Source: Sphingomonas sp. KRR8
GTDB taxonomy: Bacteria; Pseudomonadota; Alphaproteobacteria; Sphingomonadales; Sphingomonadaceae
Direction: 5' to 3'
Assembly: GCF_023559245.1 (NCBI RefSeq)
Contig: NZ_CP097462.1
Span: 372,001-436,000 of the forward strand
DNA length: 64,000 nucleotides
Made by a program: the position numbers and the translations under genes. The notes below the pieces were generated by a model. That model saw only the letters and a list, made by a program, of their open reading frames with translations, made no database searches and was not told where the DNA came from. Below, one piece after another: positions 1 to 64,000 of the stretch (its first letter is position 1; every line of letters starts with the position of its first letter).

Positions 1-648
1 CGGCCGGGGAAAGTCGAAACCGCGCACCACTTGAGCAATCTGGATCGGGGCGAGGCAATCATGCGGTGTGCGCAGGGTCTGGCGGAAGCCTAGCCGCTTC
101 GACCAGCGGATCAGCATCGCGCGTTGGCGCCAACTGAGCACCTCGCCGGTCTTTTCGGCGAATTGCGCGCGCTGCAGCCCGCGCGGGGAGGGGTCGAATG
201 GCCAATCGAGAAAGGGAAGGGGTACCCCCGGCGCATGGTTGATCGGGAGGGCGCAGGCGATGCTGACCTGCGGCAATTGTGCGGCGCGGGCGAGCAGGCC
301 GGCGGCGGGTTCCAGCTGATCGCCGATGATGACGTCGATCCCAAGCTCCCGCAGGAGCGCCGGTCCGCCCGCGCAGAGCTGACCGGTGAGCGCCGCGCTT
401 TCGGATATGGTACGAAGAGTTCCGGTGAGCCCCGTCGGGCTTGTCGCGTGACGGAGCACCTCGGCGACCGACGGATCGTTCGGGCGAGCGGGCACGTGGG
501 CCACAGGCAGCTCGGTGCCGGCCACCATGGCTCCGGCATTGAGGATGAAGGTCGCCCGGTGCTCCCGTCGCACCAGCTCTTCGCCGAGGGCGGCGAAGCT
601 GTTCAGGTGGGCGGTGAAGGGCGGGCAGATCAGCCCGAAATGCGCCAT
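1..648 (-). CDS. crtX: Zeaxanthin glucosyltransferase CrtX (3' end outside window)
   Basis: The first 216 codons of a UDP-glycosyltransferase are visible, starting at the ATG at 648-646 and running off the left edge. The N-terminus MAHFGLICPPFTAHLNSF and the later stretches ALPINHAPGVPLPF and APIQIAQ resemble CrtX, which transfers glucose from UDP-glucose to the hydroxyls of zeaxanthin-type carotenoids at the cytoplasmic membrane. The C-terminal nucleotide-sugar-binding half is not in the window. It lies 4 bp downstream of crtW on the same strand, so the two are probably cotranscribed and make glycosylated keto-carotenoids. Substrate specificity is inferred from family resemblance and this neighbour. 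Confidence 0.85.
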   Translation of the reverse strand, partial: MAHFGLICPPFTAHLNSFAALGEELVRREHRATFILNAGAMVAGTELPVAHVPARPNDPSVAEVLRHATSPTGLTGTLRTISESAALTGQLCAGGPALLRELGIDVIIGDQLEPAAGLLARAAQLPQVSIACALPINHAPGVPLPFLDWPFDPSPRGLQRAQFAEKTGEVLSWRQRAMLIRWSKRLGFRQTLRTPHDCLAPIQIAQVVRGFDFPRP

Positions 649-652
649 GCCG

Positions 653-1402
653 TCAGACGTTCGGGACCGACAGGCGTCGCTGCCGCCTAACCTCCGGCAA
701 GCGCCACCAGGGCGTGCCGGGGCTCAGATGATGCTCATGGTGGTAGCCAAAATGGAAGCAGGTCAGCAGCGAGGCGAGCCAGCGGTAATCGTTGGTTCGG
801 CTGCGATGTTGATCGGCGAACGGCTGATCCTGGTGGCGGTGGGGAAGCCAGGTGCCGAAGGTGAACAGCTGCAATGAGGAGAGGATCGCGGGCAGCGCCC
901 AGTAGAGCAGCACGTTGCGCACATCGGCGCCGAGCAGAAGCACGTACGTCCAGACCACGGCCGTGATCACAAGCGCCTCACGCCAGCCGAAATAGCGGCG
1001 CATGAAGCTCAGATACCAGGGCCAGAAACGGGTCGGATGCGGAGCGTGGAAGTCGGGATCCCGCTCGGTCCCGACATGCCGGTGATGGTCGAAATGCTTG
1101 GGGCTCAGCCGGTCCATCCAGAACCCTGCATAGAGCAGCAGGGTCAGCCGCCCGAAGGCGCGGTTCAGTGCCGGGTGGCCGGGCGCCAGACTGCCGTGCA
1201 TCGCGTCATGGGCGACGATGAACAGCCCAACGCTTAGCCAGGTCAGCACGGGCACCAGCAAGGGCGCCCAGAGCAAACCGGCCGCACTCCACGGGTGGAA
1301 AAAGACCGCATACACATGGAGCGAGACGAAGGCGGCGATGATCAGCATGGCCAGGCCAAGGCCCACCCTCATCTGCCACTGCTGATCCGCCTTGCTTTGC
1401 AT
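653..1402 (-). CDS. crtW: Beta-carotene 4-ketolase CrtW
   Basis: This 249-residue integral-membrane di-iron oxygenase of the fatty-acid-desaturase superfamily introduces 4-keto groups into beta-ionone rings (beta-carotene to canthaxanthin, zeaxanthin to astaxanthin). The three histidine clusters are visible: HDAMH near residue 65, HHRHVGTERDPDF near residue 106, and HHEHH near residue 223. Hydrophobic helices flank them. The length is normal for CrtW. The closely following crtX supports a xanthophyll glucoside pathway. CrtZ hydroxylases also carry histidine clusters but are shorter (about 160-175 residues), so CrtW fits better. Confidence 0.92.
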   Translation of the reverse strand: MQSKADQQWQMRVGLGLAMLIIAAFVSLHVYAVFFHPWSAAGLLWAPLLVPVLTWLSVGLFIVAHDAMHGSLAPGHPALNRAFGRLTLLLYAGFWMDRLSPKHFDHHRHVGTERDPDFHAPHPTRFWPWYLSFMRRYFGWREALVITAVVWTYVLLLGADVRNVLLYWALPAILSSLQLFTFGTWLPHRHQDQPFADQHRSRTNDYRWLASLLTCFHFGYHHEHHLSPGTPWWRLPEVRRQRRLSVPNV

Positions 1403-1497
1403 GCCGCTTATGTAGGCCCGTCCGCCCCGGTGGCCAAGCAGACCTTAGGAACGGGTGAGCGCGGCTGTGCTTGGGGTCGATTAAGCTCGACCGCCGT

Positions 1498-2250
1498 TCA
1501 AGCGAACCAGCCCAACAGCAAGCGCGCGGTCAGTCCGACGCTGGCGATGATCAGCAGCGGCCGGATGAGCCGAGCGCCGAACCGCATGGCCGTATGGCTG
1601 CCGAGCCAGCCGCCGCTCATCGCGCCAACGGCCATGCACAGGCCGAGCAGCCAGATGACTTTGCCGCCGAGCGCGAACAGCAGAACGGAGGCCAGATTGC
1701 TGGTCCAGTTGAAGAATTTGGTGAGGGCGGTCGCCTTGGTGAGGCCGTAACCTCTTAGCGCGACCAGCGAGCTGGAGAAGAAGCTGCCGGTGCCCGGTCC
1801 GAAAAAACCGTCGTAGAAGCCGATCGCGCCGCCGACGGGTGCATAGCCGCGGCTGCTCACACGGTGGTGCGCGTCTTCGTCCGTCATTCTTGGCGACACG
1901 AGGATGAAGAGGGCATTGCCGAGCAGCAGCAGCGGGATGATCAGGCTCAACCAGCGCGTGTTGACCTGCTGGACAACCAGCGCGCCGATGGCTGCGCCGA
2001 CGAAGACCAGCACGGCGGCGGGGAGGTTGGGGCGCCAGTCGATCAGACCCTTGCAGCCGTAATTGCTCATGGCGACGGCGGTGCCGAACATGGATTGCAG
2101 CTTGTTGGTGCCGAGCGCGAACAGCGGCGGCACGCCGCTCATCAGAAGCGCGGGCATCATGATCAGTCCGCCGCCGCCAGCGATGGCGTCGATGAACCCC
2201 GTTATGAAAGCGACAGCGGTGAGGACGGGATAGAGCCAGACATGGATCAT
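1498..2250 (-). CDS. TSUP (TauE/SafE, YfcA-like) membrane permease
   Basis: This 250-residue polytopic membrane protein belongs to the sulfite exporter TauE/SafE family. The repeated family signature is visible as GFIDAIAGGGGLI near the N-terminus and GFYDGFFGPGTGSF in the second half, with the linked GTNKLQS and ALTKFFN motifs. TSUP proteins move small organic or sulfur anions; the substrate here cannot be read from sequence. I chose the ATG at 2250 (MIHVWLYP); an upstream ATG at 2280 would add ten residues and run toward the divergent tgt gene 17 bp away. It appears monocistronic. Confidence 0.85.
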   Translation of the reverse strand: MIHVWLYPVLTAVAFITGFIDAIAGGGGLIMMPALLMSGVPPLFALGTNKLQSMFGTAVAMSNYGCKGLIDWRPNLPAAVLVFVGAAIGALVVQQVNTRWLSLIIPLLLLGNALFILVSPRMTDEDAHHRVSSRGYAPVGGAIGFYDGFFGPGTGSFFSSSLVALRGYGLTKATALTKFFNWTSNLASVLLFALGGKVIWLLGLCMAVGAMSGGWLGSHTAMRFGARLIRPLLIIASVGLTARLLLGWFA

Positions 2251-2297
2251 CGGCGCGGCTGTAGCGGCGAGACGCCGCACTCGCTAGGAGCGCGCCG

Positions 2298-3434
2298 GTG
2301 ACTTCCCGCTTTGCCTTCAACATTGCCACCACGGATGGCCGCGCCCGTACCGGCACTATCGTCATGCGTCGGGGCATCATCCGCACGCCCGCCTTCATGC
2401 CGGTCGGCACTGCCGCCACGGTGAAGGCTATGCGGATGGAAGAGGTTCGCGCGGCCGGCGCCGACATCATCCTTGGCAATACCTATCACCTGATGCTCCG
2501 TCCCGGTGCCGAGCGCGTTGCCCGCCTGGGCGGATTGCACCGGTTCGGCGGCTGGGAGCGGCCGATCCTGACCGACAGCGGCGGTTATCAGGTGATGAGC
2601 TTGTCCGACCTGACCAAGGTCACGGAGGAGGGGGTCAGCTTCAAGAGCCACTTGGACGGGACTCGGCACATGCTGAGCCCGGAGCGGTCGATCGAGATTC
2701 AGCGGCTGCTCGGCTCCGACATCGTGATGCAGTTCGACCAGCTGGTGCCGACGACGTCATCGGCGGAAGACCAGCGCGCCGCGATGGAGCGGTCGATCCG
2801 ATGGGGGAGAAGAAGCCGCGAGGAGTTCGATCGTGGTGAAGCCCATGCGGAGGGCGCGGCGTTGTTCGGGATCCAGCAGGGCGCTCTCGATCAGGATCTT
2901 CGCCGGACATCGGCCGACGGGCTGCGGGAGACTGGATTCGACGGATATGCGGTCGGCGGGCTGGCGGTCGGCGAGGGGCAGGAGGCGATGCTGGCCTGCC
3001 TGGACTTCGCGCCTGGCCAGCTGCCCGAGGACAAGCCTCGTTACCTGATGGGTGTCGGCAAGCCGGACGACATTGTTGAGGCAGTGCGGCGCGGGATCGA
3101 CATGTTCGATTGCGTCCTGCCGACCCGCAGCGGACGGACCGGCCAGGCGTTCACGCTGGATGGCCCGATCAATTTGCGCAACGCGCGCTTTGCCGAAGAC
3201 CAGGAGCCGCTCGAACCAGGCTGCCCGTGCCCCGCTTGCACCGGGTACAGCCGCGCCTATGTCCACCACCTCGTCCGTTCGGGGGAGATCCTCGGCGCGA
3301 TGCTGATGACGCAGCACAACATCTGGTTTTACCAGCGGCTGATGAAGGATCTGCGCGGCGCCATCGCCCACCAGCGGCTCGATGCCCATGCCGCGACTTT
3401 CCTAGACCGCTACCGGCGACGGCAGGGCGCGTGA
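2298..3434 (+). CDS. tgt: tRNA-guanine transglycosylase
   Basis: This 378-residue TIM-barrel enzyme swaps guanine-34 for preQ1 in GUN-anticodon tRNAs during queuosine synthesis. Visible landmarks are the substrate-pocket motif DSGGYQVMS, the GGLAVGEGQ loop, the nucleophile region [10 protein letters not shown] and the zinc site [17 protein letters not shown]. The start is a GTG at 2298 behind an AGGAG at about 2286-2290. Its stop overlaps the GTG start of the following deacetylase gene, so the two are translationally coupled. Length is typical for the bacterial enzyme. Confidence 0.97.
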
Positions 3435-4384
3435 GCGTGCCCGCATTTCGGCACTTGCTGGCGGCGTTGCTGCTCTGCTGGGGCACGGGCGCGGTGGCGA
3501 GCGTGGGCGAGGTTGCGATCACCTTTGACGACCTGCCGGCACTGACCATCCTGCCCGACCAGTCCTATGTCGATTATCTCACCGAAACCCTGCTCCGCAA
3601 ACTGCGCCGCAACCGCGTGCCGGCTATCGGCTTCGTCAACGAGGGCAAACTCGATGAGCTGGACCGACCCCGCCAGATCCTCGACCTCCGACGCTGGCTC
3701 GACGCCGGGATGGAGCTGGGCAATCACACATTCTCGCATGAGTCGCTGAACGACGTGGGCGTTCGCGCTTATGTCGCTGACATCGTCAAGGGCGAGGAAG
3801 TCACCCGCCCGATGCTGAGCGAGCGTCACCAGAGTCTGCGCTACTTCCGGCCACCCTACCTTGAGACCGGGCGCACACCGGTCATTCGCGAAGCGGTGGA
3901 AAATTGGCTGGCGCACCACGGCTACCAGCTCGTGCCGGTGACGATCGACGCCGACGATTGGGAATTCGCGGAGCCATATGACGACGCGATCGCCCGTCGC
4001 AATAAGCGGCTGCAACAGCATATCCGGGCGGAATATCTGGCCCACACCGCCCGCCACATCGCCTGGTCGCAGCGCAGCGCCCGAATCCTGTTCGGACGCG
4101 ACATCGCGCAGATCATGCTGCTGCACGCGACGCGGCTGAATGCTGACACCTTCGACGACCTCGCCCGGCTGCTTCGCCGGGCCAGACTGCGGCCGGTGAG
4201 CGTCGAAGCGGCGATGCGCGATCCGGTCTACGACCAGCCGAGCACCTACGCCGGGACCGACGGCATCGACTGGCTGGAGCGTTGGGCGTCGACGCGAAAG
4301 ATCGCCCTGCCGGACGAGGGCAACGACGATCCGCCAGCCGACATCGTTGCCGCCTACAAGCGCGTCGACAACGATCTGAACTGA
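3431..4384 (+). CDS. Polysaccharide deacetylase family protein, exported
   Basis: The 317-residue protein starts at a GTG that overlaps the tgt stop codon (GTGA). A hydrophobic N-terminal segment (residues 8-23, ending in VAS) looks like a signal peptide. The NodB-homology core shows TFDDLP (catalytic and metal aspartates), HTFSHESL (metal-binding histidines) and RPPYLE (substrate groove). Enzymes of this fold remove N- or O-acetyl groups from cell-wall or extracellular polysaccharides. The extended C-terminus after about residue 215 is variable in the family. The pairing with tgt has no obvious biochemical logic. Confidence 0.85.
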
Positions 4385-4408
4385 GAAGCACTTGTAAGGA
4401 GCGCGGGT

Positions 4409-5806
4409 TTACTCGTCGCGGTAAGCGAGCTCGAAATTGCCCCAGCGGCGGCCGTTGACGAACAACGGCACGAACACGTTCTTCACCGCGATGTTCTTGT
4501 CGCCCAGTTCCATCCGGTAGGTCATCAGCATCGCCGGTTTCTCGCTGGCGATCGCAGCGCGGGTCTGCTCGTCCATGAAGATGCGCCGGTTGCGGCAGTG
4601 GGCGTCGTTCCATACGGGATCGCTGCCCGGCTGCTGGCAGCGCTCGCTTAGGTGCGTCGGCAGGAAGCCGTCGACGTTGGTGATGGCCGAGCCGATCACC
4701 CGCGCATCGCGGATTTTGAACTGGTCGAGGATCGGCCGGATGTGCGCGTCCGCGAAATCGCAGAAGCGGTTGTCATATTGCACCGGGTTGCGGCCGGGGA
4801 TCGGCACGTAAGTGCGGTCGAACACATCGTCCATGCCGATCTCGCCCGCCGCGACGCCGCGCTCGGTGGCGGCCGCGATTGCCTTCATCGCGTCCTGCGC
4901 GAGCATGATCATCGGCGTATCGTCGATCTCGGCGCCCGAGTTGGCGAGTGTGTCGAGCATGGTGTTGCTCATCATCTCCAGCTGCGACAGGCGCTTCTGG
5001 GCGATCATCAGCGCGCCGCCATTCTCTCGAGCGTCGGCGGCGAAGTCGGTCAGCGACGCCTTCACCCGGTCGACGCTGGTCTGGATCATGCTGGTCGAGT
5101 GAGCGATGCCCTCGGTCTGGCGGTCGACCATGGAGACGATCTCGGTCACTTCGCGGACGGTGTCGCCGATTTGTCCGAAGCCCTTCTGCGCGGCGCGGCT
5201 GCGTTCCACGCCAGTCTTGATCTCGGTGGTAACGGCGCCGGCCTCGCGGGTCAGCTCACCGATGGTAAGACCGATCTGGCTGGTCGCGGCGCGAGTGTCG
5301 TGGGCGAGCTTCTTCACTTCGGCGGCAACCACCGCGAAGCTGCGCCCGGCGTCGCCAGCGCGGGCAGCCTCGATGGTCGCGTTAAGCGCGAGCATGTTCG
5401 TCTTGCGGGCGATCGCTTCGATGGTCGAACTGACGGTCTGGACCTGGTTCATCGCCGATGCGAAGCCGGCCATTCGCTCACCGAGCTGGACCACCAGTTC
5501 CGTCAGGCCCTTGAAGCCGGCGATGGTGTCCTCGATCGCGGCCCGTCCGGCGTCGAGCTTGCTCTTGGCCTGTTCCGACAGGAGGCGAGCCTCGTCGGTC
5601 GAGTCGGCCACGCGGGCCTGGTCACCGAGCAGGCGCGTGGTGACGTCCTCGAGCGCGTCGAGGGTCTTGAGGTGATCGGAGATGCGCTTGCCGACGTCCT
5701 CGACATAGCCCGCGACATCCGAGCATTCGATCGACAGTGACCCGCAATCGCGGGCGACCGTACGGATCGCATTCTCGGTAATCTGCTCGATTCCGGCCGT
5801 CGCCAT
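4409..5806 (-). CDS. Soluble methyl-accepting chemotaxis-type signalling protein
   Basis: This 465-residue protein contains the MCP signalling domain with its conserved hairpin tip, [40 protein letters not shown] split around residues 130-170, the part that contacts CheA/CheW. No membrane helix or N-terminal periplasmic sensor is visible, so it should be cytoplasmic. The C-terminal 150 residues form a separate conserved module ([47 protein letters not shown]) seen downstream of MCP domains in other alphaproteobacterial proteins, likely a ligand- or redox-sensing unit. I chose MATAGIEQ at 5806; an ATG at 5824 is possible. No che genes are adjacent. Confidence 0.85.
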
Positions 5807-5925
5807 TTGCCTTCGCCATCCCACTCGACACTGTTGGCGGTTGTTCTTGGCGCGAACCTCCTACCGTCAGGTTAACCCTGCGCGGCCGCTCGCCATCCGG
5901 ACGGTCCGCCGCTACACCACGCCCC

Positions 5926-7107
5926 ATGTTCATCACCTTCGTGGATGCGCTGCGGCGCGGGGGCATTTCCGCAAGCTTGAAGGAGCATCTCATGCTTCTG
6001 GAAGCGCTCGACGCAGCAGTGATCGAGCGTTCCCCGGAAGAGTTCTATTACCTTGCCCGCTCCGTTTTCGTACATGACGAAAGTCAGCTCGACCGCTTCG
6101 ACCGGGTGTTCGGTGAAGTGTTCAAGGGGCTGATCCCGGCGGAAGGCGAGGACCTGACCGCGCAGATTCCGGAAGACTGGCTACGGGCGGTGGCCGAACG
6201 CTATCTCACTCCCGAGGAGATGGAGGCGGTGAAGTCGCTCGGCTCCTGGGACGAGATCATGGCGACGCTGAAGAGGCGGCTCGAGGAGCAGCAGGAACGC
6301 CATGAGGGCGGATCCAAGTGGATCGGCACCGGCGGTACCTCGCCCTTCGGCCACGGCGGCTACAATCCGGAAGGGGTCCGGATCGGTGGGCCCGGCAAGC
6401 AGGGTCGTGCGATCAAGGTGTGGGAGAAGCGCGAGTTCAAGGACCTAGACGACACGCGCGAACTCGGCACCCGCAACATCAAGGTCGCGCTGCGCCGGCT
6501 CCGCCGCTTCGCGCGCGAGGGACGGGCCGACGAGCTGGACCTAGACGCCACCATCGACGGCACCGCGCGACAGGGCTGGCTGGACGTCCACTTCCGGCCG
6601 GAGCGTCACAATGCCGTAAAGGTGCTGCTGTTCCTGGATATCGGGGGGTCGATGGACGGTCACGTGCGGGTGGCGGAGGAGCTGTTCTCCGCCTGCCGGA
6701 CCGAGTTCAAGCATCTGGAGCACTTCTACTTTCACAACTGCATCTACGAAGGGGTCTGGAAGGAGAATCGCCGGCGCTGGACCGACCGGACGCCGACCTG
6801 GGACATCCTCCACAAGTTTGGCCACGACCATAAGCTGGTCATCGTCGGCGACGCCGCCATGAGCCCCTACGAGGTGAGCCATCCCGGCGGCTCGATCGAG
6901 CATATGAACGAGGAGAGCGGGGCGGTCTGGCTCAAGCGGCTGACCGACACCTACCCGGCGGCGGCGTGGATCAACCCGACGCCTGAGGCCTATTGGGGCC
7001 ACAGCGCGTCAACCGGGCTGATCCGGCAGCTGATGAACGAGCGGATGTATTCGCTGACGCTCAGCGGGCTCGACGAGGCAATGCGCGAGCTCAGCCGAAA
7101 GAAGTAA
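5926..7107 (+). CDS. VWA domain protein, CoxE-like
   Basis: The 393-residue protein has a CoxE/YehP-like layout: a helical N-terminal half (residues 1-120), a glycine-rich linker (about 130-150), then a von Willebrand A domain from about residue 215. The MIDAS motif reads DIGGSMDGH, so the usual first serine of DxSxS is glycine, as occurs in this subfamily. CoxE-type proteins often work with an AAA+ MoxR ATPase to insert metal cofactors or assemble complexes. No MoxR gene is adjacent here, so its partner must lie elsewhere. The start has little choice, because the gene upstream is divergent. Confidence 0.8.
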   Translation: MFITFVDALRRGGISASLKEHLMLLEALDAAVIERSPEEFYYLARSVFVHDESQLDRFDRVFGEVFKGLIPAEGEDLTAQIPEDWLRAVAERYLTPEEMEAVKSLGSWDEIMATLKRRLEEQQERHEGGSKWIGTGGTSPFGHGGYNPEGVRIGGPGKQGRAIKVWEKREFKDLDDTRELGTRNIKVALRRLRRFAREGRADELDLDATIDGTARQGWLDVHFRPERHNAVKVLLFLDIGGSMDGHVRVAEELFSACRTEFKHLEHFYFHNCIYEGVWKENRRRWTDRTPTWDILHKFGHDHKLVIVGDAAMSPYEVSHPGGSIEHMNEESGAVWLKRLTDTYPAAAWINPTPEAYWGHSASTGLIRQLMNERMYSLTLSGLDEAMRELSRKK

Positions 7108-7123
7108 ACGGGCCTCGATAGGT

Positions 7124-8362
7124 TCAGGCGAACGGCTGATCGATGCTCGGCGGAGGCACGCTGAACCAGGCGGGGCCGGTCGCGGTCATGTGGAAGCAGT
7201 CCTCCAGCCGCACGCCGAACTTTCCGGGAATGTAGATCCCCGGCTCATTCGAGAAGCACATGCCGGGAGCCAGCGCGGTGGTCTCGCCGTGGACTAGGTT
7301 GACCGGTTCGTGGCCTTCCATACCGATGCCGTGCCCGGTGCGATGGCTGAGTCCTGGGAGGGCGTAGCCCGGGCCATAGCCCCACGCTTCATATTGGCGC
7401 CGCACCGCGTCATCGACGGTGCCGGCCGGAGCGCCCACCCGGGCGGCAGCGAAGGCGATGGCCTGACCTTGGCGGACCTGGCCCCAAACCTTGCGTTGCT
7501 CGGGCGTGGGATCCGCGCTGAAGACGAAGGTGCGGCTGATATCCGACTGGTAGCCGTGCACCGCGCACCCGCAGTCCATCAATACGATGCTGCCGCGCTT
7601 GACCTCCTGCGGGCGTCCACTGCCGTGTGGCAGTGCGGCAGCTTCGTCGATCAGCACCAGCGCCCAAGTGTCGGAGCCGCCGAGTTCGCCGACGATCCGC
7701 TCGAAACGCGCGGCGATGTCGTGGTTGGATTCGCCAAGCTTCACCTGGGCGTGGGTCTGCTTGAGAGCCTTGATGGTAATGTCCGAGGCGTGCTGCATCA
7801 GCGCGAGCTCAGCCGCCGACTTGCGCATGCGAATGGGGCGGACCAGAGCGGCGCCGTCCGCAAGCCGTGCGGTCGGCAGCAGACGCCGAACACCATCGAC
7901 GATGAATGCTCGGGTGGTTTCCTCGAAGGCAATGGGAAGCGCCCCCACGCCCCGGCTCTTGAGATAGTCGGCGACGGGAACGTAGGGGCTTTGATCCTCC
8001 TGCCACGGCCTGATCTCAAGCGGAAGCTGCAGGCTTTCGGAGACGGAAGGGCGCTCGAAGAAAGGCGTGATGATGATCGCCGCGCCCGACGCCGGCACCA
8101 CGGCCATCGTGGGGCGCTCGCTGCGGTGCCATTGAATGCCGGTGAAATAGTCGAGAGCCGGACCGGATTCGATCACCAGTGCGCCGATGCCCAGGCTCTG
8201 CATGCGCTGCTGGACATCCGACAGGCGCCGCTTCCGTTCGGCCGCGCCGATCGGGGGCGGCGAGCCGGAGCGCGACCGGGTCTGGGCACCCGCGGAAATC
8301 GGGGAAGCGGCCAACGTCGCCAGGCCGCCGACCAGCGCGTTGCGGCGAGTGAGCTCAAGCAT
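7124..8362 (-). CDS. M24 family metallopeptidase (Xaa-Pro aminopeptidase-like), probable Tat export
   Basis: The 412-residue protein begins MLELTRRNALVGGLATLAAS, a twin-arginine-like signal followed by an Ala-rich hydrophobic stretch. The creatinase/prolidase N-domain is followed by the pita-bread catalytic domain with metal-ligand regions VLMDCGCAVHGYQSDISRTF, HRTGHGIGMEGHE, FSNEPGIY and RLEDCF. It should cleave Xaa-Pro bonds, probably in the periplasm. The ATG at 8362 overlaps the stop of the upstream GST gene by 8 bases; in-frame ATGs at 8368 and 8377 are alternatives. The pair forms a two-gene operon. Confidence 0.85.
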   Translation of the reverse strand: MLELTRRNALVGGLATLAASPISAGAQTRSRSGSPPPIGAAERKRRLSDVQQRMQSLGIGALVIESGPALDYFTGIQWHRSERPTMAVVPASGAAIIITPFFERPSVSESLQLPLEIRPWQEDQSPYVPVADYLKSRGVGALPIAFEETTRAFIVDGVRRLLPTARLADGAALVRPIRMRKSAAELALMQHASDITIKALKQTHAQVKLGESNHDIAARFERIVGELGGSDTWALVLIDEAAALPHGSGRPQEVKRGSIVLMDCGCAVHGYQSDISRTFVFSADPTPEQRKVWGQVRQGQAIAFAAARVGAPAGTVDDAVRRQYEAWGYGPGYALPGLSHRTGHGIGMEGHEPVNLVHGETTALAPGMCFSNEPGIYIPGKFGVRLEDCFHMTATGPAWFSVPPPSIDQPFA

Positions 8363-8978
8363 ATGCATAGGGACCACCGGCCTTTAGCGCCCGCTGGTAG
8401 GCCGGCCTCTCATGGATACGCTGGAGCCAGGCCCAGACATGCCGGCGTGAGGCATCGAGCCCGGCGCGCTTGGCGGCTGCTTCAAGCGGGAAGCTCATCA
8501 TGATGTCGGCCCCGGTCAGTTCATCGCCCGCGAAATAAGGTCGGCCCGACAGCTCTTGGTCGCAATAGTCGAGGTGGCGGTCCAGCATCCGCAGGATCGG
8601 TTTTCGCGCGGGGAGGCCAAACAGCCCCAGCCGCTTGATCACCAGCAGGACCAGCAGCGGCGGCATCAGCGACCCTTCCGCATAGTGTAGGAACTGGCGG
8701 TAGCGAAGCTTGCCGCATTGATCATCAAGCGGTCCCAGGCGCCCGCCCGCCTTCTCGATCAGATATTCGACGATCGCCCCACTTTCGGCGATCACCATGT
8801 TGCCGTCCTCGATCACCGGAGACTTGCCCAGCGGGTGCAGCCGGCGCAGTTCCGGTGGCGCGAGCATCGTCTTGGGATCACGTTGGTAGCGCTTGATCGT
8901 ATAAGGCAGGCCAAGCTCCTCCAGCAGCCAGAGAATGCGCTGCGAGCGGCTGTTTTCAAGATGATGGACGACGATCAT
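8355..8978 (-). CDS. Glutathione S-transferase family protein
   Basis: The 207-residue protein has a thioredoxin-fold N-domain with SRSQRILWLLEELGLPY, the cis-proline GKSPVIEDG and the glutathione gamma-glutamyl site AESGAIVEYL. An all-helical C-domain carries the DELTGADIMMSFPLEA signature. The serine-rich start HHLENSRSQR places the likely catalytic serine near residue 10. It probably conjugates or reduces electrophiles in the cytoplasm; the substrate is unknown. It overlaps and precedes the M24 peptidase gene. Confidence 0.9.
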   Translation of the reverse strand: MIVVHHLENSRSQRILWLLEELGLPYTIKRYQRDPKTMLAPPELRRLHPLGKSPVIEDGNMVIAESGAIVEYLIEKAGGRLGPLDDQCGKLRYRQFLHYAEGSLMPPLLVLLVIKRLGLFGLPARKPILRMLDRHLDYCDQELSGRPYFAGDELTGADIMMSFPLEAAAKRAGLDASRRHVWAWLQRIHERPAYQRALKAGGPYAYA

Positions 8979-9087
8979 CGGGCAAGTCTGGCATGGCTTG
9001 GCTAGTCACGCCAGTAGGCGACGATCTTGCGAAATCGTCACGCTGGCTGGAACTTGGCGGTGTGGCGGTCCATTGGGCCTGACTTCC

Positions 9088-10356
9088 ATGCCTTTCACCC
9101 TTCACCACCTGCCCGGCAGCGGGCCGCGACCGGGCGCGCGCGAGATGGTTGCCCTGCTGGCCGCGCTAATGGCCCTCAACGCGATCGCCATCGATTCCAT
9201 GATCCCGGCGTTGCCTGACATTGGCGCGCACCTCCATGTCACCGAAGAGAATCGGCGACAGCTGATCATTGTTATCTACATGCTGGGGTTCGGCTTCGGG
9301 CAGTTGCTATGGGGACCACTGGCCGACCGCTTCGGCCGCAAGCCGATCCTCACCGCCGGGATCACCGCCTACGCCGTTTTCGCGAGCCTCTGCTCCATTG
9401 CTCCCAGCTTCGAGGTCCTGATTGCTGGCCGATTGCTGCAGGGGGCGTCCGCCGCGGTAACTCGCGTGCTGGTGGTGGCGATGGTTCGCGACCTGTTCGA
9501 AGGCGAGGCGATGGCGCGCGTGATGAGCCTCACCTTCATGGTGTTCATGCTGGTGCCGGTACTGGCGCCAAGCTTCGGCCAGGCCATCCTCGCCATTGGA
9601 CCGTGGCAGGCGATCTTCTGGGCTCTGGCAGGCTATGGCGTGCTTCTGGGCGTGTGGAGCTATCTCCGCCTGCCGGAGACGCTGCACGCCGAATATCGCC
9701 GCAGCCTCAAACTTGGTGAACTGTGGGAGGCCGCGCGAAAGGTGCTGAGCGAGCGCCAATCGCTGGGCTATACGCTGGCGCAGACGGCGTTCTTTTCGGG
9801 GCTGGTCGCCTATATTTCGTCCATTCAGCAGATCGTCTTCGATACCTTCGATGCCGCGAGCCGGATTGGCGTCGTGTTTGGCGCGGTGGCCGCTCCGATG
9901 GCGCTGGCCGCCTTCATCAACAGCCGCTTCGTCGGACGGCTTGGGCTCCGGCGCGTGGGACACCTGGGGGTCGTCGCATTTGTCGTGATTACCAGCCTCC
10001 ATGCGCTGGCCGCGATGCTCTGGAGCGAGGGGTTGGGGGAGTTCGTTGTGCTGCAGGGGCTGACGATGGCGAGCTTCGCCTTCACCTCCTCCAACCTCAA
10101 CACGCTCGCGATGGAGAAGATGGCGCCCATCGCCGGAATGGCGAGTTCGATCCAGGGACTGGCCAGTACGGTGCTGGCCTCGGCAGCCGGTTTCGCTATT
10201 GGGCAGAGCTTTGACGGAACCCAGCGGCCCTTCCTGATCGGGCTGGCGGTGTGCGGCTGGGTCGGCGCTCTGCTAGTGGTGTTAACTGATCGTAAGCGCC
10301 TATTCGAGCGACTGCCCAAAAGGGCGGGCGGCGCCAGGGTGGTTGCGGCGGAGTAG
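9088..10356 (+). CDS. MFS drug-resistance transporter, Bcr/CflA type
   Basis: This 422-residue transporter has about 12 hydrophobic helices. The TM1 motif ALNAIAIDSMIPALPDIG and the TM2-3 loop GPLADRFGRKPIL are hallmarks of the 12-TM DHA1 Bcr/CflA group, which exports drugs, peptides or amino acids using the proton gradient. The ATG at 9088 (MPFTLHHLPGSG) is preferred; in-frame upstream codons reaching 8998 are not hydrophobic or conserved-looking. It is divergent from the GST gene. Confidence 0.88.
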   Translation: MPFTLHHLPGSGPRPGAREMVALLAALMALNAIAIDSMIPALPDIGAHLHVTEENRRQLIIVIYMLGFGFGQLLWGPLADRFGRKPILTAGITAYAVFASLCSIAPSFEVLIAGRLLQGASAAVTRVLVVAMVRDLFEGEAMARVMSLTFMVFMLVPVLAPSFGQAILAIGPWQAIFWALAGYGVLLGVWSYLRLPETLHAEYRRSLKLGELWEAARKVLSERQSLGYTLAQTAFFSGLVAYISSIQQIVFDTFDAASRIGVVFGAVAAPMALAAFINSRFVGRLGLRRVGHLGVVAFVVITSLHALAAMLWSEGLGEFVVLQGLTMASFAFTSSNLNTLAMEKMAPIAGMASSIQGLASTVLASAAGFAIGQSFDGTQRPFLIGLAVCGWVGALLVVLTDRKRLFERLPKRAGGARVVAAE

Positions 10357-10444
10357 GGAATTGGCGCCTAAAGACCGTCATGGGCAAATCCACCACGGCC
10401 TTTCCGGAACGGCAAGCCGGCGTTCGGATGGCTGACTTCGACCA

Positions 10445-10472
10445 GGCCGAACTCGCTTGCGCAAGCCCGGCC
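10445..10472 (-). terminator. Hairpin downstream of recA
   Basis: An outer GGCCG/CGGCC stem encloses the 12-base palindrome GCTTGCGCAAGC at 10455-10466. It starts 14 bases past the recA stop. There is no T-run on the recA strand, so it may be a 3'-end stabilising hairpin rather than a classical intrinsic terminator. Confidence 0.3.
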
Positions 10473-10485
10473 TAGTCACGGCAAC

Positions 10486-11559
<1,074 letters not shown>

Positions 11560-11584
11560 CGCCCTCATCCTCTCGTCAGCACCC

Positions 11585-11600
11585 GCGGAATTAATTCCGC
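11585..11600. repeat. Perfect 16-bp palindrome in the recA leader
   Basis: GCGGAATTAATTCCGC is self-complementary and lies about 25 bases upstream of the recA start codon, downstream of the SOS box. It would sit in the 5' untranslated RNA or act as a dimeric-protein site. No known operator was recognised in it. Confidence 0.6.
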
Positions 11601-11609
11601 AATGGAGCC

Positions 11610-11638
11610 GATGTACTCTATTCGTTCCTTAAGAACAA
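11610..11638 (-). promoter_or_regulatory. Candidate recA promoter overlapping the SOS box
   Basis: Read on the minus strand, a -35-like TTGTTC (11638-11633) and a -10-like TACATC (11615-11610) are separated by 17 bases. The -35 element shares bases with the LexA box, which would let LexA block polymerase. The -10 match is weak. Confidence 0.4.
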
Positions 11639-11647
11639 GCAGAGAAC
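11633..11647 (-). promoter_or_regulatory. LexA SOS box (GTTC-N7-GTTC)
   Basis: On the minus strand the sequence GTTCTCTGCTTGTTC matches the alphaproteobacterial direct-repeat LexA site GTTC-N7-GTTC exactly. It lies 74 bases upstream of the recA start. It also sits in the region shared with the divergent small ORF and terminase gene, about 160 bases from their start. Confidence 0.85.
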
Positions 11648-11809
11648 AAAAGATGGGGGTCACAGCATATTTGGGCCGAGCAACCTCTTGATACCGCACC
11701 AGTCGCCCCCCGCAAGGTCAAAGTGAACCGACGGCTGCTAAGCTTAGAAAAGAGAACCATATAGGCGAGAAAAGTTGACATGTAGGAGTTCGTCTGACCT
11801 TCTCGCCGC

Positions 11810-12148
11810 ATGAACCATCAAGGCGCGGATCGTTCGAATTCGGAGGTGGAGAGCGCCGGCACAGCCGATCCGCTCGAGCATCATTACCAACGGCTCGAGC
11901 TTGCGCTGGTCATGGCCGCGACATCAGCCCTGACCGGGAGCAGCCTTCCCGACGGAGCACCGGTGGTCAGTGCGGAAACGGCGGTCAAGCTGCTGACCCT
12001 GCGCGGAGCAAGCGCCGCGCGCTCCTCTGCTGGCGGTCGGTTGCCGCAGGTCGATCCCGCCCAACTGCGTCGAACCCTCGCAGCGCGGATCATGGCGGTG
12101 CGCCACGTGACGGCTCATCCTTCGACGCCGAACGATGACCCAGAGTGA
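11810..12148 (+). CDS. Small protein coupled to the terminase gene; possible small terminase subunit
   Basis: This 112-residue ORF is not confidently recognised. It is alanine-rich with a helical central stretch (HHYQRLELALVMAATSALTG) and a basic segment near RRTLAARIMAVRH. Its stop codon overlaps the GTG start of the large terminase. In gene transfer agent clusters the gene before the large terminase (gp1) is a small subunit of about 100 residues, so position and size fit, but no diagnostic motif is seen. The ribosome-binding site is weak. Function is inferred from context only. Confidence 0.55.
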   Translation: MNHQGADRSNSEVESAGTADPLEHHYQRLELALVMAATSALTGSSLPDGAPVVSAETAVKLLTLRGASAARSSAGGRLPQVDPAQLRRTLAARIMAVRHVTAHPSTPNDDPE

Positions 12149-13470
12149 AACAAGGTGAGCTTGAGGCGCTTATTGCCGACCTGAGCCATGAGCAGCTTCG
12201 CCACTTCATGGAAAAGCTGGACCCTCCGCTGATGCAGGCGACCCTTGCCGACTGGCGATTGTGGGCGCGGCCCGAGCAACTCGCCCCGGCGGGCAATTGG
12301 TCAACCTGGGTCCTGATGGCGGGGCGCGGGTTCGGTAAGACCAGGGCTGGCGCGGAGTGGGTCGCAGAGCAGGTCCGCCGGGGAGAGAAGCTGCGCATCG
12401 CACTGGTTGGCGCGACGTTCGAGGAAGCGCGCGATGTGATGGTCGAGGGGCGCAGCGGTCTGCGGGAGGTGGCTGGTGACCTGATTGCCAGCTGGGTGCC
12501 AAGCCGCCGCCGAATATTGTTCCGTAATGGGTCGGAAGCGAGCCTCTTCTCCGGCGCTTCGCCCGAGTCCTTCAGGGGGCCTGAGCATCACATCGCCTGG
12601 TGTGACGAGCTCGCCAAATGGAAGAAGGCGGAGCAAAGCTGGCAGATGCTGCAGATGGGGCTGCGCCTCGGCTCACATCCGCGCGCGCTGATCACCACTA
12701 CGCCGCGGGGCGGCGGCCTGCTTCAGTCGATCCTGGACAATGGGGGCACGGTCCGCACGGGCGGCTCGACCAACGCCAATCCGCACCTGTCGCCCGCATT
12801 CCGGCAGGCGATGGAGCGCCTGTTCGGCGGCACGCGCCTTGGGCGACAAGAGCTGGACGGTGAGCTTATCGCCGACACGCCCGGGGCGCTGTGGACCGCC
12901 GCCATGATCGAGGCCAGCCGCTGGCCGGATGCCACGCCCGCCCCGCCCTTCACCCGAGTGGTGATCGGGGTTGATCCGCCGAGCGGCGAGGGCACGTGCG
13001 GGATCGTCGCCTGCGCGATCGACCCCGAGGGCCGGGGCCATGTCCTGGCCGACCACAGCGTCAGTGCGAGCCGTCCGGAACGGTGGGCAGCGGCGGTTGG
13101 CGACGCGGCGGCGCTGCATGGCGAGCGGGCCAGCGACCGCCGCGCGCTGGTTGTGGCGGAGCGCAACCAAGGGGGCGAGATGGTGCGCAGCGTCCTGCAT
13201 GCGGCCGCGCCCGACCTTCACGTCCGCATGGTCACCGCCACCCAAGGCAAGAGCCGCCGCGCCGAGCCGGTCGCGCTGCGGTTCGAGGCCGGGCGTGCGT
13301 TCCTTCACGGCGCCTTTCCTTCGCTCGAGGCGCAGCTGATGGGACTGATCGCCGGCGGCGGCTATGAGGGGCCCGGCCACAGCCCTGACCGCGCCGATGC
13401 GATGGTCTGGGCGCTGACGGAGCTGTTGCTGGGCGCCAGGACCCTGCCGCCGGCGGTCCGGGGACTCTAG
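12145..13470 (+). CDS. GTA/phage-type terminase large subunit
   Basis: This 441-residue DNA-packaging motor protein appears intact. The N-terminal ATPase has Walker A GRGFGKTRAGAEW, Walker B HHIAWCDEL and the coupling motif TTTPRGG. The C-terminal RNase H-like nuclease shows acidic positions in VIGVDPPSG, VVAERNQGG and HSPDRADAMVWAL. This form is typical of gene transfer agents of alphaproteobacteria. It begins at a GTG overlapping the previous stop. Unusually, no portal, protease or capsid gene follows: the next gene is a convergent aldo/keto reductase one base away. Confidence 0.9.
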   Translation: MKQGELEALIADLSHEQLRHFMEKLDPPLMQATLADWRLWARPEQLAPAGNWSTWVLMAGRGFGKTRAGAEWVAEQVRRGEKLRIALVGATFEEARDVMVEGRSGLREVAGDLIASWVPSRRRILFRNGSEASLFSGASPESFRGPEHHIAWCDELAKWKKAEQSWQMLQMGLRLGSHPRALITTTPRGGGLLQSILDNGGTVRTGGSTNANPHLSPAFRQAMERLFGGTRLGRQELDGELIADTPGALWTAAMIEASRWPDATPAPPFTRVVIGVDPPSGEGTCGIVACAIDPEGRGHVLADHSVSASRPERWAAAVGDAAALHGERASDRRALVVAERNQGGEMVRSVLHAAAPDLHVRMVTATQGKSRRAEPVALRFEAGRAFLHGAFPSLEAQLMGLIAGGGYEGPGHSPDRADAMVWALTELLLGARTLPPAVRGL

Positions 13471-13471
13471 C

Positions 13472-14593
<1,122 letters not shown>

Positions 14594-14706
14594 TTAAGCG
14601 GCGAGTACGACAGGACTTCGGACGTGCCGATAAGGGCGGCTAGCTGACAGCCGCGCCTTCTGCGCGCCACTCCGGCGCTCCTCAACTTCGCTCGGGATGG
14701 GCGGCG

Positions 14707-16755
14707 TTATTGGTCGAGGAAGCTCCGCATCTTCCGCGACCGGCTCGGATGCTTCAGCTTCCGCAGCGCCTTGGCCTCGATCTGCCGGATACGCTCGCGG
14801 GTCACGCTGAACTGCTGGCCGACCTCTTCGAGCGTGTGATCGGTGTTCATTCCGATCCCGAAGCGCATGCGCAGCACGCGCTCCTCGCGCGGGGTGAGTG
14901 ACGCCAGTACCCGTGTCACCGTCTCCTTGAGGTTCGCCTGGATGGCGGCGTCGACCGGGATGACGGCGTTCTTGTCCTCGATGAAGTCGCCGAGGTGGCT
15001 GTCTTCCTCGTCGCCGATCGGCGTTTCGAGGCTGATCGGCTCCTTGGCGATCTTGAGGACCTTGCGCACCTTCTCGAGCGGCATGGAGAGTCGCTCGGCG
15101 AGCTCTTCCGGGGTCGCTTCGCGGCCCGTCTCGTGGAGGAACTGGCGGCTGGTGCGGACGAGCTTATTGATCGTCTCGATCATGTGGACCGGGATGCGGA
15201 TGGTCCGCGCCTGGTCGGCGATCGAGCGGGTGATCGCCTGCCGGATCCACCAGGTGGCGTAGGTCGAGAACTTGTAGCCGCGGCGATACTCGAACTTGTC
15301 CACCGCCTTCATCAGGCCGATGTTGCCTTCCTGGATGAGGTCCAGGAACTGCAGGCCGCGGTTGGTGTACTTCTTGGCAATGGAGATGACGAGGCGCAGG
15401 TTGGCCTCGACCATTTCCTTCTTGGCGATGCGGGCCTCGCGCTCGCCCTTCTGGACCATGTTCACGATCTTGCGGAATTCGGCCAGGTTCATGCCGGTGG
15501 CCTGGCTGATCTCACCGATCTCGACCCGGATGCAGTCGACGCTGTCGCCTTCGGCGGCAGTGAAGGCGGCCCACTTCTTGTCGAGCTTGGCGACGCGCGG
15601 CAGCCACGCCTCGTCGAGCTCATTGCCCATATATTCGTCGAGGAACTGCTTGCGCGGCACGCGGTGGCGCTCGGCCAGGCGCAGCATCTGCCCGCCCAAT
15701 GCGGTCAGGCGACGGTTGTAGCTGTAGAGCTGCTCAACGAGATACTCGATCTTGGAGCCGTGGAACTGCATCGCCTCGACTTCGGCGGTGAGCTGTTCAC
15801 GCAGCTTCTGATACTTCTTCTCTTCGGCCGGGGGGTAGGCCTGGCCGGCCGACATGGCGTTCAGCCGCGCGTCCTGCAGCTTGGCGAACTTCTTGTAGTG
15901 GCCGGTGATGAGGGCGAACTTCTCGAGCGCCTGCGGCTTGAGGGTTTCCTCCATCTGCGCGAGGCTGAGGGTGTTGTCGTCCTCTTCCTCCTCGGCGGCG
16001 CCTTCCGGACGCGCGCGACGTTCGGTGAACTCGTCTTCCTCGTCGTCGGCGGCGGGAGCTTCCTCCGGCTCCGCGTCTTCCTTGATGGTCGGCCCGGCGA
16101 CCGCGGCGCTGATCTCACCCGCGCCCTCGCCATCCTCGCTCTCGGCGGCGTTGATCTGCTCGGCGGTGGGACCCTTGGACAGCATGGCTTCGAGATCGAG
16201 GATCTCGCGCAGCTGCATGCGGCCTTCGTTGAGGGCGTTCGACCATTCGATGATGGAGGTGAAGGTGATCGGGCTGTCGCACAAACCCCAGATCATCGTG
16301 TCGCGGCCAGCCTCGATGCGCTTGGCGATGGCGATCTCGCCCTCGCGGCTGAGCAGCTCAACGGCGCCCATCTCGCGCAGGTACATGCGCACCGGGTCGT
16401 CGGTGCGGTCGGTCGGCTCCTTCTTGACCGCGGCGGCCGGACGCGCGCCGCCGTCGTCGAGCGGGTCGACCTCTTCGGCCTCGTTGGAGGAGTCCGAATC
16501 CTGCTCGTCCTCATCGTCGTCGGAGCCTTCGTTCCGCTCGACGATCTGGACGCCCATGTCGTTGAGTTCCGACATCAGGTCTTCGATCTGCTCGTTCTGG
16601 TCGGCCGGCAGCGCTGCGTTGATCTCATCAATGGTGATGGTGCCACGCTTCTTGGCGCGCGCCTTCAACCGCTTGATCGCAGCGTCGTTGAGGTCGATCA
16701 GGGGCGCATCGTCGCCGTCCTGGGGTTCGGTTTCCTGAATCTCTGCTTTCGCCAT
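14707..16755 (-). CDS. rpoD: RNA polymerase primary sigma factor RpoD
   Basis: This 682-residue housekeeping sigma-70 factor has all regions in order: an acidic region 1.1 with an Asp/Glu/Ser-rich stretch, region 1.2 [11 protein letters not shown], a long non-conserved insert rich in Glu and Ala (about residues 180-270), region 2 with [17 protein letters not shown], region 3 and region 4 [17 protein letters not shown] HTH ending [18 protein letters not shown]. It follows dnaG by 11 bases and completes a yqeY-dnaG-rpoD macromolecular-synthesis cluster. Confidence 0.98.
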
Positions 16756-16766
16756 CGTGCCGCCAC

Positions 16767-18623
16767 TTAGTCGCCCGCGGCCAGTTCCGCCAGCCGCTTG
16801 GTTGTTTCGTCCTTGGCGAGGTGCAGCCGCTGCTGTTCCCCGACCAATTCTTCGCTCCAGTCCGCGCCCAGACGATCGGTCGCTTCCCGCAGCGCGGCGG
16901 CGATTTCCGCCTGAGCGCAGAGGGTCTCGATGGCGATGCCGAGGTCGCGCGTGGCGCGCTCGGGATCGCTGTCCGGACGGGTGAAGGTGAAGCTCATGCC
17001 TGCTCCGCGCCGCCCCTCGGAAAGGAAGGACGCAGCTCCTGCACTTCGCAATATGGTGGCAATGCCTTGCCGATCAAGCGCTTGGCCGGAAAGCGCCGCG
17101 TCCAGCAGGCGATCCCGGGCCTCCGTGGCAGCCCGGTCACGGAAGGACAGGCGCTGCAGCGCCGAGAAGTGCTCGGCGATGGAATCGGGGTAGAGCGACA
17201 GGCCGGTCAGTACCGCACGGGCGGTGGCACGGTCGATTCCCTCCGACCCGATGCTCCGCGCGGCCGGGCTGGCGGGAGGCTCGGGCGGAACAAAGCCCTT
17301 GCCTTTGACCCAGTTGCCGCGGCGCTGGGGAGTGAAGCCGCCGCCCCGGTGAGGACGCTCGCGCTGGGTCAGCGCGTCGAAGCGGCCGAGCCATTCCTCG
17401 CGGTAGAGCTGCGACAGGCTGCGATCGCCGATCGCCGTGGCGTGGGCGAGCAGGCGTTGCTTCAGCCCGGCGCGCTCTTCGGGGGTGGAGAGCGGCGTGG
17501 CGTCGAATTCGTGCCGCCACAGCCGGTCGACCAGCGGCTCGGGCTCGGCCAGCACAGCGTCGATGGCTGCGCGGCCACCGGCCTTGATCAGGTCATCGGG
17601 ATCTTGCCCGGCGGGCAGCGCGACGAAACGCAGGGTCCGTTCCGGCGCCAGGTGGGGAAGGGCGCGCAGGGCGGCGCGGATGGCGGCCATCTGTCCCGCC
17701 GCATCCCCGTCGAAACAGAGGATCGGCGCCGGGTCGAGTCGCCACAGGATCGCCAGCTGCGCCTCGGTCAGCGCGGTACCATTGGGCGCCACGCTCTCGG
17801 CAATGCCCGCCTGGTCGAGCGCGATCACGTCCATATAGCCTTCGACCACAATGATGCGGTTGGCCTGGCGGCTGGCGGGCGATGCGCGGTCGATGTTGTA
17901 GAGGGTGCGGCCCTTGTCGAAGAGGACGGTCTCGGGGCTGTTCAAGTACTTCGGCTCGCCCGTGCCGATGATCCGACCGCCAAAGCCGATCACCCGGCCG
18001 CGTGCGTCGCGGATTGGGATCATCAGCCGCCCGCGGAAGCGGTCGTAGGCCTCCTTGTTCGGCTTCTCGGGCCGGATCAGCAGGCCGCAGTCGACCAGCT
18101 TGTCCTCGCCCTGCTCCTTCAAAGCCGCCTTGAGCCGGGTCCGGCCGTCCGGCGCGAAGCCGATCCCGAAGCGCTGCACCGTGAGCGAAGAGAAGCCACG
18201 CTTCTTCACATAGGCCCGCGCCTCGCCGGCTTCGTCTTTCTGAAGCTGCTCGGCGAACCAGAGCTGCGCCGCCGCCATGACGTCGTGCAGCGTAGCCGCG
18301 CGGCTGGCCTTCTCCTGCGCTCGGGGGTCCGGCGCCGGCACCTGCATCCCGACCTTGTCAGCAAGCTCCTTCACCGCATCCATGAACGGCAGTCCACGCT
18401 GCTCGGTCAGGAAGCGGATGGCGTCGCCATGCGCGCCGCAGCCGAAGCAATGATAGAAGGCCTTCTCGTCATTGACGTAGAAGCTTGGCGTCTTCTCGTC
18501 GTGGAACGGGCAGCAGCCTTTGTATTCACGGCCGGCGCGGGTGAGCTTCACTTGGCTGGCAATGATGGCCGACAGCAGCGTGCGGGCGCGCAATTCGTCG
18601 AGAAAGGCAGGGGAGAGGGTCAC
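16767..18623 (-). CDS. dnaG: DNA primase DnaG
   Basis: This 618-residue primase lays RNA primers at the replication fork. The N-terminal zinc-binding domain shows [12 protein letters not shown] and [11 protein letters not shown], the TOPRIM core has [11 protein letters not shown] and [13 protein letters not shown], and the C-terminal part should contact DnaB helicase. A GTG at 18623 (reading [15 protein letters not shown]) is chosen because DnaG homology normally begins just before this segment; the open frame extends upstream to 18722 but would overlap yqeY and lacks homology-like sequence. The Shine-Dalgarno match is weak, so the start is uncertain. Confidence 0.95.
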
Positions 18624-18693
18624 CGGATCACTGATTCGGAGCAGGTCACGCCCGACCTTAACTTCCCACCATCGCTTTCGGGAGAGAGGTTGT

Positions 18694-19146
18694 TCAGGCC
18701 AGCGCCGCCCGCACCTGCGCACTGGCGCGCGCCGGCTCGATGCTGGTGGGGTAGCGTTCTTTCACGGCGGCCATGACCCGGCCCATGTCCTTCATGCTCG
18801 ACGCGCCAAGCTCGGTGATCAGCGCCTGCACCGCGGCGGTCGCCTCCGCTTCGTCCAACTGCTTGGGCAGGAAACGCTCAATGACGGCGATCTCGGCTTC
18901 TTCGGTCGCTGCCAGCTCTTCGCGGTTGCCCTTGCGATAGAGGTCGACCGATTCGCGGCGCTGCTTGATCATCTTTTGCAGCACTTCGGTGACGACCTGG
19001 TCATCGTCGGCCGGCGCGCTGCTCGTGCGAAGTTCGATATCGCGATTCTTGATGGCGCTCTGGATCAGCCGGATCGTGCCCGTGGCGCTCTTGTCGCCGC
19101 CCTTCATGGCCGCAACCAGCGCGGCCTTGATGTCATCTCGGATCAT
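18694..19146 (-). CDS. GatB/YqeY domain protein
   Basis: This 150-residue helical protein resembles the YqeY family, related to the tRNA-binding tail of the GatB amidotransferase subunit. Typical features are MIRDDIKAALVAAMKGGD at the start and FLPKQLDEAE and KDMGRVMAAVKERYP toward the end. It lies just upstream of dnaG, the position taken by rpsU in enterobacteria. The exact cellular function of free-standing YqeY is not established. The start at 19146 is set by homology; the longer open frame to 19833 overlaps carA and is not coding. Confidence 0.92.
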   Translation of the reverse strand: MIRDDIKAALVAAMKGGDKSATGTIRLIQSAIKNRDIELRTSSAPADDDQVVTEVLQKMIKQRRESVDLYRKGNREELAATEEAEIAVIERFLPKQLDEAEATAAVQALITELGASSMKDMGRVMAAVKERYPTSIEPARASAQVRAALA

Positions 19147-19284
19147 CGTCTCGTCTCGTTCGGGAAAGCGGCCAGCCGTAGCGGCGGTTTTCCGGCCTGA
19201 CCAGCCGTTGACCGGACCGCCGCAAGCGCTTAGCGACCGCCGCTTAGCGACATCGTTGTCCATTCCCGAAGGAGCCTCCACCCG

Positions 19285-20469
19285 ATGGCCAGCCCTGTGC
19301 CCGCGCCTGCGCCTCAACCCAGCGGCGCGACCGGAGTCCTGGTGTTCGCCGATGGCCGGGTCGCCTGGGGCCAGGGGTTCGGCGCGGAAGGAGAGGCGGT
19401 TGGAGAGTTGTGCTTCAACACCGCCATGACCGGTTATCAGGAGGTGATGACCGATCCCTCCTACGCCCGGCAGGTGGTCGCCTTCACTTTCCCGCACATC
19501 GGCAATGTCGGCGCCAATGACGAGGACGTCGAGGCCGACGATCCCCATGCGCTCGGCTGTATCGTGCGCGAGGCGGTCACGGGACCGAGCAACTTTCGCA
19601 GCACGATCGACTTTCCAGAGTGGATGAAGCGCCACGATCGCATCGGCCTGGCCGGGCTCGACACGAGGGCGCTGACCCGGCTGGTGCGCAAGGAAGGCCC
19701 GCCGACCATCGTCATCGCGCATCGGGCTGACGGCAAGTTCGACCTGCCGGCGCTGCAGCGGATGGCGGCCGAGTGGCCCGGCCTCGAGGGCATGGACCTC
19801 GCGAAGGAGGTCAGCCGAGAGCAGCTGGAGCATTGGTCAGGCGGCCACTGGAACCTGGACATCGGCTATGGCGATGCTCCGCTGCCGCACGCTGGCGGAG
19901 AGCCGAAGCGCGCTCATGTGGTCGCGATCGATTATGGCGCCAAGCGCAACATCTTCCGCTCGCTGGTCGAGGCAGGTGCGGAGGTCACCATCCTGCCCGC
20001 GACCGCGACGTTTGACGAGATCATGGGGCACAATCCCGACGGCTTCTTCCTCTCGAACGGCCCGGGCGATCCGGCGGCGACGGGGGAGTATGCCATTCCG
20101 GTGATCCGCCAGATGCTGGACACCGGCAAGCCTTTGTTCGGCATCTGCCTCGGTCACCAGCTTCTGGCTCTCGCCGTCGGGGGCCGGACGTCCAAGATGT
20201 TCCAGGGTCACCGCGGCGCTAACCACCCCGTCAAGCGACTGGCCGACGGCGCAGTCGAGATCACCAGCATGAACCACGGCTTTGCAGTCGAGCGCGAGGG
20301 GCTTCCGGCCGGCGTCAAGGAGACGCACGTCTCGCTGTTCGACGGCTCCAATTGCGGGCTCGAACTGGAAGGCCGCCCGGTGTTCAGCGTGCAGTACCAC
20401 CCCGAAGCCAGCCCGGGCCCGCAGGACAGCTTCTACCTGTTCGAGCGGTTCGTGGGGATGATGCGGTGA
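19285..20469 (+). CDS. carA: Carbamoyl-phosphate synthase small subunit
   Basis: The 394-residue glutaminase subunit supplies ammonia to CarB for carbamoyl phosphate, feeding pyrimidine and arginine synthesis. The N-domain carries CFNTAMTGYQEVMTDPSY, and the class I glutamine amidotransferase domain has FGICLGHQ with nucleophile Cys288 and QYHPEA with His372 and Glu374. GGEGCC-like purines (AAGGAG at about 19270) precede the ATG. The stop overlaps the GTG start of a lipoprotein gene that separates carA from carB. Confidence 0.97.
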   Translation: MASPVPAPAPQPSGATGVLVFADGRVAWGQGFGAEGEAVGELCFNTAMTGYQEVMTDPSYARQVVAFTFPHIGNVGANDEDVEADDPHALGCIVREAVTGPSNFRSTIDFPEWMKRHDRIGLAGLDTRALTRLVRKEGPPTIVIAHRADGKFDLPALQRMAAEWPGLEGMDLAKEVSREQLEHWSGGHWNLDIGYGDAPLPHAGGEPKRAHVVAIDYGAKRNIFRSLVEAGAEVTILPATATFDEIMGHNPDGFFLSNGPGDPAATGEYAIPVIRQMLDTGKPLFGICLGHQLLALAVGGRTSKMFQGHRGANHPVKRLADGAVEITSMNHGFAVEREGLPAGVKETHVSLFDGSNCGLELEGRPVFSVQYHPEASPGPQDSFYLFERFVGMMR

Positions 20470-21166
20470 GAAGCATGCTTGCGGTTCTTGCCGTGACGCC
20501 GCTTCTCAGCGGCTGCCACCGCGAAGCACCCGGGATACGCGGGCACGTCGAGACCATGCAGCAACGCATGAAGCGGCAGGAGGCCGAGTTCAACGCGTCT
20601 CCCGACGTCAAGGGACCGGGCCTTCACGCGGCACTGAATTCGCTCGGCATCAATGACGCATGGATGCGGAAGGTCAACGACGAGGGCGTCGAAATCATTC
20701 AGTTGCGAGTACCTCAAGCTGAGTTCGCGAAGCTTGATCACCGCGCACTCGCAAAGCTGATGTTCGACAGCCGATATCGGTTCGAATTCGCGGACAAGGA
20801 TCAGGCTCACGAGGCCGCGCTCTATCATGGCGCCGAGCGCAACGAGCGCGACAAGCGCAAGGCGCTAGACGAGCTGCGCCGGCGTGGCCAACTCGACAGC
20901 TATCCCCGTTACCGTGCCGGCATGGCGGTCAGTGCTTTTGCCCCGCAGCTCGAGGCATGGTGCGGGTATCAGCCCGGACAGGCGTTCAAGATCATCGCAG
21001 GCAATTGGGTGGACTACGCCCATCCCATGGTCGATCTGGCCGCGGCCGACATGCAGGGGCGCGCATCGGCGTCCTTCGACTGCGTCAAGCGGGTGGTGGA
21101 TGCGACGCCAGACCTGCGGCATCGCTTTATCGGCAATCGGGGACGCGAAGGAGCGATCGACTACTA

Positions 21167-21167
<1 letters not shown>
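20466..21167 (+). CDS. Predicted lipoprotein inserted between carA and carB
   Basis: The 233-residue protein starts at a GTG overlapping the carA stop and ends in a TAATG overlapping the carB start, so all three genes are translationally coupled. The N-terminus [17 protein letters not shown] is a short lipoprotein signal with a good lipobox (LLSGC), predicting export and lipidation at Cys17. The rest is soluble, mixed-charge, with a conserved-looking centre ([13 protein letters not shown]) and two further cysteines. I do not recognise the family. Its link to carbamoyl-phosphate synthesis is purely positional. Confidence 0.85.
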
Positions 21168-24505
<3,338 letters not shown>

Positions 24506-24515
24506 ACCTCCCATG

Positions 24516-24568
24516 AACCAGCCCGCCAATCACGCGGCCCTCGGGTCAGCGCGGCGGGCGGGTTTTGT
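24516..24568 (+). terminator. Intrinsic terminator after carB
   Basis: AACC-A-GCCCGCC (24516-24527) can pair with GGCGGGC-G-GGTT (24553-24564), giving an 11-bp stem with one mismatch, followed by TTGTT. It closes the carA-lipoprotein-carB transcript before greA. Confidence 0.7.
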
Positions 24569-24597
24569 TGAGTGGATATGAAGGACTGGATGCGCCC

Positions 24598-25071
24598 ATG
24601 GCGAGCGACAAGGTGCCGATGCTGGCCGAAGGCTATCGTCAGCTCGAAGACGAACTGAAGCGCCTCAAGATCGAGCGTCCGCAGGTCGTCGATGCGATCG
24701 AGGAAGCACGCGCACACGGCGATCTCAGTGAGAATGCCGAATATCACGCTGCCAAGGAGCGGCAGGGTCAGATCGAGGCGTACATCGCCGACATCGAGGA
24801 TCGGCTGGCCCGTGCGCTGGTGATCGATCCGACCACGCTATCCGGCGACAAGGTCGTGTTCGGCGCGACCGTCAGCCTGATCGATGAGGACGACAAGCCG
24901 GTGAAATACCAGCTCGTCGGCCAGACGGAGGCGGACGCGAAGATCGGCCGGATCAGCTACAACAGTCCGCTTGGGCGCGCCCTGATCGGCCGGCAAGTCG
25001 GCGATGAGGTGGAGGTTACCACGCCTTCGGGTGACCGCTATTACGAGATAGCTCAGATCGAGTTCGTGTGA
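24598..25071 (+). CDS. greA: Transcription elongation factor GreA
   Basis: This 157-residue factor rescues backtracked RNA polymerase by stimulating transcript cleavage. The N-terminal coiled coil carries the acidic tip [20 protein letters not shown], and the C-terminal FKBP-like domain contains [20 protein letters not shown]. The ATG at 24598 ([13 protein letters not shown]) fits the family; an ATG at 24565 would overlap the carB terminator region. It is followed 28 bases later by a rhomboid gene. Confidence 0.97.
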
Positions 25072-25099
25072 GCCCCGCGCTGGCTAGCGACCTTCTCGC

Positions 25100-25729
25100 A
25101 TGACCATCAACTGGCGTTCGCCCACCATCGCCATCGCGGCGGTGACGAGCATCATCTCCCTGTTGATCCTGCTTCCGGGCTATCAAGGACTTGCGGCAGG
25201 CGCGATGGGGTTCATTCCGGCGCGCGCGTCGGGGATTCTCGACCTGTCCTCCGCAGTTCCCGTCCTGCTGACGCCGTTCAGCTGCACGTTGGTGCACGGC
25301 GGGCTGCTGCACCTGCTCTTCAACATGATGATGCTGTTGCTGTGCGGGATCGCGGTTGAACGGGTGCTTGGGGCGCAGGGGCTGGTCGTGATCTATCTGG
25401 TGAGCGCCGTCACTTCTGCGCTGGCGCAATGGGCGGTGCTGCCGCTCGGCGTCATTCCGGTGATCGGCGCGAGCGGCGCGATCAGCGGCGTGATCGGCGC
25501 CTATGCGCTGAGCTTCGGCAGGCCAAAGCAGGTCAGCCGCAACCCTTCGATTAATCGCCTGATCCACATCGTCTGGCTGGCAGTCGCCTGGACCGTGCTC
25601 CAGATCGGGGTTGGCTATGCGGCCGGGACCGAGGGCATGATGCTGGCGACACCGGCTCATATCGCCGGCTTCATCACCGGCCTGCTTCTGCAACGGCCGC
25701 TTCTGCTCTGGCGCTATCGCTCGGCCTGA
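25100..25729 (+). CDS. Rhomboid family intramembrane serine protease
   Basis: The 209-residue membrane protein has about six hydrophobic helices. The catalytic dyad is visible: Ser125 in GASGAISG and His187 in TPAHIAGFITG. The oxyanion-supporting HLLFNMMML in TM2 gives the conserved His and Asn. Rhomboids cleave membrane protein substrates within or near their transmembrane segments. The substrate is unknown. It may be cotranscribed with greA. Confidence 0.9.
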   Translation: MTINWRSPTIAIAAVTSIISLLILLPGYQGLAAGAMGFIPARASGILDLSSAVPVLLTPFSCTLVHGGLLHLLFNMMMLLLCGIAVERVLGAQGLVVIYLVSAVTSALAQWAVLPLGVIPVIGASGAISGVIGAYALSFGRPKQVSRNPSINRLIHIVWLAVAWTVLQIGVGYAAGTEGMMLATPAHIAGFITGLLLQRPLLLWRYRSA

Positions 25730-25732
25730 CGG

Positions 25733-25957
25733 TCAGACCTTGGCTTCGACATCCGGCTCGAGCAGGCGGTGCAGGTGCACCACCACATACTTCATTTCCG
25801 CGTCATCAACCGTGCGCTGGGCATTGGCGCGCCAGGCTTCCTCGGCGTCAGCGTAATTGTCGAAGAGGCCGACCAGATCGACCTTCTTGAGATCGACGAA
25901 GTCCAGGCCCTGCGGATCCTTGACCCGGCCGCCGAATACGAGGTGGAGCTTGCTCAT
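25733..25957 (-). CDS. DUF4170 small protein
   Basis: This 74-residue protein (MSKLHLVFGGRV, FDNYADAEEAWRA, KYVVVHLHRLLEP) matches the short cytoplasmic DUF4170 family, common in alphaproteobacteria and of unknown function. It has no signal or membrane segment. It is convergent with the rhomboid gene, with three bases between them. A 6-bp CACCCA/TGGGTG hairpin lies just upstream at about 25976-25994. Confidence 0.8.
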   Translation of the reverse strand: MSKLHLVFGGRVKDPQGLDFVDLKKVDLVGLFDNYADAEEAWRANAQRTVDDAEMKYVVVHLHRLLEPDVEAKV

Positions 25958-26033
25958 GGGCCGGGGCCGATAGCACCCAAGTGACGTGGGTGAAAGGTTG
26001 GCTGAATTCTTCTTTCGTCCAGAGCGAAGGGGC

Positions 26034-26073
26034 CATAGCCGAAGGGCGTTGATGAAGACGCCCTTCGGCTATG
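26034..26073. repeat. Perfect 16-bp stem-loop between minus-strand genes
   Basis: CATAGCCGAAGGGCGT at 26034-26049 is exactly complementary to 26058-26073, with an 8-base loop TGATGAAG. It begins 49 bases past the stop of the envelope-stress operon at 26122. No T-run follows on either strand. It may terminate or stabilise the operon's 3' end, or be a dispersed palindromic element. Confidence 0.7.
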
Positions 26074-26121
26074 CGTTGCTGCGCTCAGGACCCGCACATC
26101 CTCGGATTGCGGCGTCGAGGC

Positions 26122-26463
26122 TCAGGCGTTCGAGGAACCGCCAGAGGTCGTCCCGGCACCGAAGAACTCACGAACCTTGTCGCCCGCCATTTCGTCAAAC
26201 CGCTGCTTGGCCATATCACGGCCGCGCTCGATTGCGCCGGTACCTGCGGTATTGAGCTTGGCACCAAGCGGCTGGAGCAACTCGCGCTCCTTGCGGCTGG
26301 CGGGAAGCACGGCGCCCAATACCGCGCCAAGGGCGACGCCCGCACCGAGTGCGATCAGCGGCGAATTGTCGATCTGGTCGGATGCGCTCTGCGACAGGTT
26401 GCTGAAGCGACCATCGTCCGCCTGGCTGGTGTTCGAATAGTCGGTGCTGCTACGCTTGGTCAT
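26122..26463 (-). CDS. Small glycine-zipper-like membrane protein, last gene of stress operon
   Basis: The 113-residue protein has a polar N-terminal third, one short hydrophobic helix rich in Gly and Ala (LIALGAGVALGAVLGAVLP, about residues 36-54) and a charged C-terminal half. The small-residue pattern suggests helix packing in a membrane. Its ATG overlaps the stop of the preceding DUF3618 gene by one base. No family is confidently recognised. The operon starts at an EcfG-like promoter, which suggests a general-stress role. Confidence 0.75.
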   Translation of the reverse strand: MTKRSSTDYSNTSQADDGRFSNLSQSASDQIDNSPLIALGAGVALGAVLGAVLPASRKERELLQPLGAKLNTAGTGAIERGRDMAKQRFDEMAGDKVREFFGAGTTSGGSSNA

Positions 26464-26816
26464 TACTTATCCTCCTTGGCACGGACGCGTTCGCGCCGGC
26501 CATGATTGTCATTTTCGATGTCGTCCGCTTCGCCGCGCCACCAGCGCCCGATGGCCGCGATCAACGGCTTGCGGGCGATCAGCAGGGCGGTGGCGCCGGC
26601 AATGCCGGCAGCCATCATCGGCTTTTCCTTGACGGCCGTGACGGTGTCGTCAGCAACCACGATGCTCTTGTCCTTGGCGGCCTGCATGGCGTTTCCGGCA
26701 AGGGTCTTGGGGGCAAGGCGCGCCTTGACCTCCTCGACCGTCGCCATCAGCCGCGCCTTGGCGGCATCGGCCTGGCCTCTGGCCTGGGCGATCCGGACCT
26801 GATGGGCGTCGGTCAT
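26463..26816 (-). CDS. DUF3618 family protein
   Basis: The 117-residue protein (from the ATG at 26816) has an N-terminal amphipathic helical region RIAQARGQADAAKARLMATVEEVKARL-like in composition (quoted here as RIAQARGQADAAKARL), a short hydrophobic helix (MMAAGIAGATALLIA) and a basic C-terminus. This is the DUF3618 pattern, commonly next to holin-like DUF1469 genes. Its start overlaps the stop of the upstream holin-like gene by four bases. Function is unknown; membrane association is likely. Confidence 0.8.
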   Translation of the reverse strand: MTDAHQVRIAQARGQADAAKARLMATVEEVKARLAPKTLAGNAMQAAKDKSIVVADDTVTAVKEKPMMAAGIAGATALLIARKPLIAAIGRWWRGEADDIENDNHGRRERVRAKEDK

Positions 26817-27166
26817 TTGGCCGCTCCCGTCATCTTCCGGACGCCGCCGTAGGCCAGGTAGCCAAGCACGCCCGCGACGGCGCCAAGGATGATCACAGTC
26901 AACAATCCCGCAAGCGCGGCGTTCATCAGCTGAGCAAGGCCCACCCAGATGAGCGCACAAACCGCCAAGAAAGCGGCATGGGCGAAGAGCAGTGCCGCGA
27001 CCCCGTAGATGACCGGCTGCTTGGCCTGAGCGGCCTTTTCGGAGCCGAGCGTCTTCACATAGGCGACTTCGGCCTGGGCATAGGCCTTGCCGTCGTTCAC
27101 CAGCCGGTGAAGCAGATCACCAACGCTGTCGTCACCGCTGATCGGCGGGCTTGCGGGCTTGAGCAT
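26813..27166 (-). CDS. Phage holin superfamily III / DUF1469-like membrane protein
   Basis: The 117-residue protein has a soluble N-terminal amphipathic helix (residues 10-50) and two strong transmembrane helices (about 53-77 and 82-107). This is the chromosomal DUF1469/Phage_holin_3_6 architecture, often found in envelope-stress operons with DUF3618 and YqjD-like proteins. There is no evidence of a phage nearby, so the holin name reflects fold only. It lies 5 bases after the previous gene. Confidence 0.82.
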   Translation of the reverse strand: MLKPASPPISGDDSVGDLLHRLVNDGKAYAQAEVAYVKTLGSEKAAQAKQPVIYGVAALLFAHAAFLAVCALIWVGLAQLMNAALAGLLTVIILGAVAGVLGYLAYGGVRKMTGAAK

Positions 27167-27171
27167 GGCCG

Positions 27172-29312
<2,141 letters not shown>

Positions 29313-29315
29313 ACC

Positions 29316-30629
29316 TCAGCCGAGCACGAACATGCCGATGGCGGCGGCCGCCATGACCAAGGTCGCCGCCCAACCGAGCCAGCGCTGCCACCGGTTGGCG
29401 ACATAGCGGCCCATCTGCGCGTGGCGGCCGCTGATCCACATGGTCGCGGCCATGATGGGGACGGCGATGACGCCGTTCAGCACCGCGCTCCAGAACAGCG
29501 CCTTGATCGGATCGAGGCTGGACAGCGGTACGGCGAGTGCCACCACCATCAGCGTGCCGATGATGCCATAGAAGGTACGAGCTTGGCCGAATGACTTCTC
29601 AAGCCCCGCGGGCCGCCCCAGCACCTCGCACAAGGCGTAAGCGGCGGAGCCGGCGAGTACCGGCATGGCCAAGAGCCCAGTGCCGACGATGCCGATGCTG
29701 AACAGCCAGAAGGCGAGGCGTCCCGCAATCGGCCGCAGCGCCTCCGCCGCCTGAGCAGAGGTCTGGATGTCCGTCATTCCACTCTGGTGAAGGGTCACTG
29801 CGGTGGTCAGGATGATGAAGTAGGCAATGAGGTTGGAGATACCCATGCCGGCGAAGGTGTCCTGCGTCATGCGCCGGATCTCGCGCCGGGCACTGGCTCG
29901 CGAGGCGTCGCGCAAGGCGACGCGGTGTCTCAGCTGCATGTCCTCCACTTCTTCGGCGGACTGCCAGAAGAACAGGTAGGGGCTGATCGTGGTGCCGAAC
30001 ACCGCGACCACCATGGTCATGGTTTCGGGCGTCCAGCTCACGCTCGGCATGAAGGTGCTCTCCAACACCTGGCTCCAATCGATCGCCACACTGAACACGA
30101 CCCCGACGTAGGCGAACAGGACCAGGGTCAGCCACTTCAGCAGCTTCACATAAAAGTGATAGGGCACCAGCACCTGCAGCAGCAGGGACACAACCGCGGC
30201 GCCAAGGGTGAACCACGTGTCATCGCGCGCTCCGGTAACCAGCTGCGCGGCAGCGCCCATGGCGCCGACGTCGGCGCCGATGTTGACCGTGTTCGCGATC
30301 ATCAGGCCAAGCACCAGCAGTGCCACGGCCCAGCGCGGAAATACCTCCGTCAGATTGGCCGCGAGGCCGCGTCCGCTGACCCGGCCCACCCGGGCGCAGA
30401 TCACCTGCACCGCGACCATCAATGGATAGGTGAAGCACACCGTCCAGAGCATGTTCAGTCCGAACTGCGCGCCCGCCTGCGAGTAGGTGGCGATGCCACT
30501 CGGGTCGTCGTCCGCCGCTCCCGTAATGAGCCCGGGTCCCAGTCGCCCGAACGTTCCAGCGATGATCAGCCGATACCAGCGGCGATCGTGCGGGTGACCT
30601 GCCGCATGTCCTTCCTGGATCGTCACCAT
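29316..30629 (-). CDS. NRAMP-family divalent metal transporter, atypical
   Basis: This 437-residue protein has 11 or so hydrophobic helices in NRAMP (SLC11) arrangement. The TM1 motif reads AADDDPSGIATYSQAGAQFG, so the canonical DPGN is DPSG, and the usual Met-x-x-His pair in TM6 is not apparent (GTGLLAMPVLAGSAAYALCE region). It likely moves Mn, Mg or Fe with protons, but metal choice is uncertain given these changes. I prefer the ATG at 30629 (MVTIQEG); a TTG at 30644 is also open. It is convergent with eno. Confidence 0.85.
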   Translation of the reverse strand: MVTIQEGHAAGHPHDRRWYRLIIAGTFGRLGPGLITGAADDDPSGIATYSQAGAQFGLNMLWTVCFTYPLMVAVQVICARVGRVSGRGLAANLTEVFPRWAVALLVLGLMIANTVNIGADVGAMGAAAQLVTGARDDTWFTLGAAVVSLLLQVLVPYHFYVKLLKWLTLVLFAYVGVVFSVAIDWSQVLESTFMPSVSWTPETMTMVVAVFGTTISPYLFFWQSAEEVEDMQLRHRVALRDASRASARREIRRMTQDTFAGMGISNLIAYFIILTTAVTLHQSGMTDIQTSAQAAEALRPIAGRLAFWLFSIGIVGTGLLAMPVLAGSAAYALCEVLGRPAGLEKSFGQARTFYGIIGTLMVVALAVPLSSLDPIKALFWSAVLNGVIAVPIMAATMWISGRHAQMGRYVANRWQRWLGWAATLVMAAAAIGMFVLG

Positions 30630-30703
30630 GGTTGGTCTCTTCAATGGACTGGCGGTGGTCGGTGGGCTGCTAGGTGAGCCGTCGTCTGAAGGCCAATGAA
30701 CCT

Positions 30704-31156
30704 TTATTCAACTGGGTAGGCAGTGGTGTGCTTCACCCGCTCCATGGCGAAATGGCTCGTGACGTTCTTGAGTGGGACGGCGGCAATCAGCCGGCGATAG
30801 AAATCGTCGAACTGCGCCATGTCGCGAACGCTGATGCGGAGCAGGTAGTCGAGTTCGCCAGCCATCCGGTAGATTTCCATCACCTCGGGCATGGGCGATA
30901 CGGTTGCCGTGAACTGCTCCAGCCAGTCAGGCGTGTGGTCGCGCGCTTCGATTCCGACGAAGACGTTGAGGCCGCGGCCGATCGCCTGTGGATCGACGAT
31001 CGCCACCGTTCGGCGGATGACCCCGCTGGCCTTGAGCTTCTGGATGCGGCGCCAGCAGGGGGTCGGCGAGAGGCCGACGGCCGAGGCGATCTCTGCCACT
31101 GGCCGGTCTGCATCCTCCTGAAGGAGCTTGAGGATACGGGTGTCGGTCCGGTCCAT
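30704..31156 (-). CDS. Lrp/AsnC family transcriptional regulator
   Basis: The 150-residue regulator has an N-terminal winged HTH (LKLLQEDADRPVAEIASAV then LSPTPCWRRIQKLKASGVI) and a C-terminal RAM ligand-binding domain (about 65-150). Such proteins form octamers and respond to amino acids. It lies 74 bases upstream of the NRAMP-like gene on the same strand, so it may regulate that gene or itself. The ATG at 31156 (MDRTDTRIL) fits the family; an ATG at 31192 adds 12 residues. Confidence 0.9.
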   Translation of the reverse strand: MDRTDTRILKLLQEDADRPVAEIASAVGLSPTPCWRRIQKLKASGVIRRTVAIVDPQAIGRGLNVFVGIEARDHTPDWLEQFTATVSPMPEVMEIYRMAGELDYLLRISVRDMAQFDDFYRRLIAAVPLKNVTSHFAMERVKHTTAYPVE

Positions 31157-31264
31157 GCTGCCACTTTCGTGAGTTTTGGAAGATTGTTGCACGCAGCGCC
31201 TTTGGCCGCGACTGATCCATGCTTTTTGCCTTGCGGCTCTTTGCTAGGTCAAAGAGGCAAAGTA

Positions 31265-31383
31265 GGAAAGAGGGGTCATCGGCGGCGCGAGATCCTGGCG
31301 GAGCACGCAAGAATTTTTCAATTCTCGCCGGTGACACCCTTTGGAACTGGCCCCGGAGACACGCATCTCCGGGGTCTTTTTTT
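31265..31383 (+). ncRNA. Candidate structured small RNA ending in an intrinsic terminator
   Basis: No credible ORF lies here, yet the plus strand can fold well. 31271-31284 pairs with 31326-31340 over 14 bp with one wobble and one bulged A. Inside it, AGAATT (31310-31315) and AATTCT (31320-31325) form a 6-bp hairpin with a UUUC loop. A strong terminator follows at 31351-31383. No plus-strand gene lies upstream, so a terminator in this orientation implies a separate short transcript or a leader of ftsB-pdhA. It did not match tRNA, SRP RNA or tmRNA features that I know; 6S-like or a novel sRNA is possible. The 5' end is not located. Confidence 0.5.
31351..31383 (+). terminator. Strong intrinsic terminator upstream of ftsB
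   Basis: CCCCGGAGA (31351-31359) and TCTCCGGGG (31366-31374) form a perfect 9-bp GC-rich stem with a 6-base loop, followed by TCTTTTTTT. It lies 67 bases before the ftsB start and on the same strand. Confidence 0.85.
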
Positions 31384-31450
31384 ATTGTTGACGTTACGGT
31401 GCCGTCCCAAACGCCTTGCCAAGACTCCCCAACTCTGATTCTGTGCCTTT

Positions 31451-31768
31451 ATGGGAGGCGCGGCACAACGAGCGACGGGATTGATCAGGCGGGCAGTGTT
31501 GCCGGCCCTGGCTCTGCTCATCATCGGCACGTTTGCCGGCCATGCCGTGGCCGGTCCAAACGGCCTGCTGGCGCTCGGCGGCTATGCCCATGATCTCAAG
31601 GCCCGCAAATCGGAGTTGGCGCAGCTGGAAGCGCAGCGCGATCAGCTTCGCCACCGTTCGGCGCTGCTCGACCCGCGCAAGGCTGACCCGGACATGGCGG
31701 ACGAGATGGTTCGCGGCCGCCTCGGCCTGGTTCGTCCCGACGAAGTGATCGTCCCGCTCGAAGACTGA
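31451..31768 (+). CDS. ftsB: Septum formation initiator FtsB/DivIC-like
   Basis: The 105-residue protein has one N-terminal membrane helix (about residues 15-35), a coiled coil (KARKSELAQLEAQRDQLRHR) and the family C-terminus with DPDMADEMVRGRLGLVRPDEVIV. FtsB bridges FtsL and FtsQ in the divisome. The location between eno and the pyruvate dehydrogenase genes is the common alphaproteobacterial arrangement. Start at an ATG within a GGGAGG context, so the ribosome site is not clean. Confidence 0.88.
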   Translation: MGGAAQRATGLIRRAVLPALALLIIGTFAGHAVAGPNGLLALGGYAHDLKARKSELAQLEAQRDQLRHRSALLDPRKADPDMADEMVRGRLGLVRPDEVIVPLED

Positions 31769-31853
31769 GTGCTTGGGCGCTCAATCGGCATTTGCCGGGC
31801 GGCAGCGGCCCTCCTATAGACCCGGCCGTTCCAGATCAGTTTGAGGATATGCC

Positions 31854-32905
31854 GTGGCGCGTTCCGCCAAGCCCAAGGCCGCAGCGCCGGCCGAACCCAT
31901 CTCCAACCGCGAGCGCCCGGCGCAGCCTGAACGTTATCAGGCCAGCAAGGACGAGCTGCTGGGATTCTACAAGCAGATGCTGCTCATCCGCCGCTTCGAG
32001 GAGCGGGCCGGACAATTATATGGCCTGGGCCTGATCGGCGGCTTCTGCCACCTTTACATCGGCCAGGAAGCCGTGGCCGTAGGCCTCCAGAGCGCAATGA
32101 CGGTCGGCAAGGACAGCGTCATCACCGGCTATCGCGACCATGGCCACATGCTCGCCTACGGGATCGACCCCAAGGTCATCATGGCCGAGCTGACCGGCCG
32201 CGCGGCCGGCATCAGCAAGGGCAAGGGCGGCTCCATGCACATGTTCAGCGTCGAGCATGGCTTCTACGGCGGCCACGGCATCGTTGGCGCGCAGGTCAGC
32301 CTCGGCACCGGCCTTGCGTTCAAGCATCAGTATTCGGGCGATGGAGGGGTTTGCCTGACCTACTTCGGCGACGGCGCGGCCAACCAGGGGCAGGTTTACG
32401 AAAGCTTCAACATGGCCGAGCTGTGGAAGCTGCCGGTCGTCTACGCGATCGAGAACAATCATTATGCGATGGGCACCAGCGTCGATCGCTCATCCTCCGA
32501 GCCCGACTTCTACAAGCGCGGCGAAAGCTTCCGCATTCCGGGCATCCAGGTCGACGGCATGGACGTGCTGGCGGTGCGCGGCGCGGCCGAGGAAGCGCTC
32601 GAATGGACCCGTTCGGGCAAGGGCCCGATCATCCTTGAGCTCAAGACCTATCGCTACCGCGGCCACTCGATGAGCGATCCGGCCAAATACCGGACGCGTG
32701 AGGAAGTGCAGGGCTACCGCGAGCACCACGACCCGATCGACCGCGCCGGCAAGGAGCTGGAGGCGCTCGGGGTGGCCGAGGAAGAGCTCAAGGCGATCGA
32801 CAAGGAGATCAAGGACATCGTGGTCAACGCTGCGAAGTTTGCCGAAGAGGCGCCGGAGCCCGATGCGGCCGAGCTGGCGACCGACGTGCTGGTGGAGCGC
32901 TACTG

Positions 32906-32906
<1 letters not shown>
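31854..32906 (+). CDS. pdhA: Pyruvate dehydrogenase E1 component subunit alpha
   Basis: This 350-residue thiamine-diphosphate enzyme subunit decarboxylates pyruvate with PdhB. The TPP-binding signature begins [20 protein letters not shown] and ends [11 protein letters not shown]; the phosphorylation-loop equivalent is [15 protein letters not shown]. The start is a GTG at 31854 preceded by GAGGA. An Ala/Pro-rich N-terminal extension of about 15 residues is present. The TGA overlaps the pdhB ATG by one base, so subunits are made in balance. Confidence 0.97.
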
Positions 32907-34318
<1,412 letters not shown>

Positions 34319-34372
34319 GCGCCGTTTTCGCTCGTCTTGAGCGGAGGCGGGCGAGTTGAGCGGGCCAGCTCA

Positions 34373-34972
34373 ATGACCAACGATCGCGACCTTGTTCGCC
34401 TGCACTGGCCGCCCGAGCTTCGCGCTGCGTTCGATGCCCTGTTCGCCATTGATGATGCCATGGCGGAGGTGGTCGGCACGGCGCGTGAGCCGATGCTCGC
34501 GGCGATCAAGCTCGCCTGGTGGCGCGAGAATCTCGAGAGACTCGATCATGAGCCAGCACCGGCCGAGCCGCGACTACATTCGGCCGCGCGTGAACTGCTG
34601 CCCAGAGGGGTGAGCGGTGGAGCTCTGGCAGGGCTGGAGGACGGCTGGTCGGCGCTGCTGGAGGAAGTCCCTGAGGAGGGGCGGCTGAGGTCGCGCGGAG
34701 TAATGCTGTTCCAGCTGGCGGCCCGATTGCTTGGACAAAGCGGCGAGGGGCTGCGCGACGCTGCCGGCCTGTGGGCCGCCGCCGATCTCGCCCGGCGTTT
34801 CGGGCGGCCAGTCCCGCCGCCGGTCAAGGTATCGCCTGCGCCGCGTCCGCTCCGCCCGCTCACCTCTTTGGCGGCGCTTGCGCAGCGCGATGCGCGCAGG
34901 GGGAAGCTTGAGCCAGAGGCCACGCCGGCACGCGCCTGGACCTTGCTTCGTCATCGTTGGACAGGTCGTTGA
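34373..34972 (+). CDS. Short squalene/phytoene synthase-like protein
   Basis: The 199-residue helical protein resembles the N-terminal half of the squalene/phytoene synthase fold (ELRAAFDALFAIDDAMAEVV, LAAIKLAWWRENLERLD). True synthases are about 280-350 residues with two DxxxD motifs. Here only IDDAMAEVV-like acidic residues are visible and the second Asp motif is absent, so prenyl-diphosphate condensation is unlikely. It may be an assembly factor of the NDUFAF6 type, which uses the same fold. The ATG at 34373 is chosen over 34337 because the intervening residues look non-coding. Confidence 0.65.
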   Translation: MTNDRDLVRLHWPPELRAAFDALFAIDDAMAEVVGTAREPMLAAIKLAWWRENLERLDHEPAPAEPRLHSAARELLPRGVSGGALAGLEDGWSALLEEVPEEGRLRSRGVMLFQLAARLLGQSGEGLRDAAGLWAAADLARRFGRPVPPPVKVSPAPRPLRPLTSLAALAQRDARRGKLEPEATPARAWTLLRHRWTGR

Positions 34973-35033
34973 CACGGCATCCTTGCTGACGCATTCGTTC
35001 GGGCGCCGAATCCGTTGATGTAAAGGGGTCCGA

Positions 35034-35489
35034 ATGGGACGCTTTTTCGCCGGAGTGGCAGCCTGTTTTCTGATGGTTACTGGTGCGTTCTTGCTTTGGC
35101 AGGGTCGTGCCGCCGAGCTTGGCGGTTTCTCCGCCACGCCGACAAAGTTCGCCAGCGCGCGAATCTCCCCGACGCCGCTTCTCGCAATGTCCGAAACCCT
35201 CCGCCCACCCGAAGCCACGCCAAAGTCGCGCGAGGAGAAGCGTTTCTCGCGCGCCGACAAGAACAAGGATGGTCGGGTCGACATCCAGGAGTTGCTTGCT
35301 CCACGGCACAAGGCCTTCGCCAAGCTGGATACCAATGGCGACGGCAAGCTGAGTTTCGAGGAATGGGCGACCAAGACCATCACCAAAGTCCAGGATGCGG
35401 ATGCCGACCATAGTGGTTGGCTAAGCCCCACCGAATACGCTTCTACCGCACCGCCTAAACCCAAGCGCCGCGCCACCTGCAGCTGCTAA
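35034..35489 (+). CDS. Exported EF-hand calcium-binding protein
   Basis: The 151-residue protein has an N-terminal hydrophobic helix (about residues 5-22; signal or anchor). Three EF-hand loops follow: DKNKDGRVDIQE (75-86), DTNGDGKLSFEE (99-110) and DADHSGWLSPTE (123-134). The first two have near-ideal ligands; the third has Trp at position 7. It ends KRRATCSC. It likely binds Ca2+ in the periplasm; its partner is unknown. Confidence 0.85.
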   Translation: MGRFFAGVAACFLMVTGAFLLWQGRAAELGGFSATPTKFASARISPTPLLAMSETLRPPEATPKSREEKRFSRADKNKDGRVDIQELLAPRHKAFAKLDTNGDGKLSFEEWATKTITKVQDADADHSGWLSPTEYASTAPPKPKRRATCSC

Positions 35490-35511
35490 GCCTTTCCGAA
35501 CACCGGAAGAA

Positions 35512-35934
35512 ATGGTAGGCCGGGGTATGGAAGTGTATTCGCTTACTTACTCCAGCAAGGCGGCGGGGCCGCTCGAAGACGGTGCCATTGAGCGAATGCT
35601 GTACGGGGCCCAGGTCAACAACGCGCTGGACGGGATTACCGGCTTCCTGATGTATGACGGGCGTTCGTTCGTGCAGGTGCTCGAGGGAACTCAGCCGGCA
35701 ATCGAGGACGTGATGGAGCGGATCACTGGTGATCCGCGCCATTGCGACGTGGTCGTAACCGATCAGAGAACGATCAAGCAACGTGCCTTTCCGGACTGGA
35801 CGATGGGCTTTCTTCGGCTGGACGGCACGACCGGCAATGCGGAGGCGGTCGAACGCGCCCTGCGCCGTGACACACCCGCCCCCGTACGTGATTTGCTGAT
35901 GACCATGTCGGCCATGATGAAGCAGCCGTCCTAG
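35512..35934 (+). CDS. BLUF-domain blue-light photoreceptor, stand-alone
   Basis: The 140-residue protein is a single BLUF domain that binds FAD noncovalently and senses blue light. The photoactive triad is conserved with correct spacing: Tyr13 (SLTY), Asn37 ([10 protein letters not shown]) and Gln55 (SFVQVLEG). No output domain is fused, so it must signal through a partner protein. The ATG at 35512 has GGAAG five bases upstream; the ATG at 35527 is also plausible. It is convergent with trmFO, overlapping its 3' end by four bases. Confidence 0.92.
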
Positions 35935-37259
35935 GCGGGGATGGTCTCGCGCTGATCGGCAAGCCACACGTCGAACGCGCCGCGCGCCCGGTCGGTGAAG
36001 GCCTTCTTGCGGTCGGCCTTTCGGAACCGGCTTGGTAGCGGTGGCATGAGGCCGAAATTGACGTTCATCGGCTGGTAGCTCTGTGCCGTCGCTCCGCCGG
36101 TGATGTGGTTGAGCAGGGCGCCGATCGCGGTTTCCACTGGCAATGCCGCCAGCGTCTCACCACGCTGCTCGGCGATGGCGAAGCGGGCCGCCAGCAGGCC
36201 CACCGCGGCGCTTTCCACGTATCCCTCGCAGCCGGTGATCTGTCCGGCAAAGCGGATGTTGGGACGGCTCTTCAGACGCAGTTCGCTGTCGAGCAGTTCC
36301 GGTGACCGAATGAAGCTGTTGCGGTGAATGCCGCCGAGCCGTGCGAATTCGGCATTCTGCAGACCAGGTATGGTGCGGAAGATGCGCACCTGCTCGGCAT
36401 GGCGGAGCTTGGTCTGGAATCCGACCATGTTCCACAACGTGCCCAATGCATTGTCCTGCCTCAGTTGGACGCAGGCGTACGGCCATCGCCCGGTCCGCGG
36501 ATCGTCGAGGCCGACCCCCTTCATCGGCCCGAAGCGAAGCGTCTCGACGCCCCGTTCCGCCATGACCTCGATCGGCATGCAGCCCTCGAAATAGGGCGTG
36601 TCCTTTTCCCACTCCTTGAACTCGGTCTTCTCGCCTTGGCGCAGAGCCTCGACGAAGGCGTGGTACTCGTCCCTGGTGAGCGGGCAATTGATGTAGTCGT
36701 CGCCGCCCTTGTCCCAGCGAGCAGCTTTCCAGCAGACGCTCATGTCGATGCTGTCGAGGTGAACGATGGGCGCGATCGCGTCGAAGAAGGCGAGGGCGTC
36801 GCTGCCGGTCTCGGCCGCGATTGCCGCGGCGAGGCCCGAGCACGTCAGTGGACCCGTCGCGATGATGGTCGGGTGAGCGGGCAGGGCATCGATCCGCTCA
36901 CGCACTACGGCGATATTGGGGTGCGCCTCGATGGCGGAAGTCACCCCCGCCGCAAACGCCTCGCGGTCGACAGCCAGCGCGGATCCAGCCGGCACCCGGT
37001 GGCGGTCGGCTTCGCGCAGGATCAGTGAGTCCAGGCGCCGCATCTCTTGGTGGAGGAGGCCGACGCAATTATTCTCCGCATCGTCGGAGCGGAAACTGTT
37101 CGAGCACACCATCTCCGCCAGCCGATCGCTCTCATGCGCCGGCGTATTGTCCCCGCCGCCGCGCATTTCGGACAGGCGAACCCGCAGCCCGGCTTCGGCC
37201 AGCTGCCACGCCGCTTCGGACCCGGCGAGACCGCCGCCAATGATGTGAATGTCGTGCAT
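35931..37259 (-). CDS. trmFO: tRNA m5U54 methyltransferase, folate/FAD-dependent (TrmFO)
   Basis: The 442-residue flavoprotein methylates U54 of tRNA using methylenetetrahydrofolate. It begins with the FAD-binding Rossmann motif [18 protein letters not shown], then [25 protein letters not shown] sequence here reading [20 protein letters not shown], and later [19 protein letters not shown] and [19 protein letters not shown]. Start and length are normal. It is likely monocistronic. Confidence 0.96.
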
Positions 37260-37394
37260 GAGCGCGCCCTTACCCCCGATCAGCCGGCAGGCGAAGTGGC
37301 ACTTTGTACCGGTGAAAAGATGGAGGGCGGGTGGGAGCCCTCGGTGCGGCCAAGCGATCGTCGCAACGTTCTGCCACCGTTGTGGCGGAGCCGC

Positions 37395-38684
37395 CTATCG
37401 CGCGCCGAACCCGGATAGCATCGTCTTCAGCGTCTTGAACACGATCAGAAGGTCGAGCCAGGGCGAGAAATATTTGATGTAGTAGAAGTCGTAGTGCAGC
37501 TTCTCATGCACTTCGGCCACTTCAGCGACATGGCCCTGGTTAACCTGTGCCCAACCCGAGATGCCCGGCTTCACGACGTGTCGGTAACGATAGAACGGCA
37601 GCTCTCCGACATACCATTGGGACAGCACCGCGGCTTCGGGGCGCGGGCCGATCCAGCTCATCTCATTGGCCAGAATGTTGAAGATCTGCGGGAGCTCGTC
37701 GATCCGTGACTTGCGCAGGAAGGCGCCAACGCGCGTAATCCGCGGATCGAGGGTGCCCGTCATGGCGGCCCGGCGGGCATCGGTCGCAAGGTTGTCGGAC
37801 ACGCGCATGGTGCGAAACTTCGTGACCTTGAAAGACTTACCCCGATGACCAATCCGTGCCTGGCGGAAGAAGATCGGGCCCCCATCGTCGATGAGAATCG
37901 CAAGCGCCGCGAAGACCATCACCGGCAGCAGCACGGGGAGAGTGACCAGCGCCGCAATCCAGTCGAGCGCTGACTTGAGGTGAAAGTAGCCGCGCGCCGG
38001 GAGCAGGCTTCCGAAGCTGTTTTCCGACAGGTGATCAATCCGCACGCGGCCAGTCAGCGATTCCTCGAGCGGCTTGGCCTGGTAGACGATGATGCCGGCC
38101 AGCGCCGCATCTGCCAGAAACGCTTCCCATCCCGGCGGCAGGTCGGCGCCGAAGTCCGCGACGATGGCGTCGAATCCGCGAAGCTGGTCGGCCCGCGGTT
38201 GCTCAAGCTCCACCCAGTTGACCGCCTCGATGGCAAGCAGCTTGCCGAGTTCTCCGATCGGCACGACGCCGATGCGCAAGCGAACCCGGCGCTGAACCAG
38301 GAAATAGATGAGGTAGAACCACAGAACGTGAAGCAGGAACCCCGCGAGGAAGGCGAAGCGATCGTAAGGCAGGCGCGTGAAGAAGAAGAACGCGAGCACC
38401 ATCCCGTGTGCCGCCGCCGCCGTCGGCAGGATGACATAGCTTGATCGGATACCGGGGTAGGGCTCGATCGAGAGGCGCATCCAGAACGCCAGCACCACCG
38501 CAATGACGTTTGCCGCAAGCGCATTGGTGGTGGCCGCGTCGACCAGTTCGGGAGTGAGCAGAAGCCGCCCGAAGAAGGGCACCATCGCGGCGATGGTGAG
38601 CGCGCCGAGCAGTTGCACCCGTCGCCTGGTCAACCAGAAGCGACGGCCCAGCTGTTGCTTCTGGCGTGGACTAGGTTGCAGCAT
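37395..38684 (-). CDS. Exopolysaccharide undecaprenyl-phosphate glycosylphosphotransferase
   Basis: The 429-residue membrane protein has four or five N-terminal helices, a soluble central region, a fifth helix (WIAALVTLPVLLPVMVFAALAIL) and the C-terminal bacterial sugar-transferase domain with FFRQARIGHRGKSFKVTKF and KSRIDELPQIFNILANEMSW. This WcaJ/PssY-like enzyme loads the first sugar phosphate onto undecaprenyl phosphate. The ATG at 38684 (MLQPSPRQKQQ) is chosen because the longer frame overlaps the upstream gene. It follows a nucleotide-sugar dehydrogenase by 16 bases. Confidence 0.92.
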   Translation of the reverse strand: MLQPSPRQKQQLGRRFWLTRRRVQLLGALTIAAMVPFFGRLLLTPELVDAATTNALAANVIAVVLAFWMRLSIEPYPGIRSSYVILPTAAAAHGMVLAFFFFTRLPYDRFAFLAGFLLHVLWFYLIYFLVQRRVRLRIGVVPIGELGKLLAIEAVNWVELEQPRADQLRGFDAIVADFGADLPPGWEAFLADAALAGIIVYQAKPLEESLTGRVRIDHLSENSFGSLLPARGYFHLKSALDWIAALVTLPVLLPVMVFAALAILIDDGGPIFFRQARIGHRGKSFKVTKFRTMRVSDNLATDARRAAMTGTLDPRITRVGAFLRKSRIDELPQIFNILANEMSWIGPRPEAAVLSQWYVGELPFYRYRHVVKPGISGWAQVNQGHVAEVAEVHEKLHYDFYYIKYFSPWLDLLIVFKTLKTMLSGFGAR

Positions 38685-38700
38685 CTCGGACGTGTCGCCG

Positions 38701-39972
38701 TCAAAGCGTCCACAAGGGAAGACGCTCACCCAACTGTTGCCGATCCCACACGCGCTTGATGTCCGCCACCACGCCGCCGGGTTCGAGCAGGGCCGATAGC
38801 CGCTCGGCATCCCACTGCCGGTAGGCCGCATGCGGCACCGCGCCGACCACCATGGCATAGCGGCGCGCACCCGGATCAACCAGCGTCAGCCCATATTCCT
38901 TCGCGGCCTCGGCCGGGTCCGCCAGCGGATCGGCGACGTCGACACTGTGGCCAAGCCAATCAAGACGGCGAACAATGTCGATCACGCGGCTGTTGCGCAG
39001 GTCGGGGACATTCTCCTTGAAGGTCAGGCCCAGCACCAGCACCGACTTGCGCTCGGGCCCGATCCGCTCGTGCAGCCGGTCAGCGATCCAGGCACCCATG
39101 CCGTCATTGGTAGCCCGCCCGGCGAGCACGACCTGCGGGTGGTGGCCCAACTCCTGTGCGCGGTGGGATAGGTAGTAAGGGTCGACGCCGATGCAGTGGC
39201 CCCCCACGAGGCCGGGCTCGAACCGCAGGAAGTTCCATTTCGTCTGCGCCGCGTCGAGCACGTCCCAAATGCTCACATCCATCCTGGCGAAGATCTGCGC
39301 CAGTTCGTTCATGAAGGCGATGTTGATGTCGCGCTGGGCGTTCTCGATCACCTTGGCGGCTTCGGCGGCCTTGATTGACGCCGCGCGAAAAATCTTGCCG
39401 CCGTTCATCGCTCCATAGATGCGGGCGAGCAGGTCCAAGGTCTCGGCGTTTTCGGCGGCGACGACCTTGGTGATCTTGTCGACCGTGTGGACTTTGTCGC
39501 CCGGATTGATCCGCTCCGGACTGTAGCCGAGGCGGAAATCGCGTCCTTGCGCAAGACCGGACAGGCGGGCCAATTCGGGCCCGCACACGTCCTCGGTCAC
39601 GCCGGGATAGACGGTGCTTTCGTACACGACGACCGGCTGGCGCTCCGCCTCGAGCGCGCTCGCCACGGTCCTTGTCGCTGCCAGCAGGGGGCGCAGATCC
39701 GGCCGATTTGCCTCGTCGACGGGAGTAGGCACAGTGACGATGTAAACGTCCGCGCCGCGGATCGCATCCGGGTCGCTGGTGAGCTGAAGCTTCGAAGCCT
39801 GCAACCGGTCAGCCGCGACTTCGCGCGTGCGATCGTGACCGTCGCGAAGCTCGGAGATGCGGGCCTCATCGATGTCGAAGCCGGTCACGTCGAAGGTCTG
39901 CGCGAGCGCCACGGCCAGCGGAAGCCCCACGTAACCAAGCCCGATAACGGCAATGCAGGGACCGTCTGACAA
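38701..39972 (-). CDS. Nucleotide-sugar dehydrogenase (TviB/WbpA-like)
   Basis: The 423-residue enzyme oxidises C6 of a UDP-sugar to a uronate in two NAD-dependent steps. It shows the Rossmann start IAVIGLGYVGLPLAVALA, VYESTVYPGVTED, GYSPERINPGD, the central NAQRDINIAFMNEL and the catalytic Cys260 in GGHCIGVDPYYLS, then LGLTFKENVPDLRNS. These variants fit the UDP-GlcNAc/GalNAc 6-dehydrogenase branch better than UDP-glucose dehydrogenase. It would supply an acidic sugar to the downstream glycosyltransferase pathway. Confidence 0.92.
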   Translation of the reverse strand: MSDGPCIAVIGLGYVGLPLAVALAQTFDVTGFDIDEARISELRDGHDRTREVAADRLQASKLQLTSDPDAIRGADVYIVTVPTPVDEANRPDLRPLLAATRTVASALEAERQPVVVYESTVYPGVTEDVCGPELARLSGLAQGRDFRLGYSPERINPGDKVHTVDKITKVVAAENAETLDLLARIYGAMNGGKIFRAASIKAAEAAKVIENAQRDINIAFMNELAQIFARMDVSIWDVLDAAQTKWNFLRFEPGLVGGHCIGVDPYYLSHRAQELGHHPQVVLAGRATNDGMGAWIADRLHERIGPERKSVLVLGLTFKENVPDLRNSRVIDIVRRLDWLGHSVDVADPLADPAEAAKEYGLTLVDPGARRYAMVVGAVPHAAYRQWDAERLSALLEPGGVVADIKRVWDRQQLGERLPLWTL

Positions 39973-40085
39973 TTCTTTTTATCCAGCCAATGCCGTTATT
40001 TGCTCGTCTCTAATCGCTCACTCGCCCGCGGCAAGCACCTTGTTCGCCCTTGCAACCATGGCTTCTCGAGGAGCGTTGAGAAGTG

Positions 40086-40114
40086 TTGATGTGCCTTGTA
40101 CGTCAGCGTAGGGT
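40086..40114 (+). promoter_or_regulatory. Possible sigma-70 promoter of the small secreted protein gene
   Basis: TTGATG (40086-40091) and TAGGGT (40109-40114) are separated by 17 bases and sit 34 bases upstream of the chosen ATG. The -10 match is modest. Confidence 0.3.
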
Positions 40115-40147
40115 CGTGGACGTATATTCGAACAGGGGAATATGGTG

Positions 40148-40540
40148 ATGAAGCTTCCCAAGGTAACTGCCGCCATCGTGGCCTTGTCCCTCAGCGGCAT
40201 GGCCGCGGCGCAGGGCTGGACTCCCGGCGCCGAGATCGTCGGCCAGTCGGTTCAGGTCGAGACGAACGGCGTGGTCAACACGGTCAGCTTCAACGCCGAC
40301 GGCACCGCCAGCATCGCGACCCCGTCCGGCCGTCAGATCCCGGCAAACTGGACGGCCACGGGCGGCAAGCTTTGCCTTTCCAGCGGCGGCGCTTCGGAGT
40401 GCTTTCCCTACACCCAGGCCTTCCAGGCTGGTCAGCCGGTTACCGCTACCAGCAGCTGCGGTGCGACTTCTCGCTGGCTCGCGAGCGGCGTCAACCAGCC
40501 AGCCGCCCCGACCCAGCGTGCCGCTGGCGAGCGCGGCTAA
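40148..40540 (+). CDS. Small secreted protein of unknown function
   Basis: The 130-residue protein has a clear signal peptide (MKLPKVTAAIVALSLSGMAAAQ, cleavage near residue 22; quoted start MKLPKVTAAIVALSLSG). The mature part is Gly/Ser/Thr-rich and beta-prone, with cysteines at LCLSSG, ECFPYT and SCGATS. I do not recognise the family. The ATG at 40148 has GGGG nine bases upstream, better spaced than the ATG at 40142. A strong terminator ends the transcript, so it is probably monocistronic and well expressed. Confidence 0.8.
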   Translation: MKLPKVTAAIVALSLSGMAAAQGWTPGAEIVGQSVQVETNGVVNTVSFNADGTASIATPSGRQIPANWTATGGKLCLSSGGASECFPYTQAFQAGQPVTATSSCGATSRWLASGVNQPAAPTQRAAGERG

Positions 40541-40567
40541 GCCCCTCGCTTTTCTCCCGCTTTCGTG

Positions 40568-40606
40568 AAGGCCTCCCCAGCCGTGAGCCGGGGAGGCCTT
40601 TTTATT
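40568..40606. terminator. Intrinsic terminator between convergent small genes
   Basis: AAGGCCTCCCC (40568-40578) and GGGGAGGCCTT (40590-40600) form a perfect 11-bp stem with an 11-base loop, followed by TTTATTTATT on the plus strand. It ends the secreted-protein transcript and abuts the stop of the convergent 62-residue gene. Confidence 0.88.
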
Positions 40607-40794
40607 TATTGAGGCTGCGCGATGGGCGCGCCAAGCTTCGCGGCAATTCGTGCGACTTCCTCGTCGCTCGGCGGATCCGGGAGTTCCATGCCGGGAGTTA
40701 CGGCCTCGTCGGGAATGCCCGATCCGGTCCCTGCAATGGTCTCGTTGATGGCTTCCTCGTTCGGCCCGGTGCTGATCTTGGCGCGATCCTTCAT
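40606..40794 (-). CDS. Small acidic protein of unknown function
   Basis: The 62-residue protein begins MKDRAKISTGPNEEAINETI and ends SDEEVARIAAKLGAPIAQPQ. It is hydrophilic with no signal or membrane segment. The ATG at 40794 is chosen because a near-perfect AGGAGGA Shine-Dalgarno sits 8 bases upstream; the longer open frame to 40929 has no such site. An EcfG-like element lies upstream, so it may be a stress protein. No family is recognised. Confidence 0.7.
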   Translation of the reverse strand: MKDRAKISTGPNEEAINETIAGTGSGIPDEAVTPGMELPDPPSDEEVARIAAKLGAPIAQPQ

Positions 40795-40827
40795 GCCAGT
40801 CCTCCTCCTGTCGGCGTGTGAGTCAGA

Positions 40828-40852
40828 AAGCATGGGCGGCAATGGTCGTTCC
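40828..40852 (-). promoter_or_regulatory. Weak EcfG-like promoter
   Basis: On the minus strand GGAAC (40852-40848), 16 bases, then GCTT (40831-40828). The -35 is perfect; the -10 keeps only the TT of CGTT. It lies 34 bases upstream of the 62-residue gene. Confidence 0.35.
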
Positions 40853-40947
40853 ACTCTTCGCTTGGCCGATGCGGTGCCCGCCTCTTCTTCCGGTCGTCTT
40901 GCCGGGTTTGTTGCGCGCGACCGGGGCACCGCCCATATAAGTCACCT

Positions 40948-43338
40948 ATGAGTCAACGTCTCCCCATTCTCCCGCTGCGCGACATCGTCGTTTTCCCGCA
41001 CCGGATCGTTCCCCTGTTCGTTGGTCGCGCCAAGTCGGTCGCGGCGCTCGAGACCGCCATGGCTGCCGACAAGGAGATTTTCCTGGTCGCCCAGCTAGAC
41101 CCGGCGGAGGACGAGCCGGACCGCGACGCAATGTATGACCTCGGCGTCGTGGCCACCGCCATGCAGCTGTTGAAGCTGCCGGACGGCACCGTGCGCGTGC
41201 TGGTTGAAGGTGTTCGCCGCGCCCGGCTGCTGTCGCTCGAACCGGCCGAGGGTCACCTCATGGCCGAGGTCGAGGACGTGCCCGAAGAAGAGGGCGATAA
41301 CACTGAAACCCAGGCGCTGATGCGGTCAGTGGTCGACCAGTTCGACAGCTATGCGAAGCTGAACAAGCGGCTGCCGGCCGAGACCAGCATCCAGTTGGGC
41401 GAGATCGAGAGCGCTTCGGTGCTTGCCGACGCGGTTGCCTCCAACCTGTCGATCAAGGTTGCGGACAAGCAGGCCGTGCTGGCCGAGCTCAATCCCGCGC
41501 GGCGACTGGAAATGGTCTACGCCTTCATGGAAGGCGAGCTTGGAGTCCTCCAGGTCGAGAAGAAGATCCGCTCGCGCGTGAAGCGCCAGATGGAGAAGAC
41601 CCAGCGCGAATATTACCTCAATGAGCAGTTGAAGGCGATCCAGCGCGAGCTTGGCAACGACGACGGGGAGGGCGGGGACGACCTCATCGAACTCGCCGCG
41701 AAGATCCGCAAGACGCGGCTCAGCAAGGAAGCCCGTAACCGCGCCAATGCCGAGTTGAAGAAGCTGAAGGGCATGGCGCCGATGAGCGCCGAGGCGACCG
41801 TCGCGCGCAATTATCTGGACGTGCTGCTCGGCCTGCCGTGGGGCAAGAAGAGCAAGCTCAAGCGTGACATTGGGGAGGCCCAGCGGATCCTCGACGAGGA
41901 TCATTATGGCTTGGAGAAGGTCAAGGAACGGATCGTCGAATATCTCGCTGTCCAGGCCCGCACCAACAGGCTTAAGGGCCCGATCCTTTGCCTCGTCGGA
42001 CCTCCCGGCGTCGGCAAGACGTCGCTTGGACGCTCCATCGCCAAGGCCACCGGGCGGGAGTTCGTTCGCCAGAGCCTCGGCGGCGTGCGCGATGAAGCCG
42101 AGATCCGCGGCCATCGCCGGACCTACATCGGTTCGCTGCCGGGCAAGATCGTCTCGAACCTGAAGAAGGCGGGAACCAGCAATCCGCTGTTCCTGCTGGA
42201 TGAGATCGACAAGCTTGGGCAGGACTTCCGAGGCGATCCCGCTTCGGCGCTGCTGGAGGTGCTCGATCCGGAGCAGAACTCCAAGTTCCAGGACCATTAT
42301 CTGGAGCTCGACTACGATCTGTCCGACATCATGTTCGTGACGACTGCCAACTCGCTCGACATGCCGCAGCCGCTGCTGGACCGGATGGAGATCATCCGGC
42401 TGGAGGGGTACACGGAGGATGAGAAGGTCGAGATCGCCGAACGTCACCTCATTCCGAAGCAGCTGGAGGCGCATGGCCTCAAGCGCGAGGAACTGAGCTT
42501 CGAGGATAGCGGCATTCGCGCGATCCTTCGCTACTACACGCGTGAGGCGGGTGTCCGGACCCTTGAGCGGGAGCTGGCCAAGGTTGCGCGCAAGGCACTG
42601 CGCAAAATCCTTGAGGGCGCTTATACCAGCGTCGCGGTAACCGAAGCTAACATCGGCGATTTCCTGGGCGTCACGCGGTATCGCTACGGCGTCGGCGAAG
42701 ACGAGGACCAGATCGGCATGGTCACGGGCCTCGCCTGGACTGAGGTTGGCGGTGAACTGCTGACGATTGAGGCGGTGACCGTTCCCGGCAAGGGCCAGAT
42801 CAAGACCACGGGCAAGCTCGGTGACGTCATGCAGGAGAGCGTGCAGGCGGCGTGGAGCTTCGTTCGCGCCCGTGCCCCCGCTTACGGGGTCAAGCCGTCA
42901 ATCTTCGCGAGGAAGGACATTCACGTCCACCTGCCCGAAGGTGCGGTGCCCAAGGACGGGCCGAGCGCCGGCATCGGGATGGTCACGACCATCATTTCGA
43001 CGCTGACTGGCGTTCCTGTCCGGCGGGATGTGGCCATGACCGGGGAGGTCACGCTGCGTGGCCGGGTGCTGCCTATCGGAGGCCTCAAGGAGAAGCTGCT
43101 GGCCGCGCTGCGCGGTGGCATAACCACGGTGATCATCCCCAAGGAGAATGAGAAGGACCTTGCGGAACTGCCCGCGAATGTGAAGGAGGGCCTGCGCATC
43201 GTGCCGGTCGCCCATGTCGACGAGTGTCTGGCCGAAGCGCTGAGCGCGAAGCTCGAACCGATCGAATGGAGCGAGGCTGACGAACATGCGGCCGAGCCGC
43301 CGCTGGTAAGTGGCAGCCACCCGGTCGTCCGCCATTAG
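40948..43338 (+). CDS. lon: ATP-dependent protease Lon
   Basis: The 796-residue AAA+ protease degrades misfolded and regulatory proteins. The N-domain begins LPILPLRDIVVFPHRIVPLFVGR. The ATPase has Walker A GPPGVGKTSLGRSIA (from about residue 351), Walker B FLLDEIDKLG and the sensor region. The catalytic dyad is Ser673 (PKDGPSAG) and Lys716 (LKEKLLAALRGG). Length is normal. hup follows 51 bases later, the classic lon-hupB pairing. Confidence 0.98.
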   Translation: MSQRLPILPLRDIVVFPHRIVPLFVGRAKSVAALETAMAADKEIFLVAQLDPAEDEPDRDAMYDLGVVATAMQLLKLPDGTVRVLVEGVRRARLLSLEPAEGHLMAEVEDVPEEEGDNTETQALMRSVVDQFDSYAKLNKRLPAETSIQLGEIESASVLADAVASNLSIKVADKQAVLAELNPARRLEMVYAFMEGELGVLQVEKKIRSRVKRQMEKTQREYYLNEQLKAIQRELGNDDGEGGDDLIELAAKIRKTRLSKEARNRANAELKKLKGMAPMSAEATVARNYLDVLLGLPWGKKSKLKRDIGEAQRILDEDHYGLEKVKERIVEYLAVQARTNRLKGPILCLVGPPGVGKTSLGRSIAKATGREFVRQSLGGVRDEAEIRGHRRTYIGSLPGKIVSNLKKAGTSNPLFLLDEIDKLGQDFRGDPASALLEVLDPEQNSKFQDHYLELDYDLSDIMFVTTANSLDMPQPLLDRMEIIRLEGYTEDEKVEIAERHLIPKQLEAHGLKREELSFEDSGIRAILRYYTREAGVRTLERELAKVARKALRKILEGAYTSVAVTEANIGDFLGVTRYRYGVGEDEDQIGMVTGLAWTEVGGELLTIEAVTVPGKGQIKTTGKLGDVMQESVQAAWSFVRARAPAYGVKPSIFARKDIHVHLPEGAVPKDGPSAGIGMVTTIISTLTGVPVRRDVAMTGEVTLRGRVLPIGGLKEKLLAALRGGITTVIIPKENEKDLAELPANVKEGLRIVPVAHVDECLAEALSAKLEPIEWSEADEHAAEPPLVSGSHPVVRH

Positions 43339-43389
43339 TGGAGCGTAACGGCCGCTGGCTAGAGCGGTCGCAAGGAGAGTTTTTCAGGG

Positions 43390-43662
43390 ATGAACAAGCA
43401 GGACCTTATCAGCCAGGTTGCGGATCGCGCCGGGCTCAACCGCAACGACGCGTCCCGCGCGGTCGAAACCATGCTGGAAGTGATCACGTCCGCGCTCAAG
43501 CGTGGGGACGAGGTGCGTCTGGTCGGATTCGGCGCTTTCTCGGTCACCCGCCGGAAAGCCTCGACGGGGCGAAATCCCCGGACCGGTGAGCCGCTCGACA
43601 TTCCGTCGAGCGCAAATCCCAAGTTCCGCGCGGGCAAGGTCCTCAAGGACGCAGTGCAATAA
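43390..43662 (+). CDS. hup: DNA-binding protein HU
   Basis: The 90-residue nucleoid protein has the HU fold: MNKQDLISQVADRAGLNRND, the VRLVGFGAFSV strand and the DNA-binding arm ARKASTGRNPRTGEP-like sequence, here RRKASTGRNPRTGEPLDIPS. AAGGAG precedes the start. It lies directly downstream of lon, as in many proteobacteria, and is followed by tRNA-Val. Confidence 0.97.
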   Translation: MNKQDLISQVADRAGLNRNDASRAVETMLEVITSALKRGDEVRLVGFGAFSVTRRKASTGRNPRTGEPLDIPSSANPKFRAGKVLKDAVQ

Positions 43663-43726
43663 CGGATGCACACTAGCGGCTGGACAGGGCGGAGAAGCTA
43701 ATCTATCCGCCCGGACCGCGCGGCGT

Positions 43727-43801
43727 GGGCGCGTAGCTCAGTGGTAGAGCACACCCTTCACACGGGTGGGGTCGTAGGTTCAATCCCTACCGCGCCCACC
43801 A
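43727..43801 (+). tRNA. tRNA-Val (anticodon CAC)
   Basis: The 7-bp acceptor GGGCGCG/CGCGCCC, D-arm GCTC...GAGC, anticodon loop TTCACAC (anticodon CAC), T-loop TTCAATC and an encoded CCA are all present. Confidence 0.97.
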
Positions 43802-43813
43802 TGCCGATTTCGA

Positions 43814-43852
43814 AAAGCCTCGGAAAACCAGCCGGTTCTCCGAGGCTTTCTC
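43814..43852 (+). terminator. Terminator after tRNA-Val
   Basis: AAAGCCTCGGA (43814-43824) and TCCGAGGCTTT (43839-43849) form an 11-bp stem, followed by CTCTT. The T-run is short and interrupted. Confidence 0.7.
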
Positions 43853-43926
43853 TTGCTTACAGAGAGTGGCTCGGACCTCACGCGATATCGGGGCGTTGAC
43901 CCGCCTTGCATCCCAAGAGGTCTGCC

Positions 43927-44370
43927 ATGCTTCCATCGCTACTGCTCGCTGCCACCGCGGGCGCCCGGTCCATGACCCCGCTGGCGGCGGTCAGCGTGAC
44001 CGCCGCACGAGGTGACCTCTCGCCACAGCCGGGCATCCTCGGCCTGCTCGCGAACAAGTGGGTGGTTGCGGGCACGCTGGCGCTCGCCGCTGGGGAGCTT
44101 GGGGGCGACAAGATGAAGAGTGCGCCCGATCGGATCGTGTTCGCAGGTCTTGCTGCCCGCACCCTCACGGGAGCGATCGCCGCCGCCGCGCTCGAGCCGA
44201 AGCGCAAGCGGCTGGCTGCGGTTCTCGGCGCCGGGGTGGCGATCGCGACTTCCTTCCCGACGTTCCGCGCCCGAATGCATGCCATGCGCAGTCATGGTCA
44301 GACCACGACGGGGCTGGTCGAGGATGCATTGGTCGTGGCTGCGGCTGGGGCGATCGTTCGCAGCGCCTGA
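43927..44370 (+). CDS. DUF4126-like small membrane protein
   Basis: The 147-residue protein is hydrophobic with three or four helices and the N-terminal GARSMTPLAAVSVTAARGDL typical of this membrane family of unknown function. Internal KSAPDRIVFAGLAARTLTGAIAAA is likewise typical. The ATG at 43927 is preferred over 43906. It may be cotranscribed with the ABC-F gene 53 bases downstream. Confidence 0.75.
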   Translation: MLPSLLLAATAGARSMTPLAAVSVTAARGDLSPQPGILGLLANKWVVAGTLALAAGELGGDKMKSAPDRIVFAGLAARTLTGAIAAAALEPKRKRLAAVLGAGVAIATSFPTFRARMHAMRSHGQTTTGLVEDALVVAAAGAIVRSA

Positions 44371-44423
44371 AGCCATTCCGCCACTGCCTTGGGTCTGCCG
44401 CACTTCGCTGCTAGGGGCCCGCC

Positions 44424-46286
44424 ATGCTCAACATCAATGGAATCACGGTTCGCCTCGGCGGGCGGACCATCCTCGACCGTGCGACAGCGGCCATTCGCCC
44501 GCGCAGCCGCGTCGGGCTGATCGGCCGCAATGGCGCCGGCAAGTCCACCCTGATGAAGGTGATGATCGGTCAGCTTGAGCCGGACGACGGCTCGGTCGAG
44601 ATGCCGCGCAAGACCCGGCTTGGATATATCGCGCAGGAGGCGCCGAGCGGCACTGCCACTCCGTTCGAGACCGTGCTCGCTGCGGACACCGAGCGCGCCG
44701 CCCTCATGCTCGAGGCCGAAGACCATAGCGATATGGAACGGTTCGCCGACGTTCACGAGCGGCTGCTTGCGATCGACGCTTATGGTGCGCCTGCGCGCGC
44801 GTCGCGCATTCTGCTCGGCCTTGGTTTCGACGAGGAGATGCAGGGCCGTCCGCTCGACAGCTACTCGGGTGGGTGGAAGATGCGGGTGGCGCTGGCCGCC
44901 TTGCTGTTCTCGGAGCCCGACGTGCTGCTGCTCGACGAGCCGTCGAACCACCTCGACCTCGAGGCGACGCTGTGGCTCGAAAATTTCCTGCGTTCCTATG
45001 CTGGTACGCTGGTGGTGATCAGCCACGAGCGTGACCTGCTCAACAATGTCGTCGATACAATTCTTCACCTCGAGGGCGGCAAGATCACGCTTTACGCCGG
45101 CGGCTACGACGATTTTGAGCGGCAACGGGCGGAGCGCGCCGCCCAGCTCGCCGCCGCCAAGGCCGCGCAGGACGCTCAGCGCGCGCGTCTGCAGGACTAC
45201 ATTGCCCGCAACAGCGCCCGAGCATCGACCGCCAAACAGGCACAGTCACGGGCCAAGATGCTGGCCAAGATGCAGCCAATTGCCGCAATGGCCGAAGATC
45301 CGAGCCTGAGCTTCGCTTTCCCCAGTCCGTCCGAGCTGCGGCCGCCGCTGATCACGCTCGACATGGCCGCGGTGGGCTATTCCGAAACGCCGATCTTGCG
45401 CTCTCTGAACCTTAGGATCGACCCCGACGACCGGATCGCGATGCTCGGCCGCAACGGCAATGGGAAGACGACTCTGGCCCGCCTGCTCGCCGCGCAGCTG
45501 CCCGCGATGGAAGGGGCGATGAATGCGTCCGGCAAAATGAAGGTCGGCTATTTCACCCAGTATCAGGTCGAGGAACTGCACGGCGACGACACGCCGCTGC
45601 AGCACATGAGCCGTGCGATGGAGGGGCACACGCCGGGTGCTGTGCGTGCGCAACTTGGTCGTTTCGGCTTCTCGGGTGACAAGGCGACGACCCAGGCCAG
45701 CCGATTGTCAGGCGGTGAGCGGGCGCGGCTTGCGCTGGCGCTGATCACCCGCGACGCGCCGCACCTGCTGATCCTCGACGAGCCGACCAACCACCTCGAC
45801 GTCGACGCTCGCGAAGCCCTGGTGCAGGCGCTGAACGACTATGACGGGGCCGTCATCCTGATCAGCCACGATCGTCATATGGTCGAGCTCACCGCCGACC
45901 GGCTGGTGCTGGTCGACGACGGCAAGGCGGTGGAGTTCAATGGCAGCATCGAGGATTATATCGACCTGGTGCTCGGCCGGAACCAGCCGGCGGAGCCGAA
46001 GATCAAGGCAGCCAAGGGTGATCGCAAGGCAGCGATCAAGGAGCGCGATGATCTGCGCCAATGGCGCAAGGCCGCAAGCGAGGCGGAGAAGGAGAGCCAG
46101 CGGCTCGCCGCCCTCTGCTCGGCCCTGGACCATGCGATGTTCGATCCCAAGGGCGCCGACCCGGCACTCGCATCACTGTCGATGGGCGAATTAACCCGCC
46201 GCCGTGCGCGCATTGCAGAGGAGCTGGCGAAAGCCGAAGCACGGTGGCTCGAAGCGAGCGAACAGTTGGAGCAGGAAGCCGCCTGA
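44424..46286 (+). CDS. ABC-F family ATPase (YheS-like)
   Basis: The 620-residue soluble protein has two ABC ATPase domains and no membrane helices. The first carries GRNGAGKST and the signature YSGGWKMRVALAALL; the second GRNGNGKTTLARLL and LSGGERARLALALI. A charged inter-domain linker (about 225-300) and a helical C-terminal extension are present. ABC-F proteins bind the ribosomal E site and relieve stalls. The WKMR signature and length fit the YheS subgroup. An antibiotic-resistance role is not indicated. Confidence 0.92.
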   Translation: MLNINGITVRLGGRTILDRATAAIRPRSRVGLIGRNGAGKSTLMKVMIGQLEPDDGSVEMPRKTRLGYIAQEAPSGTATPFETVLAADTERAALMLEAEDHSDMERFADVHERLLAIDAYGAPARASRILLGLGFDEEMQGRPLDSYSGGWKMRVALAALLFSEPDVLLLDEPSNHLDLEATLWLENFLRSYAGTLVVISHERDLLNNVVDTILHLEGGKITLYAGGYDDFERQRAERAAQLAAAKAAQDAQRARLQDYIARNSARASTAKQAQSRAKMLAKMQPIAAMAEDPSLSFAFPSPSELRPPLITLDMAAVGYSETPILRSLNLRIDPDDRIAMLGRNGNGKTTLARLLAAQLPAMEGAMNASGKMKVGYFTQYQVEELHGDDTPLQHMSRAMEGHTPGAVRAQLGRFGFSGDKATTQASRLSGGERARLALALITRDAPHLLILDEPTNHLDVDAREALVQALNDYDGAVILISHDRHMVELTADRLVLVDDGKAVEFNGSIEDYIDLVLGRNQPAEPKIKAAKGDRKAAIKERDDLRQWRKAASEAEKESQRLAALCSALDHAMFDPKGADPALASLSMGELTRRRARIAEELAKAEARWLEASEQLEQEAA

Positions 46287-46288
46287 CC

Positions 46289-47002
46289 CTAGTGAAGGTA
46301 TTCCGGCTGGAAGCTCGCCAGCCGGCGCATCTCCGCCCAATCGGTGAAGATGATTTCGCGGCCTTCCCGCACGATCAAACCCTGTCGTTCCAAGTCCGCG
46401 AACACCCGATTGACGTTGACGCTGGTCTGTCCGGTGATGTCGGCGATCTGTTGCTGCGTGAACGGATTGCGCATCCGTCCGCCCTCGTTCGCGAGTCCGA
46501 AGCGCTCGGCCGTCTCGCAGAGCAGGTGGGCTACTCGCGCGGTGCTGTCGCGGCGCCCGCAGTTGACCAGCCACTCATAGCCGATCGCCGCATGCCGCTG
46601 AGTGAGTCCCCAGAAGAAGCGCGTCATTTCCGGATTGGCGTCGACGATGGCGTCGAAGTCCTTGCCGCTGCCGATCATCACGTCCGCCCGCGTGATCGCC
46701 TGGATGCCATAATCGGCCACCTTGTGCGTCGGCAGGATTCCGTCTCCGGCCATGCGCAGTGCGATGATCTGCCGACGCCCGGCACCGTCGGTCTTGAACT
46801 TCGACAATATGCCGGATCGGACAAACATGACTTCATCGCGCATGTGACCCGGTTCTCGGAAGGGGCGGCGCGGCTCCACGACGATCAGCCGGTGCGGCAT
46901 GGCCTCGAGCTTCTCGGCCAATGGTGCGGACAAGCCTGCGCGGACGAGCGTCTCCGCAAGCGAAGCGCCCGACTTCTCGAAAGCGCGCGAGCGAGTGCCC
47001 AT
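46289..47002 (-). CDS. Crp/Fnr family transcriptional regulator
   Basis: The 237-residue regulator has a cyclic-nucleotide-binding-like N-domain (RRQIIALRMAGDGILP) and a C-terminal winged HTH (NPFTQQQIADITGQTSVNVNR). N-terminal Fe-S cysteines of Fnr are absent and the cAMP-pocket arginine is not evident, so the ligand is unknown. The ATG at 47002 has AGGAGG at ideal distance; a GTG at 47008 sits directly on that purine run and is rejected. It is convergent with the ABC-F gene. Confidence 0.9.
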   Translation of the reverse strand: MGTRSRAFEKSGASLAETLVRAGLSAPLAEKLEAMPHRLIVVEPRRPFREPGHMRDEVMFVRSGILSKFKTDGAGRRQIIALRMAGDGILPTHKVADYGIQAITRADVMIGSGKDFDAIVDANPEMTRFFWGLTQRHAAIGYEWLVNCGRRDSTARVAHLLCETAERFGLANEGGRMRNPFTQQQIADITGQTSVNVNRVFADLERQGLIVREGREIIFTDWAEMRRLASFQPEYLH

Positions 47003-47237
47003 CGTCACCTCCTCCTCTCCCCGAAACAGTATCTGCTTAGCAACCTAGTTAGGCAAGCCACGATTACAGTCGCCTAAACGACATTTGAACACCTTGAAGT
47101 ATCTGCGGGTTGAGTCTGCCGCAGTTGCTGGACGGAACACGGGTTTGGCCATGTCTGCTCGGCCGGATACCGGCGACTCGTCTTGCCATTCGGAGCCGGC
47201 GTCCGTAAGGGACCGGCGCGCCCGGACGACGGGCCAT

Positions 47238-47315
47238 GGCGATCGTAGCTCAGTTGGTTAGAGCATCGGTTTGTGGTACCGAGGGTCGCGGGTTCAAGTC
47301 CCGTCGATCGCCCCA
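47238..47315 (+). tRNA. tRNA-His (anticodon GTG)
   Basis: Acceptor GCGATCG/CGATCGC is extended by G-1 (47238) facing C73, the His identity pair. Anticodon loop TTGTGGT, T-loop TTCAAGT and encoded CCA are present. Confidence 0.97.
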
Positions 47316-47351
47316 CCATCCCTTTCAATATCCACGGGAAAATTGGCGATC

Positions 47352-48401
47352 ATGACCGCTCTGTGGGCGTTGCCCGATTTCGATGCGCACGAGGAAGTGC
47401 ACTTCATCACGGACGAGGGCAGCGGACTTCGTGCGATCATCGCCATGCATTCCACTCATCTTGGGCCGGCGGCCGGCGGCTGCCGCTTCTGGCACTATGC
47501 CGAGGATGAGGCCGCGCTGACCGACGCCCTGCGCTTGTCGCGAGGCATGAGCTACAAGAACGCGATGGCGGGATTGCCACTAGGCGGCGGCAAGGGGGTC
47601 ATCCTGGCACCTTCGGACGGGCGCAAGACGCCGGGCATGATCGCCGCGTTCGGGCGCGCCATCAATGGACTCGGTGGGCGCTATGTCACCGCCGAGGACG
47701 TCGGGATCAACGAAGCGGACATGCTGGAGGTCAGCCGCCAGACCAAGTTCGTGGCGGGCCTCCCGGTCGCCGACGGTGCGGTTGGCGGTGATCCCGGTCC
47801 GCACACCTCGCTCGGCGTGTTCCTGGGCCTGAAGGCCGCGGTCCGCCGCGCGCTCGGCAAGGACTCGCTTGCCGGCTTGCACATCGCCATGCAGGGCGCG
47901 GGCAGTGTCGCCAGTGGCGTGGCCCGCCGCGCTGCGAATGAAGGCGCCCGCCTGTCCATCGCCGACGTCAATGCCGATCGGGTGGCAAAGCTTGCGGCCG
48001 AGACCGGCGCCAACATCGTCGATCCGTCGGACATCATGACGCTTGAAGCGGACGTACTGAGCCCCAACGCCCTCGGCGCGATCCTGACTGAGCAGTCGAT
48101 CGCTTCGCTGAACGTGCCGGTCGTCGCCGGGGGCGCCAACAACCAGCTGGCGACTCCGGCGGACGGTGAGCGGCTGATGGCGCGCGGCATCCTCTACGCA
48201 CCGGATTATGTCATCAACGCCGGTGGCATCATCAACGTCTCAACCGAATATCTGAAGGACGGGGACGCCAGTGTCGTTCGTCAGCGGATCGAGGCCATCC
48301 CTGAACGGCTTGAGCGGATCTGGGCCGAGAGCGCCGAAACGGGAACCAACCCCGCCGAAGTCGCCGACCGGATGGCACAGCGACTGATCGGACGTCGCTA
48401 A
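47352..48401 (+). CDS. Leucine/valine/phenylalanine-type amino acid dehydrogenase
   Basis: The 349-residue NAD-dependent enzyme belongs to the Glu/Leu/Phe/Val dehydrogenase superfamily. The substrate-binding GGCRFWHYA and catalytic lysine region SYKNAMAGLPLGGGKGVI are visible, with a Rossmann site in AMQGAGSVASGVARRAA. The size and motifs fit leucine dehydrogenase (branched-chain amino acid deamination) better than glutamate dehydrogenase. The ATG at 47352 lies just past tRNA-His; the open frame that begins inside the tRNA is rejected. Confidence 0.88.
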   Translation: MTALWALPDFDAHEEVHFITDEGSGLRAIIAMHSTHLGPAAGGCRFWHYAEDEAALTDALRLSRGMSYKNAMAGLPLGGGKGVILAPSDGRKTPGMIAAFGRAINGLGGRYVTAEDVGINEADMLEVSRQTKFVAGLPVADGAVGGDPGPHTSLGVFLGLKAAVRRALGKDSLAGLHIAMQGAGSVASGVARRAANEGARLSIADVNADRVAKLAAETGANIVDPSDIMTLEADVLSPNALGAILTEQSIASLNVPVVAGGANNQLATPADGERLMARGILYAPDYVINAGGIINVSTEYLKDGDASVVRQRIEAIPERLERIWAESAETGTNPAEVADRMAQRLIGRR

Positions 48402-48456
48402 GGCATTGTCCCTAGTGGCAATCGGCGAGGTCAACCGCTAGATAGCCGCCGCGCTT

Positions 48457-49203
48457 ATGCACCGGTTTGCCAACCCCGCCCGCTTCCTTCGCATCGCCCG
48501 CCCGGCAACCGTCTGGCTGCTAGCGATCGGGGCGGTGCTGACACTCGCGGGCGTGGCTGGTGCGCTGTTCGTCATTCCGCCTGATTATCTGCAAGGTGAG
48601 ACCGCTCGCATTCTCCACATCCACGTGCCTGCCGCCTGGCTCGGCATGGCGGGTTGGACCGGCATCGCCGTAGCAAGCATCTCGACCATCGTCTGGCGGC
48701 ATCCGCTCGCCGGAGTGGCCGGCCGGGCCATCGCTCCGGTTGGCGCCACCTTCACGTTCTTGTGCCTGGTCACCGGATCGATCTGGGGCCGTCCAACCTG
48801 GGGCACCTGGTGGGAATGGGACGGCCGCCTGACCTCCATGCTGATCCTCTTCTTCCTCTATCTCGGCTATATCGGCCTCGCATCCGCCGAGAAGGAACGT
48901 GGTCCCGAAGCGCGTGCGGCGGCGATTTTTGGGGTGGTGGGGCTGATCAACTTGCCAGTCATCCATTATTCCGTCCTGTGGTGGCGCACGCTTCACCAGG
49001 GGCAAAGCATCACCCTCAAGGGCTCGACCATCGCGCCAGAGTTGCTGTGGCCGCTTCCGTTCACGATGATCGGCTTCTCCGCCCTGTTCGGCGCCGCAGT
49101 GCTGATGCGGATGCGCGCCGAGCTTGCCGAAACGCGGGTCGAGGCCCGCCTTCGCCGCCTTGCGGCACCGGACAGGGCCGACCCCGAGCCGGTGCCCGCA
49201 TGA
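48457..49203 (+). CDS. ccmC: Heme exporter permease CcmC
   Basis: The 248-residue membrane protein has six helices and the tryptophan-rich heme-handling motif WGRPTWGTWWEWDGRLTS with flanking conserved histidines (HIHVPAAW and HYSVLWWRTLHQ). CcmC loads heme onto CcmE during system I cytochrome c maturation. It is the first gene of a seven-gene ccm operon; ccmA and ccmB are not in the window. Confidence 0.96.
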   Translation: MHRFANPARFLRIARPATVWLLAIGAVLTLAGVAGALFVIPPDYLQGETARILHIHVPAAWLGMAGWTGIAVASISTIVWRHPLAGVAGRAIAPVGATFTFLCLVTGSIWGRPTWGTWWEWDGRLTSMLILFFLYLGYIGLASAEKERGPEARAAAIFGVVGLINLPVIHYSVLWWRTLHQGQSITLKGSTIAPELLWPLPFTMIGFSALFGAAVLMRMRAELAETRVEARLRRLAAPDRADPEPVPA

Positions 49204-49331
49204 ACCAGTGGCCGTTCGTCATCGCCGCCTTTGCGGTCATGCTGCTTGGCACGGCAGCGCTGCTGGCGGTGAGCTGGATCCGCATGCGCGGGGCGGAAGC
49301 CAAGGTCGATGCATTGAGCCGCCGCAAGTGA
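49200..49331 (+). CDS. ccmD: Heme exporter protein CcmD
   Basis: A 43-residue single-pass membrane protein (helix about residues 5-26, basic tail RMRGAEAKVDALSRRK). Its ATG overlaps the ccmC stop by four bases, and its own stop overlaps the ccmE GTG. Size, topology and position match CcmD, which stabilises CcmE with CcmC. Confidence 0.9.
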   Translation: MNQWPFVIAAFAVMLLGTAALLAVSWIRMRGAEAKVDALSRRK

Positions 49332-49777
49332 CCGCCAGCCCCAAGAACCAGCGGCTGCTACTCGTCGCGGCGGCCATCGTGGCACTGATCGGCGCGACCC
49401 TGCTCGCCATGTGGGGCCTGTCGGGCAAGGCCGCTTACTTCCGAACGCCGCAGGACATTGCGGCCGGTCGGGCCGATATCGGCCAGCCGCTTCGCCTGGG
49501 TGGAATGGTCAAGGCGGGCTCGGTCCAGAAGCAGCCCGATGGCGTATCCATCCGCTTCGTGGTGACCGATGGCCCGGCCGACGTTCCGGTCCTCTTCCGC
49601 GGGATCGTCCCCGACCTGTTCAAGGAGCGCGGCGGAGTTGTCGCGGAAGGCCGGTTGCAAAAGGGCGGCGTGTTCGTTGCCGACAATATCCTGGCCAAGC
49701 ACGACGAGCGCTACATGCCGCCGCAGATGGGCAATCTCCAGGCTGAGCAGAAAACTCGGGAGACGGTGCAGAAGTGA
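49328..49777 (+). CDS. ccmE: Heme chaperone CcmE
   Basis: The 149-residue periplasmic heme chaperone has an N-terminal anchor (about 9-28) and an OB-fold. The covalent heme-binding His125 is in LAKHDERYMPPQM. The start is a GTG at 49328 overlapping the ccmD stop; the end overlaps the ccmF start by four bases. Confidence 0.95.
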   Translation: MTASPKNQRLLLVAAAIVALIGATLLAMWGLSGKAAYFRTPQDIAAGRADIGQPLRLGGMVKAGSVQKQPDGVSIRFVVTDGPADVPVLFRGIVPDLFKERGGVVAEGRLQKGGVFVADNILAKHDERYMPPQMGNLQAEQKTRETVQK

Positions 49778-51693
49778 TCGCCGAAGCCGGCCTAGCAGCG
49801 CTGTGGCTCGCCGCCGCGCTTGCCTTGCTGCAGCTTGGCGTGGCGCTGGCTGGCCCGCGCGTCGGTGACGTCCGTTCCATCGCCGTGCCCGCCGCTGTCG
49901 CGCAGGGCTTCCTCACCCTGTTCGCCTTCGCAGCGCTGATCGCGCTGTTCGTTCGGACCGACCTGTCGGTGCAGCTGGTTGCCGCCAACAGCCACAGTCT
50001 CAAGCCCTTCATCTACCGCTTCTCGGGAGCGTGGGGGAACCATGAAGGGTCCATGCTGCTGTGGGTCACCGTACTCGCGGTGGCGGGTGCGGCGCTCGCC
50101 TTGCTCGAGCGGCGGCTGCCGGCCGAGACCATCCGCGCCACTCTCGGCGCCCAGGCGGCGCTCGCGCTCGGCTTCTTCGGCTTCCTGCTGATCGCCTCCA
50201 ATCCCTTCGCCCGGCTCTATCCCGCGCCGGCGGAGGGGCAGGGGCTGAACCCGCTGCTGCAGGACCCCGGTTTGGCCTTCCACCCGCCGACGCTCTACCT
50301 CGGCTATGTCGGTCTTTCGGTGGCCTTCAGCCTCGCCGTCGGTGCACTGATCACCCGCGATGTCGGTCCGGCACTCGCCCGTGCCATGCGGCCGTGGGTG
50401 CTCGGCGCGTGGGTGCTGCTGACGCTTGGCATCACGGCCGGCAGCTATTGGGCTTATTATGAGCTCGGCTGGGGCGGCTGGTGGTTCTGGGACCCGGTCG
50501 AAAATGCCTCGCTGATGCCCTGGCTGGCCGCTACTGCCCTGCTGCACAGCGTCAACGTGCTCGCAGCGCGAGGCGGCCTTCGCGCCTGGACCATCATGCT
50601 GGCGGTGGTCGCCTTTTCCATGTCGATGGTCGGCACCTTCCTGGTCCGCTCGGGCATCCTCACCAGCGTACACAGCTTTGCCGTGGACCCGCGGCGGGGC
50701 ACCTTCATCCTTGGCCTGCTCGTGCTCTACGTCGGCGGCGCACTCGCGCTGTTCGCCTGGCGTGTCGGGACGGTGCGGGAAGGTGCGCGTTTCAAGCTCG
50801 TCAGCCGCGAAGGCGCGCTGGTCGCCAACAATCTGTTGCTGAGCGTAATCCTCGGCACGGTGTTCGTCGGTACCCTCTACCCCATCTTCGTCGAAGCTGT
50901 CGCGGGAGAGAAGATCTCGGTCGGTCCGCCTTATTTCAACGCGGTGAGCGGGCCGATCGTGCTGCTGCTCGCGCTGCTGCTGTTCATTGGGCCACTGCTC
51001 AACTGGCGTGTCGACCGGCGCCCCAATCTGCGCCGTGTCGCGCTTCCCCTTGGCGTGGCGCTGCTGGCGTTGTTGGCCACCATCCTGTCTGGCGCGAGCA
51101 TGAGCCTTCTCGCCCGCCTCGGGCTTGCCACGGCAGCTGGGCTTGCGGTCGCCTCCTTCCTTCCGCTGGTCGGTCGCAGCCTGCGCCGCGCGCCGCTCGC
51201 GACCTGGGGAATGGTGATCAGCCACCTGGGCGTTGCCGTGGCCATCGCTGGCGCAGCCTGCGACACCGCTTTTACCCGCGAGACGCTCACCGCCGTTCGT
51301 CCCGGGGAGACCGCAATCGTCGGGCCGTGGACCGTGCGCTTCGTCGGCGTCGACCCGGTCGCGGGCCCGAACTGGACCGCCGTCGAAGGCCATCTACGCG
51401 CCACGCGCGGGGACAGAAGCGAGCGCTTCGACCCGCAGAGCCGCGCCTTCTCCGACCCGCCGACCGAGACCAGCGAAGCGGCCATCCGCACCTTTGCCGA
51501 CGGCCAACTCTATACCGTGCTCGGACGGCAGGAGAGCGATGGACGCTGGCAGTTGCGGCTTTGGTGGAAGCCCTTCGTCACCCTCATCTGGCTGGGTGGT
51601 TTCCTGATCGCGCTCGGTGGCGCGGTGGCCATGCTCGGCCGCTTGTGGCGCGAGTGGCGTCAGCGTGTCCGTGCGCGGGAGGCGTGGGCATGA
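49774..51693 (+). CDS. ccmF: Cytochrome c heme lyase subunit CcmF
   Basis: This 639-residue polytopic membrane protein attaches heme to apocytochrome c. The tryptophan-rich motif GWGGWWFWDPVENASLMPWL is intact, with many helices and a periplasmic C-terminal domain. It starts at a GTG four bases into the ccmE end. A long shadow frame on the opposite strand is not coding. Confidence 0.96.
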   Translation: MIAEAGLAALWLAAALALLQLGVALAGPRVGDVRSIAVPAAVAQGFLTLFAFAALIALFVRTDLSVQLVAANSHSLKPFIYRFSGAWGNHEGSMLLWVTVLAVAGAALALLERRLPAETIRATLGAQAALALGFFGFLLIASNPFARLYPAPAEGQGLNPLLQDPGLAFHPPTLYLGYVGLSVAFSLAVGALITRDVGPALARAMRPWVLGAWVLLTLGITAGSYWAYYELGWGGWWFWDPVENASLMPWLAATALLHSVNVLAARGGLRAWTIMLAVVAFSMSMVGTFLVRSGILTSVHSFAVDPRRGTFILGLLVLYVGGALALFAWRVGTVREGARFKLVSREGALVANNLLLSVILGTVFVGTLYPIFVEAVAGEKISVGPPYFNAVSGPIVLLLALLLFIGPLLNWRVDRRPNLRRVALPLGVALLALLATILSGASMSLLARLGLATAAGLAVASFLPLVGRSLRRAPLATWGMVISHLGVAVAIAGAACDTAFTRETLTAVRPGETAIVGPWTVRFVGVDPVAGPNWTAVEGHLRATRGDRSERFDPQSRAFSDPPTETSEAAIRTFADGQLYTVLGRQESDGRWQLRLWWKPFVTLIWLGGFLIALGGAVAMLGRLWREWRQRVRAREAWA

Positions 51694-52223
51694 GCGGCCG
51701 GCTTTGGCTCGCCCTGCCGCTACTCGTCTTCGCCCTGTTCGTGGGCGCGGCGCTATGGCGGCTGGCGGATCCGCCCAGCACGACGGTCGAGTCCAGGCTG
51801 GTCGGCCAGGCGCTCCCGCCTTTTGCCACAGCGGCCATCGTGCCCGGCAAGGCCCCGGTCTCCTCGACCGAGTTGCAGGCCGCCCGCCAGCCGAGGCTCG
51901 TCAACCTATTCGCCAGCTGGTGTGTACCCTGCATCGCCGAAGCACCCGTCCTTGCCGACCTGCGCCGTCAGGGTGTCCGGATCGACGGCATCGCGGTGCG
52001 TGACACCACCGCCGACCTGCAGCGCTTCCTGCGCGAGAATGGCGACGGCTATGAGCGGATCGGCGGAGACGCCAACGGACAGGCACAGATCTCGCTGGGC
52101 GCATCGGGGGTGCCGGAAAGCTTCCTGATCGATGATCATGGGGTCATCCGCTATCATCACATCGGCGCGATCATGCCGCAGGACCGGGACGCGGTGCTGG
52201 CCGAATGGGGGAAGCTGAAGTGA
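51690..52223 (+). CDS. ccmG: Thiol:disulfide interchange protein CcmG/DsbE
   Basis: The 177-residue thioredoxin-fold protein is anchored by an N-terminal helix (about 4-24). The active site is Cys78-Val-Pro-Cys81 in FASWCVPCIAEAP, with the cis-proline loop GVPESFLID. It keeps apocytochrome CXXCH thiols reduced. Both ends overlap neighbours by four bases. Confidence 0.94.
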   Translation: MSGRLWLALPLLVFALFVGAALWRLADPPSTTVESRLVGQALPPFATAAIVPGKAPVSSTELQAARQPRLVNLFASWCVPCIAEAPVLADLRRQGVRIDGIAVRDTTADLQRFLRENGDGYERIGGDANGQAQISLGASGVPESFLIDDHGVIRYHHIGAIMPQDRDAVLAEWGKLK

Positions 52224-52639
52224 GGGCGGCGCCCATCGCCGCGGTGATCCTGGCGTTCGCCATGGTTTCAGCCGTGCCTGCGCTCGCCGATTCCTCGCAG
52301 CCCCCAGCGCCCTATGCGTATCGGCAATTGCCCGACCCTCGCCAAGAGGCGCAGGCCAAGGCGCTGATGCAGGAATTGCGTTGCCTGGTCTGTCAGGGTC
52401 AGTCGATCGCCGACAGCGATGCCGAGCTTGCCGGAGACATGCGCAGCCTGGTCCGCCAGCGCATCCAGGCGGGTGAGAAGCCGGAGGACGTCAAGGCGTG
52501 GCTGATCGCCCGTTACGGTAGCTGGGTCAGTTATGCGCCGGTGTTCGGACCGGACACGCTGCTTCTTTACGCCGCGCCCGTCCTGCTGCTGCTGGTCGGC
52601 GGACTCCTGGCCGCGCGCCGCCTGCGAAAGGGCCGCTGA
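52220..52639 (+). CDS. ccmH: Cytochrome c maturation protein CcmH
   Basis: The 139-residue protein starts at a GTG overlapping ccmG. A signal peptide is followed by the redox motif LRCLVCQGQSIADS (Cys55 and Cys58) and a C-terminal membrane helix (about 113-130). CcmH works with CcmG on apocytochrome thiols. It is the short, CcmL-type form; the TPR part is encoded separately by the next gene. Confidence 0.94.
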   Translation: MRAAPIAAVILAFAMVSAVPALADSSQPPAPYAYRQLPDPRQEAQAKALMQELRCLVCQGQSIADSDAELAGDMRSLVRQRIQAGEKPEDVKAWLIARYGSWVSYAPVFGPDTLLLYAAPVLLLLVGGLLAARRLRKGR

Positions 52640-53259
52640 TGGGCTACGTGCTGCTTCTGGTACTCGGGCTGCTCACAACCTTGGGCCTGTGGCGTTTCGG
52701 ACGCCTGCGGGGCGCGTCATTGCAACTGGCGCTCGCCGCGCTGATGGTGGGAGGGGCGGGCTATGCGTTGCAGGGCCGGCCCTCGCTGCCGGGCATGCCC
52801 AAGGCGGCGGGCTTGCGCCCCGCGCCGTTGTCCCTGGTCAAGCCGCGCCAGGCCATGTTCGGCCAGTTCAACTCCGCCGACCGCTGGCTGATCATTGCGG
52901 ACAGCTACCAGAGCCGTGGTGAGACCGCCGAGGCCGTCGGAATCCTCCGTTCGGCGCTTCGCGCGCATCCGAATGACCCGGCGCTGTGGGTCGGGCTTGG
53001 CAATGCACTGGTCGATCATGCCGGAATGATCACACCCGCTGCCACCATCGCGTATGAGCGCGCCCGCGCCGCCGCGCCGAACCATCCCGCGCCGCTCTTC
53101 TTCCAAGGGCTCGCGCTGGCGCGCAGCGGCGAGCGGGACAAGGCCCTGACGATGTGGCAGAAGGCACTGAGGATCACGCCCGCAACCGCCAGCTACCGTC
53201 CGTTCATCGCCGAAGGAATCACCGCGCTCAGCGCCGCGCCGCCGCCGCCGGCGCGCTAG
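52639..53259 (+). CDS. ccmI: TPR-containing cytochrome c biogenesis protein (CcmI/CycH-like)
   Basis: The 206-residue protein has one or two N-terminal helices and two to three tetratricopeptide repeats (RWLIIADSYQSRGETAEAVG, LWVGLGNALVDH, PAPLFFQGLALARSGERDKA). It should present apocytochrome c to the heme lyase. Its ATG overlaps the ccmH stop by one base. It is shorter than classical CycH. It ends the ccm operon. Confidence 0.85.
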   Translation: MGYVLLLVLGLLTTLGLWRFGRLRGASLQLALAALMVGGAGYALQGRPSLPGMPKAAGLRPAPLSLVKPRQAMFGQFNSADRWLIIADSYQSRGETAEAVGILRSALRAHPNDPALWVGLGNALVDHAGMITPAATIAYERARAAAPNHPAPLFFQGLALARSGERDKALTMWQKALRITPATASYRPFIAEGITALSAAPPPPAR

Positions 53260-53480
53260 TCGCCGCGCCCCGTCTGTTCCTGCAGGGCGTCGATCTTCTT
53301 CGACGCGTCGGCCTTGGTCAGCTCGGGATCGAACTCCGCGCCGGCTTCCTCGGACAGCGTCTGCAGATAGCTTGCCTGGGCGCCCGTCATGGGTTGGTCG
53401 CCCGTGACCCAATGGTCCGGATCCTTGACGGCGTTGCCGGTAGGATGAGCCTTCGGGTCGGCGTCTGGCTTATCGGTCAT
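53256..53480 (-). CDS. DUF3072 family small protein
   Basis: The 74-residue soluble, acidic protein contains QPMTGAQASYLQTLSEEAG and ADASKKIDALQEQTGRG, diagnostic of DUF3072, a family of unknown function. It overlaps the ccmI 3' end by four bases on the opposite strand. A consensus EcfG promoter lies 36 bases upstream, so it is very likely a general-stress gene. Confidence 0.88.
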   Translation of the reverse strand: MTDKPDADPKAHPTGNAVKDPDHWVTGDQPMTGAQASYLQTLSEEAGAEFDPELTKADASKKIDALQEQTGRGD

Positions 53481-53515
53481 TGTCCTGCCTTCTCAATCAT
53501 TTGAGTTGGCAGGAC

Positions 53516-53540
53516 AACGCCGATGTTCTTGATGTGTTCC
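53516..53540 (-). promoter_or_regulatory. Consensus EcfG general stress promoter
   Basis: On the minus strand GGAAC (53540-53536), exactly 16 bases, then CGTT (53519-53516) is a perfect match to the alphaproteobacterial EcfG consensus. It drives the DUF3072 gene and sits in the short gap after ald. Confidence 0.8.
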
Positions 53541-53542
53541 GA

Positions 53543-54649
53543 TCAGGCCGCCAGCGGTTCGAACGGCAGGTCGAGCGCTTCGGCCACTGCCTGGTGGCGG
53601 ATCTTGCCCTTGGACACGTTGAGCCCATTGGCCAGATGCGGGTCCTGCCGCATGGCTTCGTCCGCGCCCAGCCCGGCGAGCTTCAGCGCGAAGGGCAGGG
53701 TGGCGTTGTTGAGCGCGAAGGCGCTGGTCCGCGACACCGCGCCCGGCATGTTGGCGACGCAATAATGGATCACGCCGTCGACTTCGAACACCGGATCGTC
53801 GTGGGTGGTTGCGTGGCTGGTCTCGAAGCAGCCGCCCTGGTCAATGGCGATGTCGACCAGCACGCTTCCACGCTTCATGGTCTTGAGCATCTCGCGAGTG
53901 ACGAGCTTGGGCGCCGCGGCACCCGGCACCAGCACCGCGCCAATCACCAGTTCGGCCTCTTCGACGGCCTTGGCGATCGTCGCCTTCGTCGCATAAGCGG
54001 TCTTGATCTGGCTCGAGAAGAACATGTCGAGTTCGGCCAGACGCTCCATGTTGATGTCGTAGATGGTCACGTCCGCGCGCATGCCGACCGCCATCTGCGC
54101 CGCATTGACGCCGCTGACGCCGCCACCAAGGATCGCGACCTTGGCCGGGGCAACGCCCGGAACGCCGCCAAGCAGCACGCCGCGGCCGCCCTGTTCCTTC
54201 TCCAGGTAATGAGCGCCGACCTGGACGCTCATGCGACCGGCGACTTCGCTCATCGGCTTGAGTAGCGGCAGCGCTCCGGTGCGGCTGGTGACGGTTTCGT
54301 AGGCAATGCAGGTCGCGCCCGACTTCATCAGTCCCTCGGCCTGCGCCTTGTCGGCGGCGAGGTGGAGGTAGGTGAACAGCAGGTGGTGCGGCTTCAGCAG
54401 CGCGATCTCCGACGGCTGCGGTTCCTTCACCTTGACGATCATCTCGGCCGCCTCGAACACCTCGGCGGGCGAACCCAGGATCTTGGCACCGGCTTTCTCG
54501 TAGGCACTGTCGGGGCAATCGATGCCGCTGCCGGCCTTGGTTTCCACGAACAGTTCGTGGCCGTGCGCCACCAGCTCCTTGACCGAAGCCGGGGTCAGGC
54601 CGACCCGATATTCGTGGTTCTTGATCTCCTTGGGCACACCGATGCGCAT
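53543..54649 (-). CDS. ald: Alanine dehydrogenase
   Basis: The 368-residue NAD-dependent enzyme interconverts alanine and pyruvate plus ammonia. The N-terminus [20 protein letters not shown] carries the pyruvate-binding Arg, YLHLAADK the catalytic His, and the Rossmann fold is [19 protein letters not shown]. The C-terminus shows [17 protein letters not shown] and [16 protein letters not shown]. Length and start are standard. It is divergent from kup. Confidence 0.97.
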
Positions 54650-54787
54650 GGAACTGTCGCTTTCTTGAAGCTGTTGAAAGAATGTGATCGCGCGCGCCTA
54701 TAGACTGCCTCTGCCGCCATTTGCCAGCACCCCCGCGCACCGATTGCGAGTGCCGATGGCGCCTGCTAGGCCCCGCCGCCTAAATCC

Positions 54788-56743
54788 ATGAATATCACCG
54801 CCCAAGGAGCCGCTGTCACAGCCCCGCACGAGGCGGCGCCAGAGGGCGAGCACGCGAACGGTCACGCGCCGCAAGGCTCGCTGGCCAAGCTGGCGCTTGG
54901 TGCCGTCGGAATCGTCTTCGGTGATATCGGCACCTCGCCGATCTACGCCTTCCGCGAGACCTTCGCGGGTCACCACAAGCTCGTTCCCGACGCGTTGCAC
55001 ATTTACGGCGTCCTCAGCCTGATCTTCTGGTCGATGATGATCATCGTGACGCTGAAGTACACGACGATCATCATGCGGGCCGACAACAAGGGGGAGGGCG
55101 GCAGCCTCGCCTTGCTGGCGCTGATCAACCGCACGGCGGGGGCGAAGCGGCGGTGGACGGCGGGGATCGTCATGCTCGGCGTGTTCGCGACCGCGCTCTT
55201 CTACGGCGACAGCATGATCACCCCGGCGATCTCGGTGCTGTCGGCGGTAGAGGGCCTGACGACGGTCAGCCCGGTGTTCGAGCCGCTCGTCATTCCCCTG
55301 GCGGTTGCCATTCTCATCGGCCTGTTCTGGATCCAGAGCCGCGGCACGGGGGCTGTCGGAACGCTCTTCGGTCCCGTCATGCTGGTCTACTTCGGCACGT
55401 TGGCCGTGCTGGGCGTGGTCCATGTGCTCGACTATCCGGCGGTGATCGTGCGGATGATCAACCCGCTCAACGCCGTTGCCTTCTTCGCCGCCGAGCCAAC
55501 GCGCGCATTCCTTGCCATGGGCTCGGTCGTGCTGGCGGTCACCGGCGCCGAGGCGCTCTACGCCGACATGGGCCATTTCGGCCGCAAGCCGATCCGCGCC
55601 GCCTGGATGCTGGTGCTGGTCTGCCTATTGCTCAATTACTTGGGGCAGGGGGCGATGCTGTTGAGCCAGCCGGCGGCGCAGGCGCTCGAGACGGTCAAAA
55701 ACCCGTTCTTCTTTCTTGCGCCCGAAGGCTTCCGCCTTCCGCTGGTGCTGCTCGCGACCTGCGCCACCATCATTGCCAGCCAGGCGGTGATCAGCGGCGC
55801 CTTCTCGGTCACGCAGCAGGCGATCCAGCTTGGCTTCATGCCTCGCCTGCGGATCACCCACACCAGCGAGACCGCGGCGGGTCAAATCTACATTCCCGTC
55901 ATCAACTGGGCGCTGATGGTGATGGTGGTGCTGCTGGTCGTCACCTTCCGCAGCTCGTCCAACCTCGCCGCCGCTTACGGAATCGCGGTCACTGGTGCGA
56001 TGGCGATCGACACCATCCTGCTGGCAGTGGTGTTCGGTGCGCTGTGGAAGTGGCCGGCCTGGAAGGCCTGGCCCCTGGTCGCGCTCTTCCTTCTGGTCGA
56101 CACGACTTACTTCGGAGCCAATCTCCTGAAGGTCCCGGCCGGCGGCTGGTTCCCGCTGCTGGTCGGCGCCATCGCCTTTACCCTGCTCACCACCTGGGCC
56201 AAGGGCCGCAAGCTGATGATCGACCGCATGGCAGAGGCAAGCCTGCCCATGGAGGTGTTCATCAAGTCCGCCGCGGTCAGCGCGACCCGCGTGCCCGGTA
56301 CGGCGGTCTTCATGACCAGCTCCGCCAAGGGCGTTCCGCACGCGCTGCTGCACAACCTCAAGCACAACAAGGTGCTGCACGAGCGGGTCATGCTGCTGAC
56401 GGTGCGGATCGAGGACGTGCCGTTCGTCACTTCCGACAAGCGCTTGAGCCACGAGGATTACGGCGCCGGCTTTTTCCGCATCATGCTGCGTTACGGCTTC
56501 ATGGAAGACATCGACGTGCCCGCCGACCTGCAGAAGCTTCAGGGCTGCGGTCCCAAGGCCAAGATGATGGACACCAGCTTCTTCCTTGCCCGCCAGACCC
56601 TGATCGCCTCATCCCGGCCGGGCATGGCAATCTGGCGCGAGAAGCTGTTCAGCTGGATGCTCCGCAACGCCGAAAGCGCGATGGAGTTCTTCAAGCTCCC
56701 CACCAATCGGGTGGTGGAGCTGGGCAGTCAGGTGGAGATCTGA
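54788..56743 (+). CDS. kup: KUP-family potassium transporter
   Basis: The 651-residue transporter has 12 helices in the first 450 residues and a cytoplasmic C-terminal domain. Signature motifs are [47 protein letters not shown] and [13 protein letters not shown]. It imports K+ with protons. An N-terminal stretch of about 30 polar, Ala/His-rich residues precedes TM1. Long frames on other strands are shadows. Confidence 0.97.
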
Positions 56744-56779
56744 CGCAACCGGGCAGCCGCGCGAAGCATTGCGCCTGTC

Positions 56780-57346
56780 ATGGATCAACTTGCCTCCTGG
56801 GTCGCGACCGGCACCACCATTCTCGCCGCCTGCCTCACCGCCTCCAATCTCGGCAGCCGGATCACCGGCTACGGCTTCATCATCTTCACGATTGGCTCGA
56901 TCGCCTGGTTCACGACCGGCCTGCTCACGGGCCAGCCGGCCCTGATGTGGACCAACGTCGTCATGACCCTGCTCAATCTGTTCGGAGTCTACCGCTGGCT
57001 CGGCCGCCAGGCGAAGGTCGAGGACGGCGCTGCGGCGGCTGCAGAGAAGAGCGCCGACATGCCGGGCGAGACGCTCTTTCCGGCCTCATCGCTGGCATCG
57101 GCCAAGTTGAAAAGCAGCGGCGGTGAGCAACTCGGCAGCTGCGTCGATGCCATGATCGGCTGCGGTTCGGGCCGGCTCAATTATCTGGTGGTCGCACAAG
57201 GCGGGGTCGCCGGGCTGGGTGAGACCTTTCGACGGGTTGAGTGGAAGGACGCGCACATTCAGGATGGAGACGTGTCCGTCCCCTTCGACCAGCCCGCCTT
57301 CGACCGCCTGCCCGAGCTCACCAAGAATGACTGGCCGGGGAGGTGA
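56780..57346 (+). CDS. Membrane protein with C-terminal PRC-barrel-like domain
   Basis: The 188-residue protein has two or three helices in residues 1-75 (LASWVATGTTILAACLTASN, FIIFTIGSIAWFTTGLL and WTNVVMTLLNLFGVYRW). A PRC-barrel-like beta domain follows from about residue 105 (LASAKLKSSGGEQLGSCVDA, LNYLVVAQGGVAGLGETFRR, FDQPAFDRLP). PRC barrels bind RNA or reaction-centre proteins; the membrane fusion suggests an envelope role. The next gene starts inside its last codons. Confidence 0.75.
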   Translation: MDQLASWVATGTTILAACLTASNLGSRITGYGFIIFTIGSIAWFTTGLLTGQPALMWTNVVMTLLNLFGVYRWLGRQAKVEDGAAAAAEKSADMPGETLFPASSLASAKLKSSGGEQLGSCVDAMIGCGSGRLNYLVVAQGGVAGLGETFRRVEWKDAHIQDGDVSVPFDQPAFDRLPELTKNDWPGR

Positions 57347-57846
57347 GCGGCGCGTTGATCGTCACTGCTGAACTCGGCGCCGCCGATTTCGCGTGGCTGG
57401 ACGGCGAGCGGAAGCGCTTCTTTCCACCGGAGCGCAACCAGCTGGCCGCCCACCTCACCATGTTTCACGCGCTCCCGCCCTCATGCGAAGAGGAGGCGCG
57501 GCGTGAGCTCAAGAAGCATGCCGTCGGGAAGGCGCCGCGCGCTACCGTGGCTGGGCTGATGAACCTTGGCCGCGGCGTTGCCTATCGCATCGTCTCGGAC
57601 GAGCTCGAAGCCATCCGCCGCGACATCGCACAGCATTTCCACGGGCTGCTGACCGCGCAGGACGGGCAGGGGTGGCGGCCCCACGTGACGATCATGAACA
57701 AGGCTGAGCCCAAGGACGCCAAGCGCTTGCTGGAAGCGCTTGCCGCGAACTTTGAGCAGCGCCCGCTGCGCATCGCCGGGTTGGGCCTTCACCGCTACCT
57801 CGGCGGACCGTGGGAAAGACTGCTGGTGACCAACTTCAAGGGCTGA
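57343..57846 (+). CDS. 2'-5' RNA ligase / 2H phosphoesterase family protein
   Basis: The 167-residue protein has the two HxTx motifs of 2H phosphoesterases: HLTMFHAL near residue 37 and HVTIMNKA near residue 110. These enzymes act on 2',3'-cyclic or 2'-5' linkages in RNA, but the physiological substrate is unknown. The GTG start overlaps the stop of the PRC-barrel gene, so they are coupled. Confidence 0.88.
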   Translation: MSGALIVTAELGAADFAWLDGERKRFFPPERNQLAAHLTMFHALPPSCEEEARRELKKHAVGKAPRATVAGLMNLGRGVAYRIVSDELEAIRRDIAQHFHGLLTAQDGQGWRPHVTIMNKAEPKDAKRLLEALAANFEQRPLRIAGLGLHRYLGGPWERLLVTNFKG

Positions 57847-57848
57847 CC

Positions 57849-58268
57849 CTAGCTCAGGTCACCAACCCCCTCGCAGGTCAGCTCAAACGCGGCCATCCCG
57901 CTTTCCAGCACGCTCGCCAGCATCGGCATTTCCATCAGCGATTCGATCGCCGACTTGGCTCGCACCTCGGTCAGTGCCTCATCATAGGCCTCGTCCCAGT
58001 CACCCGTATCGTAGGTGCCCTGGCCGACCCAGCAGAAGGCGAGCACCTCGGCCAGCTGGTCCTCGCCCAGGTCGTCGAACGCTGCCTGCAGTTCTTCCTC
58101 AATGCCATCGTTCATGTCGTCGTCGAGCACCGAGAGGGCGCCTTCTTCCTCATCGTCGACGTTGTCCGCGCCTTCACCCTCGTCATAATCGCTCGGAGTT
58201 TGCGCCTCATATTCGCGCGCCCGCAGAATGATGCGGCACAAGGTGTCCAAAGGCGTCAGCGGGTCCAT
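57849..58268 (-). CDS. DUF3775-like acidic protein
   Basis: The 139-residue soluble protein is strongly acidic, with an Asp/Glu-rich stretch (about residues 28-60). The segment EDQLAEVLAFCWVGQGTYD and the start LDTLCRIILRAREYEAQTP fit the DUF3775 family, of unknown function. It is convergent with the 2H phosphoesterase gene. Confidence 0.75.
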   Translation of the reverse strand: MDPLTPLDTLCRIILRAREYEAQTPSDYDEGEGADNVDDEEEGALSVLDDDMNDGIEEELQAAFDDLGEDQLAEVLAFCWVGQGTYDTGDWDEAYDEALTEVRAKSAIESLMEMPMLASVLESGMAAFELTCEGVGDLS

Positions 58269-58377
58269 TCAATGTTCCTCCTATTGCGGCCTGAACAATA
58301 ATCAGGACGGCCCGGTTCCGCCGCCGTCACGAACCGACTAAACCCGGCGGTAACCATTCGCATGCGAGAGGAGGCAA

Positions 58378-59025
58378 ATGACAGCAAAGACGGCGGAAGC
58401 GACCCCCATCGCCGGGCGCGGGCGCGGGCATCAGTTTCGGGTAGGGCTCGATATCGCCGAGCGGGTTTGCCTGATCCTGGCCGCCGCACCCTTCCTGATG
58501 CGCTTTTCCCACGCGCTGGAGCAGGATCCCTGGATCCTTGGGCTGATCCTGGGCGAGATGCTCACCGTCGGCCTGCTTTTGATCCGCCGCCCCGGACCGA
58601 TGGCCGGCCACCCCTGGACGATCTTCGTGGCGCTCGTCGGCACCTTCATCCCGCTGTTCGTCCGGGCACCCGACATGCCTCCCTACATTGAAGCGGGCAA
58701 GGTGCTGATGTGGGTCGGCTTCGCGATGAGCCTTGGCGCCAAGCTCAGCCTCAATCGCAGCTTCGGCATGATTGCCGCCAACCGCGGGGTTCGCCGGGGC
58801 GGGGTGTACGCCTTCATCCGGCACCCGATGTACATGGGCTATGCCATCACCCACGTCGGTTTCATGCTGGTCTATCCCAACCTGATCAACGCCTTTATGT
58901 ACCTGCTCACCTGGACCTTCCAGCTGCTCCGCATCCGCGAGGAAGAGAAGTGGCTGATGCAGGATCCGGCCTATGCCGAATACGCCGCCAAGGTCCGCTA
59001 TCGCCTGATCCCGGGCGTCTATTGA
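58378..59025 (+). CDS. Isoprenylcysteine carboxyl methyltransferase-like membrane protein
   Basis: The 215-residue protein has five or so helices and the C-terminal ICMT/PEMT motif GVYAFIRHPMYMGYAITHVG, EEEKWLMQDPAYAEYAAKVRYR-type end (quoted REEEKWLMQDPAYAEYAAKV). Bacterial members methylate unknown small molecules or lipids. A strong AGGAGG ribosome site precedes the ATG at 58378. It is followed by tRNA-Met. Confidence 0.85.
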   Translation: MTAKTAEATPIAGRGRGHQFRVGLDIAERVCLILAAAPFLMRFSHALEQDPWILGLILGEMLTVGLLLIRRPGPMAGHPWTIFVALVGTFIPLFVRAPDMPPYIEAGKVLMWVGFAMSLGAKLSLNRSFGMIAANRGVRRGGVYAFIRHPMYMGYAITHVGFMLVYPNLINAFMYLLTWTFQLLRIREEEKWLMQDPAYAEYAAKVRYRLIPGVY

Positions 59026-59112
59026 TTGCAGGGAAAGGCGCGTTGACCGGCTGGGGGTGCCCGCTTATATGCCCGCCCGCAGCGCCGTTCGGCGGCAGCC
59101 TCAGCGCACTGG

Positions 59113-59189
59113 GGCGGAGTAGCTCAGCTGGTTAGAGCAGCGGAATCATAATCCGCGTGTCGGGGGTTCAAGTCCCTCCTCCGCTACCA
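59113..59189 (+). tRNA. tRNA-Met (anticodon CAT, elongator)
   Basis: Acceptor GGCGGAG/CTCCGCT (with a G-T pair at 1-72), D-arm, anticodon loop ATCATAA (CAT), T-loop TTCAAGT and an encoded CCA are present. The anticodon-stem GCGGA/TCCGC fits elongator Met rather than initiator Met, which lacks this and has an unpaired 1-72. Lysidine-type Ile-CAT is a lesser alternative. Confidence 0.93.
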
Positions 59190-59201
59190 ATCCTGGTGCC
59201 T

Positions 59202-59217
59202 GGCTCTTCGAAGAGCC
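59202..59217. repeat. Perfect 16-bp palindrome after tRNA-Met
   Basis: GGCTCTTCGAAGAGCC begins 13 bases past the tRNA and can form a 6-bp stem with a TCGA loop. No T-run follows, so it may be a processing or termination hairpin, or part of an old integration site. Confidence 0.6.
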
Positions 59218-59262
59218 TGGATCATGTGGCTTTCAGGAAAAAAACGCGTCGTGGGCTCTTAA

Positions 59263-59565
59263 GAACGAGCACAGCGCCTAATCCGCCGAACCGTTCGCAA
59301 CGGCGACTCCTTCGTGATCGGAAGACTGACGCAGGATGAGAACATCTCGAACAGGCGCAAGATTCCGCTGCTCGGCGACATCCCGCTGCTCGGCCATGCG
59401 TTCCGCACCGATCGCACGAGCAGCACCAAGACGGAGCTGTATCTCCTCGTGACCCCGCACGTCGTGCACCATGTCGGTGCGCCCACGACGCCTTCCGGGA
59501 ACGCGCCCGTCTACGCTCCGACGACCACGACCAGCGTTCCGGCGGGATCTCCGAGCGAGCGTTAG
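59263..59565 (+). pseudogene. Secretin (GspD/type II-III secretion) C-terminal remnant
   Basis: The frame open from 59263 reads IRRTVRNGDSFVIGRLTQ, then NRRKIPLLGDIPLLGHAFRT, then STKTELYLLVTPHVV. This is the last beta-strand set of the secretin pore domain with its characteristic GDIP-LG and TELYLLVTP motifs. Everything upstream (N0-N3 domains and most of the pore) is absent; a TAA at 59260 precedes it. A Thr/Pro-rich tail follows. The only in-frame start is a GTG at 59314, which would cut the domain. It is best read as a decayed fragment next to a tRNA gene. Confidence 0.75.
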
Positions 59566-59644
59566 TTCGCCCTGATTGAATGGGTCCGGCGAACGACGCG
59601 CGCCGGGGAAGATCTTCAGCTCACGGCGTCATCGCAAGACCGCG

Positions 59645-59962
59645 TCAAGGCCGCTCGCGAAGGCGCTCGAATTCGCGGGCGAGGGTGCCTTCCTTCTCGA
59701 CCGTGATCCGCTCCAGCACCTTGATCCTCTCCTTGAGGTCGGCGATCTGCGGATCGGGCTGCGGCTGCAGCGCAGAGACCGGGGACGCAAGCGGCGGCAG
59801 CGGTGGGGCAGGCGCGTGATTCGGTTGTTGGAGCTGTACCCGCTGCAACTTTCTGATCTTCCGCTTCAGCAGCCAGGTACGAATAACCAGCAGGAAGGTG
59901 CAGGCGCCGAAGAACATGGCGCAGATCATCGCGGCGATGAATTCTTCTTGCGGAACCATCAT
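59645..59962 (-). CDS. Psp-locus small membrane protein 5 (PspB/C-like tail module)
   Basis: The 105-residue protein has one N-terminal helix (about residues 9-31), a basic stretch KRKIRKLQR, a Pro-rich linker (about 48-70) and the shared C-terminal module DLKERIKVLERITVEKEGTL then AREFERLRERP. The module is nearly identical to that of the next upstream protein. It is the last gene of the pspA operon, 18 bases after its neighbour. Function unknown; membrane-stress link inferred from context. Confidence 0.82.
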   Translation of the reverse strand: MMVPQEEFIAAMICAMFFGACTFLLVIRTWLLKRKIRKLQRVQLQQPNHAPAPPLPPLASPVSALQPQPDPQIADLKERIKVLERITVEKEGTLAREFERLRERP

Positions 59963-59980
59963 TGGTATTTCCCCTGTTGA

Positions 59981-60253
59981 TTAGCGGTCGCGCAGTTCGT
60001 CGATCTGGCGAGCCAGGCTGTTTTCCTTGTCGACCGTAATCCGCTCGAGCACCTGGATGCGCTCCTTCAGCTGACGGACTTCTTCAGTCAGGCGGGCGGC
60101 CTCCGCATTGGGCCGCTCCGACTGATCATCGACGAAGCCGTTACGCCGATCGCGCCAGCGAGAGTGCATCGTCTGCAAGCCCATTCGAGCGCGGATGATG
60201 CTGAAGATGCCGGTGATGACGATGATGGCGAGTATGAATTCGGGAGCGTTCAT
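59981..60253 (-). CDS. Psp-locus small membrane protein 4 (PspB/C-like tail module)
   Basis: The 90-residue protein has one N-terminal helix (about 5-21), a basic segment (RARMGLQTMHSRWRDRRN) and the coiled-coil module QLKERIQVLERITVDKENSL then ARQIDELRDR. Its start overlaps the stop of the preceding gene by four bases (ATGA). It and protein 5 share ERIxVLERITVxKE, suggesting a recent duplication of the module. Confidence 0.83.
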   Translation of the reverse strand: MNAPEFILAIIVITGIFSIIRARMGLQTMHSRWRDRRNGFVDDQSERPNAEAARLTEEVRQLKERIQVLERITVDKENSLARQIDELRDR

Positions 60254-60534
60254 CGGACTCTTTCGGTGAGGGGACTGGAGGCGGGCACGTCACGCAGCGC
60301 CTCGATCTGCGCGGCGGTCTGGACCCCGCCGTCGGTCATGATCCGCTCGAGCACGCGTACGCGCTGCTCCAGCTCGTTCACCCGGCTCGCATATTGCGCC
60401 GCTTTCTCGGCTGCGAGGCTCGACTGACCATCAAGCTGCCGCTCCTTGACCCGCAGCCACATCTTGAACGGCGCGATGCCGATGGCGGCGAGAGGGATCA
60501 GCACCCAGATCCAGCTGGCAATATGATCATGCAT
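60250..60534 (-). CDS. Psp-locus small membrane protein 3 (PspB/C-like tail module)
   Basis: The 94-residue protein has one helix (about 7-25: WIWVLIPLAAIGIAPFKMW), a charged KERQ segment, an Ala-rich helix AAEKAAQYASRVNEL and the module LEQRVRVLERIMTDGGVQTA then AQIEALR. It aligns along its length with protein 2, the two being tandem duplicates. It overlaps protein 2 by eight bases and protein 4 by four. Confidence 0.83.
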   Translation of the reverse strand: MHDHIASWIWVLIPLAAIGIAPFKMWLRVKERQLDGQSSLAAEKAAQYASRVNELEQRVRVLERIMTDGGVQTAAQIEALRDVPASSPLTERVR

Positions 60535-60793
60535 TGAGCTTGCTTCCTTGTGTCAGGCTCGGCTTGCGCAGCGCTTCGATCTGCGCGGCAGTCTCGTAGC
60601 CGCCATCGGTGACAATCTGCTCGACGACCTTCAATCGCTCCTCAAGCGCAGTCATTCGGGCGGCATCCTGAGCTGCCTTTTGCGCGGCCAAGTCGCTGGT
60701 AATGCTGATCTTTTTTTCCTTGATGTGCATCCAGTACATGAGCGGCCCGAGCAGGATCGCCAGAATGGGCACTAACAGGCCGAGGTTCTGCAT
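60527..60793 (-). CDS. Psp-locus small membrane protein 2 (PspB/C-like tail module)
   Basis: The 88-residue protein has one helix (about 4-22: LGLLVPILAILLGPLMYW), HIKEKK, an Ala-rich helix AAQKAAQDAARMTAL and the module LEERLKVVEQIVTDGGYETA then AQIEALR. Shared TDGG and TAAQIEALR with protein 3 mark a tandem duplication. It lies five bases after protein 1. Confidence 0.83.
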   Translation of the reverse strand: MQNLGLLVPILAILLGPLMYWMHIKEKKISITSDLAAQKAAQDAARMTALEERLKVVEQIVTDGGYETAAQIEALRKPSLTQGSKLNA

Positions 60794-60798
60794 GGCGC

Positions 60799-61134
60799 TC
60801 AGTTCCGCGTGAGGTGAAGGCTGTCGATTTCCTTGGCGAGACGGCTGCTGTCGTCTGTGACGATCCGCTCCACCGTCACCAGCCGATCCTTGATCGCCCC
60901 GACTTCAGCGCGCAGCTGTGCGTTTTCCGAGGTCAGCAGGCGAATACGCTCGGCCGACTCCTCATCCTTCTTCGGATGCAGCGGAAGGCCCCAACTGCTG
61001 GTTAGCGGATAGCCGTTCTTCACCTTCAGCCAGGTGTGAAGAAGCGATCCCCCGACGCTGACCGCGACGATGACAACGACCATCGGCAGGACCTTCGTAA
61101 GAAAGCCGAACACCGCGATGACTTCCGGATCCAT
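60799..61134 (-). CDS. Psp-locus small membrane protein 1 (PspB/C-like tail module)
   Basis: The 111-residue protein has one helix (about 12-34), HTWLKVKNGYP resembling the PspB post-helix region, a Glu-rich coiled coil (ESAERIRLLTSENAQLRAEV) and the module IKDRLVTVERIVTDDSSRLA then KEIDSLH. It follows pspC by 27 bases and bridges the canonical PspB form and the shorter paralogues downstream. Confidence 0.83.
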   Translation of the reverse strand: MDPEVIAVFGFLTKVLPMVVVIVAVSVGGSLLHTWLKVKNGYPLTSSWGLPLHPKKDEESAERIRLLTSENAQLRAEVGAIKDRLVTVERIVTDDSSRLAKEIDSLHLTRN

Positions 61135-61161
61135 TGGACGAACTCCCCTGTTTGTCCGTGG

Positions 61162-61554
61162 TTAGCGCAGCTGCTCAATCTCGTTGGCCAGGCTGCGATT
61201 GTTGCTGAGCACGTAGCTCTCCACGTCCGCCAGGCGCCGGTCGATGGCGCGGAAGCTTGCGTGAATGTCGCGCGTCGTGCGGGCCGGCGACTGACGGACG
61301 CCCTGCCAGAAACGGCGTTCATCGGCGCTGTCGTAAGCCAGCTCCCGCGGCTTGTCGGACGCCAGCCAGCCGACGATGAAGTAGACCGGCAGCAGCCCGG
61401 CGCCCGGCCCCATGAAGATGGCCAGCACCAGCATGATGCGGATCAGCGTGACGTCGAACCCCGTATAGTCCGCAATCCCCGCGCAGACGCCAAGAACCTT
61501 GCCGTTGCGTTTGTCGCGGTAGAACTTCGTGCGGCTTGGTGGCTGCGTGGCCAT
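61162..61554 (-). CDS. pspC: Phage shock protein C
   Basis: The 130-residue protein has the PspC domain in residues 8-70 (KFYRDKRNGKVLGVCAGIAD, then a helix IRIMLVLAIFMGPGAGLLPV and YFIVGWLAS). Its C-terminal tail IDRRLADVESYVLSNNRSLA then NEIEQLR carries the same module as the downstream small proteins. PspC senses membrane stress with PspB and releases PspA from PspF. Its ATG overlaps the pspB stop by one base. Confidence 0.93.
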   Translation of the reverse strand: MATQPPSRTKFYRDKRNGKVLGVCAGIADYTGFDVTLIRIMLVLAIFMGPGAGLLPVYFIVGWLASDKPRELAYDSADERRFWQGVRQSPARTTRDIHASFRAIDRRLADVESYVLSNNRSLANEIEQLR

Positions 61555-61883
61555 CAGCGTACCTCCTTGGCGCGGCTGCGAGCCGAGAGGCGCGCGAGCT
61601 CCGCGTCGAGATCAAGCTCATCCGAGGTCGAGGTCAGGCGCGGCGCATCGGGCGCGCACTGCTGCTTCCAATCGGGATTGTCGGCGGCCATGATCCGCTC
61701 GATCGAGCACAGCCGATCATCCAGTCGACGCGCCGTTTCGTGGAGCTGGTCGAGCAACTGCTCGTCCGAGCCTGTCAGCGTTGCGGCGGTCTTCCACCTG
61801 GTGACATAGTGAAAGATGAGCCACGGCAGGCCCAGGAACAGGATCGCCACCACGATTGGTGCGATGATGATGCTTTCGTCCAC
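61554..61883 (-). CDS. pspB: Phage shock protein B
   Basis: The 109-residue protein has one helix (about 6-27: APIVVAILFLGLPWLIFHYV), TRWK and the PspB coiled coil LLDQLHETARRLDDRLCSIE with RIMAADNPDWK. The C-terminal extension after about residue 82 is longer than in enterobacterial PspB (about 74 residues). It lies three bases after pspA. Confidence 0.9.
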   Translation of the reverse strand: MDESIIIAPIVVAILFLGLPWLIFHYVTRWKTAATLTGSDEQLLDQLHETARRLDDRLCSIERIMAADNPDWKQQCAPDAPRLTSTSDELDLDAELARLSARSRAKEVR

Positions 61884-61886
61884 GGC

Positions 61887-62555
61887 TTAATTCCCCTTAC
61901 CCGCAAGCCGCGCCTTCAGTGCCTCGAGTTCCGCGTCGACCGCGTCCTCGGCCTTGAGGTCGGCAATTTCCTCTTCCAGGCTCTTCGGCCCGGTCATCCC
62001 CAGCGCCTCCGCGCGCCCCTCGGCGAAGTCGGCGCGGCGCTCGAGCAACTCGAAACGGCTGAACGCGTCCTCGGTCCGGCTGCCGTTCAGCAGCTCGCGC
62101 GCACGGGCGCGAGTGACCGCGCTCTCGATCCGGGTGGAGATGCTGTTCTGCCGGGCGCGCGCCTCGCGCAGCTTGCCCTGGAGCTTGGCGATGTCCGCCT
62201 CATAGCCCTTGAGCGTGTCTTCCACGACCGTGATCTCTTCCTCGAGGCCCTTGGACATGTCGGCGGCCTTCTGGCGCTCGACCAGGGCGGCCTTGGCCAG
62301 GTCCTCGCGGCCCTTGCTCAGCGCCAGTTCGGCCTTCTCCGTCCAGCCGTCGCGAAGCCCGTCCAGCCGAACCATCGCGCGGCGCATTTCCTTGGCGTCC
62401 GCGATACAACGAGCGGCCGTGGCGCGAACCTCGACCAGCGTTTCTTCCATTTCGAGAATGATCATGCGGATCATCCGCCCGGGGTCTTCAGCCCGGTCGA
62501 GCAGCTCGGCGAAATTGGCTGCCATGATGTCCCTGGTGCGGGAAAAGATGCTCAT
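61887..62555 (-). CDS. pspA: Phage shock protein A
   Basis: The 222-residue ESCRT-III-like protein binds stressed inner membrane and inhibits PspF. It starts MSIFSRTRDIMAANFAELLD with the amphipathic helix, then VEDPGRMIRMIILEMEE-type sequence (here AEDPGRMIRMIILEMEETLV), and is predicted almost entirely coiled coil. It is first in the operon, behind a sigma-54 promoter and divergent from pspF. Confidence 0.96.
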   Translation of the reverse strand: MSIFSRTRDIMAANFAELLDRAEDPGRMIRMIILEMEETLVEVRATAARCIADAKEMRRAMVRLDGLRDGWTEKAELALSKGREDLAKAALVERQKAADMSKGLEEEITVVEDTLKGYEADIAKLQGKLREARARQNSISTRIESAVTRARARELLNGSRTEDAFSRFELLERRADFAEGRAEALGMTGPKSLEEEIADLKAEDAVDAELEALKARLAGKGN

Positions 62556-62600
62556 CGACTACCCTCGTGAAGCCAGCGTGGCCCTGTCATGCCCAATACT

Positions 62601-62618
62601 ATGCAGAGTCCGTGCCAA
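62601..62618 (-). promoter_or_regulatory. Sigma-54 promoter of the psp operon
   Basis: On the minus strand TTGGCACGGACTCTGCAT has the -24 GG and -12 GC exactly 10 bases apart (TGGCACG-N4-cTGCa). It lies about 45 bases upstream of pspA. A GCTTGCCAAGC near-palindrome at 62682-62692 is a candidate PspF upstream activating site. Confidence 0.85.
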
Positions 62619-62718
62619 TTTCGACAAATCGGCAGAACCGCCAAACTCGTCTACCAACGGGAGGCTGGCGGAGTTGAAATGGCTTGCCAAGCTTGCGTGA
62701 AATACACCAACTGATGGG

Positions 62719-63792
62719 GTGCAGCGGACGCAAAATTTCATAGGCTCCAGCCTCGCCTTCCTCGACGCGGTCGAGCGGGCCAGCCGTGCCGCGCCGCTCA
62801 ACCGTCCCGTCCTTGTGATAGGCGAACGCGGCACGGGCAAGGAGTTGATTGCCGAGCGTCTTCATCACCTGTCGTCGCGCTGGGCGGGGCCGCTGGTCAC
62901 CATGAACTGCGCCGCGCTTCCAGAAAACCTCATCGAGGCCGAGCTGTTCGGCCACGAGGCGGGCAGCTTCACCGGGGCTGCAAAGACCCGCCACGGCCGC
63001 TTCGAGGAGGCTGACGGCGGAACCCTGTTCCTTGACGAACTCGCGACCCTGAGCTCGCCAGCGCAAGACCGGCTCCTTCGCGCCGTCGAATATGGCGAAA
63101 TCACGCGCATCGGTGCGTCCAAGCCGGTCAAGGTCGATGTTCGCATCGTCGCCGCCACCAACGAGCACCTGCCGCGCCTGGTGGACGAAGGGCGCTTCCG
63201 TGCCGACCTGCTCGACCGCTTGAGTTTCGAGGTCATCACCCTGCCGCCGCTACGGCTGCGGCAAGGCGACGTGCCGCTGCTCGCCGAGCATTTCGGCCGG
63301 CGCATGGCGGTGGAACTCGACTGGCCGGGCTGGCCGGGCTTCGCGCCGGGCGCCCAGGCGGAACTCGAGCGTTATCCCTGGCCGGGTAACGTCCGCGAAC
63401 TGCGCAACGTGGTGGAGCGTGCCGTCTACCGCTGGGAGGACCCCGAACGGCCGATCGCATCGGTTCAATTCGATCCCTTTGCCTCACCCTGGGCGCCAGG
63501 ACAGGGGCCAATGGCACCGGTTGCGGCGGCGGCACCCGTCGCAGCGGCGCCGGCCAGCGCTGCGCCATCCTCGGACGCCCCACCCGAAGCACCGGTCGCG
63601 GCGGCCGCACCCTCCGCGGTCACCAACGATTTCCGCGGCGCGGTCATGAGCTATGAACGCGCTCTCCTCGAGGAAGCTCTTCGCACCAACCGCTACAACC
63701 AGCGCGCCACCGCCGCTGCCTTGTCGCTGAGCTATGACCAGCTTCGCCATGCGCTGAAGCGTCACAAGCTGCTGGAAGGCGAGGCGGCCTGA
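62719..63792 (+). CDS. pspF: Psp operon sigma-54 activator PspF
   Basis: The 357-residue AAA+ activator lacks a receiver domain, as PspF does. It shows Walker A GERGTGKE (35-42), the sigma-54-contacting loop as GSFTGA (82-87) instead of GAFTGA, Walker B GGTLFLDEL, the NVRELRNVVERAVYRW segment, then an unusual Ala/Pro-rich linker of about 50 residues (from about 255) and a Fis-type HTH (NQRATAAALSLSYDQLRHAL). The GTG at 62719 is the start; the nearby ATG at 62714 is out of frame. It diverges from pspA, and PspA normally inhibits it. Confidence 0.93.
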   Translation: MQRTQNFIGSSLAFLDAVERASRAAPLNRPVLVIGERGTGKELIAERLHHLSSRWAGPLVTMNCAALPENLIEAELFGHEAGSFTGAAKTRHGRFEEADGGTLFLDELATLSSPAQDRLLRAVEYGEITRIGASKPVKVDVRIVAATNEHLPRLVDEGRFRADLLDRLSFEVITLPPLRLRQGDVPLLAEHFGRRMAVELDWPGWPGFAPGAQAELERYPWPGNVRELRNVVERAVYRWEDPERPIASVQFDPFASPWAPGQGPMAPVAAAAPVAAAPASAAPSSDAPPEAPVAAAAPSAVTNDFRGAVMSYERALLEEALRTNRYNQRATAAALSLSYDQLRHALKRHKLLEGEAA

Positions 63793-63866
63793 CGTCACCG
63801 TCGCGTCGTTGACTTGCCCACCACAGCGAACCACATGGCCCGCATCACCAAACAGGAGATGAGCTC

Positions 63867-64000
63867 ATGGCCTTCGAAGTCGCCCCGCTGCCCTACGCCT
63901 ATGAAGCGCTGGAGCCGTACATCGACGCGCAGACCATGCGCCTGCATCACGACAAGCATCACCAGGCCTATGTCGACAATCTGAACAAGGCGGTCGACGC
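63867..64000 (+). CDS. sodB: Superoxide dismutase (Fe/Mn), 3' end outside window
   Basis: The first 44 codons read [20 protein letters not shown], then [20 protein letters not shown], the N-terminal hairpin of Fe/Mn SOD. The first metal-ligand histidine is in MRLHHDKHH. The enzyme dismutates superoxide. CAGGAG lies upstream of the ATG. The rest is off the right edge, so Fe versus Mn preference cannot be judged. Confidence 0.93.

Follow-up and report, generated by a model that had tools for sequence, protein, structure and literature searches.

The relay of stress from PspB and PspC to PspA, and the membrane anchor of PspA, are only partly understood, and what is known of this phage-shock (Psp) system has a largely enterobacterial basis. 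In enterobacteria, PspD and PspG are small extra Psp membrane proteins. Data on PspA binding by PspC come from E. coli and Yersinia (PMC3068692, PMC5596341). In E. coli, overexpressed PspC40-119, consisting of the transmembrane (TM) segment and the tail, was reported to induce psp without PspB and to interact with PspA, and the leucine zipper of the tail was needed (PMC3068692). In the on state, the C-terminal cytoplasmic domain of PspC was described to bind PspA (PMC5596341). Ravi 2024 (PMC11237479) noted PspB duplicates or PspB-like extra genes in the pspFABC operon (example AOL22920.1), and also a PspC tail resembling PspB and a fusion of a divergent PspB with the C-terminus of PspC. Among sphingomonads, the psp genes of Zymomonas mobilis (ZMO1061-ZMO1065) have been reported in expression studies: pspABC was higher under ethanol, ZMO1062-1065 were up in xylose, and ZMO1062-1063 were temperature-responsive; in the available text of these accounts, no extra genes beyond pspC are mentioned (PMC3495753, PMC8645129, PMC8237431).

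In the window, the whole 64,000-nt stretch of Sphingomonas sp. KRR8 DNA analysed here, PspF, PspA, PspB and PspC were all identified above curated cut-offs, with pspF divergent, as defines a Psp operon. Beyond pspC, the operon held five extra small genes (hereafter E1 to E5), closely packed on the same strand. Across Sphingomonadaceae, such extra genes fell into four profile groups (E1, E3, E4 and TL) in a largely conserved order. The features of the window are as follows:

62719 to 63792, plus strand: pspF, sigma54 activator, divergent with respect to pspA (TIGR02974, 8.8e-144, above cut-off)
62602 to 62617, minus strand: sigma54 -24/-12-like site TGGCACGGACTCTGCA, agreeing with the consensus at 10 of 11 positions and located 62 nt upstream of pspA
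61887 to 62555, minus strand: pspA (TIGR02977, 9.6e-77, above cut-off)
61554 to 61883, minus strand: pspB, GTG start, with the first half of the tail module (PF06667, 7e-25; TIGR02976, 1.9e-25)
61162 to 61554, minus strand: pspC, PspC domain, TM and complete tail module (TIGR02978, 9.8e-37 over 9-129, above cut-off)
60799 to 61134, minus strand: E1, 111 aa, group E1 (GYPLE...WG hairpin; E1 profile, 127 bits)
60527 to 60793, minus strand: E2, 88 aa, group E3 (E3 profile, 95 bits)
60250 to 60534, minus strand: E3, 94 aa, group E3 (E3 profile, 113 bits)
59981 to 60253, minus strand: E4, 90 aa, group E4 (E4 profile, 81 bits)
59645 to 59962, minus strand: E5, 105 aa, second E4-group gene (E4 profile, 50 bits; TL profile, 20 bits)

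All genes of the operon lay on the minus strand where the original prediction had placed them, including those of the five extra proteins of 88-111 aa. The intergenic gaps, in order from pspA to E5, were 3, -1, 27, 5, -8, -4 and 18 nt. The literature consulted gave no description of an array of this type, PspB duplicates and the PspB-like PspC tail being already in print (Ravi 2024); in the available text of that study, such genes are not counted, grouped, ordered or placed taxonomically, and no PspC-like tail is described for them.

None of E1-E5 reached the PspB cut-offs, the best Pfam score being that of E4 (23.5 of 25.6 bits; PF06667, 5.8e-5) and the best NCBIfam score that of E2 (21.6 of 51.7 bits). 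The PspC domain (PF04024) had no match in E1-E5, no E protein matched the PspD or PspG family, and no solved-structure relative was found by sequence at E<0.01. BLASTP inside the window connected E1 with E4 (9e-8), E2 with E3 (2e-25), E3 with E4 (2e-8) and E4 with E5 (1e-10). Single sequences reached PspB or PspC only at 0.015 (PspB-E1), 0.046 (PspC-E4) and 0.052 (PspC-E2), so that the link to these two proteins depends on the profile comparisons. When 298 small psp-locus proteins were searched all against all with phmmer, 50,227 query-target matches (E<1e-3) were obtained versus 9 to reversed decoys. In the profile-profile comparison, which had been proposed as a check, hhalign probabilities were 98.7-99.4 among the E1, E3 and E4 groups, 89-96 for these groups against PspC or its tail, 55-90 against PspB, and at most 5.1 against PspA. 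A generic coiled coil as the cause of the similarity was ruled out by the reversed decoys and the PspA coiled-coil control. By these directly computed comparisons, E1-E5 are homologous among themselves; their C-terminal helix is also homologous to the PspC tail, and its first half to PspB. The coiled-coil controls are to be read with caution: reversed controls in hhalign stayed at or below 26.3 except when PspC was compared with its own tail in reverse (85), and PspB gave only 24 against PspC and 2.6 against the PspC tail alone.

With the search confined to 8 proteins of the window, the PspC-tail profile matched all of E1-E5 at E<=4.5e-4 (9.5-24.4 bits), with E1 at 24.4 bits (1e-8), E2 at 13.7 bits (2.2e-5), E3 at 10.3 bits (2.6e-4) and E4 at 12.7 bits (4.7e-5). 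The scores of E2-E5 (9.5-13.7 bits) are modest and weigh against the PspC-type docking discussed below. Among 232 proteins of the E1, E3 and E4 groups, this profile matched 109 (E<1e-3) and the PspB profile 20, with 0/298 reversed decoys in both cases. The second-half pattern of the module was present in 78/78 PspC proteins and in most E proteins (E1, 66/88; E3, 45/70; E4, 71/74), but in none of 81 PspB tails. The TL group was without this half, had 0/62 matches to the PspC-tail profile, and was tied to the E groups only. The common C-terminal module originally predicted for all seven small proteins thus held for E1-E5 and PspC, and for PspB in its first half only. Its standing as a departure from canonical Psp was not borne out, as the C-terminus of E. 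coli PspC (RLREMERYVTSDTFTLRSRFRQL) matches the whole module and the E. coli PspB helix its first half. E1-E5 share with PspB (PF06667/TIGR02976) the psp operon, a helix with an R..LE core and a predicted layout in which this helix is cytoplasmic and follows a single N-terminal TM; where PspB has its NPDW-type end, they have a second half of the PspC type. With the PspC tail (C-terminus of TIGR02978) they share both halves in C-terminal position, without the PspC domain.

The AF2 model of E1 (mean pLDDT 87) contained helices at 3-40 and 58-110, corresponding to a TM helix and a long helix. The charge rule for N-out/C-in fitted 99-100% of each group, and the charges suggest a C-in topology. The AlphaFold model of PspC, with tail helices at 90-118 and 120-129, was of poor quality (mean pLDDT 67) and was not used. 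The PspB-like layout of one N-terminal TM and a cytoplasmic helix, as predicted from charges and AF2, would also suit extra PspB-like silencers, close to the interchangeable sensors proposed before. In unstressed cells, the tails of such silencers would be paired with that of PspC and fix the threshold, and a different stress would free each of them. The PspB-like first half of the module (hhalign PspB-E1 89.7, PspB-E3 89.5) and a title cited in PMC5596341, in which cytoplasmic PspB-PspC contacts silence Psp, point the same way. Such silencers are nevertheless rather unlikely, as the tails are nearer to the PspC tail than to PspB (109 versus 20 of 232) and the second half, absent from PspB, is present in most of them.

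The copy-number survey was run on Sphingomonadaceae, where 75/79 psp loci contained 1-7 extra genes each, mostly 4-5, and 4/79 contained none (overall range 0 to 7). The named loci are the best 80 of at least 574 and overlap the rest of the sample, with six contigs of equal length; L072 and L086, with no called pspC, were left out of chain counts. In other Alphaproteobacteria, 9/9 psp loci read had no extra gene. By directly computed synteny, 59/79 loci ended in E4-TL, and E5 occupied the place where TL stands in most loci; L214 and L215 likewise ended in a second E4-group gene. The best BLASTP matches of E5 (L210, L214, L211 and L215; 50-64% identity) had only 45-48 bits, so that any orthology would be tentative. 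E1-E5 may act as interchangeable sensors; the differing anchors and linkers of the groups and their largely fixed order speak against free interchange.

E2 and E3 were 51% identical over 73 aa, and E4 and E5 61% over 33 aa. Duplication, proposed as the origin of the family, thus accounts for part of its expansion. In a tree of 45 columns, PspB (100/99) and PspC (98/80) were separate from E proteins and orphan relatives. Reading the origin of the E genes from this tree was rejected: its key split between PspB/PspC and E proteins was weak (70/71), neither the E1 nor the E4 group formed a single clade, PspC was represented by only 6 rows and TL by none, and long-branch warnings were given. Median dN/dS, computed from 21 pairs of which two (L223/L266, L068/L265) were near-copies, was 0.22-0.30 for E1, E3, E4 and TL versus 0.20 for PspB, 0.17 for PspC and 0.11 for PspA; by this measure the extra genes are under purifying selection. 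The higher dN/dS, the variable copy number and the E2/E3 and E4/E5 pairs would agree with ordinary paralogue build-up, in which easy copying, divergence and subfunctionalisation bring little new biology. The four groups in largely fixed order and the purifying selection make this very unlikely.

Orphan relatives also occurred apart from psp loci, e.g., one beside rpoD. In the relatives survey, 10/40 loci without a relevant called gene were left out (L170-L172, L174, L192, L197-L199, L202, L206), as were the fusion-like proteins P0001-P0005, which were single members. Together with the long helix of the E1 model, the unlinked orphans might suggest stress effectors that form their own membrane-tethered coiled-coil scaffold and need PspA or PspC only for expression. 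This is distinctly unlikely in view of the company these proteins keep. Among 299 sampled genomes of the phylum, strong matches outside the own family came from genomes with PspC in 14/14 cases (30/34 at E<=1e-4) versus 34/286 overall, kinship being ignored in these counts. In the window genus, TL overlapped a second pspC in 12/12 TL loci, 9 of which had a second pspA and 0 a PspB match. Of the weak class matches (10/14 genomes), three (G242, G263, G327) were plain PspB or PspC in L296, L301 and L304 and were discarded.

Sigma54-like sites scoring at least 10 positions were computed in 72/77 pspF-pspA gaps versus 0.6% of shuffles, and in 0/453 segments of 250 nt, shorter than many gaps, upstream of pspB, pspC, E and TL genes. 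E-E gaps in family psp loci had a median of 17 nt (204/219 at most 50 nt). No internal sigma54-like or sigma70-like site was found within the operon of the window. All 3 terminator-like sites (shuffles, 2.8) were on the opposite strand, leaving 0 on the operon strand, including behind E5. The spacing, the overlaps and the missing internal sites suggest that E1-E5 probably share one transcript with pspABC under PspF/sigma54, in agreement with the original prediction, so that E proteins would be made together with pspABC, mostly after Psp induction. For orphan relatives outside psp loci, PspF control need not apply. No expression data for E genes were found in the available text of the literature, which names only pspABC, pspF, ZMO1062 or a PspC gene.

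The best explanation, held at a probability of about 50%, is that E1-E5 are tail-only PspC-type proteins on single-TM anchors that dock PspA at the membrane, off PspF. They would display the helical tail in the cytoplasm and probably give PspA, the membrane-repair protein, many more places to dock. Each tail would dock PspA directly or through coiled coils that also contain PspC and PspB; PspA binding is taken from the E. coli work, in which PspC40-119 has the layout natural to E1-E5. Docked PspA would be kept at the membrane away from PspF, giving positive feedback, and the docked tails would offer extra anchoring sites for PspA assemblies, the differing anchors and linkers allowing the groups to serve different membrane places or states. 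Contrary points are that the PspC tail is drawn as periplasmic by default, with a topology switch invoked, and that the PspC piece induced psp only with strong overexpression and not at basal level (PMC3068692). The E tail could instead cap PspC.

A family of common environmental bacteria thus has natural tail-only PspC relatives in its psp operon. Their variation in copy number and group, and the gains and losses that occurred naturally, offer ready material for tests of docking between tail and PspA. The finding also gives a starting point for work on thousands of genes, most of them unnamed, as 7513/8000 scored candidates matched the profile. A wider extension of the docking reading, which we regard as unlikely, is a modular docking code in which up to seven tail proteins, and in some genera PspA too, form mixed helical assemblies that tether, at different membrane states, the ESCRT-III-like lattice of PspA; if true, Psp would be a multi-anchor polymer system and not a one-sensor switch. 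In one group of genera, the half-module R(L/I)DxE(I/V)xRLR was present in an extension at the N-terminus of PspA.

In the window, pspA, pspB, pspC, and five further small genes (E1 to E5) were arranged in this order on one strand with pspF divergent, and the positions of the seven consecutive small genes named in the original prediction were borne out by re-reading the locus. The intergenic gaps from pspA downwards were 3, -1, 27, 5, -8, -4, and 18 nt. All four of pspF, pspA, pspB, and pspC scored above NCBIfam cut-offs. No cut-off of the curated families in Pfam and NCBIfam was passed by E1 to E5, of which E4 came closest to Pfam PspB (23.5 of 25.6 bits). In the strain's own genome (2.87 Mb, single contig), an E profile gave six matches, all in the psp locus (E1 to E5 and the PspC tail).

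To place these genes, psp loci were collected from 80 of the 136 other Sphingomonadaceae genomes with a PspB match, plus the window, and the run of small transmembrane (TM) proteins downstream of pspC was compared (298 proteins). All-against-all comparison yielded 50,227 matches at E<1e-3, versus nine for reversed decoys. The proteins fell into four profile groups, E1 (88), E3 (70), E4 (74), and TL (62), with four unplaced. By group, the array of the window reads E1-E3-E3-E4-E4 and is devoid of TL; a second E4 gene was also terminal in two near relatives (L214 and L215). Of the 79 family loci in which pspC was called (window counted), 75 carried extra group-assigned genes, one to seven per locus and most commonly four (29 loci) or five (16 loci). 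TL was the last gene in 62/79 loci, and E4-TL in 59/79.

Among the best 80 of at least 574 named GTDB matches, which overlap in part with the genomes of the family sample, all 72 loci with enough flank carried one to six extra genes, in Novosphingobium, Sphingopyxis, Sphingobium, Sphingomonas, Sphingomicrobium, and others; the nearest PspC loci in this set were from Sphingomonas sp. (75-76% identity). E-profile matches were found in 83 of 99 genomes of the order and in 14 of 190 of the class, where just one strong match lay outside the family. Eleven class genomes from other families had a PspC match, and the nine loci fetched from them (L296-L304) were all plain pspFABC with no extra genes.

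Orphan relatives (57-99 aa) were found in families of the order besides Sphingomonadaceae and in further classes of the phylum, presumably Gammaproteobacteria. All 31 orphan-bearing genomes tested had both PspA and PspC; 17 belong to the order, 2 to the class, and 12 lie elsewhere. Of 299 phylum genomes, 27 gave a strong match (E<1e-10), and each of these encodes a PspC domain; outside the family, PspC accompanied 14/14 strong matches versus 34/286 genomes overall (hypergeometric 7e-15, counting genomes as independent). At E<=1e-4, PspC was present in 30 of the 34 matching genomes. Orphan tail genes adjoined rpoD (L184) or an RND pump gene (L181), or lay between an oxidoreductase gene and an M3 peptidase gene (L193).

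Profile-profile comparison linked the E groups to one another (E1-E3, 99.2; E1-E4, 99.4; E3-E4, 98.7) and to the PspC tail (E1, 96.0; E3, 89.2; E4, 91.7), in line with the predicted kinship. PspB gave 89.7, 89.5, and 55.1 to E1, E3, and E4, respectively, and TL gave 94.1 to E4, 92.1 to E3, and 50.1 to E1. PspB-TL and PspC-TL were both <1, PspB versus PspC was 24 (2.6 with the PspC tail alone), and PspA reached 5.1 at most. Reversed controls stayed at <=26.3, apart from the 85 that PspC scored with the reverse of its own tail; values in the 80s are thus insufficient alone. Direct profile search is the cleaner test: at E<1e-3, the PspC-tail profile matched 109 and the PspB profile 20 of the 232 E1-, E3-, and E4-group proteins, with 0/298 reversed decoys each.

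The C-terminal residues of the E. coli proteins are RLREMERYVTSDTFTLRSRFRQL for PspC and RMRERIQALESILDAEHPNWRDR for PspB, so that the C-terminal module resembles the canonical PspC tail and, in its first half, PspB. The second-half pattern (LxxEIxxL type) was present in PspC (78/78), E1 (66/88), E3 (45/70), and E4 (71/74), and in neither TL (0/62) nor PspB (0/81). Thus, of the single module proposed for the five extra proteins, PspC, and, in degenerate form, PspB, the PspC tail was upheld and the second half of PspB was not. Conservation was 0.66, 0.76, and 0.63 in the module and lower in the preceding part (0.52, 0.46, and 0.46). In the AlphaFold model of E1 (mean pLDDT 87, pTM 0.41), a short turn separates a TM helix (3-40) from a single helix (58-110); the PspC model was poor (mean pLDDT 67). 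By the charge rule, a predicted N-out/C-in topology fitted 99-100% of every group.

PspF was located in 77 of 79 family loci, divergent in all 77. Of the 77 pspF-pspA gaps, 72 contained a near-perfect sigma54 match, scoring 10 or 11 out of 11, versus 0.6% of shuffles. In 250-nt windows upstream of pspB, pspC, E, and TL genes, a score >=10 occurred in 0/453. Gaps between E genes had a median of 17 nt (204/219 <=50 nt; 65 overlapping). Median dN/dS over 21 locus pairs was 0.11 for PspA, 0.17 for PspC, 0.20 for PspB, 0.22 for E1, 0.24 for TL, 0.26 for E3, and 0.30 for E4, with single values up to 0.66. In the sphingomonad Zymomonas, pspABC is upregulated under ethanol and ZMO1062-1065 in xylose (PMC3495753, PMC8645129). 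In 48/79 loci, a small hydrophobic protein (50-70 aa) was encoded immediately upstream of pspA, in 16 of them with a 4-nt overlap; its gene is missing from the window. By tag order, ZMO1062 ("pspD"), which is reported to rise together with pspA in xylose (PMC3495753, PMC8645129), may be the counterpart of this gene.

Duplication of PspB within the operon has been reported, as has a PspC with a PspB-like end (Ravi et al., 2024). The accessible text of that study and of PMC9239133 does not describe an array of E genes, and no account was found in literature on sphingomonad psp, searched mostly outside subscription journals; the array is a variant of the known Psp system and itself apparently undescribed. 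E. coli PspC40-119 has the same layout as E1 to E5 (TM + tail); it induces psp without PspB when strongly expressed and interacts with PspA, and the leucine zipper of the tail is required; at basal expression, induction requires full-length PspC (PMC3068692). The authors regarded a periplasmic tail as the default state and proposed a topology switch (PMC3068692). In the Yersinia on state, PspA is bound by the C-terminal cytoplasmic domain of PspC (PMC5596341). By analogy, once the operon is on, E1 to E5 probably dock PspA at the membrane, which would sustain induction and spread PspA.

Second loci were found apart from the main operon. TL was present in 12 of 13 genomes of the window's genus, overlapping a second pspC (pspC2) by 1 or 4 nt in each of the 12 TL loci (L307-L318). 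Nine of these 12 held a second pspA (pspA2) in the same stretch, and none had a PspB match within the stretch fetched. Tail proteins can therefore occur with PspA and PspC where PspB is not found close by. The strain's own genome retains pspC2-TL, with a single PspA:
L305:4290-4960 (G000:C1 about 2741789-2742459), pspC2-TL without PspB match

PspA was N-terminally extended in 27/79 loci, and in 20/79, between L082 and L112, the extension held a motif resembling the module's second half (R[LIF]xxE[ILV]xRLR type), found once in 141,038 other residues by a pattern composed post hoc from the sequences it describes. An isolated 60-aa PspC domain was encoded in the own genome (L306:3913-4095). Tandem PspC matches occurred within the psp operon at L223, L254, L265, L266, L274, and L281, and at L068, L070, and L079 the first of the tandem was a PspC domain of 62-64 aa. 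Secretins are known to induce Psp. Two neighbouring features were noted in the window:
59113-59189, tRNA-Met
59314-59565 (+), ORF with a match confined to the last 50 positions of PF00263, the secretin domain
This ORF appears to be a remnant left at a site of rearrangement.
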